Shown one piece after another: positions 1-64,000 of a DNA stretch of 64,000 nt. Made by a program: the position numbers and the translations under genes. How positions within the stretch are numbered: the stretch's first letter is position 1; each line of letters starts with the position of its first letter. Under the pieces are notes generated by a model, which saw only the letters and a list, made by a program, of their open reading frames with translations, was not told the origin of the DNA and made no database searches. The DNA comes from Streptosporangium becharense (lineage in GTDB: Bacteria; Actinomycetota; Actinomycetes; Streptosporangiales; Streptosporangiaceae), in the NCBI RefSeq assembly GCF_014204985.1, contig NZ_JACHMP010000001.1:4650001-4714000 (forward strand), given 5' to 3'.

Positions 1-2032
1 GCAGCCCAAGGCCACCGCGCAGGGTTCGGTCATCTACTACCGCGACGGCAGGAGCGTGCTCGCCAGGCAGGGCGTCAACCGCAAGAGCGTGACGCTGGAC
101 AAGGTGCCGGAGAGCCTCGAGAACGCCGTCATCGCCGCGGAGAACCGCTCCTTCTACGAGGACCGGGGTGTCTCCCTGCGCGGCACCTTCCGGGCCATGT
201 GGTCCACGCTCACCGGCAACCAGGTGCAGGGCGGCTCGACGATCACCCAGCAGTTGGTCCGCAACTACTACAGCGGCCTCAGCCAGGAACGTTCCATCGT
301 CCGCAAGCTCAAGGAAGTCATGATCTCCTTGAAGGTGGACCAGTCGCAGTCCAAGGACTGGGTCCTGGAGCGCTACCTCAACACGATCTACTTCGGCCGG
401 GGCGCCAACGGCGTCCAGGCGGCGGCGGAAGCCTACTTCCGCAAGGACGTCGACAGGCTGACCCTCGCCGAGAGCGCGTACCTGGCGGCCGTGATCCAGC
501 AGCCGTCGCGGTTTGCCGACCCGCGGGGCGCCGACCTCGACGCGGCCAGGGCACGCTGGCGGTCGGTCGTCGACGGGATGGTGGAGACCGGGGCGATCAC
601 TCCCGAGGAGGCCGCCCAGGTGACCTTCCCCACCCTCAGGAAGCCCAAGGCGATCTTCACTCCCCGGGGCCAGGAGGGCTACATGCTCGACCAGGTCACC
701 ACCGAGCTCAAGCGCCGCGGCTACACCGACGAGATCATCAACCAGGGTGGTCTGAAGATCGTCTCGACCTTCGACGAGAACCTGATGGCCGCCGCCGAGC
801 GCGCGGTCACCTCGACCCTGCCGGAGGGCACCCCGAAGCAGGTGCGCACCGGCCTGGCCGCCGTCGACCCCGCGACCGGCGAGGTCCTGGCCTTCTACGG
901 CGGACGCAGCTACGCGGCCAACAAGTTCGACAACTCCTTCTCGGCGAAGGTGCAGGCCGGGTCCACCTTCAAGGCGTACGCGCTGGCCGCGGCCCTGGAG
1001 AGCGGCCTCGGTCTCGACACCCGGGTCGACGGCAACTCGCCGCTGCACATCGCCTCGGCCGACATCCCCAACTCCGGCGGCCAGTCCTACGGTCAGATCG
1101 ACCTGGTCAAGGCGACCCAGAGCTCGGTCAACACCGCCTTCGTCGATCTCGGGCAGCGGGTCGGCCTCGACAGGGTGGTCGAGGTCGCCGAAGACTCCGG
1201 CATCCCGGCTGAGCAGTTGGCCCCGCACCGGGGCGCCGCCACCCTCCCGCTCGGCGTCGCCTCGGTGAGCGCCGTGCAGAACGCCTCGGGCTTCGCCACC
1301 TTCGCCGCCGAGGGCGTCCACCGCGAGGCACACGTGATCCGCTCGATCACCGACGCCGAGGGCCGGACCACCAGGAGCTCCACCAGGGGGGAACGCGCCT
1401 TCAGCGAGCAGACCGCGGTCGACGCCACGTACGCGCTGACCCAGGTCGTCCAGGCCGGCACCGGTTCGGCGGCCCGCCTCTACGACCGCCCGGTGGCGGG
1501 CAAGACCGGCACCACCGACGAGTCGGCGGCGGTGTGGTTCGCCGGGTTCACCCCGCAGCTGTCCGTGGCGGTCAACATGTTCCGCGACGACAACAAGCCG
1601 GTCACCGTGAACGGCAGTGCCCTGTACGGCGGCACCTACCCGGCCCAGATCTGGCGTGCCTTCATGACCGAGGCGATGGACGGCAAGCCGGTCAAGGAGT
1701 TCGGGGAGCCGTCCAGCTACGGCTACCGCGACTACGGCTACCCGGGTGACGACCTCGGCCACCCGGGCGACGAGGACGGCGACCAGGACACCGGCACGCA
1801 GCCGCCGATCCCCGCCGGCACGGGGGCCCCGGACCCCGGCACGAGCACCGGCCCCGACGGGCGGACCCCCGGCCCCGATCCGACCGCGGCCCCGGACGAC
1901 GGTGACGGTGCGGGTACGGAGGGGGGCGGCGGAGAGGGCGACGGCGGCGACGGCCCGCCGGACGACCCGGGCGACGACACCGGGCCGGGCCGTCGCCTCG
2001 GCGGCCCCGGTCTGCTCTCGCCGAACGGCTGA
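1..2032 (+). CDS. Class A penicillin-binding protein, 5' end missing
   Basis: Bifunctional peptidoglycan glycosyltransferase/transpeptidase. The reading frame is open from position 2, and the first codons already read as the usual stretch before the GT51 motif, so the start lies upstream of the window; the GTG at 56 is internal. A GT51 motif (ENRSFYEDRGV) is near 146-178. The transpeptidase domain has the SxxK motif (Ser codon 962), SSVN (from 1121) and KTGTT (Lys codon 1502). The last ~95 residues are a Gly/Pro/Asp-rich low-complexity tail of the kind common on actinobacterial PBPs and probably extracellular. The stop codon lies inside the first unit of a 28-bp tandem repeat. Confidence 0.95.
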   Translation, partial: QPKATAQGSVIYYRDGRSVLARQGVNRKSVTLDKVPESLENAVIAAENRSFYEDRGVSLRGTFRAMWSTLTGNQVQGGSTITQQLVRNYYSGLSQERSIVRKLKEVMISLKVDQSQSKDWVLERYLNTIYFGRGANGVQAAAEAYFRKDVDRLTLAESAYLAAVIQQPSRFADPRGADLDAARARWRSVVDGMVETGAITPEEAAQVTFPTLRKPKAIFTPRGQEGYMLDQVTTELKRRGYTDEIINQGGLKIVSTFDENLMAAAERAVTSTLPEGTPKQVRTGLAAVDPATGEVLAFYGGRSYAANKFDNSFSAKVQAGSTFKAYALAAALESGLGLDTRVDGNSPLHIASADIPNSGGQSYGQIDLVKATQSSVNTAFVDLGQRVGLDRVVEVAEDSGIPAEQLAPHRGAATLPLGVASVSAVQNASGFATFAAEGVHREAHVIRSITDAEGRTTRSSTRGERAFSEQTAVDATYALTQVVQAGTGSAARLYDRPVAGKTGTTDESAAVWFAGFTPQLSVAVNMFRDDNKPVTVNGSALYGGTYPAQIWRAFMTEAMDGKPVKEFGEPSSYGYRDYGYPGDDLGHPGDEDGDQDTGTQPPIPAGTGAPDPGTSTGPDGRTPGPDPTAAPDDGDGAGTEGGGGEGDGGDGPPDDPGDDTGPGRRLGGPGLLSPNG

Positions 2033-2105
2033 GCCCCCGGGAACGACACCGAACGGCTGAGCCCCCGGAAAACGACACCGAACGGCTGAACCCCGGGGAA
2101 CGACA
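2021..2105. repeat. 28/29-bp tandem repeat, three copies
   Basis: Units are 2021-2048, 2049-2077 and 2078-2105. Each begins CCGAACGGCTGA and ends GAACGACA or AACGACA, with only a few substitutions and one insertion. The first unit contains the TGA stop of the penicillin-binding protein, so the array is a triplication of the gene's own 3' end. Confidence 0.9.
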
Positions 2106-2112
2106 CGGCGAG

Positions 2113-2183
2113 AGGCCGTGACCGGAATCGAACCGGCGTGCACCGCTTCGCGAGCGTTCCCCACACCACCCGGGCACCCGGCC
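2113..2183 (-). pseudogene. tRNA-like sequence (glycine-type T arm), probably degenerate
   Basis: Read on the minus strand, this 71-nt segment has 5' GGCCGGG pairing 6/7 with 3' CACGGCC, discriminator T, and a canonical T arm (GCCGG-TTCGATT-CCGGT). The T arm and acceptor end resemble bacterial tRNA-Gly. The D arm is weak, with three G-C pairs at most. The anticodon stem has a mismatch, and its loop reads TCGCGAA, so the universal U33 is a C and no sensible anticodon results. I therefore read it as a decayed tRNA gene. A functional divergent tRNA is possible but unlikely. Confidence 0.45.
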
Positions 2184-2233
2184 CCGGGCCGAGAAGTCCC
2201 GGGCACCGGGGTGGTGTCGGAAGGATTCGCGCG

Positions 2234-4291
<2,058 letters not shown>

Positions 4292-4537
4292 CGTGATCTC
4301 CCCTGCGTCCGCGGTCCGCCCATTGTCCCGCGCACGGCGCGCGCGGGACGCGCATCACGCTCTACCTGCGCACTCTCCCGCCCCCTAAACCGCGGGGCGG
4401 CACCCACCGCCACCGTGCCCCCGCTCCGTCGCCACCGTGCTCGTGGACCGGGCGGGCGCCCCGCGGCCGGCGGGCCTCCGGGGGAGATCCGGCGGGCCCC
4501 CGGGGAGAGGGGAGATGTGCTCATGAGGCTTCGGGCG

Positions 4538-4552
4538 TAGGCTCACTGCACG
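4538..4552 (+). promoter_or_regulatory. -10 element for a leaderless transcript
   Basis: TAGGCT at 4538-4543 is 8 nt before the GTG at 4552, and no Shine-Dalgarno sequence precedes that GTG. This matches actinobacterial leaderless promoters. Confidence 0.45.
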
Positions 4553-5706
4553 TGGATCTCGACTACGTATGCGCGCACGCCGACAGGCCGGCCTCCGAGC
4601 TGACCCGGCGTGACGTGGCCCGCGCACTGCTCGCCGTGCCGTCCGGGGTGGCGCTGGTGGCCCTCCCCGACCTGCGCCGGGCGCTGACGGCGGCGGGCAA
4701 CCCGCTCTCGCCGTCCTTCTGGGAGTCGGCCAAGGCGACGCTCGGCGCGATCGAGTCCGGTGTCGCGACGGTGGGGGACGTGCAGCGCTGGACGGAGTCC
4801 ACGGGCACCGAGCCGATCCTGCTCACCCGCAGCTTCTTCGTCTGGCCCGAGGAGGACGAGCGCGGTCCGGTCGGCCGGGAGATGTACGCCCGGCTGGTCG
4901 CCTACCTGGAGGAGCGGGTCGCCGCCGGGGAGATCGACCCCGACGCGCTCGCCCGGGGTGACGAGGCGGCCAGGGAACGGTACGTCGACCTTCAGGAACG
5001 CTGGCTGAACGACCCGCTGCCCGACGGCCGGGTGCCCATGGACGTGGTCAACGAGGAACAGGACGAGGAGCTCTTCTCCGCCTGGGACGAGGAGGAGGCG
5101 TTCGCGCTCGGCGAGCTGCGCCGCATCCTGGCCGAGCTGCCCGTGCCGGAACGGCCGGTCAGGGAGCTGCGGGCCGCGGCGACCCGGCTGCGCGAGGTGC
5201 TCGCCCGGCCCGGTTACCCGGGCAACGTCCTGCGGGCCTGCGCCGGGTACGACGACGAGCCGCTGCCGGTCGACGACGAGGAGCTCTGGCTGAGCGTCAC
5301 GGCGGGCATCGCGGGGCCGATCTCCGACCTGTCCGAGGAGGACGACCGGGTGGAGGTCTTCGCCGACCTGGACCATGAGCTCAGCCACGAGGACGCGGTG
5401 CTGGCCGCGCTGTGCGCCATCCACCACGCCGACTGGCTGGCGGTGGTCGCCGCGCTGGCCAGGCGCGGACCGGGGGTGCTGGCCTCGCCCGAGCGGATCG
5501 CCCGGCTCATCGCCGAGTCGGAGGACATCGACGTCGACCTGGACGAACCGGAGGACCTGGAGACCGCCGAGACGCTCTTCAGCTCGGTGACGCCGCTGTG
5601 GGCGTGTCTGGGGATCGTCGACCGGACCGAGGTGCTCACCCCGCTGGGCCGCTGGGGGCTGCCCAAGGCGCTGGAGCGGGCCTGGTCCCACCCGTCCGAC
5701 GACTGA
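4552..5706 (+). CDS. Hypothetical protein, Asp/Glu-rich, 384 aa
   Basis: I do not recognise this protein. It is acidic, soluble and mostly helical by composition, with no signal peptide, membrane segment or catalytic motif that I can see. It contains a run of acidic stretches (DEEELF, SEEDDR, EDIDVDLDEPED). It is transcribed divergently from the DUF255 gene across a 260-nt gap and converges on the GNAT gene at 5817. Coding bias is strong throughout, so the gene is real. GTG is taken as start because an apparent -10 lies just upstream. Confidence 0.85.
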   Translation: MDLDYVCAHADRPASELTRRDVARALLAVPSGVALVALPDLRRALTAAGNPLSPSFWESAKATLGAIESGVATVGDVQRWTESTGTEPILLTRSFFVWPEEDERGPVGREMYARLVAYLEERVAAGEIDPDALARGDEAARERYVDLQERWLNDPLPDGRVPMDVVNEEQDEELFSAWDEEEAFALGELRRILAELPVPERPVRELRAAATRLREVLARPGYPGNVLRACAGYDDEPLPVDDEELWLSVTAGIAGPISDLSEEDDRVEVFADLDHELSHEDAVLAALCAIHHADWLAVVAALARRGPGVLASPERIARLIAESEDIDVDLDEPEDLETAETLFSSVTPLWACLGIVDRTEVLTPLGRWGLPKALERAWSHPSDD

Positions 5707-5815
5707 GCTCCGGGCCCAGGGGAGCGCGCGGGCGCCGGAGGGGCCGCGTGCGGGCAGGAGTGACGCGTGCGGAAGCGGGAAGGACCTTCAGGAGCTCAAG
5801 GACCTGGAAGGCCCT

Positions 5816-5836
5816 TTCAGGAGGCCTCCTCCTGAA
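5816..5836. terminator. Hairpin between convergent genes
   Basis: TTCAGGAGG and CCTCCTGAA form a perfect 9-bp stem with a 3-nt loop. It overlaps the stop region of the minus-strand GNAT gene and follows the 4552-5706 gene, so it could serve both. There is no U-tract. Confidence 0.45.
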
Positions 5837-6140
5837 GGAGGTCGGCGTAGTTGTCGGGCACCAGGTCGCGGTACTCGGGATGACGCCGGATGTATCCGGC
5901 GATGAACGGGCAGAGCGGCACGACCGACCGGCCCGCCGAGCGGCTCGCGTCCAGGGCACCGGAGGCCAGGCGGCTGCCCAGCCCTCTGCCCTCGAACGCG
6001 GGGTCGATCTCGGTGTGGGTGAAAATGATCTTCCCGGCCCGGAGGCGGTACTCGGCGAACCCGGCGAGCCCGCCGTCCACCAGGATCTCGAAACGGGAGG
6101 CCCCGGGGTCGTCGGAGACCTTGATGTCGTTGTCGGCCAT
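5817..6140 (-). CDS. Short GNAT-type N-acetyltransferase (Gcn5-related, YjdJ-like)
   Basis: A 107-residue member of the minimal GNAT family (Acetyltransf_CG type). It has an N-terminal sheet (FEILVDGGLAGFAEYRL), the acetyl-CoA loop FEGRGLGSRLASGAL, and the characteristic C-terminal VPLCPFIAGYIRRHPEY. Such proteins are thought to acetylate small amines or protein N-termini; the substrate is unknown. It lies downstream of the small membrane protein and mca on the same strand (gap 90 nt), so it may be the last gene of that operon. Confidence 0.9.
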   Translation of the reverse strand: MADNDIKVSDDPGASRFEILVDGGLAGFAEYRLRAGKIIFTHTEIDPAFEGRGLGSRLASGALDASRSAGRSVVPLCPFIAGYIRRHPEYRDLVPDNYADLLQEEAS

Positions 6141-6230
6141 TGACGTCCTCGAAGGTGGGAGGGGTGACGCGGCGGGAGGCGGCTGCGACGACCGCGGCGG
6201 CGGGGAGATCGGGGAGGTGCCCCGGGGAGC

Positions 6231-6431
6231 CTACGAGGCGGCGGCGGTGCTGCCGTTCTGCTTCTTCAGCTCGTCACGGACCTCGGCCTCGGACGGGACC
6301 TCGATCCTGGAGAGTTGCTTCCTCATCGACTTGACGAGGAGATAGAGGGCGAGCCCGAGCCCGGCGACGACGAGGAAGCCCACGAGACCCGGGCTGACTT
6401 CGAGCTGGGTGGCGGTGTCGAGTGCGGTCAC
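6231..6431 (-). CDS. Small single-pass membrane protein, 66 aa
   Basis: One hydrophobic helix (about residues 14-35, GLVGFLVVAGLGLALYLLV) is followed by a basic KSMRKQ stop-transfer and an amphipathic charged tail (EVPSEAEVRDELKKQ). A protein of this size and topology follows mca in many actinobacteria (Rv1083-like position in M. tuberculosis). It is 34 nt downstream of mca and probably co-transcribed. Function unknown. Confidence 0.85.
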   Translation of the reverse strand: MTALDTATQLEVSPGLVGFLVVAGLGLALYLLVKSMRKQLSRIEVPSEAEVRDELKKQNGSTAAAS

Positions 6432-6465
6432 GTGTCAAGTCTGCCACCGCCACCCCGCGGTCGTG

Positions 6466-7350
6466 TCAGTGGCAGGCGGGTGAGACCTCGTCCGCGTGGA
6501 TGCCGGTGAACAGGTCGTCCTCGGGAAGCTCGACGTCGACGAGTGAGCGGGCCAGGTGGTAGTCCTCGGTCGGCCAGATCTCACGCTGGAGCTCACGCGG
6601 GCAGACGAACCAGAAGCCGTCCGGGTCGACCTGGGTGGCGTGCGCGAGCAGCGCCCTGTCGCGGGTCTCGAAGTGGTCGCCGCACGGCACGCGGGTCGTC
6701 ACCGGCCACTTCTGCGGGCGGTCCTCCCAGCGGGCGATCCAGTCGGCGTACGGGGAACCGATGCCGCGGGCGGTCATCGCCTCGTGCAACGCCTCGAACC
6801 GGTCCTTGGTGAAACCCATGTGGTAGTAGAGCTTGAGGGGCTGCCAGGGCTCGCCGGTGCCCGGGTAACGGTCGGGGTCGCCGGCCGCCTCGAACGCCTC
6901 GACCGAGACGCGGTTGGTCATGATGTGGTCGGGGTGCGGGTAGCCGCCGTCGTCGTCGTAGGTCAGGATCACGTGCGGCCTGAACTCCCGGACCGCGGCG
7001 ACCAGCGGTGCCGAGGCGACCTCGAGCGGCTGCAGGGCGAAGCAGCCCTCGGGCAGCGGCTCGCTCTCGTCCTCCGGCAGGCCCGAGTCGACGAATCCCA
7101 TGAAGCGCTGCCGCACGCCGAGGATCTCGCGTGCGCGCTCCATCTCCAGCCGTCGGACCTCGCCGATGTTCTCCAGGATGTCGGGACGGTCCATCTTCGG
7201 GTTCAGGATCGACCCGCGTTCTCCCCCGGTGAGGGTACAGACCAGCACGTCCACACCCTCTGCGACGTAGCGCGCCATCGTGGCGGCGCCCTTGCTCGAC
7301 TCGTCGTCTGGGTGCGCGTGAACGGCCATCAGCCTGAGCGGTGCACTCAC
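6466..7350 (-). CDS. mca: Mycothiol S-conjugate amidase
   Basis: Cytosolic zinc amidase that cleaves mycothiol S-conjugates to a mercapturic acid and GlcN-Ins, for detoxification of electrophiles and antibiotics. The LmbE-fold metal motif AHPDDE is at residues 12-17, with the third ligand region YPHPDH further on. Length (294 aa) fits the family (~290). I place the start at GTG 7350 (VSAPLRLMAVHAHPDDE) because GAGGAG lies about 9 nt upstream; a longer in-frame extension lacks family similarity. Divergent from DUF4307-greA. The shared 227-nt gap holds the palindrome GACAATTGTC at 7532-7541. Confidence 0.97.
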   Translation of the reverse strand: MSAPLRLMAVHAHPDDESSKGAATMARYVAEGVDVLVCTLTGGERGSILNPKMDRPDILENIGEVRRLEMERAREILGVRQRFMGFVDSGLPEDESEPLPEGCFALQPLEVASAPLVAAVREFRPHVILTYDDDGGYPHPDHIMTNRVSVEAFEAAGDPDRYPGTGEPWQPLKLYYHMGFTKDRFEALHEAMTARGIGSPYADWIARWEDRPQKWPVTTRVPCGDHFETRDRALLAHATQVDPDGFWFVCPRELQREIWPTEDYHLARSLVDVELPEDDLFTGIHADEVSPACH

Positions 7351-7577
7351 GGGCTCGGTTTCTCCTCTATGTCGGTCGCGCTGCGGTCCGTCGTCGCCGG
7401 TCCGGCGGACGGCCTGCCTCATCGTGCCGCCTGCCGGGCCCGCCGGGGTGCCGCGCGCTCCCTTGGTCTGAGTCACTCTAGGGAGAGGTTAGTTTCTCCT
7501 GGGCGGTCACGAGGGCAAGGCCCCCGCAGGGGACAATTGTCTCGGACAACGCCGAGGTAGTGCAGGGAGATTCCGTC

Positions 7578-8006
7578 ATGGCCACCAGCGAGGCCGGGAA
7601 GGGCCGCATGGACGGTCCGGTCCTCGGCACCCCGGGTGATTTCCCCGACCGCCCGGAGCGCAGGGGGCGGCTCGTCGTCCACGTGGTGATCGCGATCCTC
7701 TGCGCCGTCTGCGCCGGAGGATGGGGCTACGTGATGTGGGCGGCGAAGGGGGACACCGAGGTCATCGACCAGGTCATCGCTTTCGACGTCAAGAACGGCG
7801 ATTCTGCGCAGATCACATTCGAGGTGAACAAGCCCTCCGATCGGGCGGCGCTCTGCCGGTTGCGGGCGCTGGACGTCGACCACGCCGAGGTCGGCAGCAA
7901 GGAGGTCAACATCCCAGCTGGCGAGCGGTATGTTCGCCTTACCGAACGGCTAGAGACCAGTGCTCAGGCCACTTCGGCTCACGTCCAATACTGCTATCTC
8001 GTATAG
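7578..8006 (+). CDS. DUF4307 membrane protein
   Basis: A 142-residue protein with one transmembrane helix (about residues 31-51, RLVVHVVIAILCAVCAGGWGYVMW) and an extracytoplasmic beta-rich domain containing two Cys (ALCRLRALD, QYCYLV) that could form a disulfide. This matches DUF4307, which sits between mca and greA in many actinobacteria. ATG 7578 is chosen because AGGGAGA precedes it by 7 nt; the GTG at 7560 has no ribosome-binding site. Function unknown. Confidence 0.92.
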   Translation: MATSEAGKGRMDGPVLGTPGDFPDRPERRGRLVVHVVIAILCAVCAGGWGYVMWAAKGDTEVIDQVIAFDVKNGDSAQITFEVNKPSDRAALCRLRALDVDHAEVGSKEVNIPAGERYVRLTERLETSAQATSAHVQYCYLV

Positions 8007-8109
8007 TGAGACATTTGGGGAAGCGTTCGAGGGGCTGACTTGTTAGCCTTTCGAGATTCGACTGTGCGCTCCCCACGTAGGAAGCCCCAAGAGGAAGCAA
8101 GGAGAACCC

Positions 8110-8610
8110 GTGGCCGACTCCCACAACGAGAGCGTCACCTGGCTCACTCAGGAGGCGTACGACCGCCTGAAGGCGGAGTTTGAGTACCTCTCGGGGCCCG
8201 GGCGCGTCGACATCGCCAAGAAGATCGAGGCCGCCCGTGAAGAGGGTGACCTGAAGGAGAACGGTGGCTACCACGCCGCCAAGGACGAGCAGGGCAAGAT
8301 GGAGGCCCGCATCTTCCACCTCCGCCAGATTCTCGACACGGCCAAGGTCGGCGAGGCCCCCCGCACCGAGGGGGTGGTCGGTCCCGGTATGACGGTCACC
8401 GTCCGGTTCGAGGGCGAGGACGAGGAGGTCGCCTTCCTGCTGGCCTCCCGCGAGGAGAGCGGCGCCCCGATCGACGTGTACTCCCCAAAGTCGCCCCTGG
8501 GTGCGGCCATCAACGGCAAGAAGATCGGTGAGAAGGCCACCTACACCATGCCGAACGGCCGCTCCAACACGGTCGAGATCATCGAGGCCGTGCCGTACAT
8601 CGGCAACTGA
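8110..8610 (+). CDS. greA: Transcription elongation factor GreA
   Basis: Binds the RNA polymerase secondary channel and stimulates cleavage of backtracked RNA. It has 166 residues: an N-terminal coiled coil with the acidic tip (AAREEGDLKENGGYHAAKDEQ region) and a C-terminal FKBP-like domain ending with the GreA signature NGKKIGEKATYTMPNG. GTG 8110 is preceded by AAGGAG at 8099-8104. A 15-bp hairpin terminator follows 16 nt after the stop. Confidence 0.98.
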   Translation: MADSHNESVTWLTQEAYDRLKAEFEYLSGPGRVDIAKKIEAAREEGDLKENGGYHAAKDEQGKMEARIFHLRQILDTAKVGEAPRTEGVVGPGMTVTVRFEGEDEEVAFLLASREESGAPIDVYSPKSPLGAAINGKKIGEKATYTMPNGRSNTVEIIEAVPYIGN

Positions 8611-8626
8611 CCTCACCCGACTTCGC

Positions 8627-8658
8627 CGATCCGCCGGGACGCCCGTCCCGGCGGATCG
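8627..8658 (+). terminator. greA terminator hairpin
   Basis: A perfect 15-bp inverted repeat (8627-8641 with 8644-8658) with CC at the centre, 16 nt after the greA stop. No U-tract follows, as is usual in this genome. Confidence 0.75.
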
Positions 8659-8806
8659 CTGCGTCAGGGAGGACCTTCGGGGCCGGAGATCCTCCTGACG
8701 GCGGTCGTGATGGCGTGATCAGTCGTGTTTTATGGCGTTCGCGTGCATCATGGTGCCGCGTGCGGCACTCTCGTAGGGCTGGCTCCGGTGGGGAAGGGGA
8801 GATGTC

Positions 8807-10189
8807 GTGTTCGAGCGGCGGACGCGCTTCTCCGACGTGATCCGTGAGGCCCGTATGGACCTCGCCTACCGCCCCCGGATCCGGTACAGCCGTCGCACCG
8901 TCCAGATGATGAGGCGTTCCGTCCCGGTCATCGCCTTCCTCCTCGTCATCGTGCTCACCACCGACCTGGCGCTCCTGGTGCGGATGACGGAGCAGGAGCC
9001 GGAGGAGGTCTCCCTCCGCACGTCCGTCGCCACGGGCCCGGTCTTGGAGCCGGCGCCCGCCGACCGGGCCCAGAGCGGGCAGGTCCAGGGCGGGCAGGTT
9101 CAGGGCGGTGCGGGGCAGAGCGGGCAGGTCCAGGGCGGGCAGGTTCAGGGCGGTGCGGGGCAGAGCGGGCAGGTCCAGGGTGGGCAGGTCCAGGGTGACG
9201 CCCCGCCCGCCGCGTCCCCCCAGGTGGCACCGCTGACCTCGATACGGCAGCCGCACCTGTTCGTGGTCGCGCAGAGACCGCTCAGCCAGGAGGTCGTGGC
9301 GCGGATCTCCCGTGTCTCCGGGGTGCGGGCGGTGGAGCGTGCCGACGCCGCCGAGGTGGTCCTGGACGGCAAGCGGGTGCAGACGCTGGGGGTGGACCCC
9401 TCGACCTTCCGCGCCTACACGCCCGAGCGCACCGCGCGCTCCGACCGCCTGTGGCGCAACATCGCGGGCGGAGAGGTGGCCGTCTCCTTCGTCCTCGGTA
9501 ACGACGGCGGCATGTCGCTGGGCAAGACCGTCGTCTCCGGTGGACGGAGCCTGCGGGTGGGCGCCTACGCGACGATGGGCATGGGCACCGTCGACGCCGT
9601 GGTCTCCCGTGACACCGCCCGCGCGCTGGGCATCCCGCAGGACAACGCGCTCGTGGTGAGCGCTCCCGAGGTCGACTCGGTCAAGCTGCGCCGTACCCTG
9701 CTCCGCCTGCTGCCCGACGACGGCCAGGTCGTGGTGATCAACCCGGTGCTGGTCACCCCGCGCCGCACCACGTGGTCCGGTTCCTCCTTCATGACCGCCG
9801 ACCAGATCCGCACCGCCCTCACCGCCGCGATCGGCAAGCTCGGCCGCCCGTACGTCTGGGGTGCCGAGGGGCCCGACACCTTCGACTGCTCCGGCCTGGT
9901 CCAGTGGGCCTACGCCCAGGCGGGGGTCAAGGTCCCCCGGGTGACGCACCAGCAGTTCGTCTCGGGGCCGCAGATCCCGCTCGCCGAGGCCCAGCCCGGT
10001 GACCTGCTGTTCTGGCGGCACGACCCGACCAACCCCGGCTACGTCTCACACGTGGCGATCTACTGGGGCGACGGCAAGATGCTGCACGCCCCCCGCACCG
10101 GGGACGTGGTCAAACTGGTCCCCGTCAGCACCCGCAACTTCGCCGGGGCAGTCCGGGTCAGCCCGGCGGTCGCCGCCCGCGTCCCCTGA
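8807..10189 (+). CDS. Membrane-anchored NlpC/P60 peptidoglycan endopeptidase
   Basis: 460 residues. A cytoplasmic N-terminus of about 35 residues precedes a signal anchor (about 37-58). Next comes a Gln/Gly repeat linker (residues ~89-130), then a globular region of ~190 residues without a recognised name, then a C-terminal NlpC/P60 domain. Catalytic Cys361 is in DTFDCSGLVQWAYAQAG and His415 in YVSHVAIYWG. It probably cleaves stem peptides outside the membrane. A GGGGAG motif precedes GTG 8807. It stands alone, with its own hairpin terminator downstream. Confidence 0.93.
   Translation: MFERRTRFSDVIREARMDLAYRPRIRYSRRTVQMMRRSVPVIAFLLVIVLTTDLALLVRMTEQEPEEVSLRTSVATGPVLEPAPADRAQSGQVQGGQVQGGAGQSGQVQGGQVQGGAGQSGQVQGGQVQGDAPPAASPQVAPLTSIRQPHLFVVAQRPLSQEVVARISRVSGVRAVERADAAEVVLDGKRVQTLGVDPSTFRAYTPERTARSDRLWRNIAGGEVAVSFVLGNDGGMSLGKTVVSGGRSLRVGAYATMGMGTVDAVVSRDTARALGIPQDNALVVSAPEVDSVKLRRTLLRLLPDDGQVVVINPVLVTPRRTTWSGSSFMTADQIRTALTAAIGKLGRPYVWGAEGPDTFDCSGLVQWAYAQAGVKVPRVTHQQFVSGPQIPLAEAQPGDLLFWRHDPTNPGYVSHVAIYWGDGKMLHAPRTGDVVKLVPVSTRNFAGAVRVSPAVAARVP
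9071..9196 (+). repeat. 45-bp coding minisatellite (15-residue unit)
   Basis: Units 9071-9115, 9116-9160 and a partial 9161-9196 are nearly identical and encode QSGQVQGGQVQGGAG-type linker sequence of the NlpC/P60 protein. Because 45 is divisible by three, copy-number change keeps the frame. Confidence 0.92.
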
Positions 10190-10246
10190 GCCCGGAGCGG
10201 GACTCGGCTCCGTCAGGTTCGGGCGGGACTCGGCTCCACCCGGACA

Positions 10247-10265
10247 GGACGGACACCGTCCGTCC
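10247..10265 (+). terminator. Hairpin after NlpC/P60 gene
   Basis: GGACGGAC-ACC-GTCCGTCC, an 8-bp perfect stem 57 nt after the stop. Confidence 0.5.
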
Positions 10266-10340
10266 CCGTCCCCGTCCGGCCCGGCCGGCGAAGGCGTCCG
10301 CGACCTCGGCGTCCGCCTCTGGCCCGCGCCGAGAACGAGT

Positions 10341-10356
10341 TGTAATCTCGATTACA
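10341..10356 (+). promoter_or_regulatory. Palindromic operator overlapping the -10 and start codon
   Basis: TGTAATC-TC-GATTACA is a perfect 7-bp-arm palindrome. It contains TAATCT (10343-10348), a -10 hexamer 7 nt before ATG 10356, and its last base is the A of that ATG. A repressor bound here would block a leaderless promoter. Confidence 0.6.
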
Positions 10357-10883
10357 TGGATAACAAGGAAGCGGCGGAAAAGCTGCGCGGATGGTTCTCC
10401 GGCCGGCTTCCCGCGGAGTGGTTCGAGGGTCAGCCGGAGATCGTGCTGGACCGCGAGGAGATCACGGTGATCGGCAGGCTGCCGGTCCCCGTGTTCGGCG
10501 ACGACGTCTCCGCGGTCGAGCGGGTCGCCGCCGTCGAGGGCGGTGTCCAGCGCTTCCGCGAGGAGACCCGCGAACTACGGGTCGAGATCGCACTGGAGGC
10601 CGAGCACCGCTTCCGGAGGAAGGTCTCGTGGGGGGTCGCCGTGGGCGACGAGACGGTGATGTTCACCACACTTTCGGTGCCCGTGATGACCAGGCTCCGC
10701 CAGGGAGAGCGCCAGGTGCTCGACACTCTTGTCGCCGCGGGGGTGGCCCGCAGCCGGAGCGACGCGCTCGCCTGGTGCGTGCGTCTGGTGGGCAGGCACA
10801 CCGACACCTGGCTGGCCGATCTGAGAGACGCGCTCCAGCACGTCGACCGGGTCAGGGCCACGGGCCCCGACGTCAATTCCTGA
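10356..10883 (+). CDS. Hypothetical protein, possible autoregulator, 175 aa
   Basis: Not recognised. The first ~110 residues are a mixed alpha/beta region rich in Glu/Arg. Residues ~130-150 (VAAGVARSRSDALAWCVRLV) resemble the helix of ribbon-helix-helix proteins, where RSRSDALAW is a common pattern; this is a suggestion only. The start is ATG 10356, since no ribosome-binding site exists further upstream and a -10 lies 7 nt before it, implying leaderless translation. Its promoter is a perfect palindrome, so autoregulation is plausible. Confidence 0.82.
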   Translation: MDNKEAAEKLRGWFSGRLPAEWFEGQPEIVLDREEITVIGRLPVPVFGDDVSAVERVAAVEGGVQRFREETRELRVEIALEAEHRFRRKVSWGVAVGDETVMFTTLSVPVMTRLRQGERQVLDTLVAAGVARSRSDALAWCVRLVGRHTDTWLADLRDALQHVDRVRATGPDVNS

Positions 10884-10908
10884 GCCTGGCAGGGAAAACC
10901 GTCGAGGA

Positions 10909-11110
10909 ATTGGTCTGAACCTGTCGGCGAATTGGTGTAGACCTCTGCCAATGGCCTATACCACTGCCGGAAAGAGCTTCTTTAATCTCACTTCTTTTGG
11001 GTAGGGCAACCGAGACGACGCGACTCCTGCCAGGTCATATATCGCCGGATTCGGTTGAGTCAGGGGACGCGGCGACACCAGGTCGCACTAATTCACTGGT
11101 CTACGCCAAT
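10909..11110 (+). promoter_or_regulatory. Four DasR/GntR-like operator sites upstream of pckG
   Basis: Four 16-bp elements resemble the DasR-responsive element ACTGGTCTAGACCACT/ACTGGTCTAGACCAGT. By my count they match at 12/16 (10909-10924), 13/16 (10931-10946), 13/16 (10950-10965) and 13/16 (11095-11110). The first three are spaced ~20 bp apart, close to two helical turns. The region is also AT-richer than its surroundings (for example TTTAATCTCACTTCTTTT near 10980). It is followed by the pckG ribosome-binding site AAAGGAG at 11161-11167. Confidence 0.5.
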
Positions 11111-11175
11111 TGGATTCGGTGCACTTTCGTCGTTGATGATGCTTTGGCCCGGAGAAGTGTAAAGGAGCCCAATCA

Positions 11176-12975
11176 GTGTCCGTTACCGTGGACGTAACCG
11201 CCTCCAGTCCCACCACCCATGCCGAACTGGTCGAATGGGTCAAGGAGATCGCCGAGCTGACGCAGCCGGACCGGGTCGAATGGTGCGACGGTTCCGAAGC
11301 CGAGTGGACCCGCCTGACGAACCTGCTGGTCGACAAGGGCACCTTCAAGCGCCTGGCGAAGCGGCAGAACAGCTTCTACGCCGCCTCCGACCCCAGCGAC
11401 GTCGCCCGCGTCGAGGACAGGACCTACATCTGCTCCGAACGCGAGGAGGACGCCGGCCCGAACAACAACTGGATCGCCCCCGCCGAGATGCGCCGGACCT
11501 TCGGCGAGATCTTCCGGGGCTGCATGCGCGGCCGGACCATGTACGTCGTGCCGTTCTGCATGGGCCCGCTGGGCGGGGAGATCTCCCAGCTCGGCGTCGA
11601 GATCACCGACTCGCCGTACGTCGTCGTGTCCATGCGGATCATGACCCGCATGGGCGAGGACGCCCTGCGGCTCATCGAGCGGCGCGGCGACTACGTCAAG
11701 GCCGTGCACTCGGTCGGCGCTCCGCTGGAGCCCGGTCAGGCCGACGTGCCCTGGCCGTGCAGCACCACCAAGTACATCAGCCACTTCCCCGAGACCCGGG
11801 AGATCTGGTCGTACGGCTCCGGGTACGGCGGCAACGCGCTGCTCGGCAAGAAGTGCTACGCGCTGCGCATCGCCAGCACGATGGCCCGCGACGAGGGCTG
11901 GCTGGCCGAGCACATGCTCATCCTCAAACTCACCCCGCCTTCCGGGGAGACCCGTTACGTCGCCGCGGCCTTCCCGAGCGCCTGCGGCAAGACGAACCTG
12001 GCCATGCTCCAGCCGACCATTCCGGGCTGGAAGGTCGAGACGGTCGGTGACGACATCGCCTGGATGCGCTTCGGTGACGACGGCCGCCTGTACGCCATCA
12101 ACCCCGAGGCGGGCTTCTTCGGCGTCGCCCCGGGCACCGGCGAGTCCACCAACGCCAACGCGATCAGGACGCTCTGGGGCAACAGCATCTTCACCAACGT
12201 CGCGCTCACCGACGACGGCGACGTGTGGTGGGAGGGCCTCACCGACGAGCCCCCGGCGCACCTGACCGACTGGAAGGGCCGCGACTGGACCCCGGACAGC
12301 CCGGAGCCCGCCGCCCATCCCAACGCCCGCTTCACCGTCCCGGCCGCGCAGTGCCCGACGATCGCCCGCGAGTGGCAGGACCCCAAGGGGGTGCCGATCT
12401 CCGCGATCCTGTTCGGCGGGCGCCGCGCCAGCGCGGTGCCGCTGGTGACCGAGTCGCTGAGCTGGCAGCACGGTGTCTTCATCGGGGCCAACATCGCCTC
12501 GGAGAAGACCGCCGCCGCCGAGGGCAAGGTCGGAGAGCTGCGCCGCGACCCGTTCGCGATGCTGCCCTTCTGCGGCTACAACATGGGCGACTACTTCGCC
12601 CACTGGATCAGGATCGGGCAGCGTGAGGGTGCCCGGCTGCCGCGCGTCTACTACGTGAACTGGTTCCGCAAGAACGAGAAGGGCGAGTTCATCTGGCCCG
12701 GCTTCGGGGAGAACAGCCGGGTCCTGAAGTGGATCGTCGACCGCCTCAACGGCGAGGCGGACGCGGTGCGCACCCCGATCGGCCTGCTCCCCGCCGAGCT
12801 CGACACCGAGGGCCTCGACATCTCCGAGGAGGACCTGCGGACCCTGCTCAGCGTCGACCCGGAGATCTGGAAGCAGGAGGCGGCGCTGATCCCCGACTTC
12901 TTCCGGACCTTCGGCGACCACCTGCCCAAGGAACTCTGGGACGAGTACGAGGCGCTCGTCGCCCGTCTCGGCTGA
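11176..12975 (+). CDS. pckG: Phosphoenolpyruvate carboxykinase (GTP)
   Basis: Converts oxaloacetate plus GTP to PEP, CO2 and GDP at the entry of gluconeogenesis. At 599 residues it has typical length. The PEPCK kinase motif FPSACGKTN is at residues 266-274, and the R-loop and substrate-binding blocks ([15 protein letters not shown]) and NWFRK block are present. GTG 11176 has AAAGGAG 8 nt upstream. A 13-bp hairpin follows the stop. The 290-nt upstream region with four GntR-type sites suggests sugar- or PTS-linked repression. Confidence 0.98.
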
Positions 12976-13003
12976 GCCGCCTCCCCGAAGGGAGCCCCTT
13001 CCA

Positions 13004-13035
13004 CCGCGGCGCCGGTACCCGGACCGGCGCCGCGG
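13004..13035 (+). terminator. pckG terminator
   Basis: CCGCGGCGCCGGT and ACCGGCGCCGCGG form a perfect 13-bp stem around a 6-nt loop, 28 nt after the pckG stop. Confidence 0.7.
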
Positions 13036-13130
13036 ATCATGTTCTCCGCTCCGCGCGGGCGGACCCCGGGCGGGCCTGGACGTCGAGGTGCCCGTATCCG
13101 CGCGGACCGCAATCCGGATGACCGGGGGGT

Positions 13131-13198
13131 CGCTTCCCGGGTGTCCGGCGCGGGTCAGGGTGGCCGCTTCCCGCGTGACCGGCGCAGGTTAGGGTGGG
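13131..13198. repeat. 34-bp direct repeat, two copies
   Basis: 13131-13164 and 13165-13198 both begin CGCTTCCCG and end with AGGGTGG, with about six differences. The 409-nt gap 12976-13384 holds only the pckG terminator, this repeat, GC-rich low-complexity sequence and the promoter of the next gene. Confidence 0.75.
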
Positions 13199-13300
13199 CG
13201 GCCCGGGACGGATCCGGCGGGCCGGGCCTGACACCCACGGCGGGTCGGGCCCGACACACGACCCACCGGGCCTGACCCGGCGGGCCGGACCGGGAAGGTG

Positions 13301-13326
13301 GAAACTTCTCCCCGGCTCCGCGCGTC
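13301..13326 (+). promoter_or_regulatory. Candidate ECF-sigma promoter of MNIO cassette
   Basis: GAAAC (13301-13305) and CGTC (13323-13326) are separated by 17 nt, the spacing and sequence style of ECF-sigma promoters. It lies ~55 nt before the first TIGR04222 gene. The same GAAAC-N17-CGT arrangement recurs before the second TIGR04222 gene. Confidence 0.45.
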
Positions 13327-13384
13327 TACCCATTACCCGAGCCGTGCCCCCGCGGTTCGCTCCCCCCTTTCCCAGGAGGCGGAT

Positions 13385-14362
13385 ATGCAATTCGCCCTGT
13401 TCGCCCTCGCGGTGGTCCTCGGCGTGGTCGTCGGCCTCGCGAGCGGAGCCCTGACCCGAGAGCACGACCGGATCCGCTCGACTGTGACCGGTTACCGAGG
13501 CGGGCCGCTGACCCCGTACGAGCTGGCCTACCTGTCCGGCGGCCCGCGCCGCGTGGTCAACACCGCGATCGGCCTGCTGTCGAGGGGCGGGGCCGTCCGG
13601 GTGTCGCGGGGCGGTCACGTCAGCCTGGTCGCCGGGGCGCCGCCTTCCCCCGACCCGATCGAGTACGCGGTCATGGAGGCCCTCCACCTCCGCGGCGGCT
13701 CCACGGACCTGGGGGAGCTGCGCCGCGCGGTGGCCGAGGGGCAGGCGATGGAGGGCCTGCGATACCACCTGCTGGGCCTGGGGTTGATCATTCCCGACGG
13801 GGCGACGGGGCGGGCGAGGACGCTGCTGAACCGGCTCCTGGCCGTCTCGATCATCGTGCTGGCCGTGCCGCCGGTCATCGTCGTCTCCGGTGTCCCCTTC
13901 GGTTTCTTCGGGGGCTTCGCGCTGCTGGTGATCCTGATGACGGGGCTCTCCGGGCTCTCCACCTACTTCCGCCACCGGCGGCTCCTGCGCGGCGTGCTGA
14001 GCAAGACCGGGAACGAGGTGCTCGGCTCCGCCCGCCGGACCCACCTGCGGGGCGCCCGCTCCCTCACCCCTGACCCGGTCCTCGCCGTGGGCATCCCCGT
14101 CGCCCTGTACGGGCTGGGAGAGCTCGGCGACCCCTATCTGCAGGAGGAGTTGGAACGTGACAGTGGGGGCGGCTCGGCCGGATGCGCCGCGGGCGCCTGC
14201 GGGGGCGGGAGCGACTCCTCCTTCGGCGGGGGCGGAGACTTCGGGTCCGGCGGGTGGGGCGACTCCGGCGGCGGCTCGGGAGACTCGGGCGGCGGCTCGG
14301 GTGACTCCGGCGGTGGTTCGAGCTGCGGCGGCGGGTGCGGTGGCGGGTGCGGCGGTGGCTGA
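13385..14362 (+). CDS. TIGR04222-type membrane protein with Gly/Cys-rich tail (A)
   Basis: 325 residues. An N-terminal transmembrane helix (2-22) precedes a cytoplasmic domain with the family block [21 protein letters not shown]. Two hydrophobic segments follow (~153-195), then a C-terminal ~65-residue tail made almost only of Gly, Ser, Asp and Cys. Cysteines in the tail are at 267, 272, 314, 318 and 322; the end reads [17 protein letters not shown] 13385 follows AGGAGG at 13374-13379. The tail looks like a modification substrate for the DUF692 enzyme encoded immediately downstream with an 8-nt overlap (inference). The membrane anchor is unusual for a peptide precursor. Confidence 0.9.
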
Positions 14363-15167
14363 GCCCCGGGCACTGGGTGTGGGCATCGGCTGGCGACCGG
14401 AGATCGACCTGAGCGTGGAACGGCTGCCCGGAGTCGACTTCGTGGAGGTCATCGCGGAGAACGTGCGACCCGACCGGCTTCCCGAGTCGCTGCGCGTGCT
14501 GCGCGGACGCGGGGTGCCGGTGATCCCGCACGGCGTGGGACTGGGCATCGGAGGCGCCGAACCCCCCGACCCCGGGCGGCTGGCGCACCTGGCGGCCTGC
14601 GCGCGGGCCCTGGACGCCCCCCTGGTCAGCGAACACCTCGCCTTCGTCCGGGCGGGCGGCCTGGAGGCGGGTCATCTGCTGCCGATCCCCCGCACCGGGG
14701 CCGCGCTCTCCGTCGTCGTCGAGAACGTCCGGCGGGCACAGGACGCGCTGCCCGTCCCGCTGGCGCTGGAGAACGTGGCGGCCCTGTTCGGCTGGCCGGA
14801 GGACGAGATGACCGAGGCGCAGTTCCTCGGCGAACTGGTCGAGGCGACCGGCGTGGGGCTCCTGGTGGATGTGGCCAACCTCTACACCAACCAGGTCAAC
14901 CTGGGCCTGTCGGCCACCGAGGCGCTCGACGACCTGCCGTTGTCCGCGCTGGCCTACGTCCACGTCGCCGGCGGTCACTCACGTGACGGCCTGTGGCACG
15001 ACACCCACACCGCTCACGTTCCCGACGACATCCTGGATGTCCTGTCGGAGCTGTGCGCCAGGGTCGACCCGCCCGGCGTCCTCCTCGAATGGGACGACGA
15101 CTACCCCAGCGACGACGCCCTCGCCGCCGAGCTCGGCCGGATCCGCGGCGCGATGGCCCGTGTCTGA
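14355..15167 (+). CDS. DUF692 / MNIO-family enzyme (MbnB-like)
   Basis: 270-residue TIM-barrel protein of the multinuclear non-heme iron-dependent oxidase family. Known members (MbnB, TglH, ChrI and bufferin enzymes) oxidise cysteines in peptide substrates. Candidate iron ligands typical of the family are visible: H59 ([10 protein letters not shown]), H94 (SEHLAF), E139-N140, D172 and N175 (DVANLYTN), H203 (YVHVAGGH), D216/H218 (DTHTAH) and E245 (LLEWDDD). GTG 14355 overlaps the stop of the upstream gene by 8 nt; starting further upstream would add Gly-rich codons without family similarity. The next gene starts at GTG 15160 inside its own stop, implying translational coupling. Confidence 0.93.
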
Positions 15168-15567
15168 GGAACGGCCCGTTTCCGGCCCCCTCTCCGGGGA
15201 CGCCGCCCGTGCGGCCCTGGCCGACGCCCAGGCCGCACTGCTGGCCTCCCTGGTGGCGGGCCGGGAGGCGCCGGCCGGCTTCGACCGGGACCGGCTGCGG
15301 GTCCAGGAGCGCAGCCTGATCGCCAAGCGCCGCCGGTCGGTGGCCAGGCACCGGCCCGACCTGGTGGTGGTGCTCGGCGGTGACTTCGCCCGGGAGTTCG
15401 CCGGCTACGCGCGGGGCCGGCCCAGGCCGCCCGGCGGCACCCACGCCGACGTCCGGGACTTCGCCGACTGGCTCCGTGCCGCGGGCCGCCTGCCGGAGGA
15501 GCCACCGGCCGGTCCCGAGCCCGGTCCCGGGTCCCCCTGGTGGAGGCGGTTCCTCCGGCGCCGCTGA
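15160..15567 (+). CDS. Small MNIO partner protein, 135 aa
   Basis: Starts at GTG 15160 in an 8-nt overlap (GTGTCTGA) with the DUF692 gene, so it is translationally coupled. The first half is helical ([19 protein letters not shown]), followed by [36 protein letters not shown] and a Pro-rich basic end. The pattern 'RR..S....P.L...LG..F...FA.YA' resembles the helical half of the DUF2063/MbnC-type partner proteins that deliver substrate to MNIOs, but similarity is weak and the assignment rests mainly on position. Its stop overlaps the promoter of the next gene. Confidence 0.82.
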
Positions 15568-15591
15568 AACCTTCGACCTTTCCCGTCCGTT
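15566..15591 (+). promoter_or_regulatory. Candidate ECF-sigma promoter of second TIGR04222 gene
   Basis: GAAAC (15566-15570, overlapping the TGA stop of the partner gene), 17 nt, then CGTT (15588-15591). Same architecture as the element at 13301-13326. Confidence 0.4.
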
Positions 15592-15636
15592 CAGGGGGTA
15601 GTGGACCCCGCGCGGGGTTCTCTCCCGGAGGCCGCT

Positions 15637-16410
15637 GTGGACATCGTCCAGATCCTCATCCCGATCGTCGCGCTCGTGGCGGTGACCGTCCTGTTCGCCC
15701 TTCGCCTGGCTCGGCACTCCACCCGCGCCTACGACGGGCCCGAGTTGACGCCGTACGACCTCGCCATGCTCGCGGGCGGGCCGCCCCGGGTGGCCGACAC
15801 CGCGATGGCCGCGCTGACCGAGGGAAAGGCGGCCAGGGCACGGCGCGACGGGTGGCTGACCCGGGTGCGCTCCGAACCCACCGGGTCGCTCCACCCGGTG
15901 GCGCAGGAGACGCTGGCCCTGATCGGGGCACGGTCCGGCGGCATGCCGGTCTGGGAACTGCGGAGGGAGGCCGCCGGCACGCCCGCGATGGCCGCGCTGG
16001 CCGCGCGGTTGCGGGACCTGGGGTTGATCGACCCTCCGGGCTCGGGCCGGGCCGACCCCACCCACCCCAACCGGACCGGGCAGGCCGCGCTGGCGCACTA
16101 CCGTCTGCGCCACCGGGAGGAGAAGTCGTTGCCGGCCCGCCCCCGCGACCACGTCGCCGTCGACGCGCTGAACCTCTTCGGGATCGCTCTGTACGGGCTG
16201 CACCAGCTGGGAGACGAGGAACTGCGGGCGGTGCTGTGCGCGGAGGAGCCACGGCCGGCCGGGGCCCGGCCGGCCGCGCGGCTCCGCCGGCGTGGCTCCC
16301 GCCGCTCCAGGTCCTCCTCGGCGGCCTCCGGCTCCTCCTCGGGGTGCGGCTCCTCGGGGAGCGACGGCGGGCCGGGCGGCTGCGGTGGTGGTTGCGGCGG
16401 CGGAAGCTGA
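15637..16410 (+). CDS. TIGR04222-type membrane protein with Gly/Cys-rich tail (B)
   Basis: 257 residues, a paralogue of the protein at 13385. It has an N-terminal helix (VDIVQILIPIVALVAVTVLF) and the same block LTPYDLAMLAGGPPRVADTAM, but lacks the second pair of hydrophobic segments. It ends in a Ser/Arg then Gly/Cys tail with cysteines at 237, 249 and 253 ([11 protein letters not shown]). GTG 15637 is chosen because GGAGG precedes it by 5 nt and the predicted N-terminus then matches that of the paralogue. A second candidate substrate of the DUF692 enzyme. Confidence 0.9.
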   Translation: MDIVQILIPIVALVAVTVLFALRLARHSTRAYDGPELTPYDLAMLAGGPPRVADTAMAALTEGKAARARRDGWLTRVRSEPTGSLHPVAQETLALIGARSGGMPVWELRREAAGTPAMAALAARLRDLGLIDPPGSGRADPTHPNRTGQAALAHYRLRHREEKSLPARPRDHVAVDALNLFGIALYGLHQLGDEELRAVLCAEEPRPAGARPAARLRRRGSRRSRSSSAASGSSSGCGSSGSDGGPGGCGGGCGGGS

Positions 16411-16415
16411 GTTCT

Positions 16416-16431
16416 CCGGACCTCTGTCCGG
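16416..16431 (+). terminator. Small hairpin after MNIO cassette
   Basis: CCGGAC-CTCT-GTCCGG, a 6-bp stem 5 nt after the stop, followed by GC-rich sequence. Confidence 0.4.
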
Positions 16432-16556
16432 CGGGGGAAACCCGGCTTCCCGGGCCACCGATCGACGGCGGAGACCGTGTTCCCCGGCCCTGTCCGGCGG
16501 GAGGCCGCCGGGTTAGGTTGGGCGGGTATCTGATCAAGTCCTGCATCGGAGCGGCC

Positions 16557-17525
16557 ATGGTGAAGATCGTCGATCATGGAACGTGGATTCCGCGCGAGGA
16601 GGACGAGGGGTGCCACCCCGCGGGCGCCGAACCGCTGTGGAACGAGTCCGTCTACCTCGACTTCACGGCCGACGACGGCTCGGTCGCCGGCTACGTTCGC
16701 CTGGGCCTGTATCCCAACTGGAACCGCGCCTGGTACTGGGCGTGCCTGGTCGGCCGGGACCGGCCCACGGTGCTGCTGGCCGACGACCACGCCCCGCTGC
16801 CCGGACCGGATCTCACCGTGCGGGGCGAGGGTCACCGGGCCGCCTACCGGGCCACCCACGAGGTCACCGTGCCCATGCGGTCGTTCCGGCTCACCCTGGA
16901 CGCCGCGGCGGTGCCCGTCGTGGACGACCCGGCGCGGGCGTACGACGACCCGGGCGGGGCGGAGACGACCTTGCTGGGGTTCGACCTGGAGTGGACGACC
17001 GTGGGCGGGGTGTATCCGTACGGTTTCCTGCCGCGCTACGAGATCCCCTGCGAGGTCGCCGGGACGATCAGGGCGGGCGGCGAGGAGATCGCCTTCTCCG
17101 GGCACGGTGAGCGTGACCACAGCTGGGGTGAACGCGACTGGTGGCAGACCTCGTGGTTGTGGAGCTCGGGGCGGCTCGACGACGGGACGTTCTTCCACGG
17201 TATGCGGGCCAACGCCGGGGTCGAGCTGCCCTGGCCGTGCTTCACGGTGCCCCCGGGCGGGGAGGTCGGCCACCGCGCGGGGTTCACCGCGTCGAGCGTG
17301 TTCGGCGCGGACGGGCTGCCCGCCGGGTCGCGCCTGCTGGTGCCGGGGCTCGCGATGTCCGCCGTCCCGGTGGCCTTCGCCCCGGTCGCCATGACGTCGC
17401 CGGACGGGCGGACCGCCCGCTTCCCGCGGGCGTTGTGCCGCTTCGAGACCGAGGACGGGCGTTCGGGACACGGCTGGACCGAGTGGCACCAGCCGCCCGG
17501 GTGGCGCGGGCACGCATGGGGCTGA
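16557..17525 (+). CDS. CrtC/hydroxyneurosporene-synthase-like hypothetical (DUF7064/7065 type)
   Basis: 322 residues, beta-rich, with repeated Trp and the motif GHGERDHSWGERDWW. This motif is characteristic of a lipocalin-like family related to CrtC and AttH proteins, often near steroid, terpene or lipid metabolism genes. No signal peptide is visible. ATG 16557 has CGGAG 5 nt upstream. Its reaction is unknown. It lies upstream of a cis-prenyltransferase, which may be coincidental (168-nt gap with a separate GATAAT -10 at 17639). Confidence 0.8.
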   Translation: MVKIVDHGTWIPREEDEGCHPAGAEPLWNESVYLDFTADDGSVAGYVRLGLYPNWNRAWYWACLVGRDRPTVLLADDHAPLPGPDLTVRGEGHRAAYRATHEVTVPMRSFRLTLDAAAVPVVDDPARAYDDPGGAETTLLGFDLEWTTVGGVYPYGFLPRYEIPCEVAGTIRAGGEEIAFSGHGERDHSWGERDWWQTSWLWSSGRLDDGTFFHGMRANAGVELPWPCFTVPPGGEVGHRAGFTASSVFGADGLPAGSRLLVPGLAMSAVPVAFAPVAMTSPDGRTARFPRALCRFETEDGRSGHGWTEWHQPPGWRGHAWG

Positions 17526-17693
17526 GCTGGGTGTCCTCACCGTGCTCGCCTCCCGGAGGCCGGCGGACGCCCCGGGCGGCGGGGGAGAGGCACACCCTGC
17601 GAGCCCCGAAGACGGGGCGGACAGGTCCGTGAGGCGGCGATAATTGCCTGTCAGCGCCTCAAATAGGGGCGGGCGCTGAGGGGAGGGACTCCT

Positions 17694-18461
17694 ATGGGCC
17701 TGCGCGATCTCGTCTATCGGCTGTACGAACGCCGGCTGGAGGCGAAGCTGTCCCGTCAGAAGGAGATGGCTCCCCGGCACGTCGGCGTCATCGTCGACGG
17801 CAACCGGCGCTGGGCACGTTCGATGGGCATCTCCGACGTGAGCCGCGGTCACCGCAAGGGTGCCGACAAGATCTCCGAGCTGCTCGGCTGGTGCCGCGAG
17901 GCGGGCGTCGAGGTCGTCACCGTGTGGCTGCTGTCCAGCGACAACATCAACCGGTCCAAGGACGAGCTGGAGCCGTTGATGAAGATCATCGAGGACGTGG
18001 TCCAGGAGCTCGTCGAGGACGGCTGGCACATCAAGCCCATGGGTGCGCTTGATCTTTTGCCGGATCACACGGCTCGTGTCCTGAAAGATGCAAAAGAAGC
18101 GACATCGCATCGTCCGGGATTGATTGTGAACGTTGCCGTTGGGTATGGAGGAAGGCGTGAGATCGCTGATGCGGTGCGCTCCCTTCTCCAGGAGCACGCC
18201 AGCAAGGGCGCGACGATCGAGGAACTCGTCGAGGTCCTCGATGTGGAGCACATCGCGGAGCATCTCTACACGCGCGGCCAGCCCGACCCGGACCTGGTCA
18301 TCCGGACCTCGGGAGAGCAGCGGCTCTCCGGCTTCCTGCTCTGGCAGAGCGCCCACTCCGAGTTCTACTTCTGCGAGGCCTACTGGCCTGACTTCCGCAG
18401 GGTCGACTTCTTGCGGGCACTCCGCTCGTATGCCGCGCGGCACCGCCGGTACGGCTCCTGA
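17694..18461 (+). CDS. uppS: Short-chain cis-prenyltransferase (isoprenyl transferase)
   Basis: 255-residue cis-prenyltransferase adding isopentenyl diphosphate units in Z configuration for polyprenyl carrier synthesis. Motifs: VGVIVDGNRRWA (catalytic Asp in the DGN motif, Mg2+ and diphosphate), LSSDN block, RTSGEQRLSGFLLWQSAHSEFYF. Rv1086-like synteny suggests Z,E-farnesyl diphosphate synthase rather than the full-length undecaprenyl enzyme (inference). GGGGAGGGA precedes ATG 17694. Codons between about 18046 and 18180 are much AT-richer than the rest of the gene (CTT, GAT, AAA, GCA, GTT), though the protein sequence stays family-typical. Confidence 0.95.
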   Translation: MGLRDLVYRLYERRLEAKLSRQKEMAPRHVGVIVDGNRRWARSMGISDVSRGHRKGADKISELLGWCREAGVEVVTVWLLSSDNINRSKDELEPLMKIIEDVVQELVEDGWHIKPMGALDLLPDHTARVLKDAKEATSHRPGLIVNVAVGYGGRREIADAVRSLLQEHASKGATIEELVEVLDVEHIAEHLYTRGQPDPDLVIRTSGEQRLSGFLLWQSAHSEFYFCEAYWPDFRRVDFLRALRSYAARHRRYGS

Positions 18462-18501
18462 AACTCCACATGAACACCCCCTTTCGGTCAGGCTTGTGCC
18501 A

Positions 18502-18559
18502 TTGGAAGGCGGGTATTCAGGACGTACCGTAAGAAGTAGGAGAGCACAGCTCGCCTACT
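18502..18559 (+). promoter_or_regulatory. phoH promoter and 5' leader hairpin
   Basis: TTGGAA (18502-18507), 17 nt, then TACCGT (18525-18530) fit a housekeeping promoter. From about the predicted transcription start, AGTAGG-A-GAGC-ACA-GCTC-G-CCTACT (18535-18559) folds into a 10-bp hairpin with one mismatch. The leader to the GTG at 18704 would be ~165 nt. Confidence 0.4.
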
Positions 18560-18703
18560 CCGGAGAGGGCCCGCCTTTGCGTCACGACCAGCTGAGGGGG
18601 GCCGGTCACCGGTGCTCCGCCGACGGTCGCGTCAGTGGGCCCGGGTCCGGTCCGCATCCCAGCTCATGGCAGGGTGCCGTTCAAGGCGCCCGGGGGAGAA
18701 CGC

Positions 18704-20026
18704 GTGGCAAACCCTTCGTCCTCACCCACGTCGCCGGCCGCTAACCGGCGCACGTACGTCCTGGACACCTCGGTGCTCCTGGCGGATCCGGCGGCGATGA
18801 GCCGCTTCGCCGAGCATGAGGTCGTCCTCCCGATCGTCGTCATCACCGAGTTGGAGGGCAAGCGCCATCATCCAGAGCTCGGTTACTTCGCGCGCAAGGC
18901 GCTGAGGTACCTCGACGACCTCCGGGTGACGCACGGACGGCTGGACGAGCCCATGCCGATCGGCGAGGGCACCATCCGGGTCGAGCTCAACCACAGCGAC
19001 CCGTCGATCCTGCCCGTCGGTTTCCGGCTCGGCGACAACGACACCCGCATCCTGACGGTGGCCCGGACCCTGGCCGCCGAGGGGAAGAACGTGGTGCTGG
19101 TCTCCAAGGACCTGCCGCTGCGGGTGAAGGCCGCCTCCATCGGTCTCACCGCGGACGAATACCGCGCCGAGCTCGTGACGGAGTCGGGCTGGACCGGCAT
19201 GGCGGAGCTCCAGGTCACCACGGAGGACGTCGAGACGCTCTTCGAGCACGGCACCGCCGACCTGGTCGAGGCGCGTGACCTGCCCACCCACACGGGTCTG
19301 CGGCTGCTGTCCAGCAGGGGGTCCGCGCTCGGCCGGGTGCTGCCCGACAAGTCGGTGCGCCTGGTGCGCGGCGACCGCGAGGTGTTCGGCCTGCACGGCC
19401 GCTCCGCCGAGCAGCGCATCGCGCTCGACCTGCTGATGGACGCGGAGGTCGGCATCGTCTCGATGGGCGGCCGGGCGGGCACCGGAAAGTCCGCGCTGGC
19501 CCTCTGCGCGGGCCTGGAGGCGGTCCTGGAGCGCCGCCAGCACCGCAAGGTCATCGTCTTCCGCCCGCTGTACGCCGTCGGCGGCCAGGAGCTGGGCTAC
19601 CTGCCCGGCACCGAGAACGAGAAGATGGGCCCCTGGGGGCAGGCCGTCTACGACACCCTCGGCGCGGTCACCACGCCGGAGGTGATCGAGGAGGTCATCG
19701 ACCGGGGCATGCTGGAGGTGCTTCCGCTCACCCACATCCGCGGCCGTTCCCTGCACGACGCCTTCGTGATCGTGGACGAGGCGCAGTCGCTGGAGCGCGG
19801 GGTGCTTCTCACGGTGCTCAGCCGGATCGGCGCCAACTCCCGGGTCGTGCTCACCCACGACATCGCCCAGCGCGACAACCTGCGGGTCGGCCGGCATGAC
19901 GGCGTGGTCGCGGTGGTGGAGAAGCTCAAGGGGCATCCGCTGTTCGCGCACGTCACGCTGACCCGTTCGGAGCGCTCGCCGATCGCGGCCCTGGTCACCG
20001 AGATGCTGGAGGACGTCACGTTCTGA
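18704..20026 (+). CDS. phoH2: PIN-PhoH2 family ATPase/ribonuclease
   Basis: 440 residues in two domains. An N-terminal PIN nuclease ([11 protein letters not shown] at ~residue 17; conserved acidic residues through LGDNDTRIL and LVSKDLPLR) is followed by a PhoH ATPase with Walker [14 protein letters not shown] and Walker [11 protein letters not shown]. PhoH2 proteins unwind and cleave RNA. GTG 18704 is chosen for its GGGGGAG at 5 nt; the frame remains open upstream but without family similarity. In some actinobacteria a small PhoAT antitoxin ORF overlaps the start; I see none with a convincing ribosome-binding site. Confidence 0.95.
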
Positions 20027-20074
20027 CCCCGGGCGCCGCCCGGGACGAGACGGAGGCGGGTACGGTCGCCGCGG

Positions 20075-20174
20075 CCGTGCCCGCCTTCATTTCCCCGTGA
20101 CCGCCGGCCTGTTATCCGTGCCCGCCGGTCCGTTGCCCGTGCCCGCCTTCATTTCCCGTGCCCGCCGGCCCGTT
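20075..20174. repeat. 63-bp imperfect tandem repeat
   Basis: 20075-20112 and 20138-20174 share CGTGCCCGCCTTCATTTCC followed by CGTGaCCGCCGGCC; a further copy of the CGTGCCCGCCGG subunit lies between them. It fills the gap between convergent phoH2 and the lipoprotein gene. Confidence 0.75.
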
Positions 20175-20208
20175 CTCCGCGATCGCCGACCCGTGCGGGT
20201 CCGAGGTC

Positions 20209-20757
20209 TCACGGAGGCAGGCGTACCCCCTTGGCGGCGAGGTCGCGGAACTCGAAGCAGGTGTGCTCGCCCATCGACTCCGGGGTGCCCGGGAACAGCC
20301 GGGTGATCTCGACACTCCAGATGCTCTCCTGCTTGTTCTGCCTGATGGTGCAGGTGATCTGCGCCAGGCCCGCCCGGGGGATCTTGCCCTCGCCGGTGAT
20401 GATCACGTTCAGCCGGTAGCCCAGGCTGTCGTCCGGGTCGTTGCGCTGCAGGGTGGCGTCGGAGTAGCGGGTCGTCTTGGTGTCGTAGTGGGTGAAGTCG
20501 TTGAGCATGCTCGTCAGTCCCGGCTCCGGCGGCTGCTTGCCGGCCCGGAACAGGGTGTCGACGACGTGCTTGGCCGAGTCGGAGATCACCGGGATCTTGA
20601 CCGGTTCCAGCCGGCCGTCCCGGATCAGGTAGACCGTCACCCACGTCGGGCTGTAGCTGATCACCGGTGGGCGGCCGTGGTCCTGCACCTCCGTGGGGGA
20701 GATGCCACATCCGCCGATCAGCAGGACGGCGGCGAGCACCCGGGTGAGCCGCCTCAT
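20209..20757 (-). CDS. Lipoprotein of the AfsQ-type two-component operon
   Basis: 182 residues with a short signal peptide and lipobox LIGGC (lipidated Cys17). The exported domain (VTVYLIRDGRLEPV.., DTLFRAG, LNVIITGEG) resembles GerMN-like domains of LpqB-type proteins. Its ATG at 20757 overlaps the TGA of the sensor kinase (ATGA), so it is translationally coupled. This parallels the MtrA-MtrB-LpqB arrangement and suggests a kinase accessory protein (inference). Confidence 0.88.
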   Translation of the reverse strand: MRRLTRVLAAVLLIGGCGISPTEVQDHGRPPVISYSPTWVTVYLIRDGRLEPVKIPVISDSAKHVVDTLFRAGKQPPEPGLTSMLNDFTHYDTKTTRYSDATLQRNDPDDSLGYRLNVIITGEGKIPRAGLAQITCTIRQNKQESIWSVEITRLFPGTPESMGEHTCFEFRDLAAKGVRLPP

Positions 20758-22250
20758 GGGTTCGGGAGCCGGACGGTGAAGAGGGTGCCCGGCCGCTCGG
20801 CGCTGACCGAGATCGTCCCCCCGTGCAGCTGGGCGTTGGCCCGTGCGATGGACAGGCCCAGTCCGCTGCCGTCGCTGCTGGCGCTGGCCTTGTAGAAGCG
20901 GTTGAACACGTACGGTAGATCCTTTTCCGGAATGCCCTTGCCGTGGTCCCGCACCTTCACCTCCAGGCCGTCCGTGGTGCTGCGGGCGGTCACGATGACC
21001 GGGGGCTCACCGTGGCGCAGGGCGTTGCCCACCAGGTTGGCCACGATGACGTCGAAGCGTCTGGGGTCGAGGGAGAAGGTCAGCCCCTGCGGCACGTTCA
21101 CCCGGACCTTGTCCGACCAGCCGCGCACCTCCAGGCAGTCCCAGACCGTGTCGACGACGTGCACGGTGTCGAGGTTCAGCCGGGCCGTCCCCGAGTCGAA
21201 CCGGCTCGCCTCGATGAGCTGCTCCACCAGGGTACGCAGCCGCTCGATCTCCCGCAGCACCAGCCGCACGGCCGCCGCGGGCTCGTGCGGCAGCCGCTCG
21301 GCCTCCTCGGAGAGCATGTCGGTGACCGCGGTCATCGCGGTCAGCGGGGTCCGCAGTTCGTGGGAGACGTCGGCCACGAAACGGCGCGACATGGCTTCCA
21401 GGGCACGCAGCTCCGAGACGCTCTTCTCCAGGGCGGCGGCGGTGTCGTTGAAGGTGGCGGTCAGCTCGGCCAGCTCGTCCTGGCCGCGGACCGGCAACCG
21501 GGTGTCCAGATGGCCGGCGCCGAGCGCGCGCGCGGCGGAGCCGAGCTGCCGGACGGGCAGCAGGACCCGCCGGGCCGACACCAGTCCCAGGGCGAGCGCG
21601 ACGACGAGCATGAAGGCCCCCACACCGGCCAGCGGTCGCCGCAGCCCCGTCAGCAGCCGTTCCTCGTCGGCGAGGGGGACGAAGACGAAGACGCTCATCC
21701 CGGTGGGCTGGGCGGTGTGGATGGGCTCGATCCGCCAGACCGGGGTGCCGATGATCAACCACATGCTCCCGTGCATGACCTGCCGCTTGGCGACCATCCG
21801 CTGGGTGGCGCGGGCGCCGAGGTCGGCGGGGACGTCCCGCACGCTGAAGTCGCCGTCCGGGTAGAGGTACTCCTCGTAGCGGACCACCACCCTGCCGCCC
21901 TGCGGACGCAGGCCGCGCTGCAACGCGCCGATCTCCTCGTTGGTGGGCGGGCTGTCACCGGGCCAGAGCGCGCCGAGAGGAGCCCTGGTGCCTTCGAGGG
22001 TGTCACGCACGTCGTTCACCGCGACCTGCTCGGCGCGGTTGATCACGTTCCGCTTGACGAGCTCGTAGCCGATCCCCGCGACCAGCGAGGAGGCCGCGAA
22101 GGCGATCACCGTGAACGTGATCACCAGGCGTCCTCGCAGGCCGGTGTAGGCGCGCTTCACGACGGGCCGGATCCGCGCGACGGGCCGGAGTCTCGTGGCG
22201 GACCGGAGTCTCATGGGGAACCGGAGCCTCGGGGTGAACCGGAGCCTCAC
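20754..22250 (-). CDS. afsQ2: AfsQ2-like sensor histidine kinase
   Basis: 498 residues. Basic N-terminus of 6-residue repeats (RLRFTP/RLRFPM/RLRSAT/RLRPVA), TM1 (~residues 43-66), extracytoplasmic sensor, TM2, HAMP, H-box FVADVSHELRTPL, N-box NLVGNALRHG, and G-boxes DHGKGIPE and GSGLGLSIA. GTG 22250 overlaps the stop of the response regulator (GTGA), the arrangement that best explains translation. A much longer upstream frame only shadows the regulator gene. It probably phosphorylates the adjacent regulator. Confidence 0.94.
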   Translation of the reverse strand: MRLRFTPRLRFPMRLRSATRLRPVARIRPVVKRAYTGLRGRLVITFTVIAFAASSLVAGIGYELVKRNVINRAEQVAVNDVRDTLEGTRAPLGALWPGDSPPTNEEIGALQRGLRPQGGRVVVRYEEYLYPDGDFSVRDVPADLGARATQRMVAKRQVMHGSMWLIIGTPVWRIEPIHTAQPTGMSVFVFVPLADEERLLTGLRRPLAGVGAFMLVVALALGLVSARRVLLPVRQLGSAARALGAGHLDTRLPVRGQDELAELTATFNDTAAALEKSVSELRALEAMSRRFVADVSHELRTPLTAMTAVTDMLSEEAERLPHEPAAAVRLVLREIERLRTLVEQLIEASRFDSGTARLNLDTVHVVDTVWDCLEVRGWSDKVRVNVPQGLTFSLDPRRFDVIVANLVGNALRHGEPPVIVTARSTTDGLEVKVRDHGKGIPEKDLPYVFNRFYKASASSDGSGLGLSIARANAQLHGGTISVSAERPGTLFTVRLPNP

Positions 22251-22921
22251 GGCGGGCTGAAGCGGTAGCCGAATCCGCGGACCGTGTGGATGAACTCGGG
22301 CTCGGCGGGCACCCGCTCGATCTTGGCGCGCACCCGCTGCACGCACGCGTCCACCAGCCGGGAGTCGGCGACGTGGGTGTGGTCCCAGACGGCCCGCAGC
22401 AGGTATCTGCGGTTGAGGACCTGGCCGGGGTGACGGACGAGCTCCAGCAACAGCCGCAGCTCCGTGGGGGTCAGGTGGACCTCGCGTCCGCCCAGCGACA
22501 CCTTCAGCGCGCCGCGGTCGATGACCAGGTCGCCGAAGGTGATGCGATCGGAGGCGACCGACTCCACCCGGCGCAGGACGGCGCGGATGCGGGCGTCCAG
22601 CACGCGGGGCTCGACCGGCTTGACCACGTAGTCGTCGGCTCCCGCCTCCAGGCCCACGACCACGTCGAGGTCGTCGCCGCGGGCGGTCAGCAGGATCACC
22701 GGCAGCTGGTCCATCCGGCGGATGCGGCGGCACACTTCGACCCCGTCGATTCCGGGCAGCATCACGTCCAGGACGGCGATCTCGGGCCGCCGGGTCCTGA
22801 TGTGTTCGAGGGCCTCCTCACCGGTGGCGTACGCGGTCACGGAATGGCCCTGCCGGGACAGCGCGAGTTCGAGCCCGGTGCGGACCGAGGGGTCGTCTTC
22901 TACGAGGAGGATGCCAGCCAC
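22247..22921 (-). CDS. afsQ1: AfsQ1-like OmpR-family response regulator
   Basis: 224 residues: receiver domain with phospho-acceptor D52 (VLDVMLPGIDGVEV) and Lys in KPVEP, and an OmpR winged helix. DQLPVILLTARGDDLDVVVGLEAGADDYVVKP and DSRLVDACVQR.. match what I recall of Streptomyces AfsQ1 almost word for word. AfsQ1 controls antibiotic and nitrogen-related genes. First gene of a three-gene coupled operon. An AfsQ1 box 39-54 nt upstream of the GTG suggests autoregulation. Confidence 0.94.
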   Translation of the reverse strand: MAGILLVEDDPSVRTGLELALSRQGHSVTAYATGEEALEHIRTRRPEIAVLDVMLPGIDGVEVCRRIRRMDQLPVILLTARGDDLDVVVGLEAGADDYVVKPVEPRVLDARIRAVLRRVESVASDRITFGDLVIDRGALKVSLGGREVHLTPTELRLLLELVRHPGQVLNRRYLLRAVWDHTHVADSRLVDACVQRVRAKIERVPAEPEFIHTVRGFGYRFSPP

Positions 22922-22959
22922 CAGGTGATCATTCTTCCAAGGGGGATAGTGCCTACTGC

Positions 22960-22975
22960 GTCACGAAACCGTGAC
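22960..22975 (-). promoter_or_regulatory. AfsQ1 box
   Basis: GTCAC-GAAACC-GTGAC fits the published AfsQ1 consensus GTnAC-n6-GTnAC exactly. It is also a perfect 5-bp-arm inverted repeat, located just upstream of the afsQ1-like gene. Confidence 0.65.
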
Positions 22976-23071
22976 ATAAGGCGAACATTAGCTGAAAGAC
23001 GCGCTGGGGGCATGACAAGTGGCCCTGTCTTCGTCGCCGGAGTCCGCACCCCGCCCGCCTTATCCCGACAA

Positions 23072-23087
23072 TGTGACCAAAATCACA
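23072..23087 (+). promoter_or_regulatory. Perfect CRP-type site
   Basis: TGTGA-CCAAAA-TCACA matches the CRP consensus TGTGA-N6-TCACA at every specified base. Its end is 4 bp before the TATAAT at 23092, so it covers the -35 region of the muralytic gene promoter. The rest of the 306-nt gap 22922-23227 holds the AfsQ1 box, the promoter and a structured leader. Confidence 0.65.
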
Positions 23088-23091
23088 TTAG

Positions 23092-23097
23092 TATAAT
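23092..23097 (+). promoter_or_regulatory. TATAAT -10 element
   Basis: Perfect consensus hexamer in an AT-rich island, giving an expected start near 23104 and a ~124-nt leader. No good -35 is visible; the CRP site occupies that position. Confidence 0.6.
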
Positions 23098-23121
23098 ATG
23101 TGTAAGGAAACAGCCACTAAT

Positions 23122-23162
23122 CCGGCAGTGAGCTGGGCGAAAGGGCTCGGGGAGGTAGCCGG
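23122..23162 (+). ncRNA. Structured 5' leader of the transglycosylase gene
   Basis: CCGGC (23122-23126) pairs with GCCGG (23158-23162), enclosing GAGC (23130-23133) with GCTC (23145-23148). A strong GGGGAGG lies inside the fold without a start codon after it. It does not match the ydaO (c-di-AMP) consensus convincingly, although such riboswitches precede muralytic genes in actinomycetes. Confidence 0.35.
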
Positions 23163-23227
23163 AACGTCAACCAACTCCTTCGTTTCGGTTGCGGACCACC
23201 CCCCTGTGCACGGCAAGCTCATAGGTC

Positions 23228-23959
23228 GTGAGTTCAGGATCACCGCACTCGGAGCCCCAGGCCCCCCGCGGTCGCCGCGCGGGCCGCCAGTCGGCCAAGG
23301 CCAGGACGAAGTCCGCCGGGCAGGGGTGGCTGACCCCCAAGCGCGTCATGATCCTTGGAACCGCCTTCCTGGTCGTGGTCGGCGGGGGCGCCTTCACCGT
23401 GCAGACCGCGATGAAGAACGCCGCGGCCACCGCCAGCCCGCTCACCCTCGACGAGATGGCCCAGGTCCTCAGCGACGACCCGTTCGGCGCCGACCTGCAG
23501 TCCGACATCCTCAAGGCCCAGGCGGCGCAGGCGCTGCGGGCCGACGAGCTCGCCGCCGAACGTGAGAACCGCCGGCCGCTCAGCCAGATCAAGATCGTTG
23601 AGGAGGCCCCGGGCGGCGGCGGCTTCGACCCCAAGAGCCTCCCGCCGGGCACCGCCAACCCGACCGGCAACAAGGCCATCGGCAAGCAGATGCTGGAGGC
23701 CCGCGGCTGGGGTGACCAGTGGGGCTGCCTGGAGAAGCTCTGGACCAAGGAGAGCGGCTGGAACGAGCGCGCGATGAACACCTCCAGCGGCGCCTACGGC
23801 ATCCCGCAGTCCCTGCCCGGCCACAAGATGGCCAGCGCCGGCGGCGACTGGCAGACCAACCCGGCCACCCAGATCGAGTGGGGGCTCACCTACATCAAGG
23901 GCCGCTACGGCACCCCCTGCGGCGCCTGGGCCCATTCCCAGGCCAAGGGCTGGTACTGA
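23228..23959 (+). CDS. Secreted lytic transglycosylase-like muralytic protein
   Basis: 243 residues. Basic cytoplasmic tail, signal anchor (about residues 39-58, VMILGTAFLVVVGGGAFTV), charged linker, and a short C-terminal SLT/lysozyme-like domain with the probable catalytic Glu in LWTKESGWNERA, then SSGAYGIPQSLPGHKMASAG and a terminal C-GAWAHSQAKGWY. This is the compact actinobacterial transglycosylase type related to Rpf-like enzymes. GTG 23228 has a poor ribosome-binding site, which, with the structured leader, suggests translational control. Confidence 0.9.
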   Translation: MSSGSPHSEPQAPRGRRAGRQSAKARTKSAGQGWLTPKRVMILGTAFLVVVGGGAFTVQTAMKNAAATASPLTLDEMAQVLSDDPFGADLQSDILKAQAAQALRADELAAERENRRPLSQIKIVEEAPGGGGFDPKSLPPGTANPTGNKAIGKQMLEARGWGDQWGCLEKLWTKESGWNERAMNTSSGAYGIPQSLPGHKMASAGGDWQTNPATQIEWGLTYIKGRYGTPCGAWAHSQAKGWY

Positions 23960-24019
23960 GAGACCAGGAGTCGGCAAGTCTGGCCTCCTGCCGGCCTCGG
24001 GCGCCGCACCCTTGGCCGC

Positions 24020-25996
24020 ATGGACGTGAAGGTCAGCGTGGTGGTGCCGGTGCGCAATCCCGGCGAGGGCGCCGACGCCTGTATCCGGTCGGTGCTGGAT
24101 CAGTCCATGGCCCCGGAGGAGTACGAGGTCATCTTCGCCGACGACGGCTCCGATGACGGCATCCAGCAACGGCTCGACGCCATCGCCGCGGTACGGTCCA
24201 ACGTCAAGGTCCTCCATCTGACACCGACCGGCTCGCCGATGCGGGGCCGCAACGTCGGGCTGATGGTCGCCAGGGGCGAGTACGTCTACCTGATGAACCA
24301 GACGGACCGCCTGGAGCGGACGGCGCTCGCGGCCATGTACCGGCGGGCGGTGGAGACCGAGGCCGACATCCTCGTCGGGCGCCTGGCCGGGGACCGCCGG
24401 CCGCCCGCGCCGGCCTTCGAGGCCGACCGCGAGCGCGCCGACGTCGTCAAGGACCGCCTGCTCGGGCTGCTCACCCCGCACAAGCTCTACCGCCGGGCGT
24501 TCCTGGACGCCGAGGCGCTCAACTTCACCGACCCCGGCGGCCTCCTGGCCGAGCAGGCGTTCGTCGTCCGCGCCTACCTCCGGGCGAAGATCATCTCTAT
24601 CCTGGCCGGCCAGATCTGTTGCCACGTCGAGGAGGTGCCCGAGCCGCCGTGCGACCCGTACGACTGGGTCGCGGAGCTGCGCGAGCTGCTCGACATCATC
24701 GACGACGAGGTTCCCGAGGGACGCCAGCGGGACCGGATGTACGCCCACTGGTTCCGCACCGCGGTGCTGCGCAGGCTCGGCGGAACCGGGTTCGCCACCT
24801 CGTCCGCGGACCGGGCGGCGACCTTCACGACCCTGCGCGAACTGGTCGTCCGGCGCTTCCCCCCGCGCCTCGACGTCCACCTGCCGGTCCACCTGCGGGC
24901 CCGCGCGGCGCTGCTGCGCGCGGGAAGGCTCGACCAGCTCATCGTGCTCGCCGCCGCCATGCGCGGCGTCCACCTGCAGGCCGACCTCAGGGAGGTCGTC
25001 TGGGAGGACGGCGCGTTCACCATGGGGCTCACCGTGGAGATCATGCGCGCCGACGGCAGCCCGATCCGTTTTGTCCCGTACGGTCAGGACGGCCTGCTGT
25101 GGGAGCCGCCGGTCCCCCTGGACGGACTCCGCCTGCCGCCGGAGCTCGCGGACATCAGCCAGGTCGCCGCGCGCGCACGCTTCGAGGTCTACGTCAGGCA
25201 CGAGGAGAGCGGGCTCATCCACTTCCTGCCGGTGCGGTGCTCGGTGGTCCGGTGCAGGCACCGCAACGGGGTCCGGCTCCAGGTCACCGGGACGGCCCGG
25301 CTGGACGCCGACTCGGCGGCCCTGGGCGGGCCGCTGCCCGCGGGCCTGTGGGAGATCCACGTGCGCATGCTCAGCGGCCCCCACCAGGCACGTACCCGGG
25401 TGACGGGGATGCCGCTGAACTGCACCGGAACGCTCGCCGGCCACTCCCGGCGGCTGATCGTCCCCTGGTGGTCGGACCGGGGGGAGCTCGGGGTCTGCGT
25501 GGAGCCGCGTTCCTTCCCCGAGTCGATCGTCCTCGTCTCACCGGGGACGACGGTCACCCGGCAGCGCAAGCACGTCTTCGTCGTCGTACCGGTGCCGTAC
25601 GTGCCGCCGAGCGGAGGACCGCCCGCGGAGCTGGTGCTGTGCCAGACCTCGGGCGGGGAGCGTGAGGTCTCCGCGCCCGCGCTGGTCGAACCGGGGGTGC
25701 CCGGGGAACTGGCCGGGCGGTTGATCGCCAAGATCCCGACCCGGCTGCTGCACCGCGACGGCTACCTGTCACCCGGCTCCTGGGCGCCGTACCTGAGGGT
25801 GGACGGCGTGGACGTGGGACTCCGCTTCCGGATCGAGATGAGCCGCGGCGGGCGGGTGGAGGTCCGCGGGGCCGCCGCCGCCCGGCCGCCCGAGCCCTGG
25901 TACCCGCTGCTCAAGCGGATCGCCCTGCGCGTCCCCGGTGCCCGCGGCGCCGTCCGGGCCACCCGCGCGGTGCGCCGCCGCTACCTGACCGGCTGA
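24020..25996 (+). CDS. Family 2 glycosyltransferase with beta-rich C-terminal domain
   Basis: 658 residues. N-terminal GT2 domain: KVSVVVPVRNPG, nucleotide-binding D41-D-G-S-D-D, and MRGRNVGLMVARGEYV. The expected second acidic motif is replaced by LMNQTDRLER, so metal binding may differ. From ~320 on, a beta-rich region without a name resembles the C-terminal domains of TarS-like teichoic acid glycosyltransferases. Lacks membrane segments. Probably decorates a cell-wall polymer (inference). Not obviously in an operon; a 60-nt gap follows the transglycosylase gene. Confidence 0.85.
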   Translation: MDVKVSVVVPVRNPGEGADACIRSVLDQSMAPEEYEVIFADDGSDDGIQQRLDAIAAVRSNVKVLHLTPTGSPMRGRNVGLMVARGEYVYLMNQTDRLERTALAAMYRRAVETEADILVGRLAGDRRPPAPAFEADRERADVVKDRLLGLLTPHKLYRRAFLDAEALNFTDPGGLLAEQAFVVRAYLRAKIISILAGQICCHVEEVPEPPCDPYDWVAELRELLDIIDDEVPEGRQRDRMYAHWFRTAVLRRLGGTGFATSSADRAATFTTLRELVVRRFPPRLDVHLPVHLRARAALLRAGRLDQLIVLAAAMRGVHLQADLREVVWEDGAFTMGLTVEIMRADGSPIRFVPYGQDGLLWEPPVPLDGLRLPPELADISQVAARARFEVYVRHEESGLIHFLPVRCSVVRCRHRNGVRLQVTGTARLDADSAALGGPLPAGLWEIHVRMLSGPHQARTRVTGMPLNCTGTLAGHSRRLIVPWWSDRGELGVCVEPRSFPESIVLVSPGTTVTRQRKHVFVVVPVPYVPPSGGPPAELVLCQTSGGEREVSAPALVEPGVPGELAGRLIAKIPTRLLHRDGYLSPGSWAPYLRVDGVDVGLRFRIEMSRGGRVEVRGAAAARPPEPWYPLLKRIALRVPGARGAVRATRAVRRRYLTG

Positions 25997-26036
25997 CGGC
26001 CCGGCCGGTCCTCGCCGCGCGGGCCCGGACGGGCCG

Positions 26037-26108
26037 GTTTCCACGATCCGGACGGGCCCGGTGTCCACGACCGGGGCGGCTCCGGTGTCCACGACCCGGA
26101 CGGGCCCC
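26037..26108. repeat. 24-bp tandem repeat, three copies
   Basis: Units start at 26037, 26061 and 26085; each reads GTgTCCACGACCcGGacGGgcCcG with a few changes. Located between convergent genes and running into the terminator hairpin. Confidence 0.8.
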
Positions 26109-26125
26109 CTCCGGGACCCGTCCGG
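26096..26125. terminator. Hairpin between convergent genes
   Basis: CCGGACGGG (26096-26104) and CCCGTCCGG (26117-26125), a perfect 9-bp stem with a 12-nt loop, between the glycosyltransferase and hydrolase stops. Confidence 0.6.
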
Positions 26126-26136
26126 GCATGCGGGGG

Positions 26137-27168
26137 TCAGCTCCGCTTCAGGTGGCCGGTGAGGGCGGCACGGAACTCCGCCGGCCGCTCGATGTGCGGG
26201 CTGTGACCGCAGTCGAGGACGACCTCGGTGTAGGAGCCGTACCGCTCCAGGGCGGCCCTGGTCTGGGTGATCATCGGCTGCGCCGGGGTGCCCGGCGAAC
26301 CGGGGACGACCCCCAGGGCTCCCAGATGGGCCAGGTCGAACAGCGAGGTGTCGGAGACGATCACGTCGTCCTCACCCCTGATCCACAGGATCGGCGGCTT
26401 CGGGTCGATCGTGTGCAGGTCGTCCAGGCGGAAGTGCGTCGGCGCGAACGCGTTCAGCACCCCCCGCGTGCCGGGAGCCACCCCGGGCCACTCGCCGGAG
26501 GCGACGGTGTCGCCCGGGTAGTGGTCGTCACCGGTCCTGGTGGAGAGCATCGACGCGACGAACGCGTCCTCGTCCTCATCCTCGATTTTCGTGCCGGGCT
26601 TGACGTACGAGGAGCGCAGGACGCTCCGCGGCGAGACCGGCGAGTCGGCCGAGGTGTCACCGGCCGCCAAGCGCTTGACGAACTCCGGGTTGGCGCCGCC
26701 CGCGCCGCCGCCGGTGCCGTCGGGGTGGTTCAACGCCCCGTCGGCACCGTGCGTGCCGCCGAAACCGTACGGCGAGATGGGGTTGACCAGCGTCACGCTC
26801 CGCACCGCGGCCGGCCGGTCGCGCAGCGCCTGGAGCACCACGCCGCCGCCCATGCTCCAGCCGACCAGGTGCACCCCGTCGAGTCCGAGGGAGTCGAGGA
26901 GGGCGAGCAGGTCGTCGGAGTAGTCTCGCAGACCGCGGGTGGCGTCGACCGGGGCGGGGTCGGTGTCGCCGAAGCCCCGCAGGTCGACGGCGAGCGGCCG
27001 GTGACCGGCCTCGGCCAGGGCGAGCATCGTGCCCCGCCAGAAGACGGCGCTCGACACGTTGCCGTGCACCAGCACCACCGTCTCCCCGCCCGCGTCCCCG
27101 CCGCCGGCGACCGACAGGACGTTCTGGGTGACGCGGGCGGTGGGCGTCCGCCGGCTCTCGATGTGCAT
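26137..27168 (-). CDS. Alpha/beta hydrolase
   Basis: 343 residues with oxyanion block VLVHGNVSSAVFW, nucleophile elbow GWSMGGG, acid in WIRGEDDVIV and catalytic His in DCGHSPHIERP. A Gly/Asp-rich cap insertion lies at about residues 155-215. Resembles haloalkane dehalogenase/esterase-type hydrolases; substrate unknown. ATG 27168 has GGAG 8-9 nt upstream. The MHS transporter gene ends 19 nt before it on the same strand, so the two form an operon in which the hydrolase probably acts on the imported compound. Confidence 0.92.
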   Translation of the reverse strand: MHIESRRTPTARVTQNVLSVAGGGDAGGETVVLVHGNVSSAVFWRGTMLALAEAGHRPLAVDLRGFGDTDPAPVDATRGLRDYSDDLLALLDSLGLDGVHLVGWSMGGGVVLQALRDRPAAVRSVTLVNPISPYGFGGTHGADGALNHPDGTGGGAGGANPEFVKRLAAGDTSADSPVSPRSVLRSSYVKPGTKIEDEDEDAFVASMLSTRTGDDHYPGDTVASGEWPGVAPGTRGVLNAFAPTHFRLDDLHTIDPKPPILWIRGEDDVIVSDTSLFDLAHLGALGVVPGSPGTPAQPMITQTRAALERYGSYTEVVLDCGHSPHIERPAEFRAALTGHLKRS

Positions 27169-27187
27169 CAGATGTTCTCCGTAGGGT

Positions 27188-28507
27188 TCAACGGGGGGTC
27201 GTGGCCTCGTCGACGCCGCCGAGGGTGACCAGGTCACGCCCCCGGGTCTCACGTGCGACGTACATGGTTATCAGGGTGAGCACGGCGGCGCCGAGCACGT
27301 AGAGCATGACCGGCAGCGCCGACCCGTAGGCGTCCAGCAGGGCCACCGCGATCAGCGGGGCCAGGCCGCCGGCGACGATGGAAGCGAGCTGGGAGCCGAT
27401 CGACACGCCCGAGTAGCGCATCCGGGTGGCGAACAGCTCCGAGAAGAACGCCGCCTGCGGACCGTACATCGCGCCGTGCAGCACCAGCCCGACCGTCACC
27501 GCCAGGGTGATCGCGGCGAAGTTGCCGGTGTCGATCAGCGGGAAGAACGCGAAGGCCCACAGACCCACCCCGGCCGCGCCGAGCAGGTAGACGGGCCGGC
27601 GGCCGAGCCGGTCGGACAGCGCTCCCCACAGCGGGATCGACACGAAGTGCACGGCCGACCCGATCAGCACGGCGTTGAGGACGACGGGCTTGCTCAGCCC
27701 GGCCGAGGTCGTCGCGTAGACCAGCACGAACGCGGTGATCACGTAGTAGGAGACGTTCTCCGCGAAGCGGGCGCCGATCGCGATGAGCACGTCCCGCCAG
27801 TGGTACTTGATCACGTCCACGATCGGCAGGGAGGGGGCGGGCTCGCGGCCGGCGACCGCCTGCTGGAAGATCGGCGACTCGCTGATGGAGAGCCGGATCC
27901 ACATGCCGACCAGGACCAGAACGCCGGAGAGCAGGAACGGGACGCGCCAGCCCCAGCTCTGGAACGCCTCGTCCGTCTGGACCGCGGCCAGCACCGCCAG
28001 GACCGCGGTGGCCAGCAGGTTGCCGCCCGGGGCACCCGCCTGTGGCCAGGAGGCCCAGTAGCCGCGTCGCCGGGCATCGCCGTGCTCGGAGACGATGAGC
28101 ACCGCGCCGCCCCACTCGCCGCCGAGGGCGAAGCCCTGGACGAGCCGGAGCACGGTCAGCAGCAGCGGGGCCGCCGCGCCGATCGCCGCGTGGGTGGGCA
28201 GGCAGCCGATCAGGAAAGTCGCCCCGCCCATCATCAGCAGGCTGACGACCAGCAGTTTCTTGCGGCCCAGCCGGTCACCGTAGTGCCCGAAGACCAGAGC
28301 ACCCAGCGGGCGGGCGACGAAGCCCACCGCGTAGGTCAGGAACGCCAGCAAGGTGCCGGTGAGGGGTTCCGACTCGGGGAAGAACAACTTGGGGAAGATC
28401 AGCGCGGCGGCGGAACCGTACAGGAAGAAGTCGTACCACTCGATCGTCGTGCCGATCAGGCTGGCGCCGACGATCTTTCCGATGGGGGTGCGGGTTGTCT
28501 CTGCCAT
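27188..28507 (-). CDS. MHS-family (metabolite:H+ symporter) MFS transporter
   Basis: 439 residues, 12 hydrophobic segments. Signatures: GTTIEWYDFFLYGSAAALIFPKLFFP at the N-terminus, GHYGDRLGRKK in loop 2-3, GFALGGEWGGAVLIVSEH and RRGYWASWPQAGAPGGNL, typical of ShiA/ProP/KgtP relatives that import organic acids or osmolytes by proton symport. ATG 28507 is chosen for GGTGAG at 5 nt; GTG 28516 is an alternative. First gene of the operon with the hydrolase. Confidence 0.93.
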   Translation of the reverse strand: MAETTRTPIGKIVGASLIGTTIEWYDFFLYGSAAALIFPKLFFPESEPLTGTLLAFLTYAVGFVARPLGALVFGHYGDRLGRKKLLVVSLLMMGGATFLIGCLPTHAAIGAAAPLLLTVLRLVQGFALGGEWGGAVLIVSEHGDARRRGYWASWPQAGAPGGNLLATAVLAVLAAVQTDEAFQSWGWRVPFLLSGVLVLVGMWIRLSISESPIFQQAVAGREPAPSLPIVDVIKYHWRDVLIAIGARFAENVSYYVITAFVLVYATTSAGLSKPVVLNAVLIGSAVHFVSIPLWGALSDRLGRRPVYLLGAAGVGLWAFAFFPLIDTGNFAAITLAVTVGLVLHGAMYGPQAAFFSELFATRMRYSGVSIGSQLASIVAGGLAPLIAVALLDAYGSALPVMLYVLGAAVLTLITMYVARETRGRDLVTLGGVDEATTPR

Positions 28508-28555
28508 CTCACTCACCACACAGGGTCGCTGTTGGGGGGATTTCGGCAACCGTAC

Positions 28556-28575
28556 GGAGTGACGGACGTCACTCC
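28556..28575 (-). promoter_or_regulatory. Perfect palindrome upstream of the MHS transporter
   Basis: GGAGTGACG-GA-CGTCACTCC has 9-bp arms and lies ~50 nt before the transporter start. It is placed where a repressor or activator of the transporter-hydrolase operon would bind. Confidence 0.55.
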
Positions 28576-28716
28576 TATGGGCCGGACCCCCACACCTGCC
28601 GGTCACCATGTGTGGCGGGGATACCCGGTGACCGTCGGCCAGGTTGACACTGTGCGGACCGGTGAACGGTCTTCCTCCCGGGGAGAGGGGGAGCTCCAGG
28701 AGCACGCATGACGATG

Positions 28717-28752
28717 CCCGAGAGCCCCGAGAGCCCCGAGAGCCCCGAGAGC
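28717..28752. repeat. 9-bp tandem repeat, four exact copies
   Basis: CCCGAGAGC repeated at 28717, 28726, 28735 and 28744, between the transporter promoter and the end of the PucR-type gene. Confidence 0.9.
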
Positions 28753-28795
28753 ATGGTGGGCCCGGCGGTGGCCGGCCTGGCGGGGACCTGGCGGG

Positions 28796-30661
28796 TCAGC
28801 CGCGCAGACGGTGCAGGCGCAGGGCGAGCTGGATCTCCAGGGCACGCTCGGGTGCCTGCCAGTCGTCGCCGAGGAGCCGGCCGATCCGGTCCAGGCGCTG
28901 GGTGACGGTGTTGACGTGGATGTGCAGCGCCTCGCTCGTCCGGGCCAGCGAGCCGCCCGTGCCGAAGTAGACGGTGAGCGTCCGCACAAGGGTGGTGCCC
29001 CGGCGGGCGTCGTAGTCGACCACCGGGCCGATCGCCGAGGCGACGAACGCCCCGATGTCGCGTCCCTCGCCCACCAGCAGCCCGACGAAGCCCAGCTCGG
29101 CGGCGCTCGCGCCTTCTCCGGTCCGTCCCAGGGCCACCAGCGCGTCGGCGCAGCGCTGGGCCTCCCGGTGGGCCGCACCCACCTGTGAGGAACCGCGCAC
29201 GGGACCGCCACCCCCCGCGGTGGCCGGGTGGCCCAGGGAGACGCTCAGCTCGGCCGCCAGCCGCTTGGCGACCGGCCCCGGCCGGTCGCCGGGGAGCAGC
29301 AGCACCACCTCGTCGCCGCGCTGGGCGGCGAGACCGTGGTGCAGCGCGGCATGGGAGGACGCCCAGAACGCGGCGCGCTCGCGTCCGCCGCCGTGGCGGA
29401 CCACGACCACTACGTGGTCGGCGTCCAGGTCCACCCCGACCCGCCGGGCCCGCTCGGCCAGGCCGTCCAGGCCGGGACGGGAGATCAGGTCGTCGAGCAG
29501 TTCGCCCCTGACCCGGCCCTCCGCCTCGGCCACCGTGCGCCGGAAGAGCAGCAGCAGCGCGGTGACCAGCGAGGCGCGCTCCAGGATGCGCTGGTCGGTG
29601 TCCGACACCTGGCCGCCGTTGCGCAGCACCAGCGTGCACAGCGGCTCGGCTCCCACGTCCACCGACGCGACCAGCAGGTTTCCCCGGCGCACCGTGCGTC
29701 CCAGGGCCCTGGACGACCGCGCGGCCTCCGCGATCATCTCCTCGTCCAGCACGCCCGCGTCACCGGCGATCGGCCGCCCGGCGTCGTCGAGGACGGCGAG
29801 CGAGCCGCCCAGCACCTCCGTCACCACCGCGGCCACGTCCTCGACCCCGCCGCCGCGCAGCACCAGCCCGGCCATCCGGTCGTGCGCGAGCGCGGCGCGC
29901 TCCACGGCCTCGCTGTGCGCGTTCACCTGCCGGTTGGCCTCGCTCAGCTCCTCCAGCGCGTTCCTGGTCTCCTGGAGCAGCCGGGCGTTGTCGATCGCGA
30001 CCGCCGCGTGCGCCGCCAGCGAACCGAGCAGCACCACCTCGTCCTGGGTGAAGGGCCGCACGCTCCGGTTGGCCGCGAACAGCACCCCGATCACCCTGGC
30101 CCCCAGCTTCAGCGGCACGCCGAGGATGGCGACCAGCCCCTCCTCCAGCACGGCGTCGTCGATGTCGCTCTTGTGACGGAAGCGCTCGTCGGCGAAGTAG
30201 TCGGCGGTCGCGTACGGGGTGGCGGTCTGCGCCACCAGCCCGCCGAGACCGGAGCCCATGCCCAGCCGCAGCGCGCGGAACTTGGCCGACACCGAGCCGT
30301 CGGTCACCCGCATCCAGGTGTCACCGCGCTCGGGATCGTGCAGGGTCATGTAGGCCGCGTCGGTGCCGAGCAACTGCCTGGCCCGGTGCACGATGGCCTC
30401 CAGGACGGCGTCCAGGTCGCGCAGCCCGGCCAGGTCGCGCGCCGTGTCGAACAGCGCCGACAGCTCCGCCTCACGCCTGGCCCTGCGCCGCAGCAGTGCC
30501 CGCACCTTCAGCGCGGCGAGTTTGGCCTCCTCCAGTTCCGCCAGGGTCGCCGGGTCGGCCCCGGCGGTCCGTGCAGCCAGCACGGGCCCCTCGAACTCCA
30601 CCGCCGACGCCTCTCTGGCCAGCAGTTCGAGGAAGACCTGTGCGCCGCTCATGGCGTCCAT
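28796..30661 (-). CDS. GAF-domain PucR/CdaR-type transcriptional regulator
   Basis: 621 residues: N-terminal helical region, GAF domain (~residues 65-225, with LFDTARDLAGLRDLDAVLEAIV and VPLKLGARVIGVLFAA), coiled coil (NALEELSEANRQVNAHSEAVERAAL), a GGDEF-like/CdaR middle part, and the C-terminal PucR helix-turn-helix (LTVYFGTGGSLARTSEALHIHVNTVTQRLDRIGRLLG). Probably senses a small carboxylic acid. The neighbouring 3-hydroxybutyrate dehydrogenase gene lies 15 nt upstream on the same strand in the order dehydrogenase then regulator... transcription runs from the dehydrogenase (start 31423) into the regulator (start 30661), suggesting one operon. Confidence 0.93.
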   Translation of the reverse strand: MDAMSGAQVFLELLAREASAVEFEGPVLAARTAGADPATLAELEEAKLAALKVRALLRRRARREAELSALFDTARDLAGLRDLDAVLEAIVHRARQLLGTDAAYMTLHDPERGDTWMRVTDGSVSAKFRALRLGMGSGLGGLVAQTATPYATADYFADERFRHKSDIDDAVLEEGLVAILGVPLKLGARVIGVLFAANRSVRPFTQDEVVLLGSLAAHAAVAIDNARLLQETRNALEELSEANRQVNAHSEAVERAALAHDRMAGLVLRGGGVEDVAAVVTEVLGGSLAVLDDAGRPIAGDAGVLDEEMIAEAARSSRALGRTVRRGNLLVASVDVGAEPLCTLVLRNGGQVSDTDQRILERASLVTALLLLFRRTVAEAEGRVRGELLDDLISRPGLDGLAERARRVGVDLDADHVVVVVRHGGGRERAAFWASSHAALHHGLAAQRGDEVVLLLPGDRPGPVAKRLAAELSVSLGHPATAGGGGPVRGSSQVGAAHREAQRCADALVALGRTGEGASAAELGFVGLLVGEGRDIGAFVASAIGPVVDYDARRGTTLVRTLTVYFGTGGSLARTSEALHIHVNTVTQRLDRIGRLLGDDWQAPERALEIQLALRLHRLRG

Positions 30662-30676
30662 TCTGCTCAGCTCCGC

Positions 30677-31423
30677 TCAGCGGGCCGTCCAGCCGCCGTC
30701 CACGGGCAGCGAGGCGCCGGTGATGAAGGAGCCGTGCGGCCCGCACAGGTAGGCGACCAACTCGGCGACCTCCTCCGGTTCGATCAACCGTTTGATCGCG
30801 GCGGGGGCCAGCATGACCTGCTCGACCACCTCGTCCCGGCCGATGCCGTGCGTCTCGGCCTGCGCGTCGATCTGCTTCTCCACCAGGGGCGTGCGGACGT
30901 AGGCGGGGCAGACGCAGTTGGAGGTCACCCCATGCGCCGCGCCTTCCAGGGCGACGACCTTCGACAGCCCTTCGAGGGCGTGCTTGGCCGTCACGTACGC
31001 CGACTTGTACGGCGAGGCGCGGAGCCCGTGGATGGAGGAGATGTTGACGACCCGCCCCCAACCGCGCTCGTACATGCCGGGCAGCGCCGCCCGGATCAGC
31101 AGGAACGGGGCCTCCACCATGACTTTGAGGATCTTCGAGAACACTTCGGGCGGGAACTCCTCGACCGGGGCGACGTGCTGGAACCCGGCGTTGTTCACCA
31201 CGATGTCGATCCCGGACGGGATGTCCCGGACGAAGCCGGGTGCGGACAGGTCCGCGACGAGGGGCGTGCCCGAGACCTCGGCCGCCACCTTCGCCGCGGA
31301 CTCCCCGTCGACGTCGACCACCACCACATGCGCTCCGGCGGCGGCCAGCCGGAGCGCGCAGGCGCGTCCGATCCCGCTGCCCGCCCCGGTCACCACGGCC
31401 CGCCGGCCCGCCAGATCAATCAT
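30677..31423 (-). CDS. 3-hydroxybutyrate dehydrogenase (SDR family)
   Basis: 248 residues. Rossmann motif TGAGSGIG (residues 12-19), NNAG, catalytic Ser in ISSIHG, and YVTAK. The blocks SAYVTAKHALEGLSKVVALEGA and NCVCPAYVRTPLVEKQI are specific for D-3-hydroxybutyrate dehydrogenases (EC 1.1.1.30), which oxidise 3-hydroxybutyrate to acetoacetate with NAD+ in polyhydroxybutyrate and ketone-body use. ATG 31423 is preceded by TAGATT with a 7-nt spacer and no ribosome-binding site, so the message is probably leaderless. Confidence 0.94.
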   Translation of the reverse strand: MIDLAGRRAVVTGAGSGIGRACALRLAAAGAHVVVVDVDGESAAKVAAEVSGTPLVADLSAPGFVRDIPSGIDIVVNNAGFQHVAPVEEFPPEVFSKILKVMVEAPFLLIRAALPGMYERGWGRVVNISSIHGLRASPYKSAYVTAKHALEGLSKVVALEGAAHGVTSNCVCPAYVRTPLVEKQIDAQAETHGIGRDEVVEQVMLAPAAIKRLIEPEEVAELVAYLCGPHGSFITGASLPVDGGWTAR

Positions 31424-31430
31424 GCCGCCG

Positions 31431-31436
31431 AATCTA
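31431..31436 (-). promoter_or_regulatory. -10 element, leaderless 3-hydroxybutyrate dehydrogenase
   Basis: Minus strand TAGATT followed by 7 nt and ATG at 31423. Confidence 0.45.
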
Positions 31437-31492
31437 GGCAATGGCTCCGGCACCGGCACATGTCGCCCGGCCACATACTCCCGGCACTTCCT

Positions 31493-31526
31493 GTGTGCGC
31501 GGTGCCGCGCGCGACACCGCGCACAC
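31493..31526 (-). terminator. Tautomerase terminator
   Basis: GTGTGCGCGGTG and CACCGCGCACAC, a perfect 12-bp stem with a 10-nt loop, downstream of the minus-strand tautomerase gene. Confidence 0.6.
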
Positions 31527-31577
31527 CGGCGTGCGCGGCGAGACCGCATGCCGGCGTGCGGTGGCGCCGCGGCGCGC

Positions 31578-31964
31578 TCAGACGGTGACCGGGTAGGCCA
31601 GCTCCAGCTCGTCGCCCGGCACGCCGCGGATGCCCCAGTTGACCTTGGGAGACTCCAGGATCACCACCTCCAGGTCGTCGACCGACAGGCCCAGGTCCTT
31701 CTCCGCGCGGGCGAACAGAGCGCGGATCAGCTCCCGCTTGGCCTCGTCCGACCGGCCGGTGAAACCGAGGATCTCCACGATGACGTACCGCTCACCGCGC
31801 TGTGAGCAGATCATGTCCTCCGGGTCCAGCAGCAGGAACCGGTGGAACCGCTTGTCCTGGGGGAGCCGCCATACGTCGACCAGGCAGCCGTGGACGGTGT
31901 CGGAGAGCTCCTGCCGCCGGTCCGACCAGACGTCGCGGCGGCCGTAGAACTTGATCTGAGGCAT
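31578..31964 (-). CDS. Tautomerase family protein
   Basis: 128 residues beginning MPQIKFYGRR; Pro2 is the catalytic N-terminal base of the tautomerase superfamily after Met removal. LPQDKRFHRFLLLDPEDMI and EILGFTGRSDEAKRELIRALFARAEKDLGL match the Tautomerase_2 group (double-length 4-oxalocrotonate-tautomerase fold). Substrate unknown. Flanked on both sides by strong hairpins, so it is transcribed alone. Confidence 0.92.
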   Translation of the reverse strand: MPQIKFYGRRDVWSDRRQELSDTVHGCLVDVWRLPQDKRFHRFLLLDPEDMICSQRGERYVIVEILGFTGRSDEAKRELIRALFARAEKDLGLSVDDLEVVILESPKVNWGIRGVPGDELELAYPVTV

Positions 31965-31985
31965 GCCGCAGAGTCTTCCAGGTCT

Positions 31986-32029
31986 CCTTCCGGTGCCCTC
32001 CGGCGGCCCTTGCGGAGGGCACCGGAAGG
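31986..32029 (-). terminator. fumC terminator
   Basis: A perfect 17-bp stem (31986-32002 with 32013-32029) and 10-nt loop, 32 nt downstream of the minus-strand fumC stop. No U-tract. Confidence 0.8.
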
Positions 32030-32060
32030 GCCGCCGGGCGGACAGGCGCGGGCGGACGGG

Positions 32061-33452
32061 CTACGCCGGCGGCCGGGTCATCGACAGCACGTCGAGCAGC
32101 GCGTCGAGACGCTCCTCGGTGAGCGTGCCGTTGGCGACGTGGCCGCGTTCGATCACGACCTCCCTGATCGTCTTGCGCTCCGCCAGGGCCTGCTTGGCGA
32201 TCCTGGCCGCCTCCTCGTACCCGACGTATCTGTTGAGCGGCGTCACGATCGACGGCGACGATTCGGCGTACTCGCGCAGACGGCCGGTGTTGGCGGTGAC
32301 GCCGTGCACGCAGCGGTCGGCCAGCAGCCGGGAGGCGTTGGCGAGCAGCCGCACGGACTCCAGGATGTTGCGCGCGATGACCGGAAGCATGACGTTCAGC
32401 TCGAAGCTGCCGGAGGCGCCGGCGAAGGCGATCGCCGCGTCGTTCCCGATGACCTGGGCGGCCACCATGGTCACCGCCTCCGGGACGACGGGGTTGACCT
32501 TGCCCGGCATGATCGACGAGCCGGGCTGCAGGTCGGGCAGGTTGATCTCGCCCAGCCCTGCGCGCGGGCCCGACCCCATCCAGCGCAGGTCGTTGGCGAT
32601 CTTGTTGAGTGAGACCGCGATCGTGCGGAGCTGGCCGGACAGCTCCACGACCGCGTCCCGGGCGCCCTGCGCCTCGAAGTGGTCGGGGGCCTCCGAGAAC
32701 GGCAGCCCGGTGGCCTCGCGCAGCTTCTCGATGACCTTGGGGGCGAAACCCGGCGGGGTGTTGACGCCGGTGCCGACCGCGGTGCCGCCCAGCGGCAGCT
32801 GCGCCAGGTGGGGGAGCGCGGAGCGCACCCGGGCGATGGCGTTGTCGACCTGCGTGGCGTACCCGCCGAACTCCTGGCCCAGCGTGACCGGGGTGGCGTC
32901 CATCAGGTGCGTACGGCCCGCCTTGACCACCTCCTCGAACTCCGCGGACTTGGCCCGCAGCGCGGTGGCCAGGTGCCGCAGGGAGGGGATCAGGTGGTAG
33001 GTCACCTCGGTCATGGCCGCCACGTGGATGGAGGTGGGGAAGACGTCGTTGGACGACTGTGAGGCGTTGACGTGGTCGTTGGGGTGGACGGGGCGTCCCA
33101 GCCGCTCCTCGGCCAGCGTGGCGATCACCTCGTTGGCGTTCATGTTGGACGAGGTGCCGGAGCCGGTCTGGAAGACGTCGACGGGGAACTCCGCGTCCCA
33201 CTCGTTCTCCGCGACGTCGGTCGCGGCCTCGGCGATCGCCTGCGCCAGCTCCTTGTCGAGCACCCCCAGCTCGGCGTTGACCTCGGCGGCGAGCGCCTTG
33301 ATCAGGCCGATCGCGGCGATGTGCGCGCTCTCCAGGCCGCGTCCGGACACCGGGAAGTTCTCCACCGCCCGCTGGGTCTGCGCCCGCCACTTCGCGTCCG
33401 CCGGAACCCGTACCTCGCCCATCGAGTCATGCTCGATCCGATACTCGCTCAT
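32061..33452 (-). CDS. fumC: Class II fumarate hydratase
   Basis: 463 residues of the iron-independent fumarase family: [31 protein letters not shown] (active-site His/Asn region), TALGQ-equivalent [12 protein letters not shown], and the fumarate lyase signature [11 protein letters not shown] near residues 310-320. Reversibly hydrates fumarate to malate in the TCA cycle; as a cluster-free enzyme it survives oxidative stress. A class I Fe-S fumarase is encoded 6 kb away (39767-41440). Confidence 0.98.
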
Positions 33453-33504
33453 GGTTCCAGTCTGCGTCCTGCGGGGCGGAACGGGCCGGAGGCACTTCCG
33501 CCCC

Positions 33505-33548
33505 GGCCGTGGCCGCCCGGCCCCGTGGCCGTCCGGGCGGTCACGGCC
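33505..33548 (-). terminator. Nested hairpin after kinase gene
   Basis: GGCCGTG/CACGGCC encloses CGCCCGG/CCGGGCG. Located just downstream of the kinase stop at 33563 and upstream of fumC, so it must also sit in or near the fumC promoter region. Confidence 0.5.
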
Positions 33549-33562
33549 GCGGTCCGGTCGCG

Positions 33563-35284
33563 TCAGGCGAAGACCGCCACCGCCAGAATGATGATCACCA
33601 CGAGGGCGACGGCGGCGATGCCCATGAGGACCAGGATGCCGATCCTGCTCTTGGAGGAGGACTTCTGCCCGGGAGCCGCCTGGGCCGCCGAACCGCCCTG
33701 GCCCGCGATGGCGAACAGGTCGGTGCCCAGGCCCGGGGGCCGGCCGAAGCTCCCGTCGCCGTACTCCGGGCCCGGCTGCCGCCAGGGTTCCGGCGACCCC
33801 GGACCGCCGGGACCGCCCGCCGGGCCGAGGCCGGTCGCCGCGAAGGCGCCCGCGGGGGAGGCCCCGTACGGACCGGCGGAGGTGTCCGGGCCCGCCTGGT
33901 CACCGCCTCCGGCGGCCGGCGCGCCGAATCCGTGCGGCGCCGCGCCGAATCCGTGCGGCGGCGTGTCCGACGGGCTGGGGCGACCGTCCGCCGGGAAACC
34001 GGGGGACGGCGCGGCCGACGACTCGCCCGCCGGGGTGTCCGTCCAGGGGGTGCCGGGTGAATCCGGCCGTCGCGCGACCGGGGTGCCGAGGCCGGGCGGG
34101 CCCTGCCGTCTCACGACCGGCGAGCCGGGCTCCGCGGCGGCCGGGGCCTCGGCCTCCGCGGCGGGAGGGGCGTCCGGCGCGGCGGAGACCTCCGGGGAGG
34201 AACCGGCGGTGGATGCGGGCCCGGCGGGGATGCGCAGGCCGCCCTTCGGGCGGATGACGACCACGGTGCGGTTGGCGTCGAACTCCTCGTCGTCGCCCGC
34301 GCCGTCCTCCGCCGGGTCGGTCTTCACGGCGACCGGATTCGTGGTCAGCGGGTCCGCCGACCGCACCGGTGCCGCCGGGGCGGTGGCGGCGGGCGACGCG
34401 GCCTCGGCGGGCGGGTCGGACGCGGGCGGAGGCTCGGCCGGCAACGAGTCGGCCAGGTGCGAGGGGGTCTCGGCGACGGCGCGGAGCATCACGTTCGCCT
34501 GGGCGGCGGTCAGCCGCTGCCGGTAGTCCTTCTCCAGGAGTTGTTCGAGCACCGGGCGGAGCGGCCCGGCCTGGGTCGGCGGGTCGACCTGCTCGCTCAT
34601 CAGGGCGGCCAGCGTCGCCGCCACCGACGCCCGTTCGTAGGCGGGGCGGCCCTCCACCGCGAAGTACAACGTCGCGCCGAGCGACCAGAGGTCGGACTCG
34701 GGCCCGTAGTGCTCGCCCCGCGCCCGCTCGGGCGCGGTGTAACCGGGGGAGCCGATCACCATGCCGGTCTTGGTGAGGCTCGTGTCGCCCTCGGCCTTGG
34801 CGATGCCGAAGTCGGTGAGGACCACCCGGCCGCTCTCGGTGATCAGCACGTTGCCGGGTTTGACGTCGCGGTGGAGCACCCCCTGGGCGTGGGCCGCGCG
34901 GAGCGCCCCCAGCAGGTCGACCCCGATCTCGGCGACCAGGCGGGGCGGGAGCGGCCCCTCCTCCTCGATCACCTGCTCCAGGGATCGGGCCTGTACGAGC
35001 TCCATGATGATCCACGGGCTGTCGTCCTCGACGATCGCGTCGTGGACGGTGGCGACCGACGGGTGGCTGATACGGGCGGCCGTACGACCCTCACGGATCA
35101 TGCGCTCCCGAAGTTCGGCGCGTTGGCTCTCGGTGAGCCCGGGCTCCTGGCGGATCTCTTTGATCGCGACCTCACGGCCGAGGGAACGATCATGGGCACG
35201 CCAGACCGTGCCCATCGTGCCCCGGCCGAGAGGCGCGATCAGCTCGTAACGGTCCGCGAGCACGCGCATCTGCTGTTCCGGCAT
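33563..35284 (-). CDS. Membrane-anchored Ser/Thr protein kinase (PknB type)
   Basis: 573 residues. Kinase domain 13-270: glycine loop GRGTMGTVW (20-28), Lys42, HRDVKPGN (138-145), D158FG, APE and DLWSLG. A ~270-residue Pro/Ala-rich linker, including a PHGFGA duplication, leads to one C-terminal transmembrane helix (~545-570). There is no extracellular PASTA domain, so the kinase is held at the membrane by its extreme C-terminus. ATG 35284 is preceded by TATCTT with a 6-nt spacer (leaderless). It follows a second kinase by 35 nt; the two kinase domains are close paralogues. Confidence 0.95.
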
Positions 35285-35319
35285 GAGAAGAAGATAGCCA
35301 TTCCACCTTGTGAAGCGCT

Positions 35320-37509
35320 TTACCCGCGCTTGCGAAGCTCCCTCGGCCACAGGCGGCGGGGAAGCAGCATCCTGATGAAGGGTGCCATAAAACGGACAAA
35401 TGGGCGATAGGGCGGTGGAACACGTGTCGGTTTCCGGTGCACGCCCTCCCCCGGACGTCGCTGCGTCCGGGGTTCGGGCGTGGTCACCGGTGCCTGGGCG
35501 TGGCCCTGACCCTGGGGGTGGGGGTGGGGGTGGACATGGGCGTGGGAGTGCGTCTGGGCGTGTGCCTGGGTCGGTCGCGGCGGGGGAGTGGGCGTACTGG
35601 GAGCCGAGGGACGCGGCGCCGTTCCCGGTGACGGGACGGAGCCGATCCGGTGCACTCCGCGGTGCTGCGGGCGGCGGCCGAAGGAGGGCACGGTGATGTT
35701 CCCGGTGTTCCGGGAGCCCCTGCCGGTCCTGCCCTCGGGTCTGCGCGGCTGATCGACGCCGGACCTGCCCGAAGGGCTCTCGTCCTGCGACCTGTTCTGC
35801 CAGCCGCCGTCCTGGGAACCGTTCTGCCGGCCGCTGCCCTGGGACGTGTTCTGCCAGGTTCCGTCCTGTGACCGCGGCTGTCGGCCGCTGCCCTGGGATT
35901 GGTTCTGCCAGTCGCCGCTCTGGGACGTGTTCTGCCAACCCCCGTCCTGCGACCTGTTCTGCCAGCCGCCGTCCTGCGACTCGTTCTGCCAGCCGCTGCC
36001 CTGGGAGGTGGCCTGCCAGCCGCCGTCCTGGGACCTGTTCTGCCAGGCTCCCGCCGAGGGGTCCTGGGCTCGACGGGGGGAGGTCGTGTCGAAGGAGCCC
36101 TGAGAGCCGTGCTGCCAGGCCCCGGCCGGGCCATCCTGGAACCTGTTCTGCCGGCCGCCGCTCTGGGACGTGTGCTGCCAGGTTTCGTCCTGTGAGGTGT
36201 TCTGCCGGCCGCTGCCCTGTGAGGTGTTCTGCCGGCCCTCGTCCTGGGACCTGTTCTGCCGGCCGCCGGCCTGGGGTCGCTGCCGCCGGCCTCCCTCCTG
36301 TGAGCTGTTCTGCCGGGGCTCGACGGACGTCCCCTGGGGCCGGTGTTCCGGGTTCTCGTGCGACCGGCTGCCGGCGGGGCGGGACGAGCCCGCGCCGGAC
36401 CCACCGGAGGGCACGCCGGAGCCGGACCGGGGCCCGCGCGACGACTCGGGCACCGGCCCGCTTCCACCGTCACGCGACCGGTCGGTATCGAGCCCGCTCC
36501 GGGGGACGCCGGACACACCCTGGGCACGGCGCAGCAGGTTCCTGCCGAATCCGCCCTCACCCTTGCGTGGCCGTCCGGGGCCGGAGTCGTCCCGGGACCT
36601 GCCGGGCCCGTCCTGGGGCTCGCCGGGGCGTGCCTGCCCTCCGCCGTCCCTGGGGCGGGTCTCCGGCGCGGCGAGCATGTCGTCGACCGTGCCGCCCGCC
36701 GCCACCCGGGCGAGCATCAGCGCGGCCCGAGGCGTGTCCAGCCGCTTGGCCGGGTCGATCGTGAGCAGCCCGCGGAGCACCGGGGTCAGCGGTCCGGCAC
36801 GTTCCATCAGGATCGGCTCGCCGCTGGCCAGCGCGGCCAGCGCGGCGGCGGCCGTACGACGTCCGTGCAGGCCGCGGCCCTCGACGGCGGTGTAGAGGGT
36901 CGCACCGAGTGACCACAGGTCGGCGGACGGGTTGGCCTTGGCACCCATCACCCGTTCCGGGGCGATGTATCCGGCCGAACCGAGCACGATGCCCGCCTGC
37001 GTGATCGACACGTCGCCCTCCAGGGCGGCCAGGCCGAAGTCGGTGAGCACCACGCGGTCGTCGGTCACGAGCACGTTGCTGGGCTTCACGTCGCGGTGGA
37101 GGATCCCCTTCGCGTGCACGGCGCGCAGCGCGTCGAGGACCTGCCGCCCGATCTCCGCCACCTCGCGCGGCGGGAGCGGGCCGCGGTCCCGCAGGAGCTG
37201 CTCCACGGACCTGGCGCGGAGCAGCTCCATCACGATCCAGGGGCGCTCGTCCTCGGTGACGACGTCGAAGACGGTGATGACCGAGGGGTGGGCCACCATG
37301 GCGGTGGCCCGGCCCTCGCGTTCGGTCCGGGCACAGAGTTCGGCACGGAGGTCCTCGTCGAGGACCAGGGGAAGGCGTACCTCCTTGACCGCCACCTCAC
37401 GGTCGAGCAACTCGTCGTGCGCTCGCCATACGGTGCCCATGCCGCCGCGCCCAACCTGCTCCGCCAGCCGGTAGCGCGCTGCAAGGAGGTATCCGGGCGG
37501 AGCACGCAT
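35320..37509 (-). CDS. Ser/Thr protein kinase with 9-residue repeat tail and His-rich segment
   Basis: 729 residues. Kinase domain 12-270 with GRGGMGTVW, Lys42, HRDVKPSN (138-145), DFG and APE. Residues ~290-395 are a charged Gly/Pro/Arg linker. Residues ~398-578 consist of about 20 copies of a 9-residue unit of the form (W/R)QNxSQxGG. A His-rich segment follows (~645-673, HSHAHVHPHPHP), then a basic-amphipathic end (YRPFVRFMAPFIRMLLPRRLWPREL) that may bind membranes; no true transmembrane helix is visible. The many Ser/Thr in SQ/TSQ contexts could be autophosphorylation sites (inference). ATG 37509 lies 7 nt after TAAGCT, so translation is probably leaderless. Confidence 0.93.
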   Translation of the reverse strand: MRAPPGYLLAARYRLAEQVGRGGMGTVWRAHDELLDREVAVKEVRLPLVLDEDLRAELCARTEREGRATAMVAHPSVITVFDVVTEDERPWIVMELLRARSVEQLLRDRGPLPPREVAEIGRQVLDALRAVHAKGILHRDVKPSNVLVTDDRVVLTDFGLAALEGDVSITQAGIVLGSAGYIAPERVMGAKANPSADLWSLGATLYTAVEGRGLHGRRTAAAALAALASGEPILMERAGPLTPVLRGLLTIDPAKRLDTPRAALMLARVAAGGTVDDMLAAPETRPRDGGGQARPGEPQDGPGRSRDDSGPGRPRKGEGGFGRNLLRRAQGVSGVPRSGLDTDRSRDGGSGPVPESSRGPRSGSGVPSGGSGAGSSRPAGSRSHENPEHRPQGTSVEPRQNSSQEGGRRQRPQAGGRQNRSQDEGRQNTSQGSGRQNTSQDETWQHTSQSGGRQNRFQDGPAGAWQHGSQGSFDTTSPRRAQDPSAGAWQNRSQDGGWQATSQGSGWQNESQDGGWQNRSQDGGWQNTSQSGDWQNQSQGSGRQPRSQDGTWQNTSQGSGRQNGSQDGGWQNRSQDESPSGRSGVDQPRRPEGRTGRGSRNTGNITVPSFGRRPQHRGVHRIGSVPSPGTAPRPSAPSTPTPPPRPTQAHAQTHSHAHVHPHPHPQGQGHAQAPVTTPEPRTQRRPGEGVHRKPTRVPPPYRPFVRFMAPFIRMLLPRRLWPRELRKRG
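35776..36318 (-). repeat. 27-bp coding minisatellite, about 20 units
   Basis: Period 27 bp, encoding the 9-residue (W/R)QNxSQxGG repeats of the kinase. Units alternate between at least two subtypes (QDGG and QGSG), suggesting growth by duplication of unit pairs. Two short non-repeat islands interrupt it (near 36050-36120 and 36280). Confidence 0.9.
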
Positions 37510-37578
37510 GTGGTGCAGCTTACCGATTTGCGTAATGAGACCAGTAGAGACCGGGCCGAATCTTCTTGCGATCTTCTG

Positions 37579-38187
37579 TCAGATTTCTGTGCCTGTGACA
37601 GTTGAGAAACGCTCCGTCACGTCGTTCCAGTTGACCAGATCCCACAGCTTCTCGACGTAGTCGGGTCGCACGTTGCGGTACTGCAGGTAGTAGGCGTGCT
37701 CCCAGGCGTCGAAGACCAGCAGCGGGGTGGTGTTCGCCCCCACGTTGCCGTGGTGGTCGTAGACCTGCTCGACCACCAGGCGACGGCCGAGCGGTTCCCA
37801 GGCCAGCACGCCCCACCCGGAGCCCTGCACGGTCGCGGTGGCGGTGGTGAGCTGCTTCCTGAACGCCTCGAAGGACCCGAAGTGCTCGGTGATGGCGTCG
37901 CCGAGTTCGCCGTCGGGGCGGTCGCCGCCGTCCGGGGAGAGGTTCTGCCAGAAGATCGAGTGCAGCACGTGGCCGGAGAGGTTGAAGGCGAAGGTCTTCT
38001 CCAGTCCGACCAGCCCGCCGAACTCACCCTTGTCGCGGGCCTCGGCCAGCCGCTCCAGGGTGTCGTTGGCCCCCTTGACGTAGGCGGCGTGGTGCTTGGC
38101 GTGGTGCAGCTCCAGGATCTCGCCGGTGATGGCGGGCTCCAGGGCCGCGTAGTCGTACGGCATGTCGGGCAGGGTGTACTCGCTCAC
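37579..38187 (-). CDS. sodF: Fe/Mn superoxide dismutase (SodF-like)
   Basis: 202 residues, cytosolic. Metal ligands of the family are visible: His in [16 protein letters not shown], His in [14 protein letters not shown], and Asp/His in [15 protein letters not shown]. The sequence closely follows Streptomyces SodF (Fe form) as I remember it; the metal cannot be fixed from sequence alone. GTG 38187 has GAGGAGG at 8 nt. A Nur-box match ~90 nt upstream suggests nickel-dependent repression, as for sodF in S. coelicolor. No sodN is in the window. Confidence 0.96.
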
Positions 38188-38276
38188 GGGTGTGCCTCCT
38201 CGTAGATCAACGGGTTCGAAAGCTACTCGCGCGGACCTCGCGTCCACATCGGTCTTGCGACCTAGGTCCCGCGCTA

Positions 38277-38293
38277 TTGCAAATTACTCGCAA
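38277..38293 (-). promoter_or_regulatory. Nur-box match upstream of sodF
   Basis: TTGCAA-ATTAC-TCGCAA fits the Streptomyces Nur (nickel-responsive Fur family) consensus tTGCaa-N5-ttGCAA with one mismatch, in an AT-rich patch. A second perfect palindrome, GACCTAGGTC, lies at 38259-38268 between it and the gene. Confidence 0.6.
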
Positions 38294-38335
38294 CTGCATC
38301 AGGATGGCGAGTGTCAGTTCGGTCCAGGGGGTCTC

Positions 38336-38878
38336 GTGTCACTGACGTTCGACGACGTCGAGCCGACCGCCGCAGCGTTGAGGTCGATCTATGCGGCGGC
38401 CTTCACGCCGCCGCCGTGGCACGAGACGCCCGACCAGATCGAGGGCTTCGTACGGCGCCTGCCCCAGTTGGCGGGCAAGCCCGGCTTCCGCTGTGTGATC
38501 GCGCGTGTCGACGGTGAACCCGCCGGGTTCACCTGCGGATTCGCCTGCCCCGATCCCTGGCCCGCCGACCGCCTCTACGGGCACATCGCCGACGCGCTCG
38601 GAGAGAGGCTGCCGATCCTGACCGGCCGTTCCGAGCTGCACGAACTCGCGGTCGACCCCCGTTTCACCCGCCGGGGCGTCGGCGCCGCCCTGGTGGAGCG
38701 CTTCACCGCCGCCGGCCCCTCCTGGCTGGTCACCTCGCCCGAGGCGGATGCCGCGGTCCGGCTCTACGAGCGCCTGGGCTGGTCGCAGGCGTGCGAGTTT
38801 GAAGTCCCCCGGGAGAGACTGCGGATCTTCCGCGTCTACCTCTCTCCGGCTTCCCCAGGGGCCTGCGTGGCTCCCTGA
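38336..38878 (+). CDS. GNAT-family N-acetyltransferase
   Basis: 180 residues. Motif A is ELHELAVDPRFTRRGVGAALVERF and motif B AAVRLYERLGWSQ, the acetyl-CoA binding core. GTG 38336 follows AGGGGG by 5 nt; the frame is open upstream, but that part overlaps the divergent sodF promoter. Substrate unknown. Divergent from sodF and may share its Nur-box region. Confidence 0.9.
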   Translation: MSLTFDDVEPTAAALRSIYAAAFTPPPWHETPDQIEGFVRRLPQLAGKPGFRCVIARVDGEPAGFTCGFACPDPWPADRLYGHIADALGERLPILTGRSELHELAVDPRFTRRGVGAALVERFTAAGPSWLVTSPEADAAVRLYERLGWSQACEFEVPRERLRIFRVYLSPASPGACVAP

Positions 38879-38945
38879 GAGGCATGTGGCTCCCCGAGGG
38901 GTCTCCGCGGCCCGCGGGCGGCTCGTCACGGTCGCGCGAGAGGAT

Positions 38946-39008
38946 TCTTCACGCACCCGCCGGGGCTCTTCACATGTCTGCCGGGACTCTTCACGCCCGG
39001 CTGGGGAG
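38946..39008. repeat. 21-bp tandem repeat, three copies
   Basis: TCTTCAC at 38946, 38967 and 38988, each followed by a degenerate CCGCCGGGG/CTGCCGGGA block; intergenic. Confidence 0.7.
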
Positions 39009-39089
39009 AACCGTCGCCCGCGGTCGTCCGTGACACGGATCACTCCGGCTTCGCGGAACCGCGTCCGTGCCGGTGGTGTCACAACAGGC

Positions 39090-39614
39090 ATGAAGCGTTC
39101 CCTGGCCGCGGCAGCCATCGTGTTCACCCTCGCGACGGCCGGTACGGCCACCGCCGAGGCGGCGGCCGTCCCCGACTTCCCGGTGCCCGAGGTCTTCGGC
39201 ACCTCGTTCCAGAAGGACTCCAGCGGCGCCACCGCGGTGTACAGCCCCCACTCGGACGGCATCCTGCGTGGCTGGATCACCCGGGCGGACGCCTACCGGC
39301 TGGAGTACGAGCCGATCAGGTGGAAGAGGAACGGCGCCGGCGGAGGCCGCTTCGTAGGGCCCCTGCCGGGCAGCGTCTCCCTGCACGCCTCGGCGATCGA
39401 GGAGGACATCGTCTACCTCAGCGTCTCCGGCTGCGGCCCGGTCGGCAAGGAGGTGACCGTGAACAGGAGGACCAGCCTGGGGGTCAAGCGCTGCTCCGAC
39501 AAGGTGCTGCTGGACCGCGCGAAGAAGATCCGCTCGAAGGGCGACCGCAGGCCCGCGCTGATCACCATCTACCGGGGGGTCATCGTCAAGGTCCAGGAGA
39601 TCCACGTCCCCTGA
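39090..39614 (+). CDS. Secreted protein, 174 aa
   Basis: Sec signal peptide (MKRSLAAAAIVFTLATAGTATAEA, cleavage near residue 24). Not recognised otherwise. The mature part is beta-rich with two Cys (SVSGCGPVG, GVKRCSDK) likely forming a disulfide, and ends in a regular basic strand (ALITIYRGVIVKVQEIHV). Two strong hairpins follow directly. Confidence 0.85.
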   Translation: MKRSLAAAAIVFTLATAGTATAEAAAVPDFPVPEVFGTSFQKDSSGATAVYSPHSDGILRGWITRADAYRLEYEPIRWKRNGAGGGRFVGPLPGSVSLHASAIEEDIVYLSVSGCGPVGKEVTVNRRTSLGVKRCSDKVLLDRAKKIRSKGDRRPALITIYRGVIVKVQEIHVP

Positions 39615-39618
39615 ACAC

Positions 39619-39637
39619 GTCCCCCGCACCGGGGGAC
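39619..39637 (+). terminator. First hairpin after secreted protein gene
   Basis: GTCCCCC-GCACC-GGGGGAC, a 7-bp stem 5 nt after the stop. Confidence 0.55.
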
Positions 39638-39649
39638 CCGTGCCCGCAC

Positions 39650-39683
39650 GGGGAGGTCCCGCCCGAGCGGGCGGGACCTCCCC
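39650..39683. terminator. Bidirectional terminator between convergent genes
   Basis: GGGGAGGTCCCGCCCG and its exact complement (39650-39665 with 39668-39683), a 16-bp perfect stem around AG. Confidence 0.75.
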
Positions 39684-39713
39684 TACGCCGGGTGCGGCGG
39701 GAGTCGCGACACC

Positions 39714-39752
39714 GGAGCCCCGCCCGGAGTCTCTCCTGGCAGGCGGGGCTCC
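39714..39752 (-). terminator. Class I fumarase terminator
   Basis: GGAGCCCCGCC (39714-39724) with GGCGGGGCTCC (39742-39752), 11-bp perfect stem and 17-nt loop, 14 nt downstream of the minus-strand fumarase stop. Confidence 0.65.
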
Positions 39753-39766
39753 CCGTTCGGTGCCGG

Positions 39767-41440
39767 CTAACCGCGGCCCCGTGCCGGGATGCCGACGAAG
39801 GTGGCTCCGCCGTCCTGCTGCCGCTGGTCGAAGAAGTCCTCGCCCTTGTCGTCCACAACGATGAAGGCCGGGAAGTCCTCGACCTCGATCTTCCAGACCG
39901 CCTCCATGCCCAGTTCCGGATACTCCAGGACCTCCACCTTCCTGATGCAGTCCTGCGCGAGCCGAGCGGCGGGGCCGCCGATGGAGCCGAGGTAGAAGCC
40001 GCCGTACGTCTTGCAGGCGTCCGTGACCTGCTTGGAGCGGTTGCCCTTGGCGAGCATGATCATGGAGCCGCCGGCGGCCTGGAAGCGCTCGACGTAGGAG
40101 TCCATGCGGCCGGCGGTCGTCGGGCCGAAGGATCCGGAGGCGTAGCCCTCGGGAGTCTTGGCCGGGCCCGCGTAGTAGACCGCGTGATCCTTGAGGTACT
40201 GCGGCATCTCGCCGCCGGCGTCGAGAAGCTCGCCGATCTTGGCGTGGGCGATGTCGCGGGCGACCACGAGCGGACCGGTCAGCGACAGGCGGGTCTTGAC
40301 GGGGTACTTGGTCAGCTCGGCGAGGATCTCCCGCATCGGGCGGTTGAGGTCGATCTTGATCACGTCGTCCGACAGATGCTCGTCGGTGGTCTCCGGAAGG
40401 AACCTCGCCGGGTCGGTCTCCAGCCGCTCCAGGAAGACGCCCTCAGGGGTGATCTTGGCCAGCGCCTGCCGGTCGGCGCTGCAGGAGACCGCGATGGCGA
40501 CGGGGCAGGAGGCGCCGTGCCGGGGGAGGCGGATGACGCGGACGTCGTGGCAGAAGTACTTGCCGCCGAACTGGGCCCCGATGCCGAGCTTCTGGGTGAG
40601 CTCGAAGACCTTGGCCTCCATCTCGACGTCACGGAAACCGTGGCCCGACGGGGAGCCCTCGGTCGGGATGCCGTCCAGGTAACGGGCGCTGGCGTACTTC
40701 GCCGTCTTCAGGGCGAACTCGGCGGACGTGCCGCCGACGACGATCGCCAGGTGGTACGGCGGGCAGGCCGCGGTGCCGAGAGAGCGGATCTTCTCCTCCA
40801 GGAACTGGAGCATCCGCTTCTCGTTCAGCACCGCCTTGGTCTCCTGGTACAGGAACGACTTGTTGGCGCTGCCACCGCCCTTGGCCATGAACAGCAGCTT
40901 GTACTCGTCGGGGTGGCCGCCCGGGTCCTCGGCGTAGAGCTCGATCTGCGCGGGGAGGTTGGAGCCGGTGTTCTTCTCCTCCCACATGGTGATGGGGGCC
41001 ATCTGGGAGTAGCGCAGGTTCAGCCTGGTGTAGGCGTCGTAGACGCCGCGGGAGATGTGCTCGGCGTCGGCGCCGTCGGTGAGCACGTGCCGGCCGCGCT
41101 TGCCCATGACGATGGCCGTACCCGTGTCCTGGCACATCGGCAGCACGCCGCCGGCCGAGATCGAGGCGTTCTTCAGCAGGTCGAGGGCGACGAAGCGGTC
41201 GTTCCCGCTGGCCTCGGGGTCGTCGATGATCTTTCGCAGCTGGGCGAGGTGGGACGACCGGAGATAGTGGGAGATGTCGTGGATCGCCGTCTCGGTCAGC
41301 AACCGCAGGGCCTCGGGCTCGACCTCCAGGAACCGGCGCCCCGCCGCCTCGACGACGCGCACCCCCTCGGCGGTGACCAGGCGGTACTCCGTCTCGTCCG
41401 GTCCCATGGGAAGCAGGTCGGTGTAGTCGAACTCGGGCAT
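39767..41440 (-). CDS. Class I fumarate hydratase (Fe-S dependent)
   Basis: 557 residues. Fe-S cluster ligand motifs as in E. coli Fum[25 protein letters not shown] and SCSADRQA. The C-terminal beta domain ([58 protein letters not shown]) is complete. Oxygen-labile fumarase for the TCA cycle, second to the fumC product. ATG 41440 has GGAGG 10-11 nt upstream. Confidence 0.97.
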
Positions 41441-41651
41441 CGTCGTCGATCCTCCGTGCGGGGGCTTCTCCAGTCCTCCTAGAGGGTACGGCCTCCCGCC
41501 GCCGCGTCCCGGCGCGGATGCACCTGTCAGGCCCGGCACCGTTCCACTCCCGTTCCTCCCGCCGTCCTGCTGCCGTCCCGCCGCTGTGCCTTCCGTTCCT
41601 CCCGCCGTTCGGCCGCCGCGCCTCCCGCCGCCCCGCTGCGCGCCGCTCCCG
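41441..41651. other. Pyrimidine-rich intergenic stretch
   Basis: No gene seen. Contains the class I fumarase promoter region and, from ~41540 to 41650, a strongly strand-biased C/T-rich tract with repeated GTTCCTCCCGCCGT (two copies) and CCGCCG subunits. Confidence 0.6.
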
Positions 41652-41688
41652 GCGTGCCTTCTCCGGCGACACGCCGGAGAAGGCACGC
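41652..41688. terminator. Perfect 17-bp hairpin in a divergent gap
   Basis: GCGTGCCTTCTCCGGCG-ACA-CGCCGGAGAAGGCACGC, 17 bp with a 3-nt loop. It lies between the divergent fumarase and iolB genes, where no terminator is expected, immediately before a gene remnant. Confidence 0.55.
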
Positions 41689-41711
41689 ACCGTCCGGCGG
41701 GGGGATCCGGG

Positions 41712-41819
41712 ACTTCCCGCGTCCGGGGCCTTGTGATCGGCCGCGCGTTGTTGTACGCCTCCGATGACGACGTGGCCACGGCCGTCGACACCGCCGCGGC
41801 CGTGCTGAAGGTGACATGA
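41712..41819 (+). pseudogene. 3' remnant of a Cgl0159-type (beta/alpha)8 aldolase gene
   Basis: The last ~35 codons of a frame ending TGA at 41819 read [32 protein letters not shown], the typical C-terminus of the Cgl0159 aldolase-like protein that precedes iolB in actinobacterial myo-inositol clusters. Nothing upstream continues the homology, so all but the 3' end has been lost. The position directly before iolB supports this reading. Confidence 0.6.
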
Positions 41820-41886
41820 CCGAGCGAGCAGGCCGGTACGGCGCCGGCGGGTCATGTCATGGTGAGCCGCCATGCGAGGAGCAGTC

Positions 41887-42705
41887 ATGACCTTCATCCC
41901 GGCAGGGAGTACCGCTCGGGCGCCGTGGGCGCTGTCGATCACTCCTGAGACCGCCGGATGGACCTATACCGGGCTCCGTCTGCTCTGCCTGTCGGGCGAG
42001 AGCGTCGAGTTCGCCACCGGGGACGAGGAGATGCTCGTCCTGCCGCTCTCCGGTACGTGCGTGATCGAGTGCGACGGCGTGCGGTTCGTGCTGGACGGCA
42101 GGACCTCGGTCTTCCACGCGGTGACCGACTTCGCGTACCTGCCGGTCGGCGCGACCGTCCGGATGACCGGCGAGGGCCGCTTCGCGCTCCCCGCGGCGCG
42201 CGCGACCCGGCGCCTGCCCGCCCGGTACGGCCCGGCCAGGGACGTGCCCGTCGAGGTGCGCGGCGCGGGCCGGGCCACCCGGCAGGTCAACAACTTCTGC
42301 GCGCCGGACACCTTCGACTGCGACAAGCTCGTCGCGGTGGAGGTGCTCACCCCGGGCGGCAACTGGTCGTCCTACCCGCCGCACAAGCACGACACCGCCT
42401 CTGGGCACGAGGCCGTGCTGGAGGAGATCTACTACTTCGAGGGCGGCCCCGGCTACCAGCGGGTCTACGGCACCCACGACGTCCTCGCCGAGGTGAGCGG
42501 CGGCGACGTCGTCCTCGTCCCGCACGGCTACCACGGCCCGTCGATGGCCGCCCCCGGCTACGACCTGTACTACCTGAACGTGCTGGCCGGGCCCGCCGGA
42601 CAGCGGTCCATGGCCTCCTGCGACGACCCCCGGCACGCGTGGGTCCGCTCCTCCTGGGCCGAGCAGCCGATCGACCCCAGGGTGCCGATGACGAAGGCGC
42701 CGTGA
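41887..42705 (+). CDS. iolB: 5-deoxy-glucuronate isomerase
   Basis: 272 residues, bicupin metal isomerase converting 5-deoxy-glucuronate to 5-dehydro-2-deoxy-gluconate in myo-inositol catabolism. Signatures: YPPHKHD (metal His residues), LEEIYYFE, GDVVLVPHGYHGPSMAAPGYDLYYLNVLAGP and CDDPRHAWVRSSW. ATG 41887 is preferred because GAGGA lies 6 nt upstream; ATG 41872 is the alternative. No other iol genes are present except the aldolase remnant upstream, so the pathway here is incomplete unless the rest lies elsewhere. Confidence 0.95.
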   Translation: MTFIPAGSTARAPWALSITPETAGWTYTGLRLLCLSGESVEFATGDEEMLVLPLSGTCVIECDGVRFVLDGRTSVFHAVTDFAYLPVGATVRMTGEGRFALPAARATRRLPARYGPARDVPVEVRGAGRATRQVNNFCAPDTFDCDKLVAVEVLTPGGNWSSYPPHKHDTASGHEAVLEEIYYFEGGPGYQRVYGTHDVLAEVSGGDVVLVPHGYHGPSMAAPGYDLYYLNVLAGPAGQRSMASCDDPRHAWVRSSWAEQPIDPRVPMTKAP

Positions 42706-42791
42706 ACGGGGTCGCCGCGGAACGGGTGCCCGCCGCCTCCCCGTGGAGAACCGGCGGGCGTGCTCCGGGGGAGAGGCCGCGGTCCCCCGGC

Positions 42792-44030
42792 TCAGACCCG
42801 GTGGGCGACCTCGCGGCCGGCGGGCTCTCCGGTGGGCCGGAAGCCTCTGGCGAGGAAGAGGATCAGGCCGACCATGACCGCGGCGGGGACGAACGCCACA
42901 CGCGCGTTCACGGTGTCGTTGAGGACGCCCACCACGGCGGCGCCGACGAGGAAGCCCACGTAGTTGAACATGTTGACCCGCGCTATCGCGGTCTCCGCCC
43001 CGGCTCCGAGGCGGCCCGCGGCCGAGAACGACTGCGGGGCGATGATCGACAGCCCGATGCCGGCGATCCCGAACGCCGCCACGGCCACCGGGACGCCCGG
43101 GGCGACGACGATGCCCGCCATGCCCACCGCCGCGATCACCGCGCCGGCGCGGACCACGGGTACCGGGCCGTACCTGCGCACGGCCAGGTCACCGGGGACC
43201 CGGGCCAGCAGCATGGCCGCCTGGTAGATGAGGTAGGCGAACGGCACCAGCCAGCCGCCGGCGTGCAGTGCCTTCTCCATGTAGACCGTGCCGTAGTTGG
43301 AGATCGCCGCGTCGCCGACGTACAGGAAGGCCATCGCCAGGCAGAGCGGGACGATCGGCCGCCACGGCACCCGGGCCGCTGCGGCGTCCCCTCCGGCGGT
43401 TCCCCCGGCCTGCCCGGCGGCTTCTCCGGCCCCTCCGGTGGTCTCCCCGGCCTGCCCGGTGGCCTCCTCGGTCCGTTCGTACAGGCGGGGGAGCATGGCC
43501 ACCGAGACGGCCGCGCCGATCGCCACCGGGACGGTGAAGGACCAGCCCTGTCCCGCACCGAGCGCGCTGAAAGCCGAGTTGACCCCGGCCCCCAGCATCG
43601 AGCCGACGCTCCACACGGCGTGGAAACCGGTCAGGACGCTCATGCCGTACCGGCGTTCGACCGCGACCGCCTGCATGTTCATCGCGGCGTCGACCGCCCC
43701 CACCAGCAGCCCGAACGCGGCGCTGAGCGCGTAGAGACCGGTGAGCAGGTCGTTCCAGCCGATCAGGATGACGACGGCGCAGACGCCCGGTTGGGAGACC
43801 CGCAGGACTGCGGCGCTGCCGTACCTGGCCGCGAGCGGGCCCGCGACACCGCTCCCGATACCGGCGATCACCGGTACCAGGAGCAGGACCAGGGTGAGGT
43901 CGCCGTCGCTCAGTCCGAACTTGTGCTGGAGGTCGATCACATGGGTGAGCAGGGTGGCGAAGCAGAGGCCCTGGACGAAGAACGCCGCCCAGGTGGCCAC
44001 CCGCGCCCGCCGGTCACGCGGAGTCGGCAC
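42792..44030 (-). CDS. MFS transporter
   Basis: 412 residues, 12 hydrophobic segments in two halves. A central cytoplasmic loop contains a low-complexity (E/A)xGQAGxTTGGAG repeat (~residues 195-225). Conserved pieces include GIGSGVAGPLAARYGSAAVLR and VDAAMNMQAVAVERRYGMSVLTGFHAVWSVGS, typical of YbjJ-like/fucose-permease-related MFS proteins. GTG 44030 has GGAGG 5-6 nt upstream; the longer TTG-initiated frame lacks this. Substrate unknown; a sugar or inositol is possible given iolB (inference). Confidence 0.9.
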   Translation of the reverse strand: MPTPRDRRARVATWAAFFVQGLCFATLLTHVIDLQHKFGLSDGDLTLVLLLVPVIAGIGSGVAGPLAARYGSAAVLRVSQPGVCAVVILIGWNDLLTGLYALSAAFGLLVGAVDAAMNMQAVAVERRYGMSVLTGFHAVWSVGSMLGAGVNSAFSALGAGQGWSFTVPVAIGAAVSVAMLPRLYERTEEATGQAGETTGGAGEAAGQAGGTAGGDAAAARVPWRPIVPLCLAMAFLYVGDAAISNYGTVYMEKALHAGGWLVPFAYLIYQAAMLLARVPGDLAVRRYGPVPVVRAGAVIAAVGMAGIVVAPGVPVAVAAFGIAGIGLSIIAPQSFSAAGRLGAGAETAIARVNMFNYVGFLVGAAVVGVLNDTVNARVAFVPAAVMVGLILFLARGFRPTGEPAGREVAHRV

Positions 44031-44133
44031 GACGACCTCCGGAACATGAGGGAGGTTCAAGTTTCCGTCAGGGTACGGGTGGTGTTCCCGGGGGTCAATG
44101 GGTGATCACTCATCGTTCCGCCAGGTTCCACGT

Positions 44134-44310
44134 CCGGCTTCGACAGGTTCACCGTCCGGTCCCGAATGGGCTTTCCAGCCGGTTTCGAACGGGGTCCCGT
44201 GTCCGGCTTCGAACAGGTTCGCCGTCCGGTCCCGAACGCCCCCTCCACCCGGTCTCGAACAGGTTCGCCGTCCGGTCCCGAACATCCCCTCCACCCGGTC
44301 TCGAACCGGC
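44134..44310. repeat. 46-bp tandem repeat, about 3.5 copies
   Basis: Units start at about 44134, 44179 (interrupted), 44203, 44249 and 44295 (partial). Each has CCGGnnTCGAaCAGGTTCgCCGTCCGGTCCCGAA. The inner GAACAGGTTC is near-palindromic. The repeat fills most of the 358-nt gap 44031-44388. Frames crossing it on both strands repeat too, and I do not regard them as coding. Confidence 0.85.
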
Positions 44311-44376
44311 CGGTGCGACCGCGGTCTCCACGGACGTGTGACAGTCTCGTCGCGCCACCGGCACGCCGACGGCGAT

Positions 44377-44389
44377 TATTGTCGAAGCG
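44377..44389 (+). promoter_or_regulatory. -10 element, leaderless DUF1707 gene
   Basis: TATTGT (44377-44382) with a 6-nt spacer to GTG 44389. Confidence 0.5.
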
Positions 44390-44991
44390 TGGAGAGTCCT
44401 CGTCCCCCCGCCGTCCGCCGCAACTCCGCCGAGCCCCGTCCGGCCGACCTACGGGCCGGAGACTCCGACCGTGAGCAGGTGGCCGCCGTGCTGGGCGACG
44501 CGCTCGCCGACGGGCGGCTGGACCACGCCGAGCACGGGGAACGCACCGACGCCCTCTACCGGGCCCGCACGTTCGGCGAGCTCGAAGCGCTCATCGTCGA
44601 CCTGCTGCCGCCGGAGGCCAGGCCGTTGCGCACCGATGTGCGGCCGGTCGCGGCGTTCTTCGGCTCCGAGGAGCGTTCGGGCCGCTGGGTGGTGCCCACC
44701 CGGTTCACCGCCACCGCCGTCTGCGCCAACGTCACGCTCGACTTGCGCGAGGCGCTTCTGCAGTCGCGCCACGTGACCCTCCAGGTCACCGTGCTGGCCG
44801 GAACGCTCACGCTCGTCGTCCCGGAGGGCGTCCGTATCGAGATGCCCGTCTCGGCCGTCATGAGCGGTAAGAAGAACCAGGTGCCGGCCTCGCCGGACGG
44901 GCCGGTGATCGAGATCACCGGTCTGGTCACGTTGGGCAGCATCGTCGCCAAGGTGCCCAAGCGTCCCCGCCGTTCCTGGTTCCGCCGCTGA
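44389..44991 (+). CDS. DUF1707 / LiaF-type C-terminal domain protein
   Basis: 200 residues. An N-terminal DUF1707 domain (LRAGDSDREQVAAVLGDALADGRLDHAEHGERTDALYRARTFGEL, a SHOCT-like helical pair) precedes a beta-helical domain resembling the cell-wall-active antibiotic response (LiaF/DUF2154) fold (AFFGSEERSGRW, ATAVCANVTLDLREALL, LVVPEGVRIEMPV). Found in actinobacterial envelope-stress contexts; biochemical role unknown. No membrane segment. GTG 44389 by the adjacent -10. Confidence 0.88.
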   Translation: MESPRPPAVRRNSAEPRPADLRAGDSDREQVAAVLGDALADGRLDHAEHGERTDALYRARTFGELEALIVDLLPPEARPLRTDVRPVAAFFGSEERSGRWVVPTRFTATAVCANVTLDLREALLQSRHVTLQVTVLAGTLTLVVPEGVRIEMPVSAVMSGKKNQVPASPDGPVIEITGLVTLGSIVAKVPKRPRRSWFRR

Positions 44992-45057
44992 CGACCGCCG
45001 GCCCGGCCCTCGGGGCGGGCCAGCGGCCATCCAGCCGGCCCGGCCGGCGCTGCCGGC

Positions 45058-46092
45058 TCAGCCGGCGCTGTCGAAGTTGATCGCGCTGTAGGCGCGCAGC
45101 TTCCAGAGCTGGTGCTCGCTCTCGATCTTCCGGATCGTCCCGGAACGGCCGCGCATGACCAGGGAGTTCGTGACGGCCCGGCCGCCCCGGTAGCGGACGC
45201 CCTGCATGAGCTCGCCGTCGGTGATCCCGCTGGCCGCGAAGAACACGTCGTCCGACCTGACCAGGTCGTCGGTGCTGAGCGTCGCGTCGAGATCGAGGCC
45301 CGCGTCCAGCGCCCGGCGCCGCTCGGCGTCGTCCCGCGGCCAGAGCCTGCCCTGGATGACACCGCCCAGGCACTTGAGCGCGCAGGCCGCGATGATGCCC
45401 TCCGGGGTGCCGCCGATGCCGAGCATCAGGTCGATGCCGGTGCCCGCGCGGGCCGCCATGATGGCGCCGGCCACGTCGCCGTCGGTGATGAGCTTGATCC
45501 GTGCCCCGGCCTCCCGAACCTCCCGGATGATCTTCTCGTGGCGGGGCCGGTCGAGGATGACCACGGTCACGTCCGAGGACGAGCAGCCCTTGGCGCGTGC
45601 CACCGCGGCGATGTTGTCGGCCACCGGCGCGTTGATGTCGACGGCGGACGCCGCCTCGGGGCCGGTGACCAGCTTGTCCATGTAGAAGACGGCGGACGGG
45701 TCGTACATCGAGCCGCGCTCGCTGACCGCGATGACCGAGATGCCGTTCGGCATGCCCAGCGCGGTGAGCCGGGTGCCGTCGATCGGGTCCACGGCCACGT
45801 CGCACTCGGCGCCGCTGCCGTCGCCGACGTGCTCGCCGTTGTACAGCATCGGCGCGTTGTCCTTCTCACCCTCACCGATGACCACCACGCCGTTCATCGA
45901 CACCGTGTTGATCAACTGGCGCATCGCGTGCACCGCGGCGCCGTCCGCGCCGTTCTTGTCGCCGCGTCCGACCCAGCGGGCCGCGGCCATCGCGGCCGCC
46001 TCGGTGACCCGGACCAGTTCGAGGGCGAGGTTGCGATCAGGTGCGTGCTCGCCCGTGGCGAGGGCGGCGGGAACGGACGTCTGATCGGACAT
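45058..46092 (-). CDS. glpX: Class II fructose-1,6-bisphosphatase
   Basis: 344 residues. Removes the 1-phosphate of fructose-1,6-bisphosphate in gluconeogenesis. GlpX hallmarks: metal site [63 protein letters not shown] and [20 protein letters not shown]. It is the only FBPase type in most actinobacteria, hence likely essential for growth on fatty or organic acids together with pckG. ATG 46092 follows GAGAGGGG by 9 nt. Confidence 0.98.
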
Positions 46093-46162
46093 GTCGGGAA
46101 ACCCCTCTCGTGGATTAATGCAACGATCGTAGTTGTCCCCCTGATGACCGGTCGGCGGAGGA

Positions 46163-46176
46163 TAATGTCCCCACCA
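46163..46176 (+). promoter_or_regulatory. -10 element, leaderless TetR gene
   Basis: TAATGT (46163-46168), 7-nt spacer, ATG 46176. The 83-nt region shared with glpX includes CAACGATCGTAGTTG, an imperfect palindrome that could bind the TetR protein. Confidence 0.5.
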
Positions 46177-46781
46177 TGGGCAGCGACACGGAACGGCTGG
46201 TGAGAGGCGTGACCGCACGAACCTCCGAGCGAGGCGCCGCCACCAGGGTCGCGCTCCTGGCGGCGGCGAGGGAGGTCTTCGTCACGAGCGGCTTCGCCGA
46301 GGCGGGCGTCACCGACGTGGTCGCCCGGGCCGGGGCGAGCGTCGGCAGCCTCTACCACCACTTCTCCGGCAAGGCCGACCTCTACCTCACGCTCTTCGAG
46401 GAGTTCCAGGCCCGGCAGGCCCAGCGGACCAAACAGGCCGTCCAGGAGGCCCGGGGCCAGGGCGAGAACGACCCGATGCGGCTGTTCGTCGCCGGAGCCC
46501 GCGCCTACCTGGAGGGGTGTCTGACCGAACGGGAGATCTCGGCCCTGTTCCTGCGGGGTGACGGGCCCCCCGGCTTCGAGGTCGTCATGCGTGAGCGGCT
46601 GCGCCAGTGGGCCAAGCGCAACGCGGCCCTCTTCGCGGACGACGAGGGCGCCCTGGTCGTGGTTCTCACCGGTGCGCTGGCCGCCGCCGTCTCCGAGGTC
46701 GCCCTGTCGGAGGACGAGACCGCTTCCCGTGCGCTCGTCGAGGACGTGCTGGCCATCATCGGACAGATCCACCGCCCCTGA
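46176..46781 (+). CDS. TetR-family transcriptional regulator
   Basis: 201 residues with the N-terminal TetR helix-turn-helix ([57 protein letters not shown]) and a helical ligand domain. Divergent from glpX with 83 nt between starts, so it may regulate itself or glpX. Ligand unknown. Confidence 0.93.
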
Positions 46782-46969
46782 AGGCGCCCCGGCACCGTAG
46801 CCCGGCTCGTAGCCCCGGCAGCGCAGCTCTGGCGCCGGGCCCTGGACCGGAGCGCCGGCCCGTCCGGTCGCCGTGCGCCGTCCTCGGCGTCGCCCGGTCG
46901 CTGCGCGCCGGCCTCGACGTTCCATACCCCCGTACCGGCCCCCGGACCGGACCGCCTCCCCGAACGGAT

Positions 46970-46983
46970 AGTCTCGACAGTCG
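46970..46983 (+). promoter_or_regulatory. -10 element, leaderless DUF4245 gene
   Basis: TAGTCT (46970-46975) about 7 nt before GTG 46983. Confidence 0.45.
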
Positions 46984-47531
46984 TGAGGAAGTTCACCGAG
47001 GGGTTCTACGCCTACGCGTTCGCCATGGCCGTCTGCCTGGCCGGCGTCGGCGTCTTCCTGCTGATCACGCCGCAGAGCAGGACGGAACGCATCCCCGCGG
47101 TCGACTACTCCTTCGCCCTCGCCGACCTCCGCCGCACCGCGCCTTACCAGGTGTGGGCGCCCGAACGGGTCCCCGAGGGGTGGGTGCCCACCAGTTCCAA
47201 GGCGACCAAGGAGAAGGGCACGGCCACCTGGCGGCTCGGCTTCGCCACGGCCAAGCGTCCCGACGCCGACCGCTCGCACGCCATGCTCGCCCAGAGCAAC
47301 GAGCAGCCGGCCGCCGGGTTCGCCAGCCGCCTGGCCAACACCTCCCAGGTCACCGGCACCGTACAGGTCGGCGGGGTGAGCTGGGAGCAGCGCGTCCGCG
47401 AGGACAAGGACCAGCGCTCCCTCGTCCGCGTCCTGCCCGATGTGACGATCGTCGTCACCGGCACCGCCTCCTGGGAGGAGCTGTCCACCCTGGCCGGTTC
47501 CCTCAAACAGCAGGAAAAGATCACTTCCTAG
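46983..47531 (+). CDS. DUF4245 membrane-anchored protein
   Basis: 182 residues with an N-terminal transmembrane helix (FYAYAFAMAVCLAGVGVFLLI, residues 8-28) and an exported beta-rich domain (DYSFALADLRRTAPYQVWAPERVPEGW) that defines DUF4245. This family sits next to glpX in many actinobacteria (Rv1100 position). Function unknown. Confidence 0.92.
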   Translation: MRKFTEGFYAYAFAMAVCLAGVGVFLLITPQSRTERIPAVDYSFALADLRRTAPYQVWAPERVPEGWVPTSSKATKEKGTATWRLGFATAKRPDADRSHAMLAQSNEQPAAGFASRLANTSQVTGTVQVGGVSWEQRVREDKDQRSLVRVLPDVTIVVTGTASWEELSTLAGSLKQQEKITS

Positions 47532-47555
47532 GCCCTCACCGCACTCCGCCCGGTC

Positions 47556-47570
47556 CCGCTCCGGGAGCGG
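47556..47570. terminator. Hairpin between DUF4245 and xseB
   Basis: CCGCTC-CGG-GAGCGG, a 6-bp perfect stem between convergent stops. Confidence 0.45.
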
Positions 47571-47687
47571 TTCGGAACGCCGCCGCCCGGCCGTCCCGGT
47601 GCCCGGGTCGCAGCGAGGCTGTCCTCGGCTCAGTACGGACCGCCCGGCTCACCCCGGATTACTCGGCTCGCCCCTGGAACGCCCGGC

Positions 47688-47918
47688 TCAGAACGGGCTG
47701 TCACCCGGCACGTCGGGCTGCCTGCGCTGGGCCATCGCGGCAGCGAGCTTCACCCGGGCACCCTGGAGCCATTCCTCGCACAGCGCCGCCAGCTTCTCAC
47801 CGCGTTCCCACAGCTCGATCGACTGCTCCAGGGTCAGCCCGCCCGTCTCCAACCGGCGGACCACCTCGGCCAGTTCCTCACGCGCCTGCTCGTATGAAGG
47901 TGTCTTCTCATCGGCCAC
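47688..47918 (-). CDS. xseB: Exodeoxyribonuclease VII small subunit
   Basis: 76 residues with the XseB pattern YEQAREELAEVVRRLETGGLTLEQSIELWERGEKLAALCEEWLQGARVKL. Binds XseA to form the ATP-independent ssDNA exonuclease used in mismatch and damage repair. GTG 47918 is 6 nt after TAGGGT (47930-47925), so it may be leaderless. Unusually, 244 nt separate it from xseA, which usually overlaps or abuts it. Confidence 0.95.
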   Translation of the reverse strand: MADEKTPSYEQAREELAEVVRRLETGGLTLEQSIELWERGEKLAALCEEWLQGARVKLAAAMAQRRQPDVPGDSPF

Positions 47919-47966
47919 GTCACCACCCTAGGGCCGCCCGCCCGGCGGTGACCCGGCCCACGCCTG

Positions 47967-48185
47967 CCCGACGGCCGCTTCGGCTATGTGCAGGGCATGA
48001 CCACCGCCCCCGGTACCGGCGCCGGGGGCACAGCAGGGCCATCCTGCTGGCCCTGCTGGAGTGGTACCGGGACAAGGAGGTCCGCAAGGCACCTGCACAC
48101 GACCTCCGACGGGGAACCGCTCTACCGGACGCTCGGCTTCGGCGACCCCGGCTACCCTGAGCTCACGTGGCGGGATCGCGCCTGA
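47967..48185 (+). pseudogene. Truncated, frame-shifted GNAT acetyltransferase
   Basis: The plus strand between xseB and xseA encodes the C-terminal part of a GNAT protein in two frames. GRFGYVQGMTTAPG (frame of 47988) continues as RYRRRGHSRAILLALLEWYRDKEVRK in the +2 frame and returns as [29 protein letters not shown] to a TGA at 48183-48185. The acetyl-CoA loop RRRGHSRA and LYRTLGF are unmistakable. No N-terminal half exists, and the end overlaps the xseA 3' end by 23 bp. Confidence 0.75.
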
Positions 48186-49371
48186 CGGTGATCCGGTCGT
48201 CGGCGAAGCGCACCGTCAGCTCGTCGCCCGGGGCGACCTCGCCCGCCAGCCGTACGACCTCGCCCGACGGACGCTGCACGATCGCGTACCCACGTTCCAG
48301 GGTCGCGGCGGGCGACAGCGACACCAGGCGGGCACGCAGGTGACCCAGCGAATCCTGAGCCCGGTCGAGGGAACCGGTGAGAGCGCGCCTGGCCCGGTCC
48401 CTGAGCTGCTCGGCCTGCTCCGCCCGGCGTTCGACCTCACGGACCGGGTCGGCGAGGGCGGGCCGGGATCGGGCCGCGGCCAGCCAGGCCGTCTCGCGGT
48501 CCAGCCAGCCGCCGACGACCCTGCGGCCCCGGTCACGGAGCTGCCGGACCAGCGTCAGCTGCTCGCCGACATCCGGCACCACCTTCTTGGCCGCGTCCGT
48601 GGGCGTCGACGCCCGTACGTCGGCGACCAGGTCCAGCAGCGGGTTGTCCTGCTCGTGGCCGATCGCGCTGACCACGGGCGTGCGGCACGCCGCCACCGCC
48701 CGAACCAGCGCCTCGTCGGAGAAGGGCAGCAGGTCCTCCATCGAGCCGCCGCCCCGGGCGATCACGATCACGTCGACCTCGCCGTCCGCGTCGAACTTCC
48801 GCAACGCCTCGACGACCTCGCCGACCGCGTACGGGCCCTGCACGGCCACCTGCTCGACCTTGAAACGCACCGCGGGCCAGCGGCGCCGCGAGTTCTCCAG
48901 CACGTCGCGTTCGGCTGCCGAGTCGCGTCCGCAGATCAGCCCGACCGTGCTCGGCAGGAACGGCAGCCGCCGCTTCCGGTCGACGCCGAACAGGCCCTCG
49001 GACGCGAGAAGCCGGCGCAGCCGTTCCAGCCGCGCCAGCAGCTCACCGACTCCGACGGGCCGCATCTCCAGTGCGGTGAAGGCGAACGAACCCTTGTTGA
49101 CCCAGAAGTCCGGCTTCAGGTGCATCACGACGCGAGCCCCGTCCACGGGGCGTGGGACGGTCGCCTCGTAGACGCCGCGCGGGCATGTGACCCTGGCCGA
49201 CACGTTGGCCACCGGGTCGCGCAACGTCAGGAACACCGTGCCGCCGCGGGCGGTCAGTTCGGTGATCTGTCCTTCCACCCAGACGGTGCCGAGTTTGCCG
49301 ATCCAGCCGCCGACCATCTGCAACACCGTGCGGACGGGGAGGGGCTGCTCAGGGGTGGTCTTCGAGGTCAT
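48163..49371 (-). CDS. xseA: Exodeoxyribonuclease VII large subunit
   Basis: 402 residues. N-terminal OB-fold ([23 protein letters not shown]) and catalytic domain with [46 protein letters not shown] and [27 protein letters not shown], all XseA signatures, then a coiled-coil C-terminal region that binds XseB. The 3' end overlaps a GNAT remnant on the other strand. Confidence 0.97.
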
Positions 49372-49409
49372 GGCCGGAGCCTACGCGCCGGACACGGTCG
49401 TCCCGCGTC

Positions 49410-49530
49410 ATGCCGTGACTGTGCCGTGCCCATGCCGTGCTCATGCCGTGCCCATGCCGCGTCTGTCCGGTGCCCGTCCCGCGCTTGTCCCGTGCCTGTT
49501 CCGAACCTGTTCCGGGCCTCCTCGTCCCTG
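49410..49530. repeat. 11-12-bp degenerate tandem repeat
   Basis: CATGCCGTGCC/T units recur from ~49410 to 49470 and decay into GTCCCGTGCC and TGTTCCGGGCC variants. It fills the gap upstream of xseA, so it lies in that gene's promoter region. Confidence 0.65.
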
Positions 49531-49550
49531 CTCCGGGCCTGTCCTGCTCT

Positions 49551-50582
49551 CTACTCGGCGGCCTCCAGCTTGGCCAGACGGTTCTCGTACATCCGCACGA
49601 CGGTGTCCCGGGCGAGGGTGGCCCGCTCGTAGGCCAGAAGCTCCCGGATCTGCTCGGCCGACCTGCCGCGCATCCGGGCGCGCAGAGAGGCCACCGTCAG
49701 CCCCGCGTAACCGGGCATCGGCTCGGCGGGGACGTCGGCGGGCCGTACCTCTTCGGGCCCGGCCGCCCTGGTCGCGGTCACCTCGACCGCCGCGGCGTCC
49801 GCCGTCTCCGGCTTCGCCACCTCGACCTCCGCGACCTCCACCCTGACTCCCGCGGGCACCTCGATCTCCGGGGTGCCTGGGGCGGTCTCGGGCTCGGCCT
49901 TGAGTTCCGCGGCCGGGGACGCGACGGTCTCGGCCGCAGGCTCGGCGGCGACCGGGGTCGCGACGGCTTCAGCTTCGGGTTCGGTCTTGGGCTCAGGCTC
50001 AGGCTCGGCCCCGGCCCCGGCCTCGGTCGCGGTCTTGGGCTCAGGCTCAGGCTCGGCCTTGGGCTCAGGCCGCACGGCGGCCGGGGTCGCGACGGCTTCG
50101 GGTTCGGGCTTGGCCTCGGACTGGGCCTCCGGCTCGGTCTTGGCCGCGGGTTCGGCGGCCGGGGTCGCGACGGTCTTGCTCTCGGTCTCGGGCCGGGCCT
50201 CGGTCTCGGACGCGGCCGGCCTGGGCTTGGCGGGGCGGAAGATGACCGGCTCGGGAGTGGTCTTGGTGCCGTTGCCCTCGGTGGTGGACGTCATGCCCGC
50301 GGCCTTCTCCGGACGCGGCGCGAAAATGATCGGCTCGCGCCGGGCGGGCTTCTCCTCGCGCTCTTCCCCGACCTTCTCCGCCGCCTCCGCCGGCCCGCCG
50401 GCCGCCTTCTCACGGGACTCCTCCAGGTCCTCCTCCTGGCCGGCGAGGTCCTTGATCTTGTTCCGTACCAGGCCGCCGAACGCCAGGGCCTGGCCGACCC
50501 CGCTCAACGCGGTCTGCAGCATGTGAAGCGGTAGGTCCTTCGCCTTTTGTGTGACGTTGCGGATCATGTCGGGGACTGACAT
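49551..50582 (-). CDS. Lipid-droplet-associated-like protein with Pro/Glu/Ala-rich core
   Basis: 343 residues. A conserved N-terminal amphipathic part (PLHMLQTALSGVGQALAFGGLVRNKIKDLAG) and conserved C-terminus (MPGYAGLTVASLRARMRGRSAEQIRELLAYERATLARDTVVRMYENRLAKLE) flank ~230 residues of low-complexity P/E/A/K sequence. The position between xseA and ispH matches Rv1109c, often annotated as lipid-droplet-associated. The amphipathic N-terminus could bind a lipid surface; the C-terminus is helical. An opposite-strand open frame across the core arises from base composition. Confidence 0.85.
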   Translation of the reverse strand: MSVPDMIRNVTQKAKDLPLHMLQTALSGVGQALAFGGLVRNKIKDLAGQEEDLEESREKAAGGPAEAAEKVGEEREEKPARREPIIFAPRPEKAAGMTSTTEGNGTKTTPEPVIFRPAKPRPAASETEARPETESKTVATPAAEPAAKTEPEAQSEAKPEPEAVATPAAVRPEPKAEPEPEPKTATEAGAGAEPEPEPKTEPEAEAVATPVAAEPAAETVASPAAELKAEPETAPGTPEIEVPAGVRVEVAEVEVAKPETADAAAVEVTATRAAGPEEVRPADVPAEPMPGYAGLTVASLRARMRGRSAEQIRELLAYERATLARDTVVRMYENRLAKLEAAE

Positions 50583-50680
50583 GTCGTCTCCCTGGGAGGT
50601 CTGTATGGGAAGGCTGGTGTGACAGGGCTGAGCCGTATCAGCTCACAGGGCATGTGGGTGGGCCCGGTAAGCGTTCCACG

Positions 50681-50693
50681 TAGCATAAGAGCA
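50681..50693 (+). promoter_or_regulatory. -10 element, leaderless ispH
   Basis: TAGCAT (50681-50686), 6-nt spacer, ATG 50693; no ribosome-binding site. Confidence 0.5.
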
Positions 50694-51664
50694 TGACTTC
50701 GAAGACCCCCGCGACCCGGCGAGTACTTGTGGCGAAGCCCCGTGGCTACTGCGCGGGGGTCGACCGTGCGGTTCAGGCGGTGGAGAAGGCCCTGGAGCAG
50801 TACGGTGCCCCGATCTACGTCCGCAAGCAGATCGTTCACAACACCCACGTGGTCAAGACGCTGGAAGAGCGCGGGGCGATCTTCGTAGAGGAGACCGAGC
50901 AGGTGCCGGAGGGCGCCATCGTGGTCTTCTCCGCCCACGGGGTCTCCCCGGCGGTCCACCAGGAGGCCGCCGGCCGCGGCCTGCGGACGATCGACGCCAC
51001 CTGCCCCCTCGTCACCAAGGTGCACAACGAGGCCAGGCGCTTCGCCTCACAGGATTACGACATCCTGCTCATCGGCCACGAAGGCCATGAGGAGGTCGAG
51101 GGCACCGCGGGTGAGGCGCCCGACCACGTCCAGCTCGTCGACGGCCTGGAGTCGGTCGACACCGTCCAGGTCAGGGATCCCGAGCGGCTGGTGTGGTTGT
51201 CGCAGACCACGCTCTCGGTGGACGAGACCACCGAGACGGTCTCCCGGCTCAAGGCGCGCTTCCCCAACCTGATCGACCCGCCGAGCGACGACATCTGCTA
51301 CGCCACCCAGAACCGCCAGGTCGCCGTCAAGGAGATCGCCGCCCAGGCGCAGCTCGTCATCGTCGTCGGCTCGGAGAACTCCTCCAACTCCAAGCGGTTG
51401 GTCGAGGTCGCCCTCGACCACGGGGCCGACGCCTCCTACCTGGTCGACGACGCCTCACTCATCAAGGACGAGTGGCTCGACGGTGTCACCACGGTCGGCG
51501 TGACCAGCGGCGCCTCGGTGCCCGAGGAACTCGTCGCCGGAGTCCTCGCCCGGTTGGCCCGGCACGGCTTCGAGGACGTCGAGGAGGTCGAGTCCGTCCA
51601 GGAGAGCGTCCGCTTCGCCCTCCCGCACGAGCTGCGCAAGGACCTGCGCGCCGCCACCGCCTGA
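50693..51664 (+). CDS. ispH: 4-hydroxy-3-methylbut-2-enyl diphosphate reductase
   Basis: 323 residues. Last enzyme of the MEP pathway; reduces HMBPP to IPP and DMAPP with a [4Fe-4S] cluster. The three cluster Cys are at 20 ([11 protein letters not shown]), 104 ([11 protein letters not shown]) and 202 ([11 protein letters not shown]). [12 protein letters not shown] and the catalytic Glu/His motifs ([19 protein letters not shown]) are present. Followed by a 46-bp perfect palindrome as terminator. Confidence 0.98.
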
Positions 51665-51766
51665 CCGGTACCGTCCGTCCGCCGCTGTCCGACCGGCGCC
51701 GTCCGGATGGCACGGCCTGGCCCGCCGTCTGACCGGGACCGCACGGCGGCTGCGGTCTGACCGGCA

Positions 51767-51812
51767 CCGCCCGGCCGCCGTCGTCCGGGCCCGGACGACG
51801 GCGGCCGGGCGG
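51767..51812. terminator. 46-bp perfect palindrome, bidirectional terminator
   Basis: Two 23-bp complementary arms meeting at GGGCCC, between convergent ispH and the DUF6542 gene. No U-tract. Confidence 0.8.
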
Positions 51813-51846
51813 ACGGGCCCGGTCCGTGGGGGACGGGCGCCGGAGC

Positions 51847-52371
51847 CTACTGGCCTTCGCGCGGCGTGCCGTACACCTTGGGCTCGAAGTAACCCTCCGG
51901 CTCGGGGGCGAACGCGGCGCTGTCACCGCTCCTGGGGCGGGGGATCCGGGTTTTGCCCACCCGCAGCTCGTCGCGCAGCTCGCGCACACACCGGGTCAGC
52001 CCCCGGCGCCATGCGATGACCAGCACCAGCAGCGAGCCGCCGAACAGCCACGGGGCCTGACCGGACAGCATGGTGAACATGCCCAGGCCGAAAGCCTGGA
52101 TCGGAGTGGGCGAGAACAGGGAACGGACCGCCTGGACGACCACGGTGATCACGAAGAAGGTCAGCGGCGGGGAGACCACCAGCGAGAGCAGGTCGCGGCG
52201 GTTCACGAGCACCGTCGCGGCCACGCAGCCGGCCGCGAACGCCAGCCCGACCAGCGTCGCGGGCCCGAACACCGCCTGCAGGACGTAACCCAGCAGCGTG
52301 GCAGCCAGTACGAGAGCCAGCGCGCCTCGGACGGTCAGCCGGACGCCGGCGCCCCGATCCTGCCCATTCAC
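51847..52371 (-). CDS. DUF6542 integral membrane protein
   Basis: 174 residues with four hydrophobic segments (~14-30, 36-55, 63-83, 102-120) and a charged C-terminal tail. Matches the Rv1111c-like protein encoded between ispH and ychF. GTG 52371 follows GAGGTGAT. Function unknown. Confidence 0.9.
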   Translation of the reverse strand: MNGQDRGAGVRLTVRGALALVLAATLLGYVLQAVFGPATLVGLAFAAGCVAATVLVNRRDLLSLVVSPPLTFFVITVVVQAVRSLFSPTPIQAFGLGMFTMLSGQAPWLFGGSLLVLVIAWRRGLTRCVRELRDELRVGKTRIPRPRSGDSAAFAPEPEGYFEPKVYGTPREGQ

Positions 52372-52493
52372 GCGATCACCTCGCCAACCGGCTTCCCGCC
52401 GGTCCGCTCGTCCACCAGTCGCCCCCCGGCACGCTCGTCGCCAACGCCCTCCGCCTCCAGTGTCCGGCCGGCGGCGTCCGCAGGGAACAGTAT

Positions 52494-53798
52494 CTAGGGC
52501 AGGTCGTTGGCCAACTTACCGTTCTGCCGTGGCACGAGAGGCGAGCTTGTCCCCTCTTCCGCCAGCAGTTCGGGCGAGGTGAGGGCCCGGGGCAGGTCCT
52601 CGACGGTCTGCGGCCTGTCGAGGTCGGCGTCGACGAGTCCCAGGTCGTTCAGCTTGCGGGCGCTCACCAGGACCCGTGTCTCCAACGAGCCGACGGTCCT
52701 GTTGTAGGCCTCCACCGCCCGGCCGAGTGAGCGGCCCATCGCCTCCATGTTCCGGCCCATGCTGCCCAGCCGCTCGTAGAGTTCCTTGCCCACCTCGAAG
52801 ACCGCCCGCGCGTTCTCGCTGAGCGCGGCCTGCTGCCAGGCGTACTGCGCGGTGCGGAGCATGGTGATCAACGTGGTGGGCGTGGCGATGTGGACCCGCC
52901 GCCGCATGGCGTACTCCAGCAGGCCGGGGTCACGCTCCAGCGCCGGGGCGAGGAACGCCTCGCCGGGGATGAACAGCACCACGAACTCCGGCGACGGGCT
53001 GAACGCCTGCCAGTAGGACTTGGCGGCCAGCCGGTCCACATGCTCGCGCACGTGCCGGGAGTGGGAGTCGAGCCGGGCCGACCGGTGGCCGGGATCACCG
53101 GACTCGGCGGCCTCCAGGTACGCGGCCAGGGAGACCTTGGAGTCGACCACGATGTTCTTGCCGCCGGCGAGCCGCACGACCATGTCGGGCCGCAGGGCAC
53201 CATCGACGGTGGCGGCGCTCGCCTGCTCGTCGAAGTCGCAGAACCGCTGCATGCCGGCGATCTCGGCGACCCTGCGCAGCTGGAGCTCCCCCCACCTGCC
53301 ACGGGCCTCCGGCCGTTGCAGGGCCCGTACCAGCGCGTCGGTCTGCGTGCGGAGCTGCTCGTTGCTCTCACGGACGATGTCGATGTGCTTGGCCAGCTCG
53401 GCGTGGGCGGCCCGCTGCCCGAGTTGCGTGTCGCGCAGCTGCGTCTCGACGCGGGCCAGCGTGTCCTTCAGCGGCTCCAGCAGGTGTTCGACGGCCTGCT
53501 TGCGCTGCTCCAGCTCACCGGCGGCCTCGGCCCGGCCCGCGGCCAGCCTCGTCTCGGCCAGTTCCAGGAAACGCAGGTTGTTGACGTCGAGCGCCTTGGT
53601 CGACAGGGCCTGGAACCGCTCGGAGAGCTGCCCCTCGATGTAGGCGGCCTTCTCCTCGGCGATCTTCGCGCGGGCCTCGGCGTCGGCCAGACGCGCGGTG
53701 ACGTCCGCGGCCCCGGAGGAGGCACGCACCCGGCCGAGCAGGAACCCGATCACGAGCCCGGCGGCGAGCCCCACGGCGAGCTGGAAGGCGAGTGCCAT
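52494..53798 (-). CDS. rmuC: DNA recombination protein RmuC
   Basis: 434 residues. N-terminal transmembrane helix (ALAFQLAVGLAAGLVIGFLLGRV), long coiled coil, and the RmuC nuclease-like domain: WGELQLRRVAEIAGM, FCDFDEQ, RPDMVVRLAGGKNIVVDSKVSLAAY, FIPGEAFLAPALERDPGLLEYAMRRRVHIATPTTLITMLRTAQYAWQQ. Thought to limit DNA inversions and rearrangements. ATG 53798 is chosen for GGGGTGG at 6 nt; GTG 53807 is the alternative. Confidence 0.95.
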   Translation of the reverse strand: MALAFQLAVGLAAGLVIGFLLGRVRASSGAADVTARLADAEARAKIAEEKAAYIEGQLSERFQALSTKALDVNNLRFLELAETRLAAGRAEAAGELEQRKQAVEHLLEPLKDTLARVETQLRDTQLGQRAAHAELAKHIDIVRESNEQLRTQTDALVRALQRPEARGRWGELQLRRVAEIAGMQRFCDFDEQASAATVDGALRPDMVVRLAGGKNIVVDSKVSLAAYLEAAESGDPGHRSARLDSHSRHVREHVDRLAAKSYWQAFSPSPEFVVLFIPGEAFLAPALERDPGLLEYAMRRRVHIATPTTLITMLRTAQYAWQQAALSENARAVFEVGKELYERLGSMGRNMEAMGRSLGRAVEAYNRTVGSLETRVLVSARKLNDLGLVDADLDRPQTVEDLPRALTSPELLAEEGTSSPLVPRQNGKLANDLP

Positions 53799-53895
53799 GA
53801 CATCCACCCCGGCATGATTCCAGGCCCGGCCGCTCTTGGCGCGCCGACACGCCTTCCCTCACCGGCCCCGGCCGGCCGCGCGGACGCGGGACTCC

Positions 53896-54005
53896 GGGTG
53901 GTCCGGCCTGGCACGTGGGCACGAGACCTCGGGTGGTCCGGCCTGGCGTGTGGACGTGGGACTTCGGGCGGTCCGGCCTGGCGTGTGGGCACGAGACCTC
54001 GGGGC
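53896..54005. repeat. 35-bp tandem repeat, about three copies
   Basis: GTCCGGCCTGGC recurs at 53901, 53936 and 53971 with alternating GTGGGCACGAGACCTCGGG and GTGGACGTGGGACTTCGGG middles. Lies in the 301-nt divergent gap between rmuC and ychF, which otherwise holds only the ychF promoter. Confidence 0.8.
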
Positions 54006-54085
54006 GGAACTCCGGGCGGCCCGGCCGGACACGGATGCGCCGCCCGATGATCTGCCTGCGGCGGGTAGCAGTGGGTCATTCCGCG

Positions 54086-54100
54086 TAAACTCGGCTCACG
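54086..54100 (+). promoter_or_regulatory. -10 element, leaderless ychF
   Basis: TAAACT (54086-54091), 8-nt spacer, GTG 54100; no ribosome-binding site. Confidence 0.5.
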
Positions 54101-55188
54101 TGAGCTTGAGCATCGGCATCGTCGGACTGCCCAACGTCGGCAAGTCAACGCTTTTCAACGCGCTGACGAAGACCGCCAACGCCCTGGCGGCGAACTACCC
54201 GTTCGCCACCATCGAGCCCAACGTGGGCATCGTCGGCGTTCCCGACCCGCGTCTTGAGAAACTGGCCGAGATCTTCGGATCGGCGAAGATCCTGCCGGCG
54301 AAGGTCGAGTTCGTCGACATCGCCGGGCTGGTCCGCGGCGCCTCGGAAGGACAGGGGCGGGGCAACCAGTTCCTCGCCAACATCCGCGAGACCGACGCCG
54401 TCTGCCAGGTCATCCGGGTCTTCACCGACCCCGACGTGACCCACGTCGACGGCGGCGTCTCCCCCGAGCGTGACATCGAGACGATCAACACGGAACTGAT
54501 CCTGGCCGACCTGCAGACGCTGGAGAAGGCGATTCCGCGTCTCCAGAAGGAGGCCAGGACTAACAAGGACCGCAAGGCGGTGCTCGACGCGGCGGAGGCC
54601 GCCGTCAAGCTCCTCGACGGGGGCACCACCCTGTACGCCGGGGCCAAGGGGGCGGGGATCGACCCCGAGGACCTGCGTGACCTGCACCTGCTGACGGCGA
54701 AGCCGTTCCTGTACGTCTTCAACCTCGACGCCGACGAGCTGGTCGACGAGGAGCTGCGGGCCAGGCTGTCCGCCCTCGTCGCCCCCGCCGAGGCCGTCTT
54801 CCTGGACGCCAAGATCGAGTCTGAGCTGGTCGAGCTGTCCGACGAGGAGGCGCTGGAGCTCCTGCAGTCCGTCGGCCAGGAGGAGTCCGGGCTGTCGCAG
54901 CTCGCCCGGGTCGGGTTCGAGACCCTCGGCCTGCAGACCTATCTCACCGCCGGTCCCAAGGAGACCCGGGCCTGGACGATCCGCAAGGGTGCCACCGCTC
55001 CGGAGGCGGCCGGCGTCATCCACACCGACTTCCAGCGCGGCTTCATCAAGGCCGAGATCGTCTCCTTCGACGACCTGGTGGAGGCCGGTTCCATCGCCGC
55101 CGCCCGTCAGGCGGGCAAGGCCCGCATCGAGGGCAAGGACTACGTGATGCGCGACGGCGACGTGGTGGAGTTCCGCTTCAACGTCTGA
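54100..55188 (+). CDS. ychF: Ribosome-binding ATPase YchF
   Basis: 362 residues of the Obg-related OLA1/YchF family, which prefers ATP. G1 GLPNVGKST (residues 9-17), G2/G3 with PFATIEPN and VDIAGLVRGASEGQGRGN, NLDADE in place of the NKxD specificity motif, helical hairpin, and C-terminal TGS domain (TAGPKETRAWTIRKGATAPEAAGVIHTDFQRGFIKAEIVSFDDLV). Synteny matches Rv1112. The stop is followed by a 10-bp hairpin. Confidence 0.98.
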   Translation: MSLSIGIVGLPNVGKSTLFNALTKTANALAANYPFATIEPNVGIVGVPDPRLEKLAEIFGSAKILPAKVEFVDIAGLVRGASEGQGRGNQFLANIRETDAVCQVIRVFTDPDVTHVDGGVSPERDIETINTELILADLQTLEKAIPRLQKEARTNKDRKAVLDAAEAAVKLLDGGTTLYAGAKGAGIDPEDLRDLHLLTAKPFLYVFNLDADELVDEELRARLSALVAPAEAVFLDAKIESELVELSDEEALELLQSVGQEESGLSQLARVGFETLGLQTYLTAGPKETRAWTIRKGATAPEAAGVIHTDFQRGFIKAEIVSFDDLVEAGSIAAARQAGKARIEGKDYVMRDGDVVEFRFNV

Positions 55189-55208
55189 GCGGGTTGTGTG
55201 AGCGTAGC

Positions 55209-55233
55209 CGAGGAGGCGCCTGCCGCCTCCTCG
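55209..55233 (+). terminator. ychF terminator
   Basis: CGAGGAGGCG-CCTGC-CGCCTCCTCG, a 10-bp perfect stem 20 nt after the stop. Confidence 0.65.
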
Positions 55234-55405
55234 CTCCGCAGGTGGCCCGGGTCCGCGGCCCTCGGCCTCCCGACCGGCAGGACGGCCGCGTCGTGCATGC
55301 CCGACGCCGCGGCCGCGAACACCCATGCCGTCAGGGATCTTCGCAACGCCCTCGCCGGTCGGCTTCGGTGAAAGGCGATCGGATGCGCATACTCTGCCTT
55401 TTGTT

Positions 55406-58400
55406 ATGTTGCGCGTTCTCGGTCCGCTCCAGGCGGAAATCAAGGGCCGTACGGTGGACCTGGGCACCCACCGGCAGCGAGCGGTGGTGGCCAGGCTCGT
55501 GGTCGCGGGCGGGCACGTGGTCTCCACCGATCGTTTCATCGACGATCTGTGGCACGGGCAGCCACCGCCCAAGGCGCTGGCCGCCCTCCAGGTGTACGTG
55601 TCCAACCTGCGGCGGGTGCTCGAACCCGGGAGACCACCCCGGGCCCCGGCCACCGTGCTGGTCAGCGCCGCCCCCGGCTACCGCCTGCGGCTGGAGCCCG
55701 AACGGGTGGACGCGTGGCTGTTCCCCCGCCTGGTCGACGCCGCCGGGGCGGCGCTCGCCGCCGGTGACGGGGTACGGGCGCTGGAGACGGTCGATCAGGC
55801 GCTCGCGCTGTGGCAGGGGCCCGCCTACGCGGAGTTCGCCGACGACGGGTGGGCCGAGTCCGAGGCCACACGGCTGGAGGAGCTGCGACTGGTCGCCGTG
55901 GAGTACCGGGCGGAGGCGCTGCTGGCGCTGGGCGGCAACGCCGAGATCGAGCTTGAGCAGCACGTACGCGCTCACCCGCTCAGGGAGAACGCCGTGCGGC
56001 TGCTCGCCCTGGCGTACTACCGGGCCGGGCGGCAGGCCGACGCGCTCGCCACGATCAGGAAGGCCCGTGAGACCCTCGCCGACGAGCTGGGAGTGGACCC
56101 GGGGCCTGCGCTGCGTGCCCTGGAGGCAGACATCCTGGCGCACGCCGGGTCCCTCGGGCGGGAGGAGCCTCCGATCTCCGGCGTCCCGGCCTCGACCGCC
56201 GGGCCGGGGCGGATGCCGGCCTACCGGGCCGAGCGGGCGGTCGTTTCCGGGGCGGAGGCCGGGCGGATGGTGGTTTCCGGGGCGGAGGCCGAGCGGGCGG
56301 TCGTTTCCGGGACGGAACCGGTCTCGCCGCGGGAGGCGTCGGAGCGGGCCGGTGAGCTGGTGGGACGTACGGCGGAGCTGGAGACGCTCCATGCCCTCGC
56401 CGGCGCTCCGGGGGTGCGCACCGTCTGGGTGGGCGGGGACGCCGGGGCAGGCAAGAGCACGCTGGTCGCGGCCTTCGCGCGGCGGCTCGCGGACCGCGGG
56501 TGGCTGACCGCGACCGGCCAGTGCCCGGAGACCGACGGCGGAGCGCCTCCCGCCTGGGCGTGGAGCGAGGTGGTGCGCCACCTGGCCGCCGAACGGCCGC
56601 CGGAGGACGCCGTCGCCGCGCGGCTCGCGCCGCTGCTCGCCGACGACGTTCCGGCCGTCGCGTCGTTCCTGCTGGCCAGGGCGACGGAGGACTACCTGTC
56701 GCGGATCGTGCGGGGGAGCACCCCCCTGCTGATCGTTCTGGAGGACGTGCACCGCGCCGACGGCGAGACCCTGCAACTGCTGCGCCACCTGGCGACGCGG
56801 CTCACGACGTCCAGGATCATGATCGTCGCCACCTACCGTCCCGTCGAGGCCGCCGACCACCTCGGCGCGACGTGGGCCGCGCTGGCCGGGCACGACACCC
56901 ACCGGGTCGACCTGCGCGGACTCGACGACGACGACGTGGCCCGGCTGTTGCGGGAACGCTCCGGCCGTGACGTCGACCCGGTGACCGCCCGCACGGTGGC
57001 GGAGCGGACCGGGGGCAACCCGCTCTTCGTGTCCGAGACCGCGCGGCTGATCGCCACGGAGGGCACGTCCGCGGCCAGGGCGTTGCCGCCCGGCGTCCGC
57101 GACCTGATCCGCCGCCGGATCGCCCGGCTGCCCGCCGCGGCGCGGACGACGCTGCGGGACGCGGCGATCGTCGGCCGTGACGTCGACGTGGACGTACTGC
57201 TCGCGCTGGACGGCGCGGACGAGGACACGGTGCTGGACGGGCTGGAGGCCGGCGTGCTGACCGGCCTGCTGACCGAGCCCGCTCCGGGCCGGGTGCGCTT
57301 CGCCCACGTACTCGTCCGCGAGACCCTCTACGAGGACACCCCCCGCATCCGCCGTACCCGGCTGCACGGCCGGGTCTTCGGCGCGCTGGAGCGCGTCCGG
57401 TCCGCGGACGTCTCGGCGTTGGGCTACCACGCCCTCGCCGCGGTCACCGCGAACACGGCCGGCCGGGCGGTGCCGTACGCGGTGGCGGCGGGGGAGAGGG
57501 CGGCCGGCCTGCACGCGTACCGCGAGGCGGCGACCTTCTACGCCGGGGCCCTCGACCTCGTGGAGGACGACCGGCAGCGGCTCGACCTGCTCTGCCGCCT
57601 GGTGCGCGTACAGGCGCACGAGGGCAATGTGGTGGCCGCGCGGCGGAACCGGGAGCGGGCGCTCGCGGTGGCCCGGCGGCTCGGGACAGGGGTCACCAGG
57701 GCACTGACCGCGTACGACGCCCCGGTGACCTGGTCGATCCAGCCGGACCGCCGGATCGACGAGCCGTTCGTCGCCGCGCTCCGCGAGGCGCTGGCCGGCA
57801 CGGGACCGGGCGGGACCCCCGGTGGCGGGGCGGCCGGCGGGGCGGCGTCGCCCGGGACCACCCCGGGCGGGGGCGCCACCGGCGGGGGCGCCGCGGATGC
57901 GGACGCGCGGGACGAGGTCCGATGCAGGCTGCTGGCCACGCTCACCTTCGAGCTGGAGGGGCACGACGACGAGGAATGCGTGGCGATCAGCGCCGAGGCG
58001 CTGCGGCTGGCCCGGAGGCTGGGCAGGCCCGAGCTCGTCTGCCTGGCCCTCAACGCACGCTACTTCGTCCTGCTGACCCCGTACCGGCGCGACGAACTGG
58101 AGGCGGTGGGGCGGGAACTGGTGGAGCTGGGCGCCGCCGCCGGGCTGCCCGGCTACCAGATGCAGGGCCACCATGCCCTCTTCATGGTCAGCCTCGGCCG
58201 CAACGACCTCGCCGCCGCCCGGTACCACGCCGACCGGGCCCTGGAGCACTCCACCACCGGCCAGCTCGGCCTGGCGCTCGGCGTGCTGTCGATGCTCGAC
58301 ACGCTGATCATGCTGATCGGGGGCGAGTTCGAGCGGGCGGCACAGCGCTACTCGGCGGCGGCGGAGCAGATCGCCGCGGCGGGCGGAGCCAACGCGTTCA

Positions 58401-58903
58401 GCATCGGGATGGTCGGGCGCTTCGTGGCCCGGTTGGCGGGCGGGCTGCCGCAGGACATCCCGGAGATGACGGCGGCGTACGAGTCCATCCCCAAGGACCT
58501 CTCCGAGCTGCTGGTCCGGGCCCTGGTCGCCGAGGGGCGGCACGAGGAGGCCAGGACGTTCTGGGAGCCCGGCTGGGAGGCCCGCCAGGACTACTACTGG
58601 CTGATCAGGCTCGCGCTGCGGGCGGAGAACGCCATCGCCCTGGGCGACCGGGAGGTCGGCGAGCGGTGCTACCGGGGCCTGCTGCCCTGGGACGGCGAGC
58701 TGGCCGGGCTGTCTTCAGGCTCGGTCACCCTCGGACCGGTGGCGCACGTCCTCGGCGACCTCGCCGAGTTCCTGGGACGCGACGGGGCGGCCCACTACGC
58801 CAAGGCGGTACGGGTCGCCGAACAGGTCGGCTCCCCGCACTGGGCCCGCCGGGCGGCCGAGGCGCAGGCCGGTGTCAGACGTCGGCGAGCGGGCCGAAGA
58901 TGA
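55406..58903 (+). CDS. SARP-family regulator with AAA ATPase domain (AfsR-like, large)
   Basis: 1165 residues. OmpR-type winged helix (1-95), bacterial transcriptional activator domain (~97-245), linker with three copies of an ERAVVSGAEA unit (~275-305), AAA ATPase with Walker A GGDAGAGKST (~343-352) and Walker B LLIVLEDVH, and a long TPR-like C-terminal region. A Gly/Thr/Pro insertion lies near 800-830. Related AfsR/SARP-LAL proteins activate secondary metabolism, but no biosynthetic cluster is visible here. ATG 55406 is chosen because an upstream TACTCT -10 (55390-55395) leaves only a ~4-nt leader; frames further upstream lack similarity. Confidence 0.92.
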   Translation: MLRVLGPLQAEIKGRTVDLGTHRQRAVVARLVVAGGHVVSTDRFIDDLWHGQPPPKALAALQVYVSNLRRVLEPGRPPRAPATVLVSAAPGYRLRLEPERVDAWLFPRLVDAAGAALAAGDGVRALETVDQALALWQGPAYAEFADDGWAESEATRLEELRLVAVEYRAEALLALGGNAEIELEQHVRAHPLRENAVRLLALAYYRAGRQADALATIRKARETLADELGVDPGPALRALEADILAHAGSLGREEPPISGVPASTAGPGRMPAYRAERAVVSGAEAGRMVVSGAEAERAVVSGTEPVSPREASERAGELVGRTAELETLHALAGAPGVRTVWVGGDAGAGKSTLVAAFARRLADRGWLTATGQCPETDGGAPPAWAWSEVVRHLAAERPPEDAVAARLAPLLADDVPAVASFLLARATEDYLSRIVRGSTPLLIVLEDVHRADGETLQLLRHLATRLTTSRIMIVATYRPVEAADHLGATWAALAGHDTHRVDLRGLDDDDVARLLRERSGRDVDPVTARTVAERTGGNPLFVSETARLIATEGTSAARALPPGVRDLIRRRIARLPAAARTTLRDAAIVGRDVDVDVLLALDGADEDTVLDGLEAGVLTGLLTEPAPGRVRFAHVLVRETLYEDTPRIRRTRLHGRVFGALERVRSADVSALGYHALAAVTANTAGRAVPYAVAAGERAAGLHAYREAATFYAGALDLVEDDRQRLDLLCRLVRVQAHEGNVVAARRNRERALAVARRLGTGVTRALTAYDAPVTWSIQPDRRIDEPFVAALREALAGTGPGGTPGGGAAGGAASPGTTPGGGATGGGAADADARDEVRCRLLATLTFELEGHDDEECVAISAEALRLARRLGRPELVCLALNARYFVLLTPYRRDELEAVGRELVELGAAAGLPGYQMQGHHALFMVSLGRNDLAAARYHADRALEHSTTGQLGLALGVLSMLDTLIMLIGGEFERAAQRYSAAAEQIAAAGGANAFSIGMVGRFVARLAGGLPQDIPEMTAAYESIPKDLSELLVRALVAEGRHEEARTFWEPGWEARQDYYWLIRLALRAENAIALGDREVGERCYRGLLPWDGELAGLSSGSVTLGPVAHVLGDLAEFLGRDGAAHYAKAVRVAEQVGSPHWARRAAEAQAGVRRRRAGRR

Positions 58904-59519
58904 GGCGCTGACGGCGCCGGTGGCCGCCGCGGAGCACGGTGAACATCACCGTGAGCACGGGACCGGCGAGCCTGCGCAGCGTGGCCAGCTCGTCGGGTCT
59001 GGCGTACTGCTCGATCCTGGGCAGCTCGACCATGACGTTCGAGCCCTTGCGGGCCACGTCCTCGACCCGCTTCCAGTCGGCCACGGACACGTACTTCCTG
59101 ATGATCGGGAAGAGCAGCCGCTCCTCCTCCTCGATGTGCTCGTCGAGCATGTCGGCGAGCCGGGTGAGGCAGACGGCGAGCCGGCGGGCGTCCGAGGTGC
59201 GCAGGAACTCCTCCGACCCGCTTCTGATCGTGTCCAGCAGCGGGTCCAGCTCGGCGTGGTCGTCGCTCAGGTCACGCAGGTCCACCTCGGCTCCGGCGGA
59301 CCGTTCGATGACGGGCCACAGGACCTCGTCCTCTGTCTTGTGATGGTGGTGGATGGTGGTGCACATCGCCGCGATGTACTCGACGATGGCCCGCGCGCGG
59401 GCGGGATCGGCCGACTGGCGGCCGTCGGCCAGCTGGGCGGTCAGGTCGGCCAGGCGGCGGACCTCGCCGCGCATGCTCCGGTGGGCGATCTGGAATCCCA
59501 GCGTTTCGGGGGTGGCCAT
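58875..59519 (-). CDS. Hemerythrin HHE domain protein
   Basis: 214 residues. Di-iron ligand motifs of the HHE family: AHRSMRGEV, TIHHHHKTEDEVLWP, DDHAELDPLL and LDEHIEEEERLLFP. Probably senses or binds O2, NO or peroxide; the C-terminal ~60 residues are a basic extension. ATG 59519 has GAGGAGAG upstream. Its last 29 bp overlap the convergent SARP gene. The promoter contains two CTTGGTGG (plus strand) direct repeats 11 bp apart at 59587-59605. Confidence 0.93.
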   Translation of the reverse strand: MATPETLGFQIAHRSMRGEVRRLADLTAQLADGRQSADPARARAIVEYIAAMCTTIHHHHKTEDEVLWPVIERSAGAEVDLRDLSDDHAELDPLLDTIRSGSEEFLRTSDARRLAVCLTRLADMLDEHIEEEERLLFPIIRKYVSVADWKRVEDVARKGSNVMVELPRIEQYARPDELATLRRLAGPVLTVMFTVLRGGHRRRQRLIFGPLADV

Positions 59520-59742
59520 CCCGGTTCTCTCCTCGGTCGGGGCGTTGGCTTACCCGACCACGATGCGGCTCTCCTCTTATGACCTACTTGGTGGCTTCTT
59601 GGTGGTTCGACAGCCCACGTGCCGGGCGGCTCACGACGAGGCCCGGAGCCGGCGGGGGCGGATGACGCCGCCGACCGGCTCGCACAGGTCTCGCCGGGCT
59701 CGGCCCGGCGCCCGTGACGGACGCGCGGGCGTCCGGCCGGGG

Positions 59743-60804
59743 TCAGCGTTCGGCGGGCAGCCCGGCCGGTTCCTCCGCGGCCGGTTCGGCGGAGGGCCCG
59801 GCCGGTTCGGCGGCCTGCCGCCGGTCGCGGCGGTTGGCGTGCAGGCTCGTGATCGTGACGGTGGTCAGGACGGTGACGATGACCCCCAGCGAGGCGAGCG
59901 TGGGGATCTGCGGAACCCACGTCCAGACACCGTGTGCCCAGTGCAGGATGAGCTTGATCCCGATGAAGGCCAGGATGACGCTGAGCCCGTGGTTGAGGTG
60001 CCTCAGCTTCGTCAGGACGTTCTGGAGCACGAAGTAGAGCGCCCGCAGGCCCATCAGCGCGAAGGCGTTGGTGGCGAAGACGAGGAACGGGTCGTCGGTC
60101 ACCCCGTACACCGCGGGCACCGAGTCGACGGCGAAGACGATGTCGGTGGCGAAGATGGCCACGGCGGCCAGCGCCAGGGGGGTCAGCGCGAGACGGCCCC
60201 CCTCGCGGACGACCATGCGAGACCCGCGGTAGTCGTCGGTGACCGGTACGAAGCGCCGCAGCAGCCGGACCGTGCGCATGGAGGAGATGTCGACCTCCTG
60301 CTCATGGCCGCCCAGCGCGTCCTTGAGGATCTTTCCGGCGGTGACGATCAGGATCACGCCGAACAGCAGGAAGGCCCACGTGCCGCTCTGCAGCGCGGCG
60401 GCCCCGAGCGCGATGAAGATAACACGGAGCACCAGCGCCCCGACGATGCCGTACAGCAGGACCTGCTTGGCCAGCGCGGCCGGGACCGCGAAGGCGGCCA
60501 GCAGCAGCATGAACACGAAGAGGTTGTCCACCGACAGCGACTTCTCCACCACGTAGCCGGTGAAGAACTCCACGGCCACGGTGGAGTCGTAGGCCCCCCA
60601 CAGGTAGACGCCGAAGAGGACGGGCAGCACCAGATAGAAGACCGACCAGCCGACCGCCTCGCCCATCCGCACCTCGTGCGGGCGCCTGGTCAGCATGAGG
60701 TCCAGCCCCAGCAGAACGATCAGTGCGGCGGTGGCGATCGTCCACATCTGGGGTGAACCGATTGTCTCGAACTCTGCGGCGAGCAGAGTTGTCCCGGCGG
60801 ACAT
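59743..60804 (-). CDS. TerC/Alx-family membrane protein (Mn2+ exporter type)
   Basis: 353 residues with about nine hydrophobic segments. TerC motifs VVEKSLSVDNLFVFMLLLAAF and ATDIVFAVDSVPAVYGVTDDPFLVFATNAFALMGLRALYFVL contain the conserved acidic residues. Alx/TerC/MeeF proteins export manganese. A yybP-ykoY riboswitch directly upstream supports this. AGGAGG lies 4 nt before ATG 60804. A Pro/Ala/Glu-rich tail ends the protein. Confidence 0.95.
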   Translation of the reverse strand: MSAGTTLLAAEFETIGSPQMWTIATAALIVLLGLDLMLTRRPHEVRMGEAVGWSVFYLVLPVLFGVYLWGAYDSTVAVEFFTGYVVEKSLSVDNLFVFMLLLAAFAVPAALAKQVLLYGIVGALVLRVIFIALGAAALQSGTWAFLLFGVILIVTAGKILKDALGGHEQEVDISSMRTVRLLRRFVPVTDDYRGSRMVVREGGRLALTPLALAAVAIFATDIVFAVDSVPAVYGVTDDPFLVFATNAFALMGLRALYFVLQNVLTKLRHLNHGLSVILAFIGIKLILHWAHGVWTWVPQIPTLASLGVIVTVLTTVTITSLHANRRDRRQAAEPAGPSAEPAAEEPAGLPAER

Positions 60805-60811
60805 GAAACCT

Positions 60812-60937
60812 CCTCGAACGCGCTCAGTCGTTCGAGGTCTCCTTCACCCGCCGCCAGGCAGGCGACCGCCCGGGGACGTTCTGGGACGTCCGTACTGACC
60901 GGGAACGGCACTTGGGAAGTACTCCCCTCGCCGTCCC
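60812..60937 (-). promoter_or_regulatory. yybP-ykoY manganese riboswitch
   Basis: On the minus strand the leader contains the two hallmark segments: GGGGAGTA (60927-60920) and GGGTGAAGGAGACC (around 60849-60836). The expression platform is CCTCGAACG (60837-60829) pairing with CGTTCGAGG (60820-60812). The distal arm covers the first bases of the AGGAGG ribosome-binding site (60814-60809), so folding would block translation until Mn2+ binding rearranges it (direction inferred). TACCCT at 60943-60938 is the likely -10. Confidence 0.85.
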
Positions 60938-61240
60938 AGGGTAAACCACCCGTTCGATGCCACTCCACCCCGGTCGGAGGAGGGGGCGGCAGGCGGGTCG
61001 CTGCGGGCGGCACGGCGGCGGGAGCGGCTCACCGTAGGCGGTTGACCAGGGCTTTCACCGAGGCGGATAGTGGAGGGAGTACGGAGGGGAGTACCCGCCG
61101 TCCGACACCCGGTCGTCATCACGGTCCTCAGGCGCGAAGGGCCCGGCGGGGTGGCCCTTCGCCCGGTCCGCCCGGTGGGGGTGCGGGAAGACCTTCGTCC
61201 TCGTGGCCACACGTCCGCGCCGAGGCCGAGGGAGGGTCAC

Positions 61241-61444
61241 ATGTCGACCGCCATGCTCCTCGAAATCCTGCTGGGCATCCTGCTGACGTTCTCCGCGGTC
61301 GTCACCGCCGCCGTCCTGTGGCCGCACCCGCCGCACCCGCCGCGTCTCCGTGGTCCCCGCCGCCCGACCGTCCTTCCCACACCCCCTCCCGTGGACCGGC
61401 GCGAGCCGCCGGGACGGGGTCGGCCGGTGTCGCCGCGGGGATGA
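61241..61444 (+). CDS. Small membrane protein with Pro-rich tail, 67 aa
   Basis: ATG 61241 follows GGGAGGG at 5 nt. One hydrophobic helix (residues ~5-27, MLLEILLGILLTFSAVVTAAVLW) then a Pro/Arg-rich tail. I do not recognise it. It stands alone upstream of the conjugation-type genes, and coding evidence is limited to the ribosome-binding site and topology. Confidence 0.5.
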   Translation: MSTAMLLEILLGILLTFSAVVTAAVLWPHPPHPPRLRGPRRPTVLPTPPPVDRREPPGRGRPVSPRG

Positions 61445-61795
61445 CACGGGGATGACACGGGGCTGCCGCGAGCGTGACACGGGGCAGGTGCGGGGCCGGT
61501 GTGGGGCCGGCACCGGGTGGCGGGCCGGTCCGTCTTAACGCCTTGTGATGCTATGTGTGCATTTCAGATAAATGCGCAGGTCGCGACAGTGTGGGGGCCC
61601 TTTAGTTAGCAATGGGTGGCGTTTCAGTAACGAGCCCACGCGCTGGCCAGGGATAACGCGTTTTTCGCCGCTCGGCGACGGCACCGGCGGCCCCGCCGGG
61701 GATCCAGACTCGGTTTGCTCAGTCACCACGATGCTTGCAGCATAGGCGTGGCTTTCCTGGAAGAATCGGTGGGGCGGCTAGAGTAAGTCTTCACC
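61445..61795. other. AT-rich intergenic region with candidate promoter
   Basis: No protein gene seen. 61535-61660 is markedly AT-richer than the surroundings. TTGTGA (61543-61548), 18 nt and GATAAA (61567-61572) could be a promoter. Downstream, GGGTGGCGTTTCAGTAACGAGCCC and CGCG..CGCGTTTTTCGCCG could fold into a small RNA ending in a T-run near 61661-61666. TAGAGT at 61779-61784 is a second -10, before the small ORF at 61796. Confidence 0.4.
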
Positions 61796-61891
61796 ATGGC
61801 TAACGGGATCGGCAGCAATACGACACCGCGCCAGTCGGGGGATTGGCGCGAGCGGAGGCGTGATGGCTCGAAGGTCGACGGTCCAGCATGA
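61796..61891 (+). CDS. Small ORF overlapping the tcpC-like start, 31 aa
   Basis: ATG 61796 lies 11 nt after a TAGAGT -10, and the ORF ends TGA at 61891, overlapping the tcpC-like start at 61863 by 29 nt in another frame. The product is basic and Arg-rich with no recognised motif. It may be a leader peptide coupling translation to the next gene, or chance. Confidence 0.3.
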   Translation: MANGIGSNTTPRQSGDWRERRRDGSKVDGPA

Positions 61892-62891
61892 TCCTCGGAT
61901 CGCTGGAGACCCCGAGCTGTCGGCGTACTCCGACTTCCCCGACGAACCCGATTCCGGCCAGGAGACCTCCCGCGAGCGGAGCGCGTCGCGCGGCCGGTGG
62001 TCCGGCGGCGGCGGTCGCTGGCTGGTGTGGGTCGGCCGGGCCGTCCTCTGGGCGCTGATCATCGTCATCGTGGTGAACGGGGTCCGTGCCCCCTTCGAAC
62101 GCTTCACCCGGCAGAACACCCCCGCGGGCGCCGCTCCGGTCTCCGCCGATGGATTCCCCACCACGCAGGGCACGTCCTTCGCCATCCAGTTCGCCGCCGT
62201 CTACCTCAACTTCGACGGCGCCCGCCCCCAGGAGAGGGCCGGCAGGCTCGCCCCCTACCTCCCGGAGGGCGCCGAGTCGCAGTTCGGCTGGGACGGCCTC
62301 GGCCGGATGAGCGCCGGAGCGGTGCAACCGTACGGGGTCGAGGTGGTCGACGCGGACAACGCCGTCATCACCCTCACCTACCAGTCCTCGGACCGCAGGC
62401 AGCTGCTCTCGGTGCCCGTCTACTACGACAGGGCCGCAGAGAAGTTCGTGGTCGCCGGCCGTCCGGGCATCCTGCCGGCGCCGGCGCCGGCCAACCTGCC
62501 GGCCAAGGCCGCCCCCGACCGCGACGGCGCCGCCGAGCGGGAGCTCCGCACCCCCCTGGAAGACTTCTTCAAGGCCTACGCCGCCGGTGACACCGCCTCC
62601 CTGCAGCGGTACGCCGACGCGGGGGTCACCCTCGAAGGCTTCGACGGCGCCTTCACCTTCGTGGAGCTCAAGGACCTCCTCGTGCCGCTCCCCGCGGGAG
62701 CCACCCGTGAGGTGACCGCGACCGTCGTGTGGGGAGTTCCCTCGGGGGCGACGCCGGCACCCGACGCCACTCCGGCGGACCCCGGTCAGGTCGGGGGCAA
62801 GCTGGAGCAGGCATACCTGCTCACCATGGTCAAACAAGGCGACAAGTGGTTCGTCAAGGACATTCGCGGCGCACACCGGTCTGCGGGGTAA
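61863..62891 (+). CDS. TcpC-like conjugal transfer protein
   Basis: 342 residues. Cytoplasmic acidic/basic N-terminus, one transmembrane helix (about 61-80, WLVWVGRAVLWALIIVIVVNGV), then two NTF2-like exported domains (AIQFAAVYLNFDGARPQERAGRLAPYLPEG; LEDFFKAYAAGDTASLQRYADAGVTLEGFDGAFTFVELKDLLVPL) as in TcpC/VirB8-like components of Gram-positive conjugation machines. ATG 61863 has GGAGG at 4 nt. First of at least three same-strand transfer-type genes. Confidence 0.9.
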   Translation: MARRSTVQHDPRIAGDPELSAYSDFPDEPDSGQETSRERSASRGRWSGGGGRWLVWVGRAVLWALIIVIVVNGVRAPFERFTRQNTPAGAAPVSADGFPTTQGTSFAIQFAAVYLNFDGARPQERAGRLAPYLPEGAESQFGWDGLGRMSAGAVQPYGVEVVDADNAVITLTYQSSDRRQLLSVPVYYDRAAEKFVVAGRPGILPAPAPANLPAKAAPDRDGAAERELRTPLEDFFKAYAAGDTASLQRYADAGVTLEGFDGAFTFVELKDLLVPLPAGATREVTATVVWGVPSGATPAPDATPADPGQVGGKLEQAYLLTMVKQGDKWFVKDIRGAHRSAG

Positions 62892-63027
62892 CACATGATC
62901 GAATGGTGCCGGTCCACAGTGGGCAGACCCCCCTTGATCGACGAGCCGTCGACGCGCGGCCGTCCACGTGCGCGCCGCGGGCCCGTCGCCGTCGGGCGAG
63001 CACGATCGTGAGTACGGAGGACAAGAA

Positions 63028-63318
63028 GTGATTCTCAAGACCATACTGCTGAGCGCGGTCGAGCTCGCTCAGCCCACAGTCCCTCCGTCAGGTGTCAACA
63101 CCGAAGGTCTGGCCGACTTCCTCCGCAGCTTCTTCGCCCCGCTCTTCCTCGTCATCGTCTCGGTGGTGGCGCTCTTCTTCCTCTTCACCCGTGAGATCAC
63201 CCGGTTCGTCCAGTTCATCATCCTCGCGATCGCCATCGGAGTGATCTTCTACGTGCCGAACATCATCGAGGTGACCGCCAAGGCGATCGCCGGGGCACTG
63301 GGAATCTCAGGAGGTTGA
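63028..63318 (+). CDS. VirB2/TrbC-like small membrane protein, 96 aa
   Basis: Two hydrophobic helices (~42-62, FFAPLFLVIVSVVALFFLF; ~66-86, FVQFIILAIAIGVIFYV) follow a short N-terminal segment; resembles pilin-like VirB2/TrbC or holin-like components preceding TcpE in actinobacterial transfer loci (assignment by topology and position). GTG 63028 has GGAGG 7 nt upstream. Confidence 0.8.
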   Translation: MILKTILLSAVELAQPTVPPSGVNTEGLADFLRSFFAPLFLVIVSVVALFFLFTREITRFVQFIILAIAIGVIFYVPNIIEVTAKAIAGALGISGG

Positions 63319-63365
63319 GACCGCGTCCGGACGGTCAAGCTAAGAGAGGCTGAGAGGAGGATCAC

Positions 63366-64000
63366 GTGGATCTGCCCACGTATACCAATATCTGGAGGAT
63401 CGAGAAGCGGCTCTACAAGCTGTACGACCTACGGCTGCCGATGCCGCTCCCGATCGTCTGGATCGGCGGGTTCGTGGGAGTGCTGGCCCCGTGGTCGCTC
63501 TTGCTCTACCTGCTCGGCCTGCCGTTCGAGGCTCCCTGGCACGTGATCTACCTCGTGCCGCCGGGCGTCGTCACCTGGCTCTCCACCCGGCCGGTGATCG
63601 AGAGCAAACGGCTGACCGAGCTGCTGCAGTCGCAGGGGCGTTATGTGGGCGAGCCGCGCACCTGGTGCCGGATGGCCCCCGTCTCCGAGCCTTCCGAGAT
63701 CACGCTGACCGCCCGGGTCTGGCGGGCGGCGCCGCAGCCCGAGACCTCGGGGGTACGGGTCAAGTCGTCCCGCAAGGCCCGTCACGCCCAGCCTCGGCGC
63801 GGCTCCTCGCCCACCCGTCAGGTCCGTCCGGCGGTGGCCGCCGCGGCGGCGGCCGTCGCCGCCGCCCCGGTCGCCCGCGGGCGTGCCACCTGGAACCGGG
63901 TCCGGGCCTCCCGGCAGGGCACTGCTCCGGCCCTCGCCCACACCATCCCCGCGGCCGACCCCCGGGTCACGGCTCCCGTGCCGCCCGTCACCGCCGTTCC
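63366..64000 (+). CDS. TcpE-family transfer protein, 3' end outside the window
   Basis: GTG 63366 follows AGAGGAGG at 5 nt; the frame stays open to 64000 (211 codons seen). The N-terminal ~115 residues match TcpE: YTNIWRIEKRLYKLYDLRLPMPLPIVWIGGFVGVLAPWSLLLYLLGLPF, two hydrophobic hairpins and WLSTRPVIESKRLTELLQSQGRYVGEPRTW. A basic Ala/Pro-rich extension follows. TcpE anchors the transfer ATPase at the membrane in Tcp systems. The VirB4-like ATPase gene would be expected beyond the window. Confidence 0.9.
   Translation, partial: MDLPTYTNIWRIEKRLYKLYDLRLPMPLPIVWIGGFVGVLAPWSLLLYLLGLPFEAPWHVIYLVPPGVVTWLSTRPVIESKRLTELLQSQGRYVGEPRTWCRMAPVSEPSEITLTARVWRAAPQPETSGVRVKSSRKARHAQPRRGSSPTRQVRPAVAAAAAAVAAAPVARGRATWNRVRASRQGTAPALAHTIPAADPRVTAPVPPVTAV

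Follow-up and report, generated by a model that had tools for sequence, protein, structure and literature searches.

What does an MNIO enzyme (DUF692) act upon when its gene stands between those of two membrane proteins with Cys/Gly tails? It is this question that is raised by one locus in the 64,000-nucleotide stretch of Streptosporangium becharense DNA analysed here as a whole, which we call the window. A first, sequence-only reading had described a four-gene cassette, and this was confirmed at 13385-16410 of the forward strand in the order A, MNIO, partner, and B, with the first three genes coupled by 8-nt overlaps (A/MNIO and MNIO/partner); its proposed start at 13301 has to be corrected, since A probably begins at 13385, 84 nt further on. 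Gene A (13385..14362, ATG start, Shine-Dalgarno AGGAGG at 13374..13379) encodes a TIGR04222 membrane protein of 325 residues, the MNIO gene (14355..15167, GTG start) an enzyme of 270 residues, the partner gene (15160..15567, GTG start) a protein of 135 residues, and gene B (15637..16410, GTG start 69 nt past the partner end, Shine-Dalgarno GGAGG at 15627..15631) a shorter TIGR04222 protein of 257 residues. The two Cys/Gly-tailed membrane proteins said to flank the MNIO are indeed present, given that all 5 Cys of A fall inside its Gly/Ser tail and 3 of the 4 Cys of B inside its tail proper. An Rfam scan of 12900-17700 found no RNA. In genome-wide searches of the 7.82-Mb genome, A and B were the only TIGR04222 genes and this MNIO gene the only one of its kind, and DNA encoding Cys-Gly3-Cys-Gly2 occurred at 5 places, 3 of them within the A and B tails and the remaining 2 in open frames that show no coding bias (32 and 13 codons), with 0 places for the backwards control pattern. 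Because of this concentration, the pairing at the locus is more than chance.

Both membrane proteins belong to TIGR04222 (NCBIfam cut-off 43 bits), A with 130.9 bits and B with 84.4 bits, the latter matching only profile positions 6-134 of 229. In A (AF2 mean pLDDT 83), an N-terminal helix (residues 2-32, 13388..13480) looks like a membrane anchor and is probably N-out/C-in, as judged from hydropathy, charge bias, and the AF2 model; it is followed by a tandem winged-helix-like domain (residues 37-140, 13493..13804), a hairpin of two membrane helices (residues 140-202, 13802..13990; AF2 helices 140-168 and 174-202), and the disordered Gly/Ser tail with its 5 Cys (residues 263-325, 14171..14359, pLDDT <50), which is the proposed substrate. 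By hydropathy, B has a single membrane helix and no hairpin, and its tail (16270..16407) is Arg/Ser-rich and then Gly/Ser/Cys. HTH-type Pfam matches for the domain region of A were found among 44 TIGR04222 members, and hhalign compared the domain family of A with DUF2207 at 96% over 81 columns (our TIGR04222 alignment holds the A of the window and 60 of 82 TIGR04222 proteins). A itself gave no Pfam family at E up to 1, hence no match to DUF2207_C (PF20990), and in a Foldseek search of the PDB with its model, no significant match came up (50 of 86 listed); therefore, support for the winged-helix reading of A comes from profile hits and secondary structure, which point to a distant kinship of the domain with DUF2207_C. 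Membrane proteins of the DUF2207 type share the winged-helix-like domain, the two membrane helices, and the Gly-rich tail in the same order, and differ in having a large extra N-terminal domain and tails that, among those fetched, lack Cys in their last stretch and in many cases end in GGGSW. An RRE identity of the TIGR04222 domain found no support, hhalign reaching only 0.2% with 4 proteins whose length is that of DUF2063-RRE.

The enzyme matches PF05114 with 269.1 bits (cut-off 25) and lies below the NCBIfam equivalog cut-offs of BufB (193/310 bits), HvfB (147/360), ApyH (119/400), ChrH (63/600), and MbnB (42.9/325). It resembles the MbnB/MbnC pair of methanobactin in enzyme fold, metal site, and a partner without the DUF2063 signature, and is set apart from it by that MbnB score and by the MbnB/MbnC precursor being a small peptide. 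In our alignment of 19 MNIOs, nine of its residues (H59, H94, E139, D172, N175, H203, D216, H218, and E245) do not vary among 19 relatives, and they line up in register with 3BWW/TglH; H59, H94, E139, D172, H203, and E245 presumably include metal ligands. N175, D216, and H218 align via PDB 3BWW with N175, D242, and H244 of HvfB, which are required for HvfB activity. The metal-site residues are conserved, and iron-dependent peptide oxidation by this MNIO is predicted.

The partner gene directly follows that of the MNIO, as the definition of PME-type 2 demands. No significant family was found for its product in the profile scan, the DUF2063 Pfam signature being absent, and its AF2 model (pLDDT 88) has helices only, its 135 residues holding no full RRE domain. 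Against four proteins that we take to be DUF2063 members, hhalign gave 51% (E 1.6e-4, 47 columns), with controls at 0.3% and 0.2%; the partner alignments comprised 22 of 54 partners in one case and the partner of the window with 53 of 75 in the other. In Foldseek the model had no significant PDB match, the best query TM-score among 16 PDB matches being the non-significant one of MbnC (0.38, E 8.2), and profile searches against PDB sequences returned nothing relevant. Taking the model, hhalign, and the ORF shared with the MNIO in relatives together, the partner is probably DUF2063-like, of the PME-type 2 kind. The MNIO-partner fusion is natural: both lie in a single ORF in 27 of 80 named loci (the best 80 of 549 confirmed places). 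Such fusions occur at loci with a Cys-tailed protein and also in Streptomyces without one.

Do the Cys tails, then, go together with the enzyme? Such a survey of TIGR04222/DUF692 co-occurrence had been proposed along with the cassette, and it bore the pairing out. In 150 genomes of the order, with TIGR04222 matches of at least 43 bits and leaving out 4 of 136 places at contig ends or in broken frames, a Cys tail was found, among the matches listed, in 64 of 65 TIGR04222 proteins encoded within 6 kb of an MNIO, in 6 of 20 from genomes with the MNIO elsewhere, and in 0 of 47 from MNIO-less genomes; likewise among the matches listed, all 54 genomes holding a Cys-tailed TIGR04222 have an MNIO. Conversely, a Cys-tailed neighbour accompanies 54 of the 56 rows for MNIOs of this clade (55 genes, one MNIO lying in two frames and giving two rows), and other MNIO types have no listed TIGR04222 within 6 kb in any of 10 rows, hence 0/10 with a Cys-tailed one. 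A phylum sample of 246 genomes, for which 9 sub-cut-off TIGR04222 matches were fetched, gave 9 genomes with both genes, 1 with TIGR04222 only, and 2 with clade-type MNIO only. Clustering of the neighbours of the 80 loci (again the best 80 of 549) listed 22 clusters; a carboxykinase and an undecaprenyl diphosphate synthase recur nearby, in what looks like shared gene order, and among the few clusters named by Pfam or by eye no metal genes were seen.

The tails could nevertheless be the product of neutral drift, with Gly/Ser codons of GC-rich repeats changing to Cys and hitchhiking in one clade. A single step separates GGC, AGC, and TGC from one another, and the TIGR04222 tree shows only 5-6 changes of the traits, with 3 supported independent pairs in which Cys goes with linkage in 1.1 on average and against it in 0, so that an ancestry-free test of the pairing failed because of too few independent changes. 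We consider drift very improbable all the same, given that Gly-rich tails from MNIO-less genomes of the same order contain Cys in 0 of 20 cases (among the matches listed), that Cys-Gly3-Cys-Gly2 stands in coding frame genome-wide only in A and B, and that the 114 distinct Cys-tailed proteins, a set chosen for at least 2 Cys, have a median Cys count of 5 over their final 80 residues.

The sequence-only reading had taken a membrane-fixed Cys/Gly tail as the substrate, and had held that widespread loci of this clade without any Cys-tailed protein would speak against it. The association of tails and enzyme stands, and such loci do exist in part: among the best 80 of 549, a Cys-tailed TIGR04222 is missing next to the MNIO, by the rule applied, in 12 of the 70 named loci that are uncut, and no such protein was found genome-wide in the 11 Streptomyces genomes of those 12 loci, nor a convincing one at 5 Streptomyces-like loci in the phylum sample; a look for other Cys/Gly/Ser-rich open frames in the 11 Streptomyces loci returned only frames unconvincing by eye. 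In these bacteria, the enzyme must therefore serve some other purpose or be a relic. This would suit a different account of the Cys-MNIO pairing, which it explains too, namely that the tail Cys stay unoxidised as plain thiolates for iron or another metal, with the tail delivering metal to the MNIO or buffering it, and the MNIO substrate lying elsewhere. Weighing against it, characterised MNIOs act on peptides, often at Cys (PMC12452194, PMC13419390, PMC13097082, in the parts at hand), and in the order survey TIGR04222 precedes the MNIO at 53 of 54 loci, as a precursor gene precedes that of its enzyme; we regard it as unlikely.

The side of the membrane matters as well, since a cytoplasmic tail is reachable by the cytoplasmic MNIO without export. 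Antoine et al. 2025 (PMC12452194) place the TIGR04222 tail in the periplasm from predicted topology, in which case it might be modified before or during export and work as an extracytoplasmic bufferin. In 17 of 65 linked proteins there is one more hydrophobic segment, by which the tail might come to lie outside, and a 19-residue hydropathy of 1.6 is reached there in 8 of 61. In A, however, this segment amounts to a 12-residue AF2 helix (231-242) of hydropathy 1.28, and B has its one membrane helix; the AF2 models give no membrane side. In equal flanks of 8 residues, the Arg+Lys density amounts to 0.295 towards the tail vs. 0.050 on the opposite side, the bias favouring an inside tail in 49 of 53 proteins (2 reverse, 2 ties) and in all 33 linked proteins of the one-plus-two-helix pattern; flanks of 5 residues give 47 inside, 4 reverse, and 2 ties, and those of 15 residues 48, 5, and 0. 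Among the matches listed, 6 of 132 TIGR04222 paralogues, these 6 being ~200 residues long, have no membrane helix at a hydropathy threshold of 1.6, and 7 of 8 DUF2207 kin have a stretch containing Arg just after the helix that precedes the shared domain. Charge bias, helix-less paralogues, and DUF2207 kinship thus suggest a tail on the cytoplasmic face, and an outside tail appears doubtful to us.

The idea of the tail as substrate is not new: TIGR04222 tails were already proposed as MNIO substrates by Antoine et al. 2025, in silico only in the parts of PMC12452194 at hand, and our literature search found no experiment on the modification of these tails. Those parts describe TIGR04222-MNIO-PME-type 2 clusters with the same gene set, Ser/Gly/Cys tails, partners without RRE, and TIGR04222 before or after the MNIO. 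They hold no count of Cys tails against MNIO, which was made here, and no MNIO-partner fusion is mentioned at the 12 places covered, out of 14, that have a word for fusion; the word DUF2207 is absent from that paper. In our survey, the published pairing is strengthened, with exceptions. The locus also resembles bufferins and captophorins (BufB, HvfB, FonB) in Cys-Gly dyads and in an MNIO with a probably DUF2063-like partner that would act on Cys. In those systems, the precursors usually carry a Sec signal peptide and a Lys-Cys, Cys-Lys, or DUF2282 motif, and the partner is of the DUF2063-RRE kind. In the present locus, by contrast, there are a membrane protein, tails poor in Lys/Arg, and a short partner without RRE; no Lys stands next to Cys in A or B, the profile scan found no DUF2282 match in either, and 69 of the 114 Cys-tailed relatives have no K/R in the last 55 residues. 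In these relatives, 524 of 631 Cys have Gly as the next residue, and 326 of 517 Cys-Cys spacings are of 4-7. FonBC is a thiooxazole-forming MNIO pair that reportedly prefers a Cys-Gly dyad and modified one Cys of an NVCGG variant, and a loss of 4 H per repeat is reported for fontiphorin (PMC13097082, in the part at hand).

Our best explanation, with even odds of about 0.5, is that MNIO and partner oxidise the Cys of a membrane-fixed cytoplasmic tail into soft-metal ligands; it was lowered from 0.55 after the genome-wide Streptomyces check found no Cys-tailed TIGR04222. Weighing against it are also the few trait changes on the tree, the absence of metal genes among the neighbour clusters named, and the additional hydrophobic segment of some linked proteins. 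The MNIO with its probably DUF2063-like partner would oxidise Cys, mostly in Cys-Gly dyads, of the disordered C-terminal tail of A first, and of B where its Cys are kept. B looks less essential than A because in one genome (G126) its counterpart has no Cys and that of A keeps them. The product would be soft-metal ligands of the 5-thiooxazole type (or the oxazolone/thioamide type), set in a row along the membrane-fixed tail, which might buffer or sense copper or soft metals. A more speculative version, which we rate as rather improbable, makes TIGR04222 a membrane-tethered winged-helix regulator, the cytoplasmic tail of which, with MNIO-built thiooxazole-type ligands, would be a metal sensor constructed post-translationally; its own winged-helix domain may then do the recruiting of the MNIO for which the partner has no RRE.

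If the tail is modified, MNIO chemistry would extend from peptides to a permanent part of an intracellular-facing membrane protein, in Streptosporangiaceae, Streptomyces, Kitasatospora, mycobacteria, and others. For reconstitution, the natural MNIO-partner fusions provide an enzyme in a single chain, comparable to the engineered HvfBC fusion (PMC13419390, in the part at hand), and a cytoplasmic tail would shift the hunt for the product to a whole membrane protein rather than a secreted peptide.

In the window, four genes run head to tail on the + strand: the TIGR04222 gene A (13385-14362), the gene of the DUF692 enzyme, or MNIO (14355-15167; PF05114 match, 269 bits), that of the 135-residue partner (15160-15567; no significant family match), and the TIGR04222 gene B (15637-16410; with its own ribosome site), both A and B matching the TIGR04222 profile. 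The sequence-only reading had claimed a four-gene MNIO cassette with its first three genes coupled by 8-nt overlaps, and the coordinates agree, A/MNIO and MNIO/partner overlapping by 8 nt each and B following the partner after a gap of 69 nt. Phosphoenolpyruvate carboxykinase lies upstream, a DUF7064/DUF7065 protein and undecaprenyl diphosphate synthase downstream, and a whole-genome search returned no further MNIO, TIGR04222 gene or second partner copy elsewhere. The intergenic stretch from the carboxykinase gene to A holds two tandem 34-nt repeats, 82% alike (13124-13191), and more GC-rich repeats (13203-13293), and a perfect 13-nt inverted repeat is found at 13004-13035; the repeats upstream of A are possibly regulatory or terminator elements. 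The locus is real and well defined, and it belongs to a kind proposed in silico.

The central idea has already been published, given that Antoine et al. 2025 (PMC12452194), in the available portion of that paper, proposed a subset of TIGR04222 proteins as MNIO substrates, without experiment. There, TIGR04222 proteins are described as frequent, though not constant, MNIO companions, mostly in Actinomycetota, with C-terminal tails of Ser/Gly interspersed with Cys and with partners of PME-type 2 (the class without RRE); C-proximal Cys is absent in more than 1/4 of TIGR04222 proteins, and MNIO in 1/3 of the TIGR04222-bearing genomes. The Cys tail as substrate is thus not new as a proposal, and the association of Cys tails with MNIO described here supports it.

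One set of 150 genomes from the order served for both searches: TIGR04222 was matched in 107 of them and MNIO in 59. Among the matches listed (at least 43 bits), 66 of 136 TIGR04222 places had an MNIO no more than 6 kb away, in every case on the same strand, and at least one TIGR04222 gene stood upstream of the MNIO in 53 of 54 linked loci. A tail was counted as Cys-bearing when at least two Cys in a Gly/Ser context fell within the last 45 residues, and the count took in the 132 TIGR04222 proteins readable whole. The survey of TIGR04222/DUF692 co-occurrence that the sequence-only reading had called for supports it in part: Cys tails occur in 64/65 MNIO-linked proteins and in 0/47 from MNIO-less genomes, besides 6/20 from genomes with an MNIO elsewhere. 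In the MNIO-less group, 20 tails are equally Gly-rich (at least 40%), and 16 of these end in Asp or Glu. The lone linked protein without a Cys tail is the counterpart of B in one genome (G126), whose A retains Cys. Seen from the enzyme, the clade, defined as MNIOs at least 50% identical to that of the window, comprises 56 entries (55 genes), and 54 of them share their locus with a Cys-tailed TIGR04222; of the two exceptions, one is 53 bases away from a contig end, and in the other the Cys-tailed pair sits elsewhere in that genome, on a different contig. Other MNIO types (below 40%) make up 10 entries, none with TIGR04222 within 6 kb among the matches listed. Six Cys-tailed proteins lie distant from the MNIO in genomes having one (loci L122, L124, L125, L129 and L130), and such proteins are possible substrates in trans. 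In genome G055 (locus L165), the MNIO is split across two reading frames, with two Cys-tailed TIGR04222 genes adjoining.

Fisher's test of Cys tail against MNIO in the order survey gave 5e-31, ignoring kinship, and this overstates the case, since the tree built from the conserved parts of the 132 proteins, with 6 changes of linkage and 5 of the Cys tail, holds only 3 supported independent pairs (the Cys tail accompanies linkage in 1.1 of them on average and opposes it in 0), too few for any test to reach significance. A thinner sample of the phylum (246 genomes, the window's own among them; clade-type MNIO taken as 250-270 bits) had both TIGR04222 over the cut-off and clade-type MNIO in 9 genomes, TIGR04222 only in 1 and clade-type MNIO only in 2 (Fisher 7e-14, likewise not free of shared ancestry).

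For named relatives, 84,980 species genomes were scanned for MNIOs, and the best 80 of at least 549 confirmed places were analysed; within these 80, the closest named MNIO is that of Streptosporangium minutum (89% identity). Two plasmid records of Tsukamurella tyrosinosolvens (NZ_LR134462.1 and NZ_LR134459.1) carry MNIOs of 55% and 51% identity. MNIO and partner share one open frame in 27 of the best 80 loci (L239, L241, L259, L263, L269, L271, L274 and 20 others), joined by linkers 15-277 residues long, the partner profile being only partly matched in 4 of the 27 (Plantactinospora, Mycolicibacterium twice, Mycobacterium), and in 41/53 cases of the order survey the frame that follows opens 4 or 8 nt ahead of the stop of the MNIO. 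This arrangement is the strongest sign that MNIO and partner act as one unit. In the characterised pair HvfBC, as far as the available text of PMC13419390 goes, an engineered HvfB-HvfC fusion outperformed both HvfB alone and the co-expressed pair in product yield, and the mixed-valent diiron state depends on the partner. The partner here is modelled as helical (pLDDT 88); a structure search gave no significant match, and its profile aligned with four neighbours of bufferin-type MNIOs (probably DUF2063 proteins, judging by sequence and place) at 51% (E 1.6e-4, 47 columns), control comparisons giving 0.3% and 0.2%. The MNIO meets none of the equivalog cut-offs and retains the metal-site residues in an alignment with 3BWW, TglH and MbnB; its N175, D216 and H218 correspond, through 3BWW, to HvfB N175, D242 and H244, any of which abolishes activity when changed, again in the accessible part of PMC13419390.

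The same portion of PMC12452194 places the TIGR04222 tail in the periplasm, whereas the charge bias found here favours the cytoplasm. A layout of one membrane helix followed by two more was called in 53/61 aligned proteins, with an Arg+Lys density in 8-residue flanks of 0.295 on the domain/tail side vs. 0.050 on the other; a cytoplasmic tail was favoured in 49/53 (reverse 2, ties 2), and in 47/53 and 48/53 with flanks of 5 and 15 residues. Among linked proteins of the order survey, 33/33 with one plus two helices and 3/3 with a single helix agree, while 17/65 have an additional hydrophobic segment that makes topology ambiguous and 12/65 show other patterns; the extra segment of A is a 12-residue helix (hydropathy 1.28), and B is without the hairpin. 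Short paralogues (about 200 residues) that have the same domain yet lack a membrane helix number 6/132 at a hydropathy threshold of 1.6 (L142, L143, L151, L155, L158 and L160) and 3 at 1.5. The domain itself is most likely a winged-helix pair, judging from weak matches (E up to 1) among 44 members to 23 families in all, including HTH_Crp_2 in 10, HTH_20 in 8 (best E 1.8e-6), TrmB in 7, and MarR_2 and GntR in 2 each. TIGR04222 and DUF2207 look like distant kin by profile and architecture: all nine fetched sub-cut-off matches of the phylum sample (L302-L310) are DUF2207 proteins (PF20990), the TIGR04222 profile aligned with eight of these nine at 96% (E 3e-9 for one comparison, 81 columns), and 7/8 have, in this order, a membrane helix, an Arg-containing stretch, a TIGR04222-like domain, then a hairpin and lastly a Gly-rich tail. 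No paper naming both families was found among 5.39 million open-access papers.

In a set of 114 distinct Cys-tailed proteins, Gly is the next residue after Cys in 524/631 cases, Cys-Cys spacing is 4-7 in 326/517, and the last 55 residues contain neither Lys nor Arg in 69. Captophorin precursors carry Lys-Cys and Cys-Lys, and TIGR04222 tails differ from them in having Cys-Gly, which fits the preference of another characterised pair, FonBC, reported in the available part of PMC13097082, where one Cys of an NVCGG variant was modified. MNIO and partner, both cytoplasmic, would act on the cytoplasmic tail, and because the tails fit this preference, our best guess is that their Cys would become thiooxazole-like groups binding soft metals.

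The sequence-only reading had taken widespread loci of this clade lacking any Cys-tailed protein as evidence against itself, and some loci without one do exist. A same-strand Cys-tailed TIGR04222 is present in 63 of the best 80 loci and, where contig ends do not cut, in 58/70, leaving 12/70 without. One of these, Nonomuraea guangzhouensis (L218), scores a single tail Cys under the counting rule. Streptomyces accounts for the remaining 11: in 6 of them the only TIGR04222 next to the MNIO is Cys-less, and 5 lack a TIGR04222 there. Searched whole, these 11 genomes showed no TIGR04222 match in 4, only a broken one below the cut-off in 1, and in the remaining 6 TIGR04222 proteins without a Cys tail by the same rule. 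In five Streptomyces-like loci of the phylum sample (L293, L294, L295, L300 and L301), a search for Cys-tailed frames gave none convincing, the one flagged in L301 being judged spurious by eye. Other Streptomyces and Kitasatospora have the order MNIO, partner, TIGR04222 (up to 8 tail Cys) and Cys-less TIGR04222, and four Streptomyces loci (L260, L263, L268 and L271) have a DUF4142 protein between the fused MNIO-partner and a Cys-less TIGR04222.

Where no Cys-tailed TIGR04222 turned up, the Streptomyces MNIOs must therefore have another substrate or be relics. For this reason, we lower from 0.55 to about 0.5 the probability that MNIO and partner oxidise tail Cys on the cytoplasmic side, giving soft-metal ligands, and the rival in which tail Cys stay unoxidised and serve as plain thiolates, still improbable, gains a little weight from these genome-wide exceptions.

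In summary, the Streptomyces exceptions are new here and weaken the one-substrate story. Also new for this family are the close pairing of Cys tails and this MNIO clade within the order, the relationship to DUF2207, the natural fusions of enzyme and partner, and a revised tail topology.
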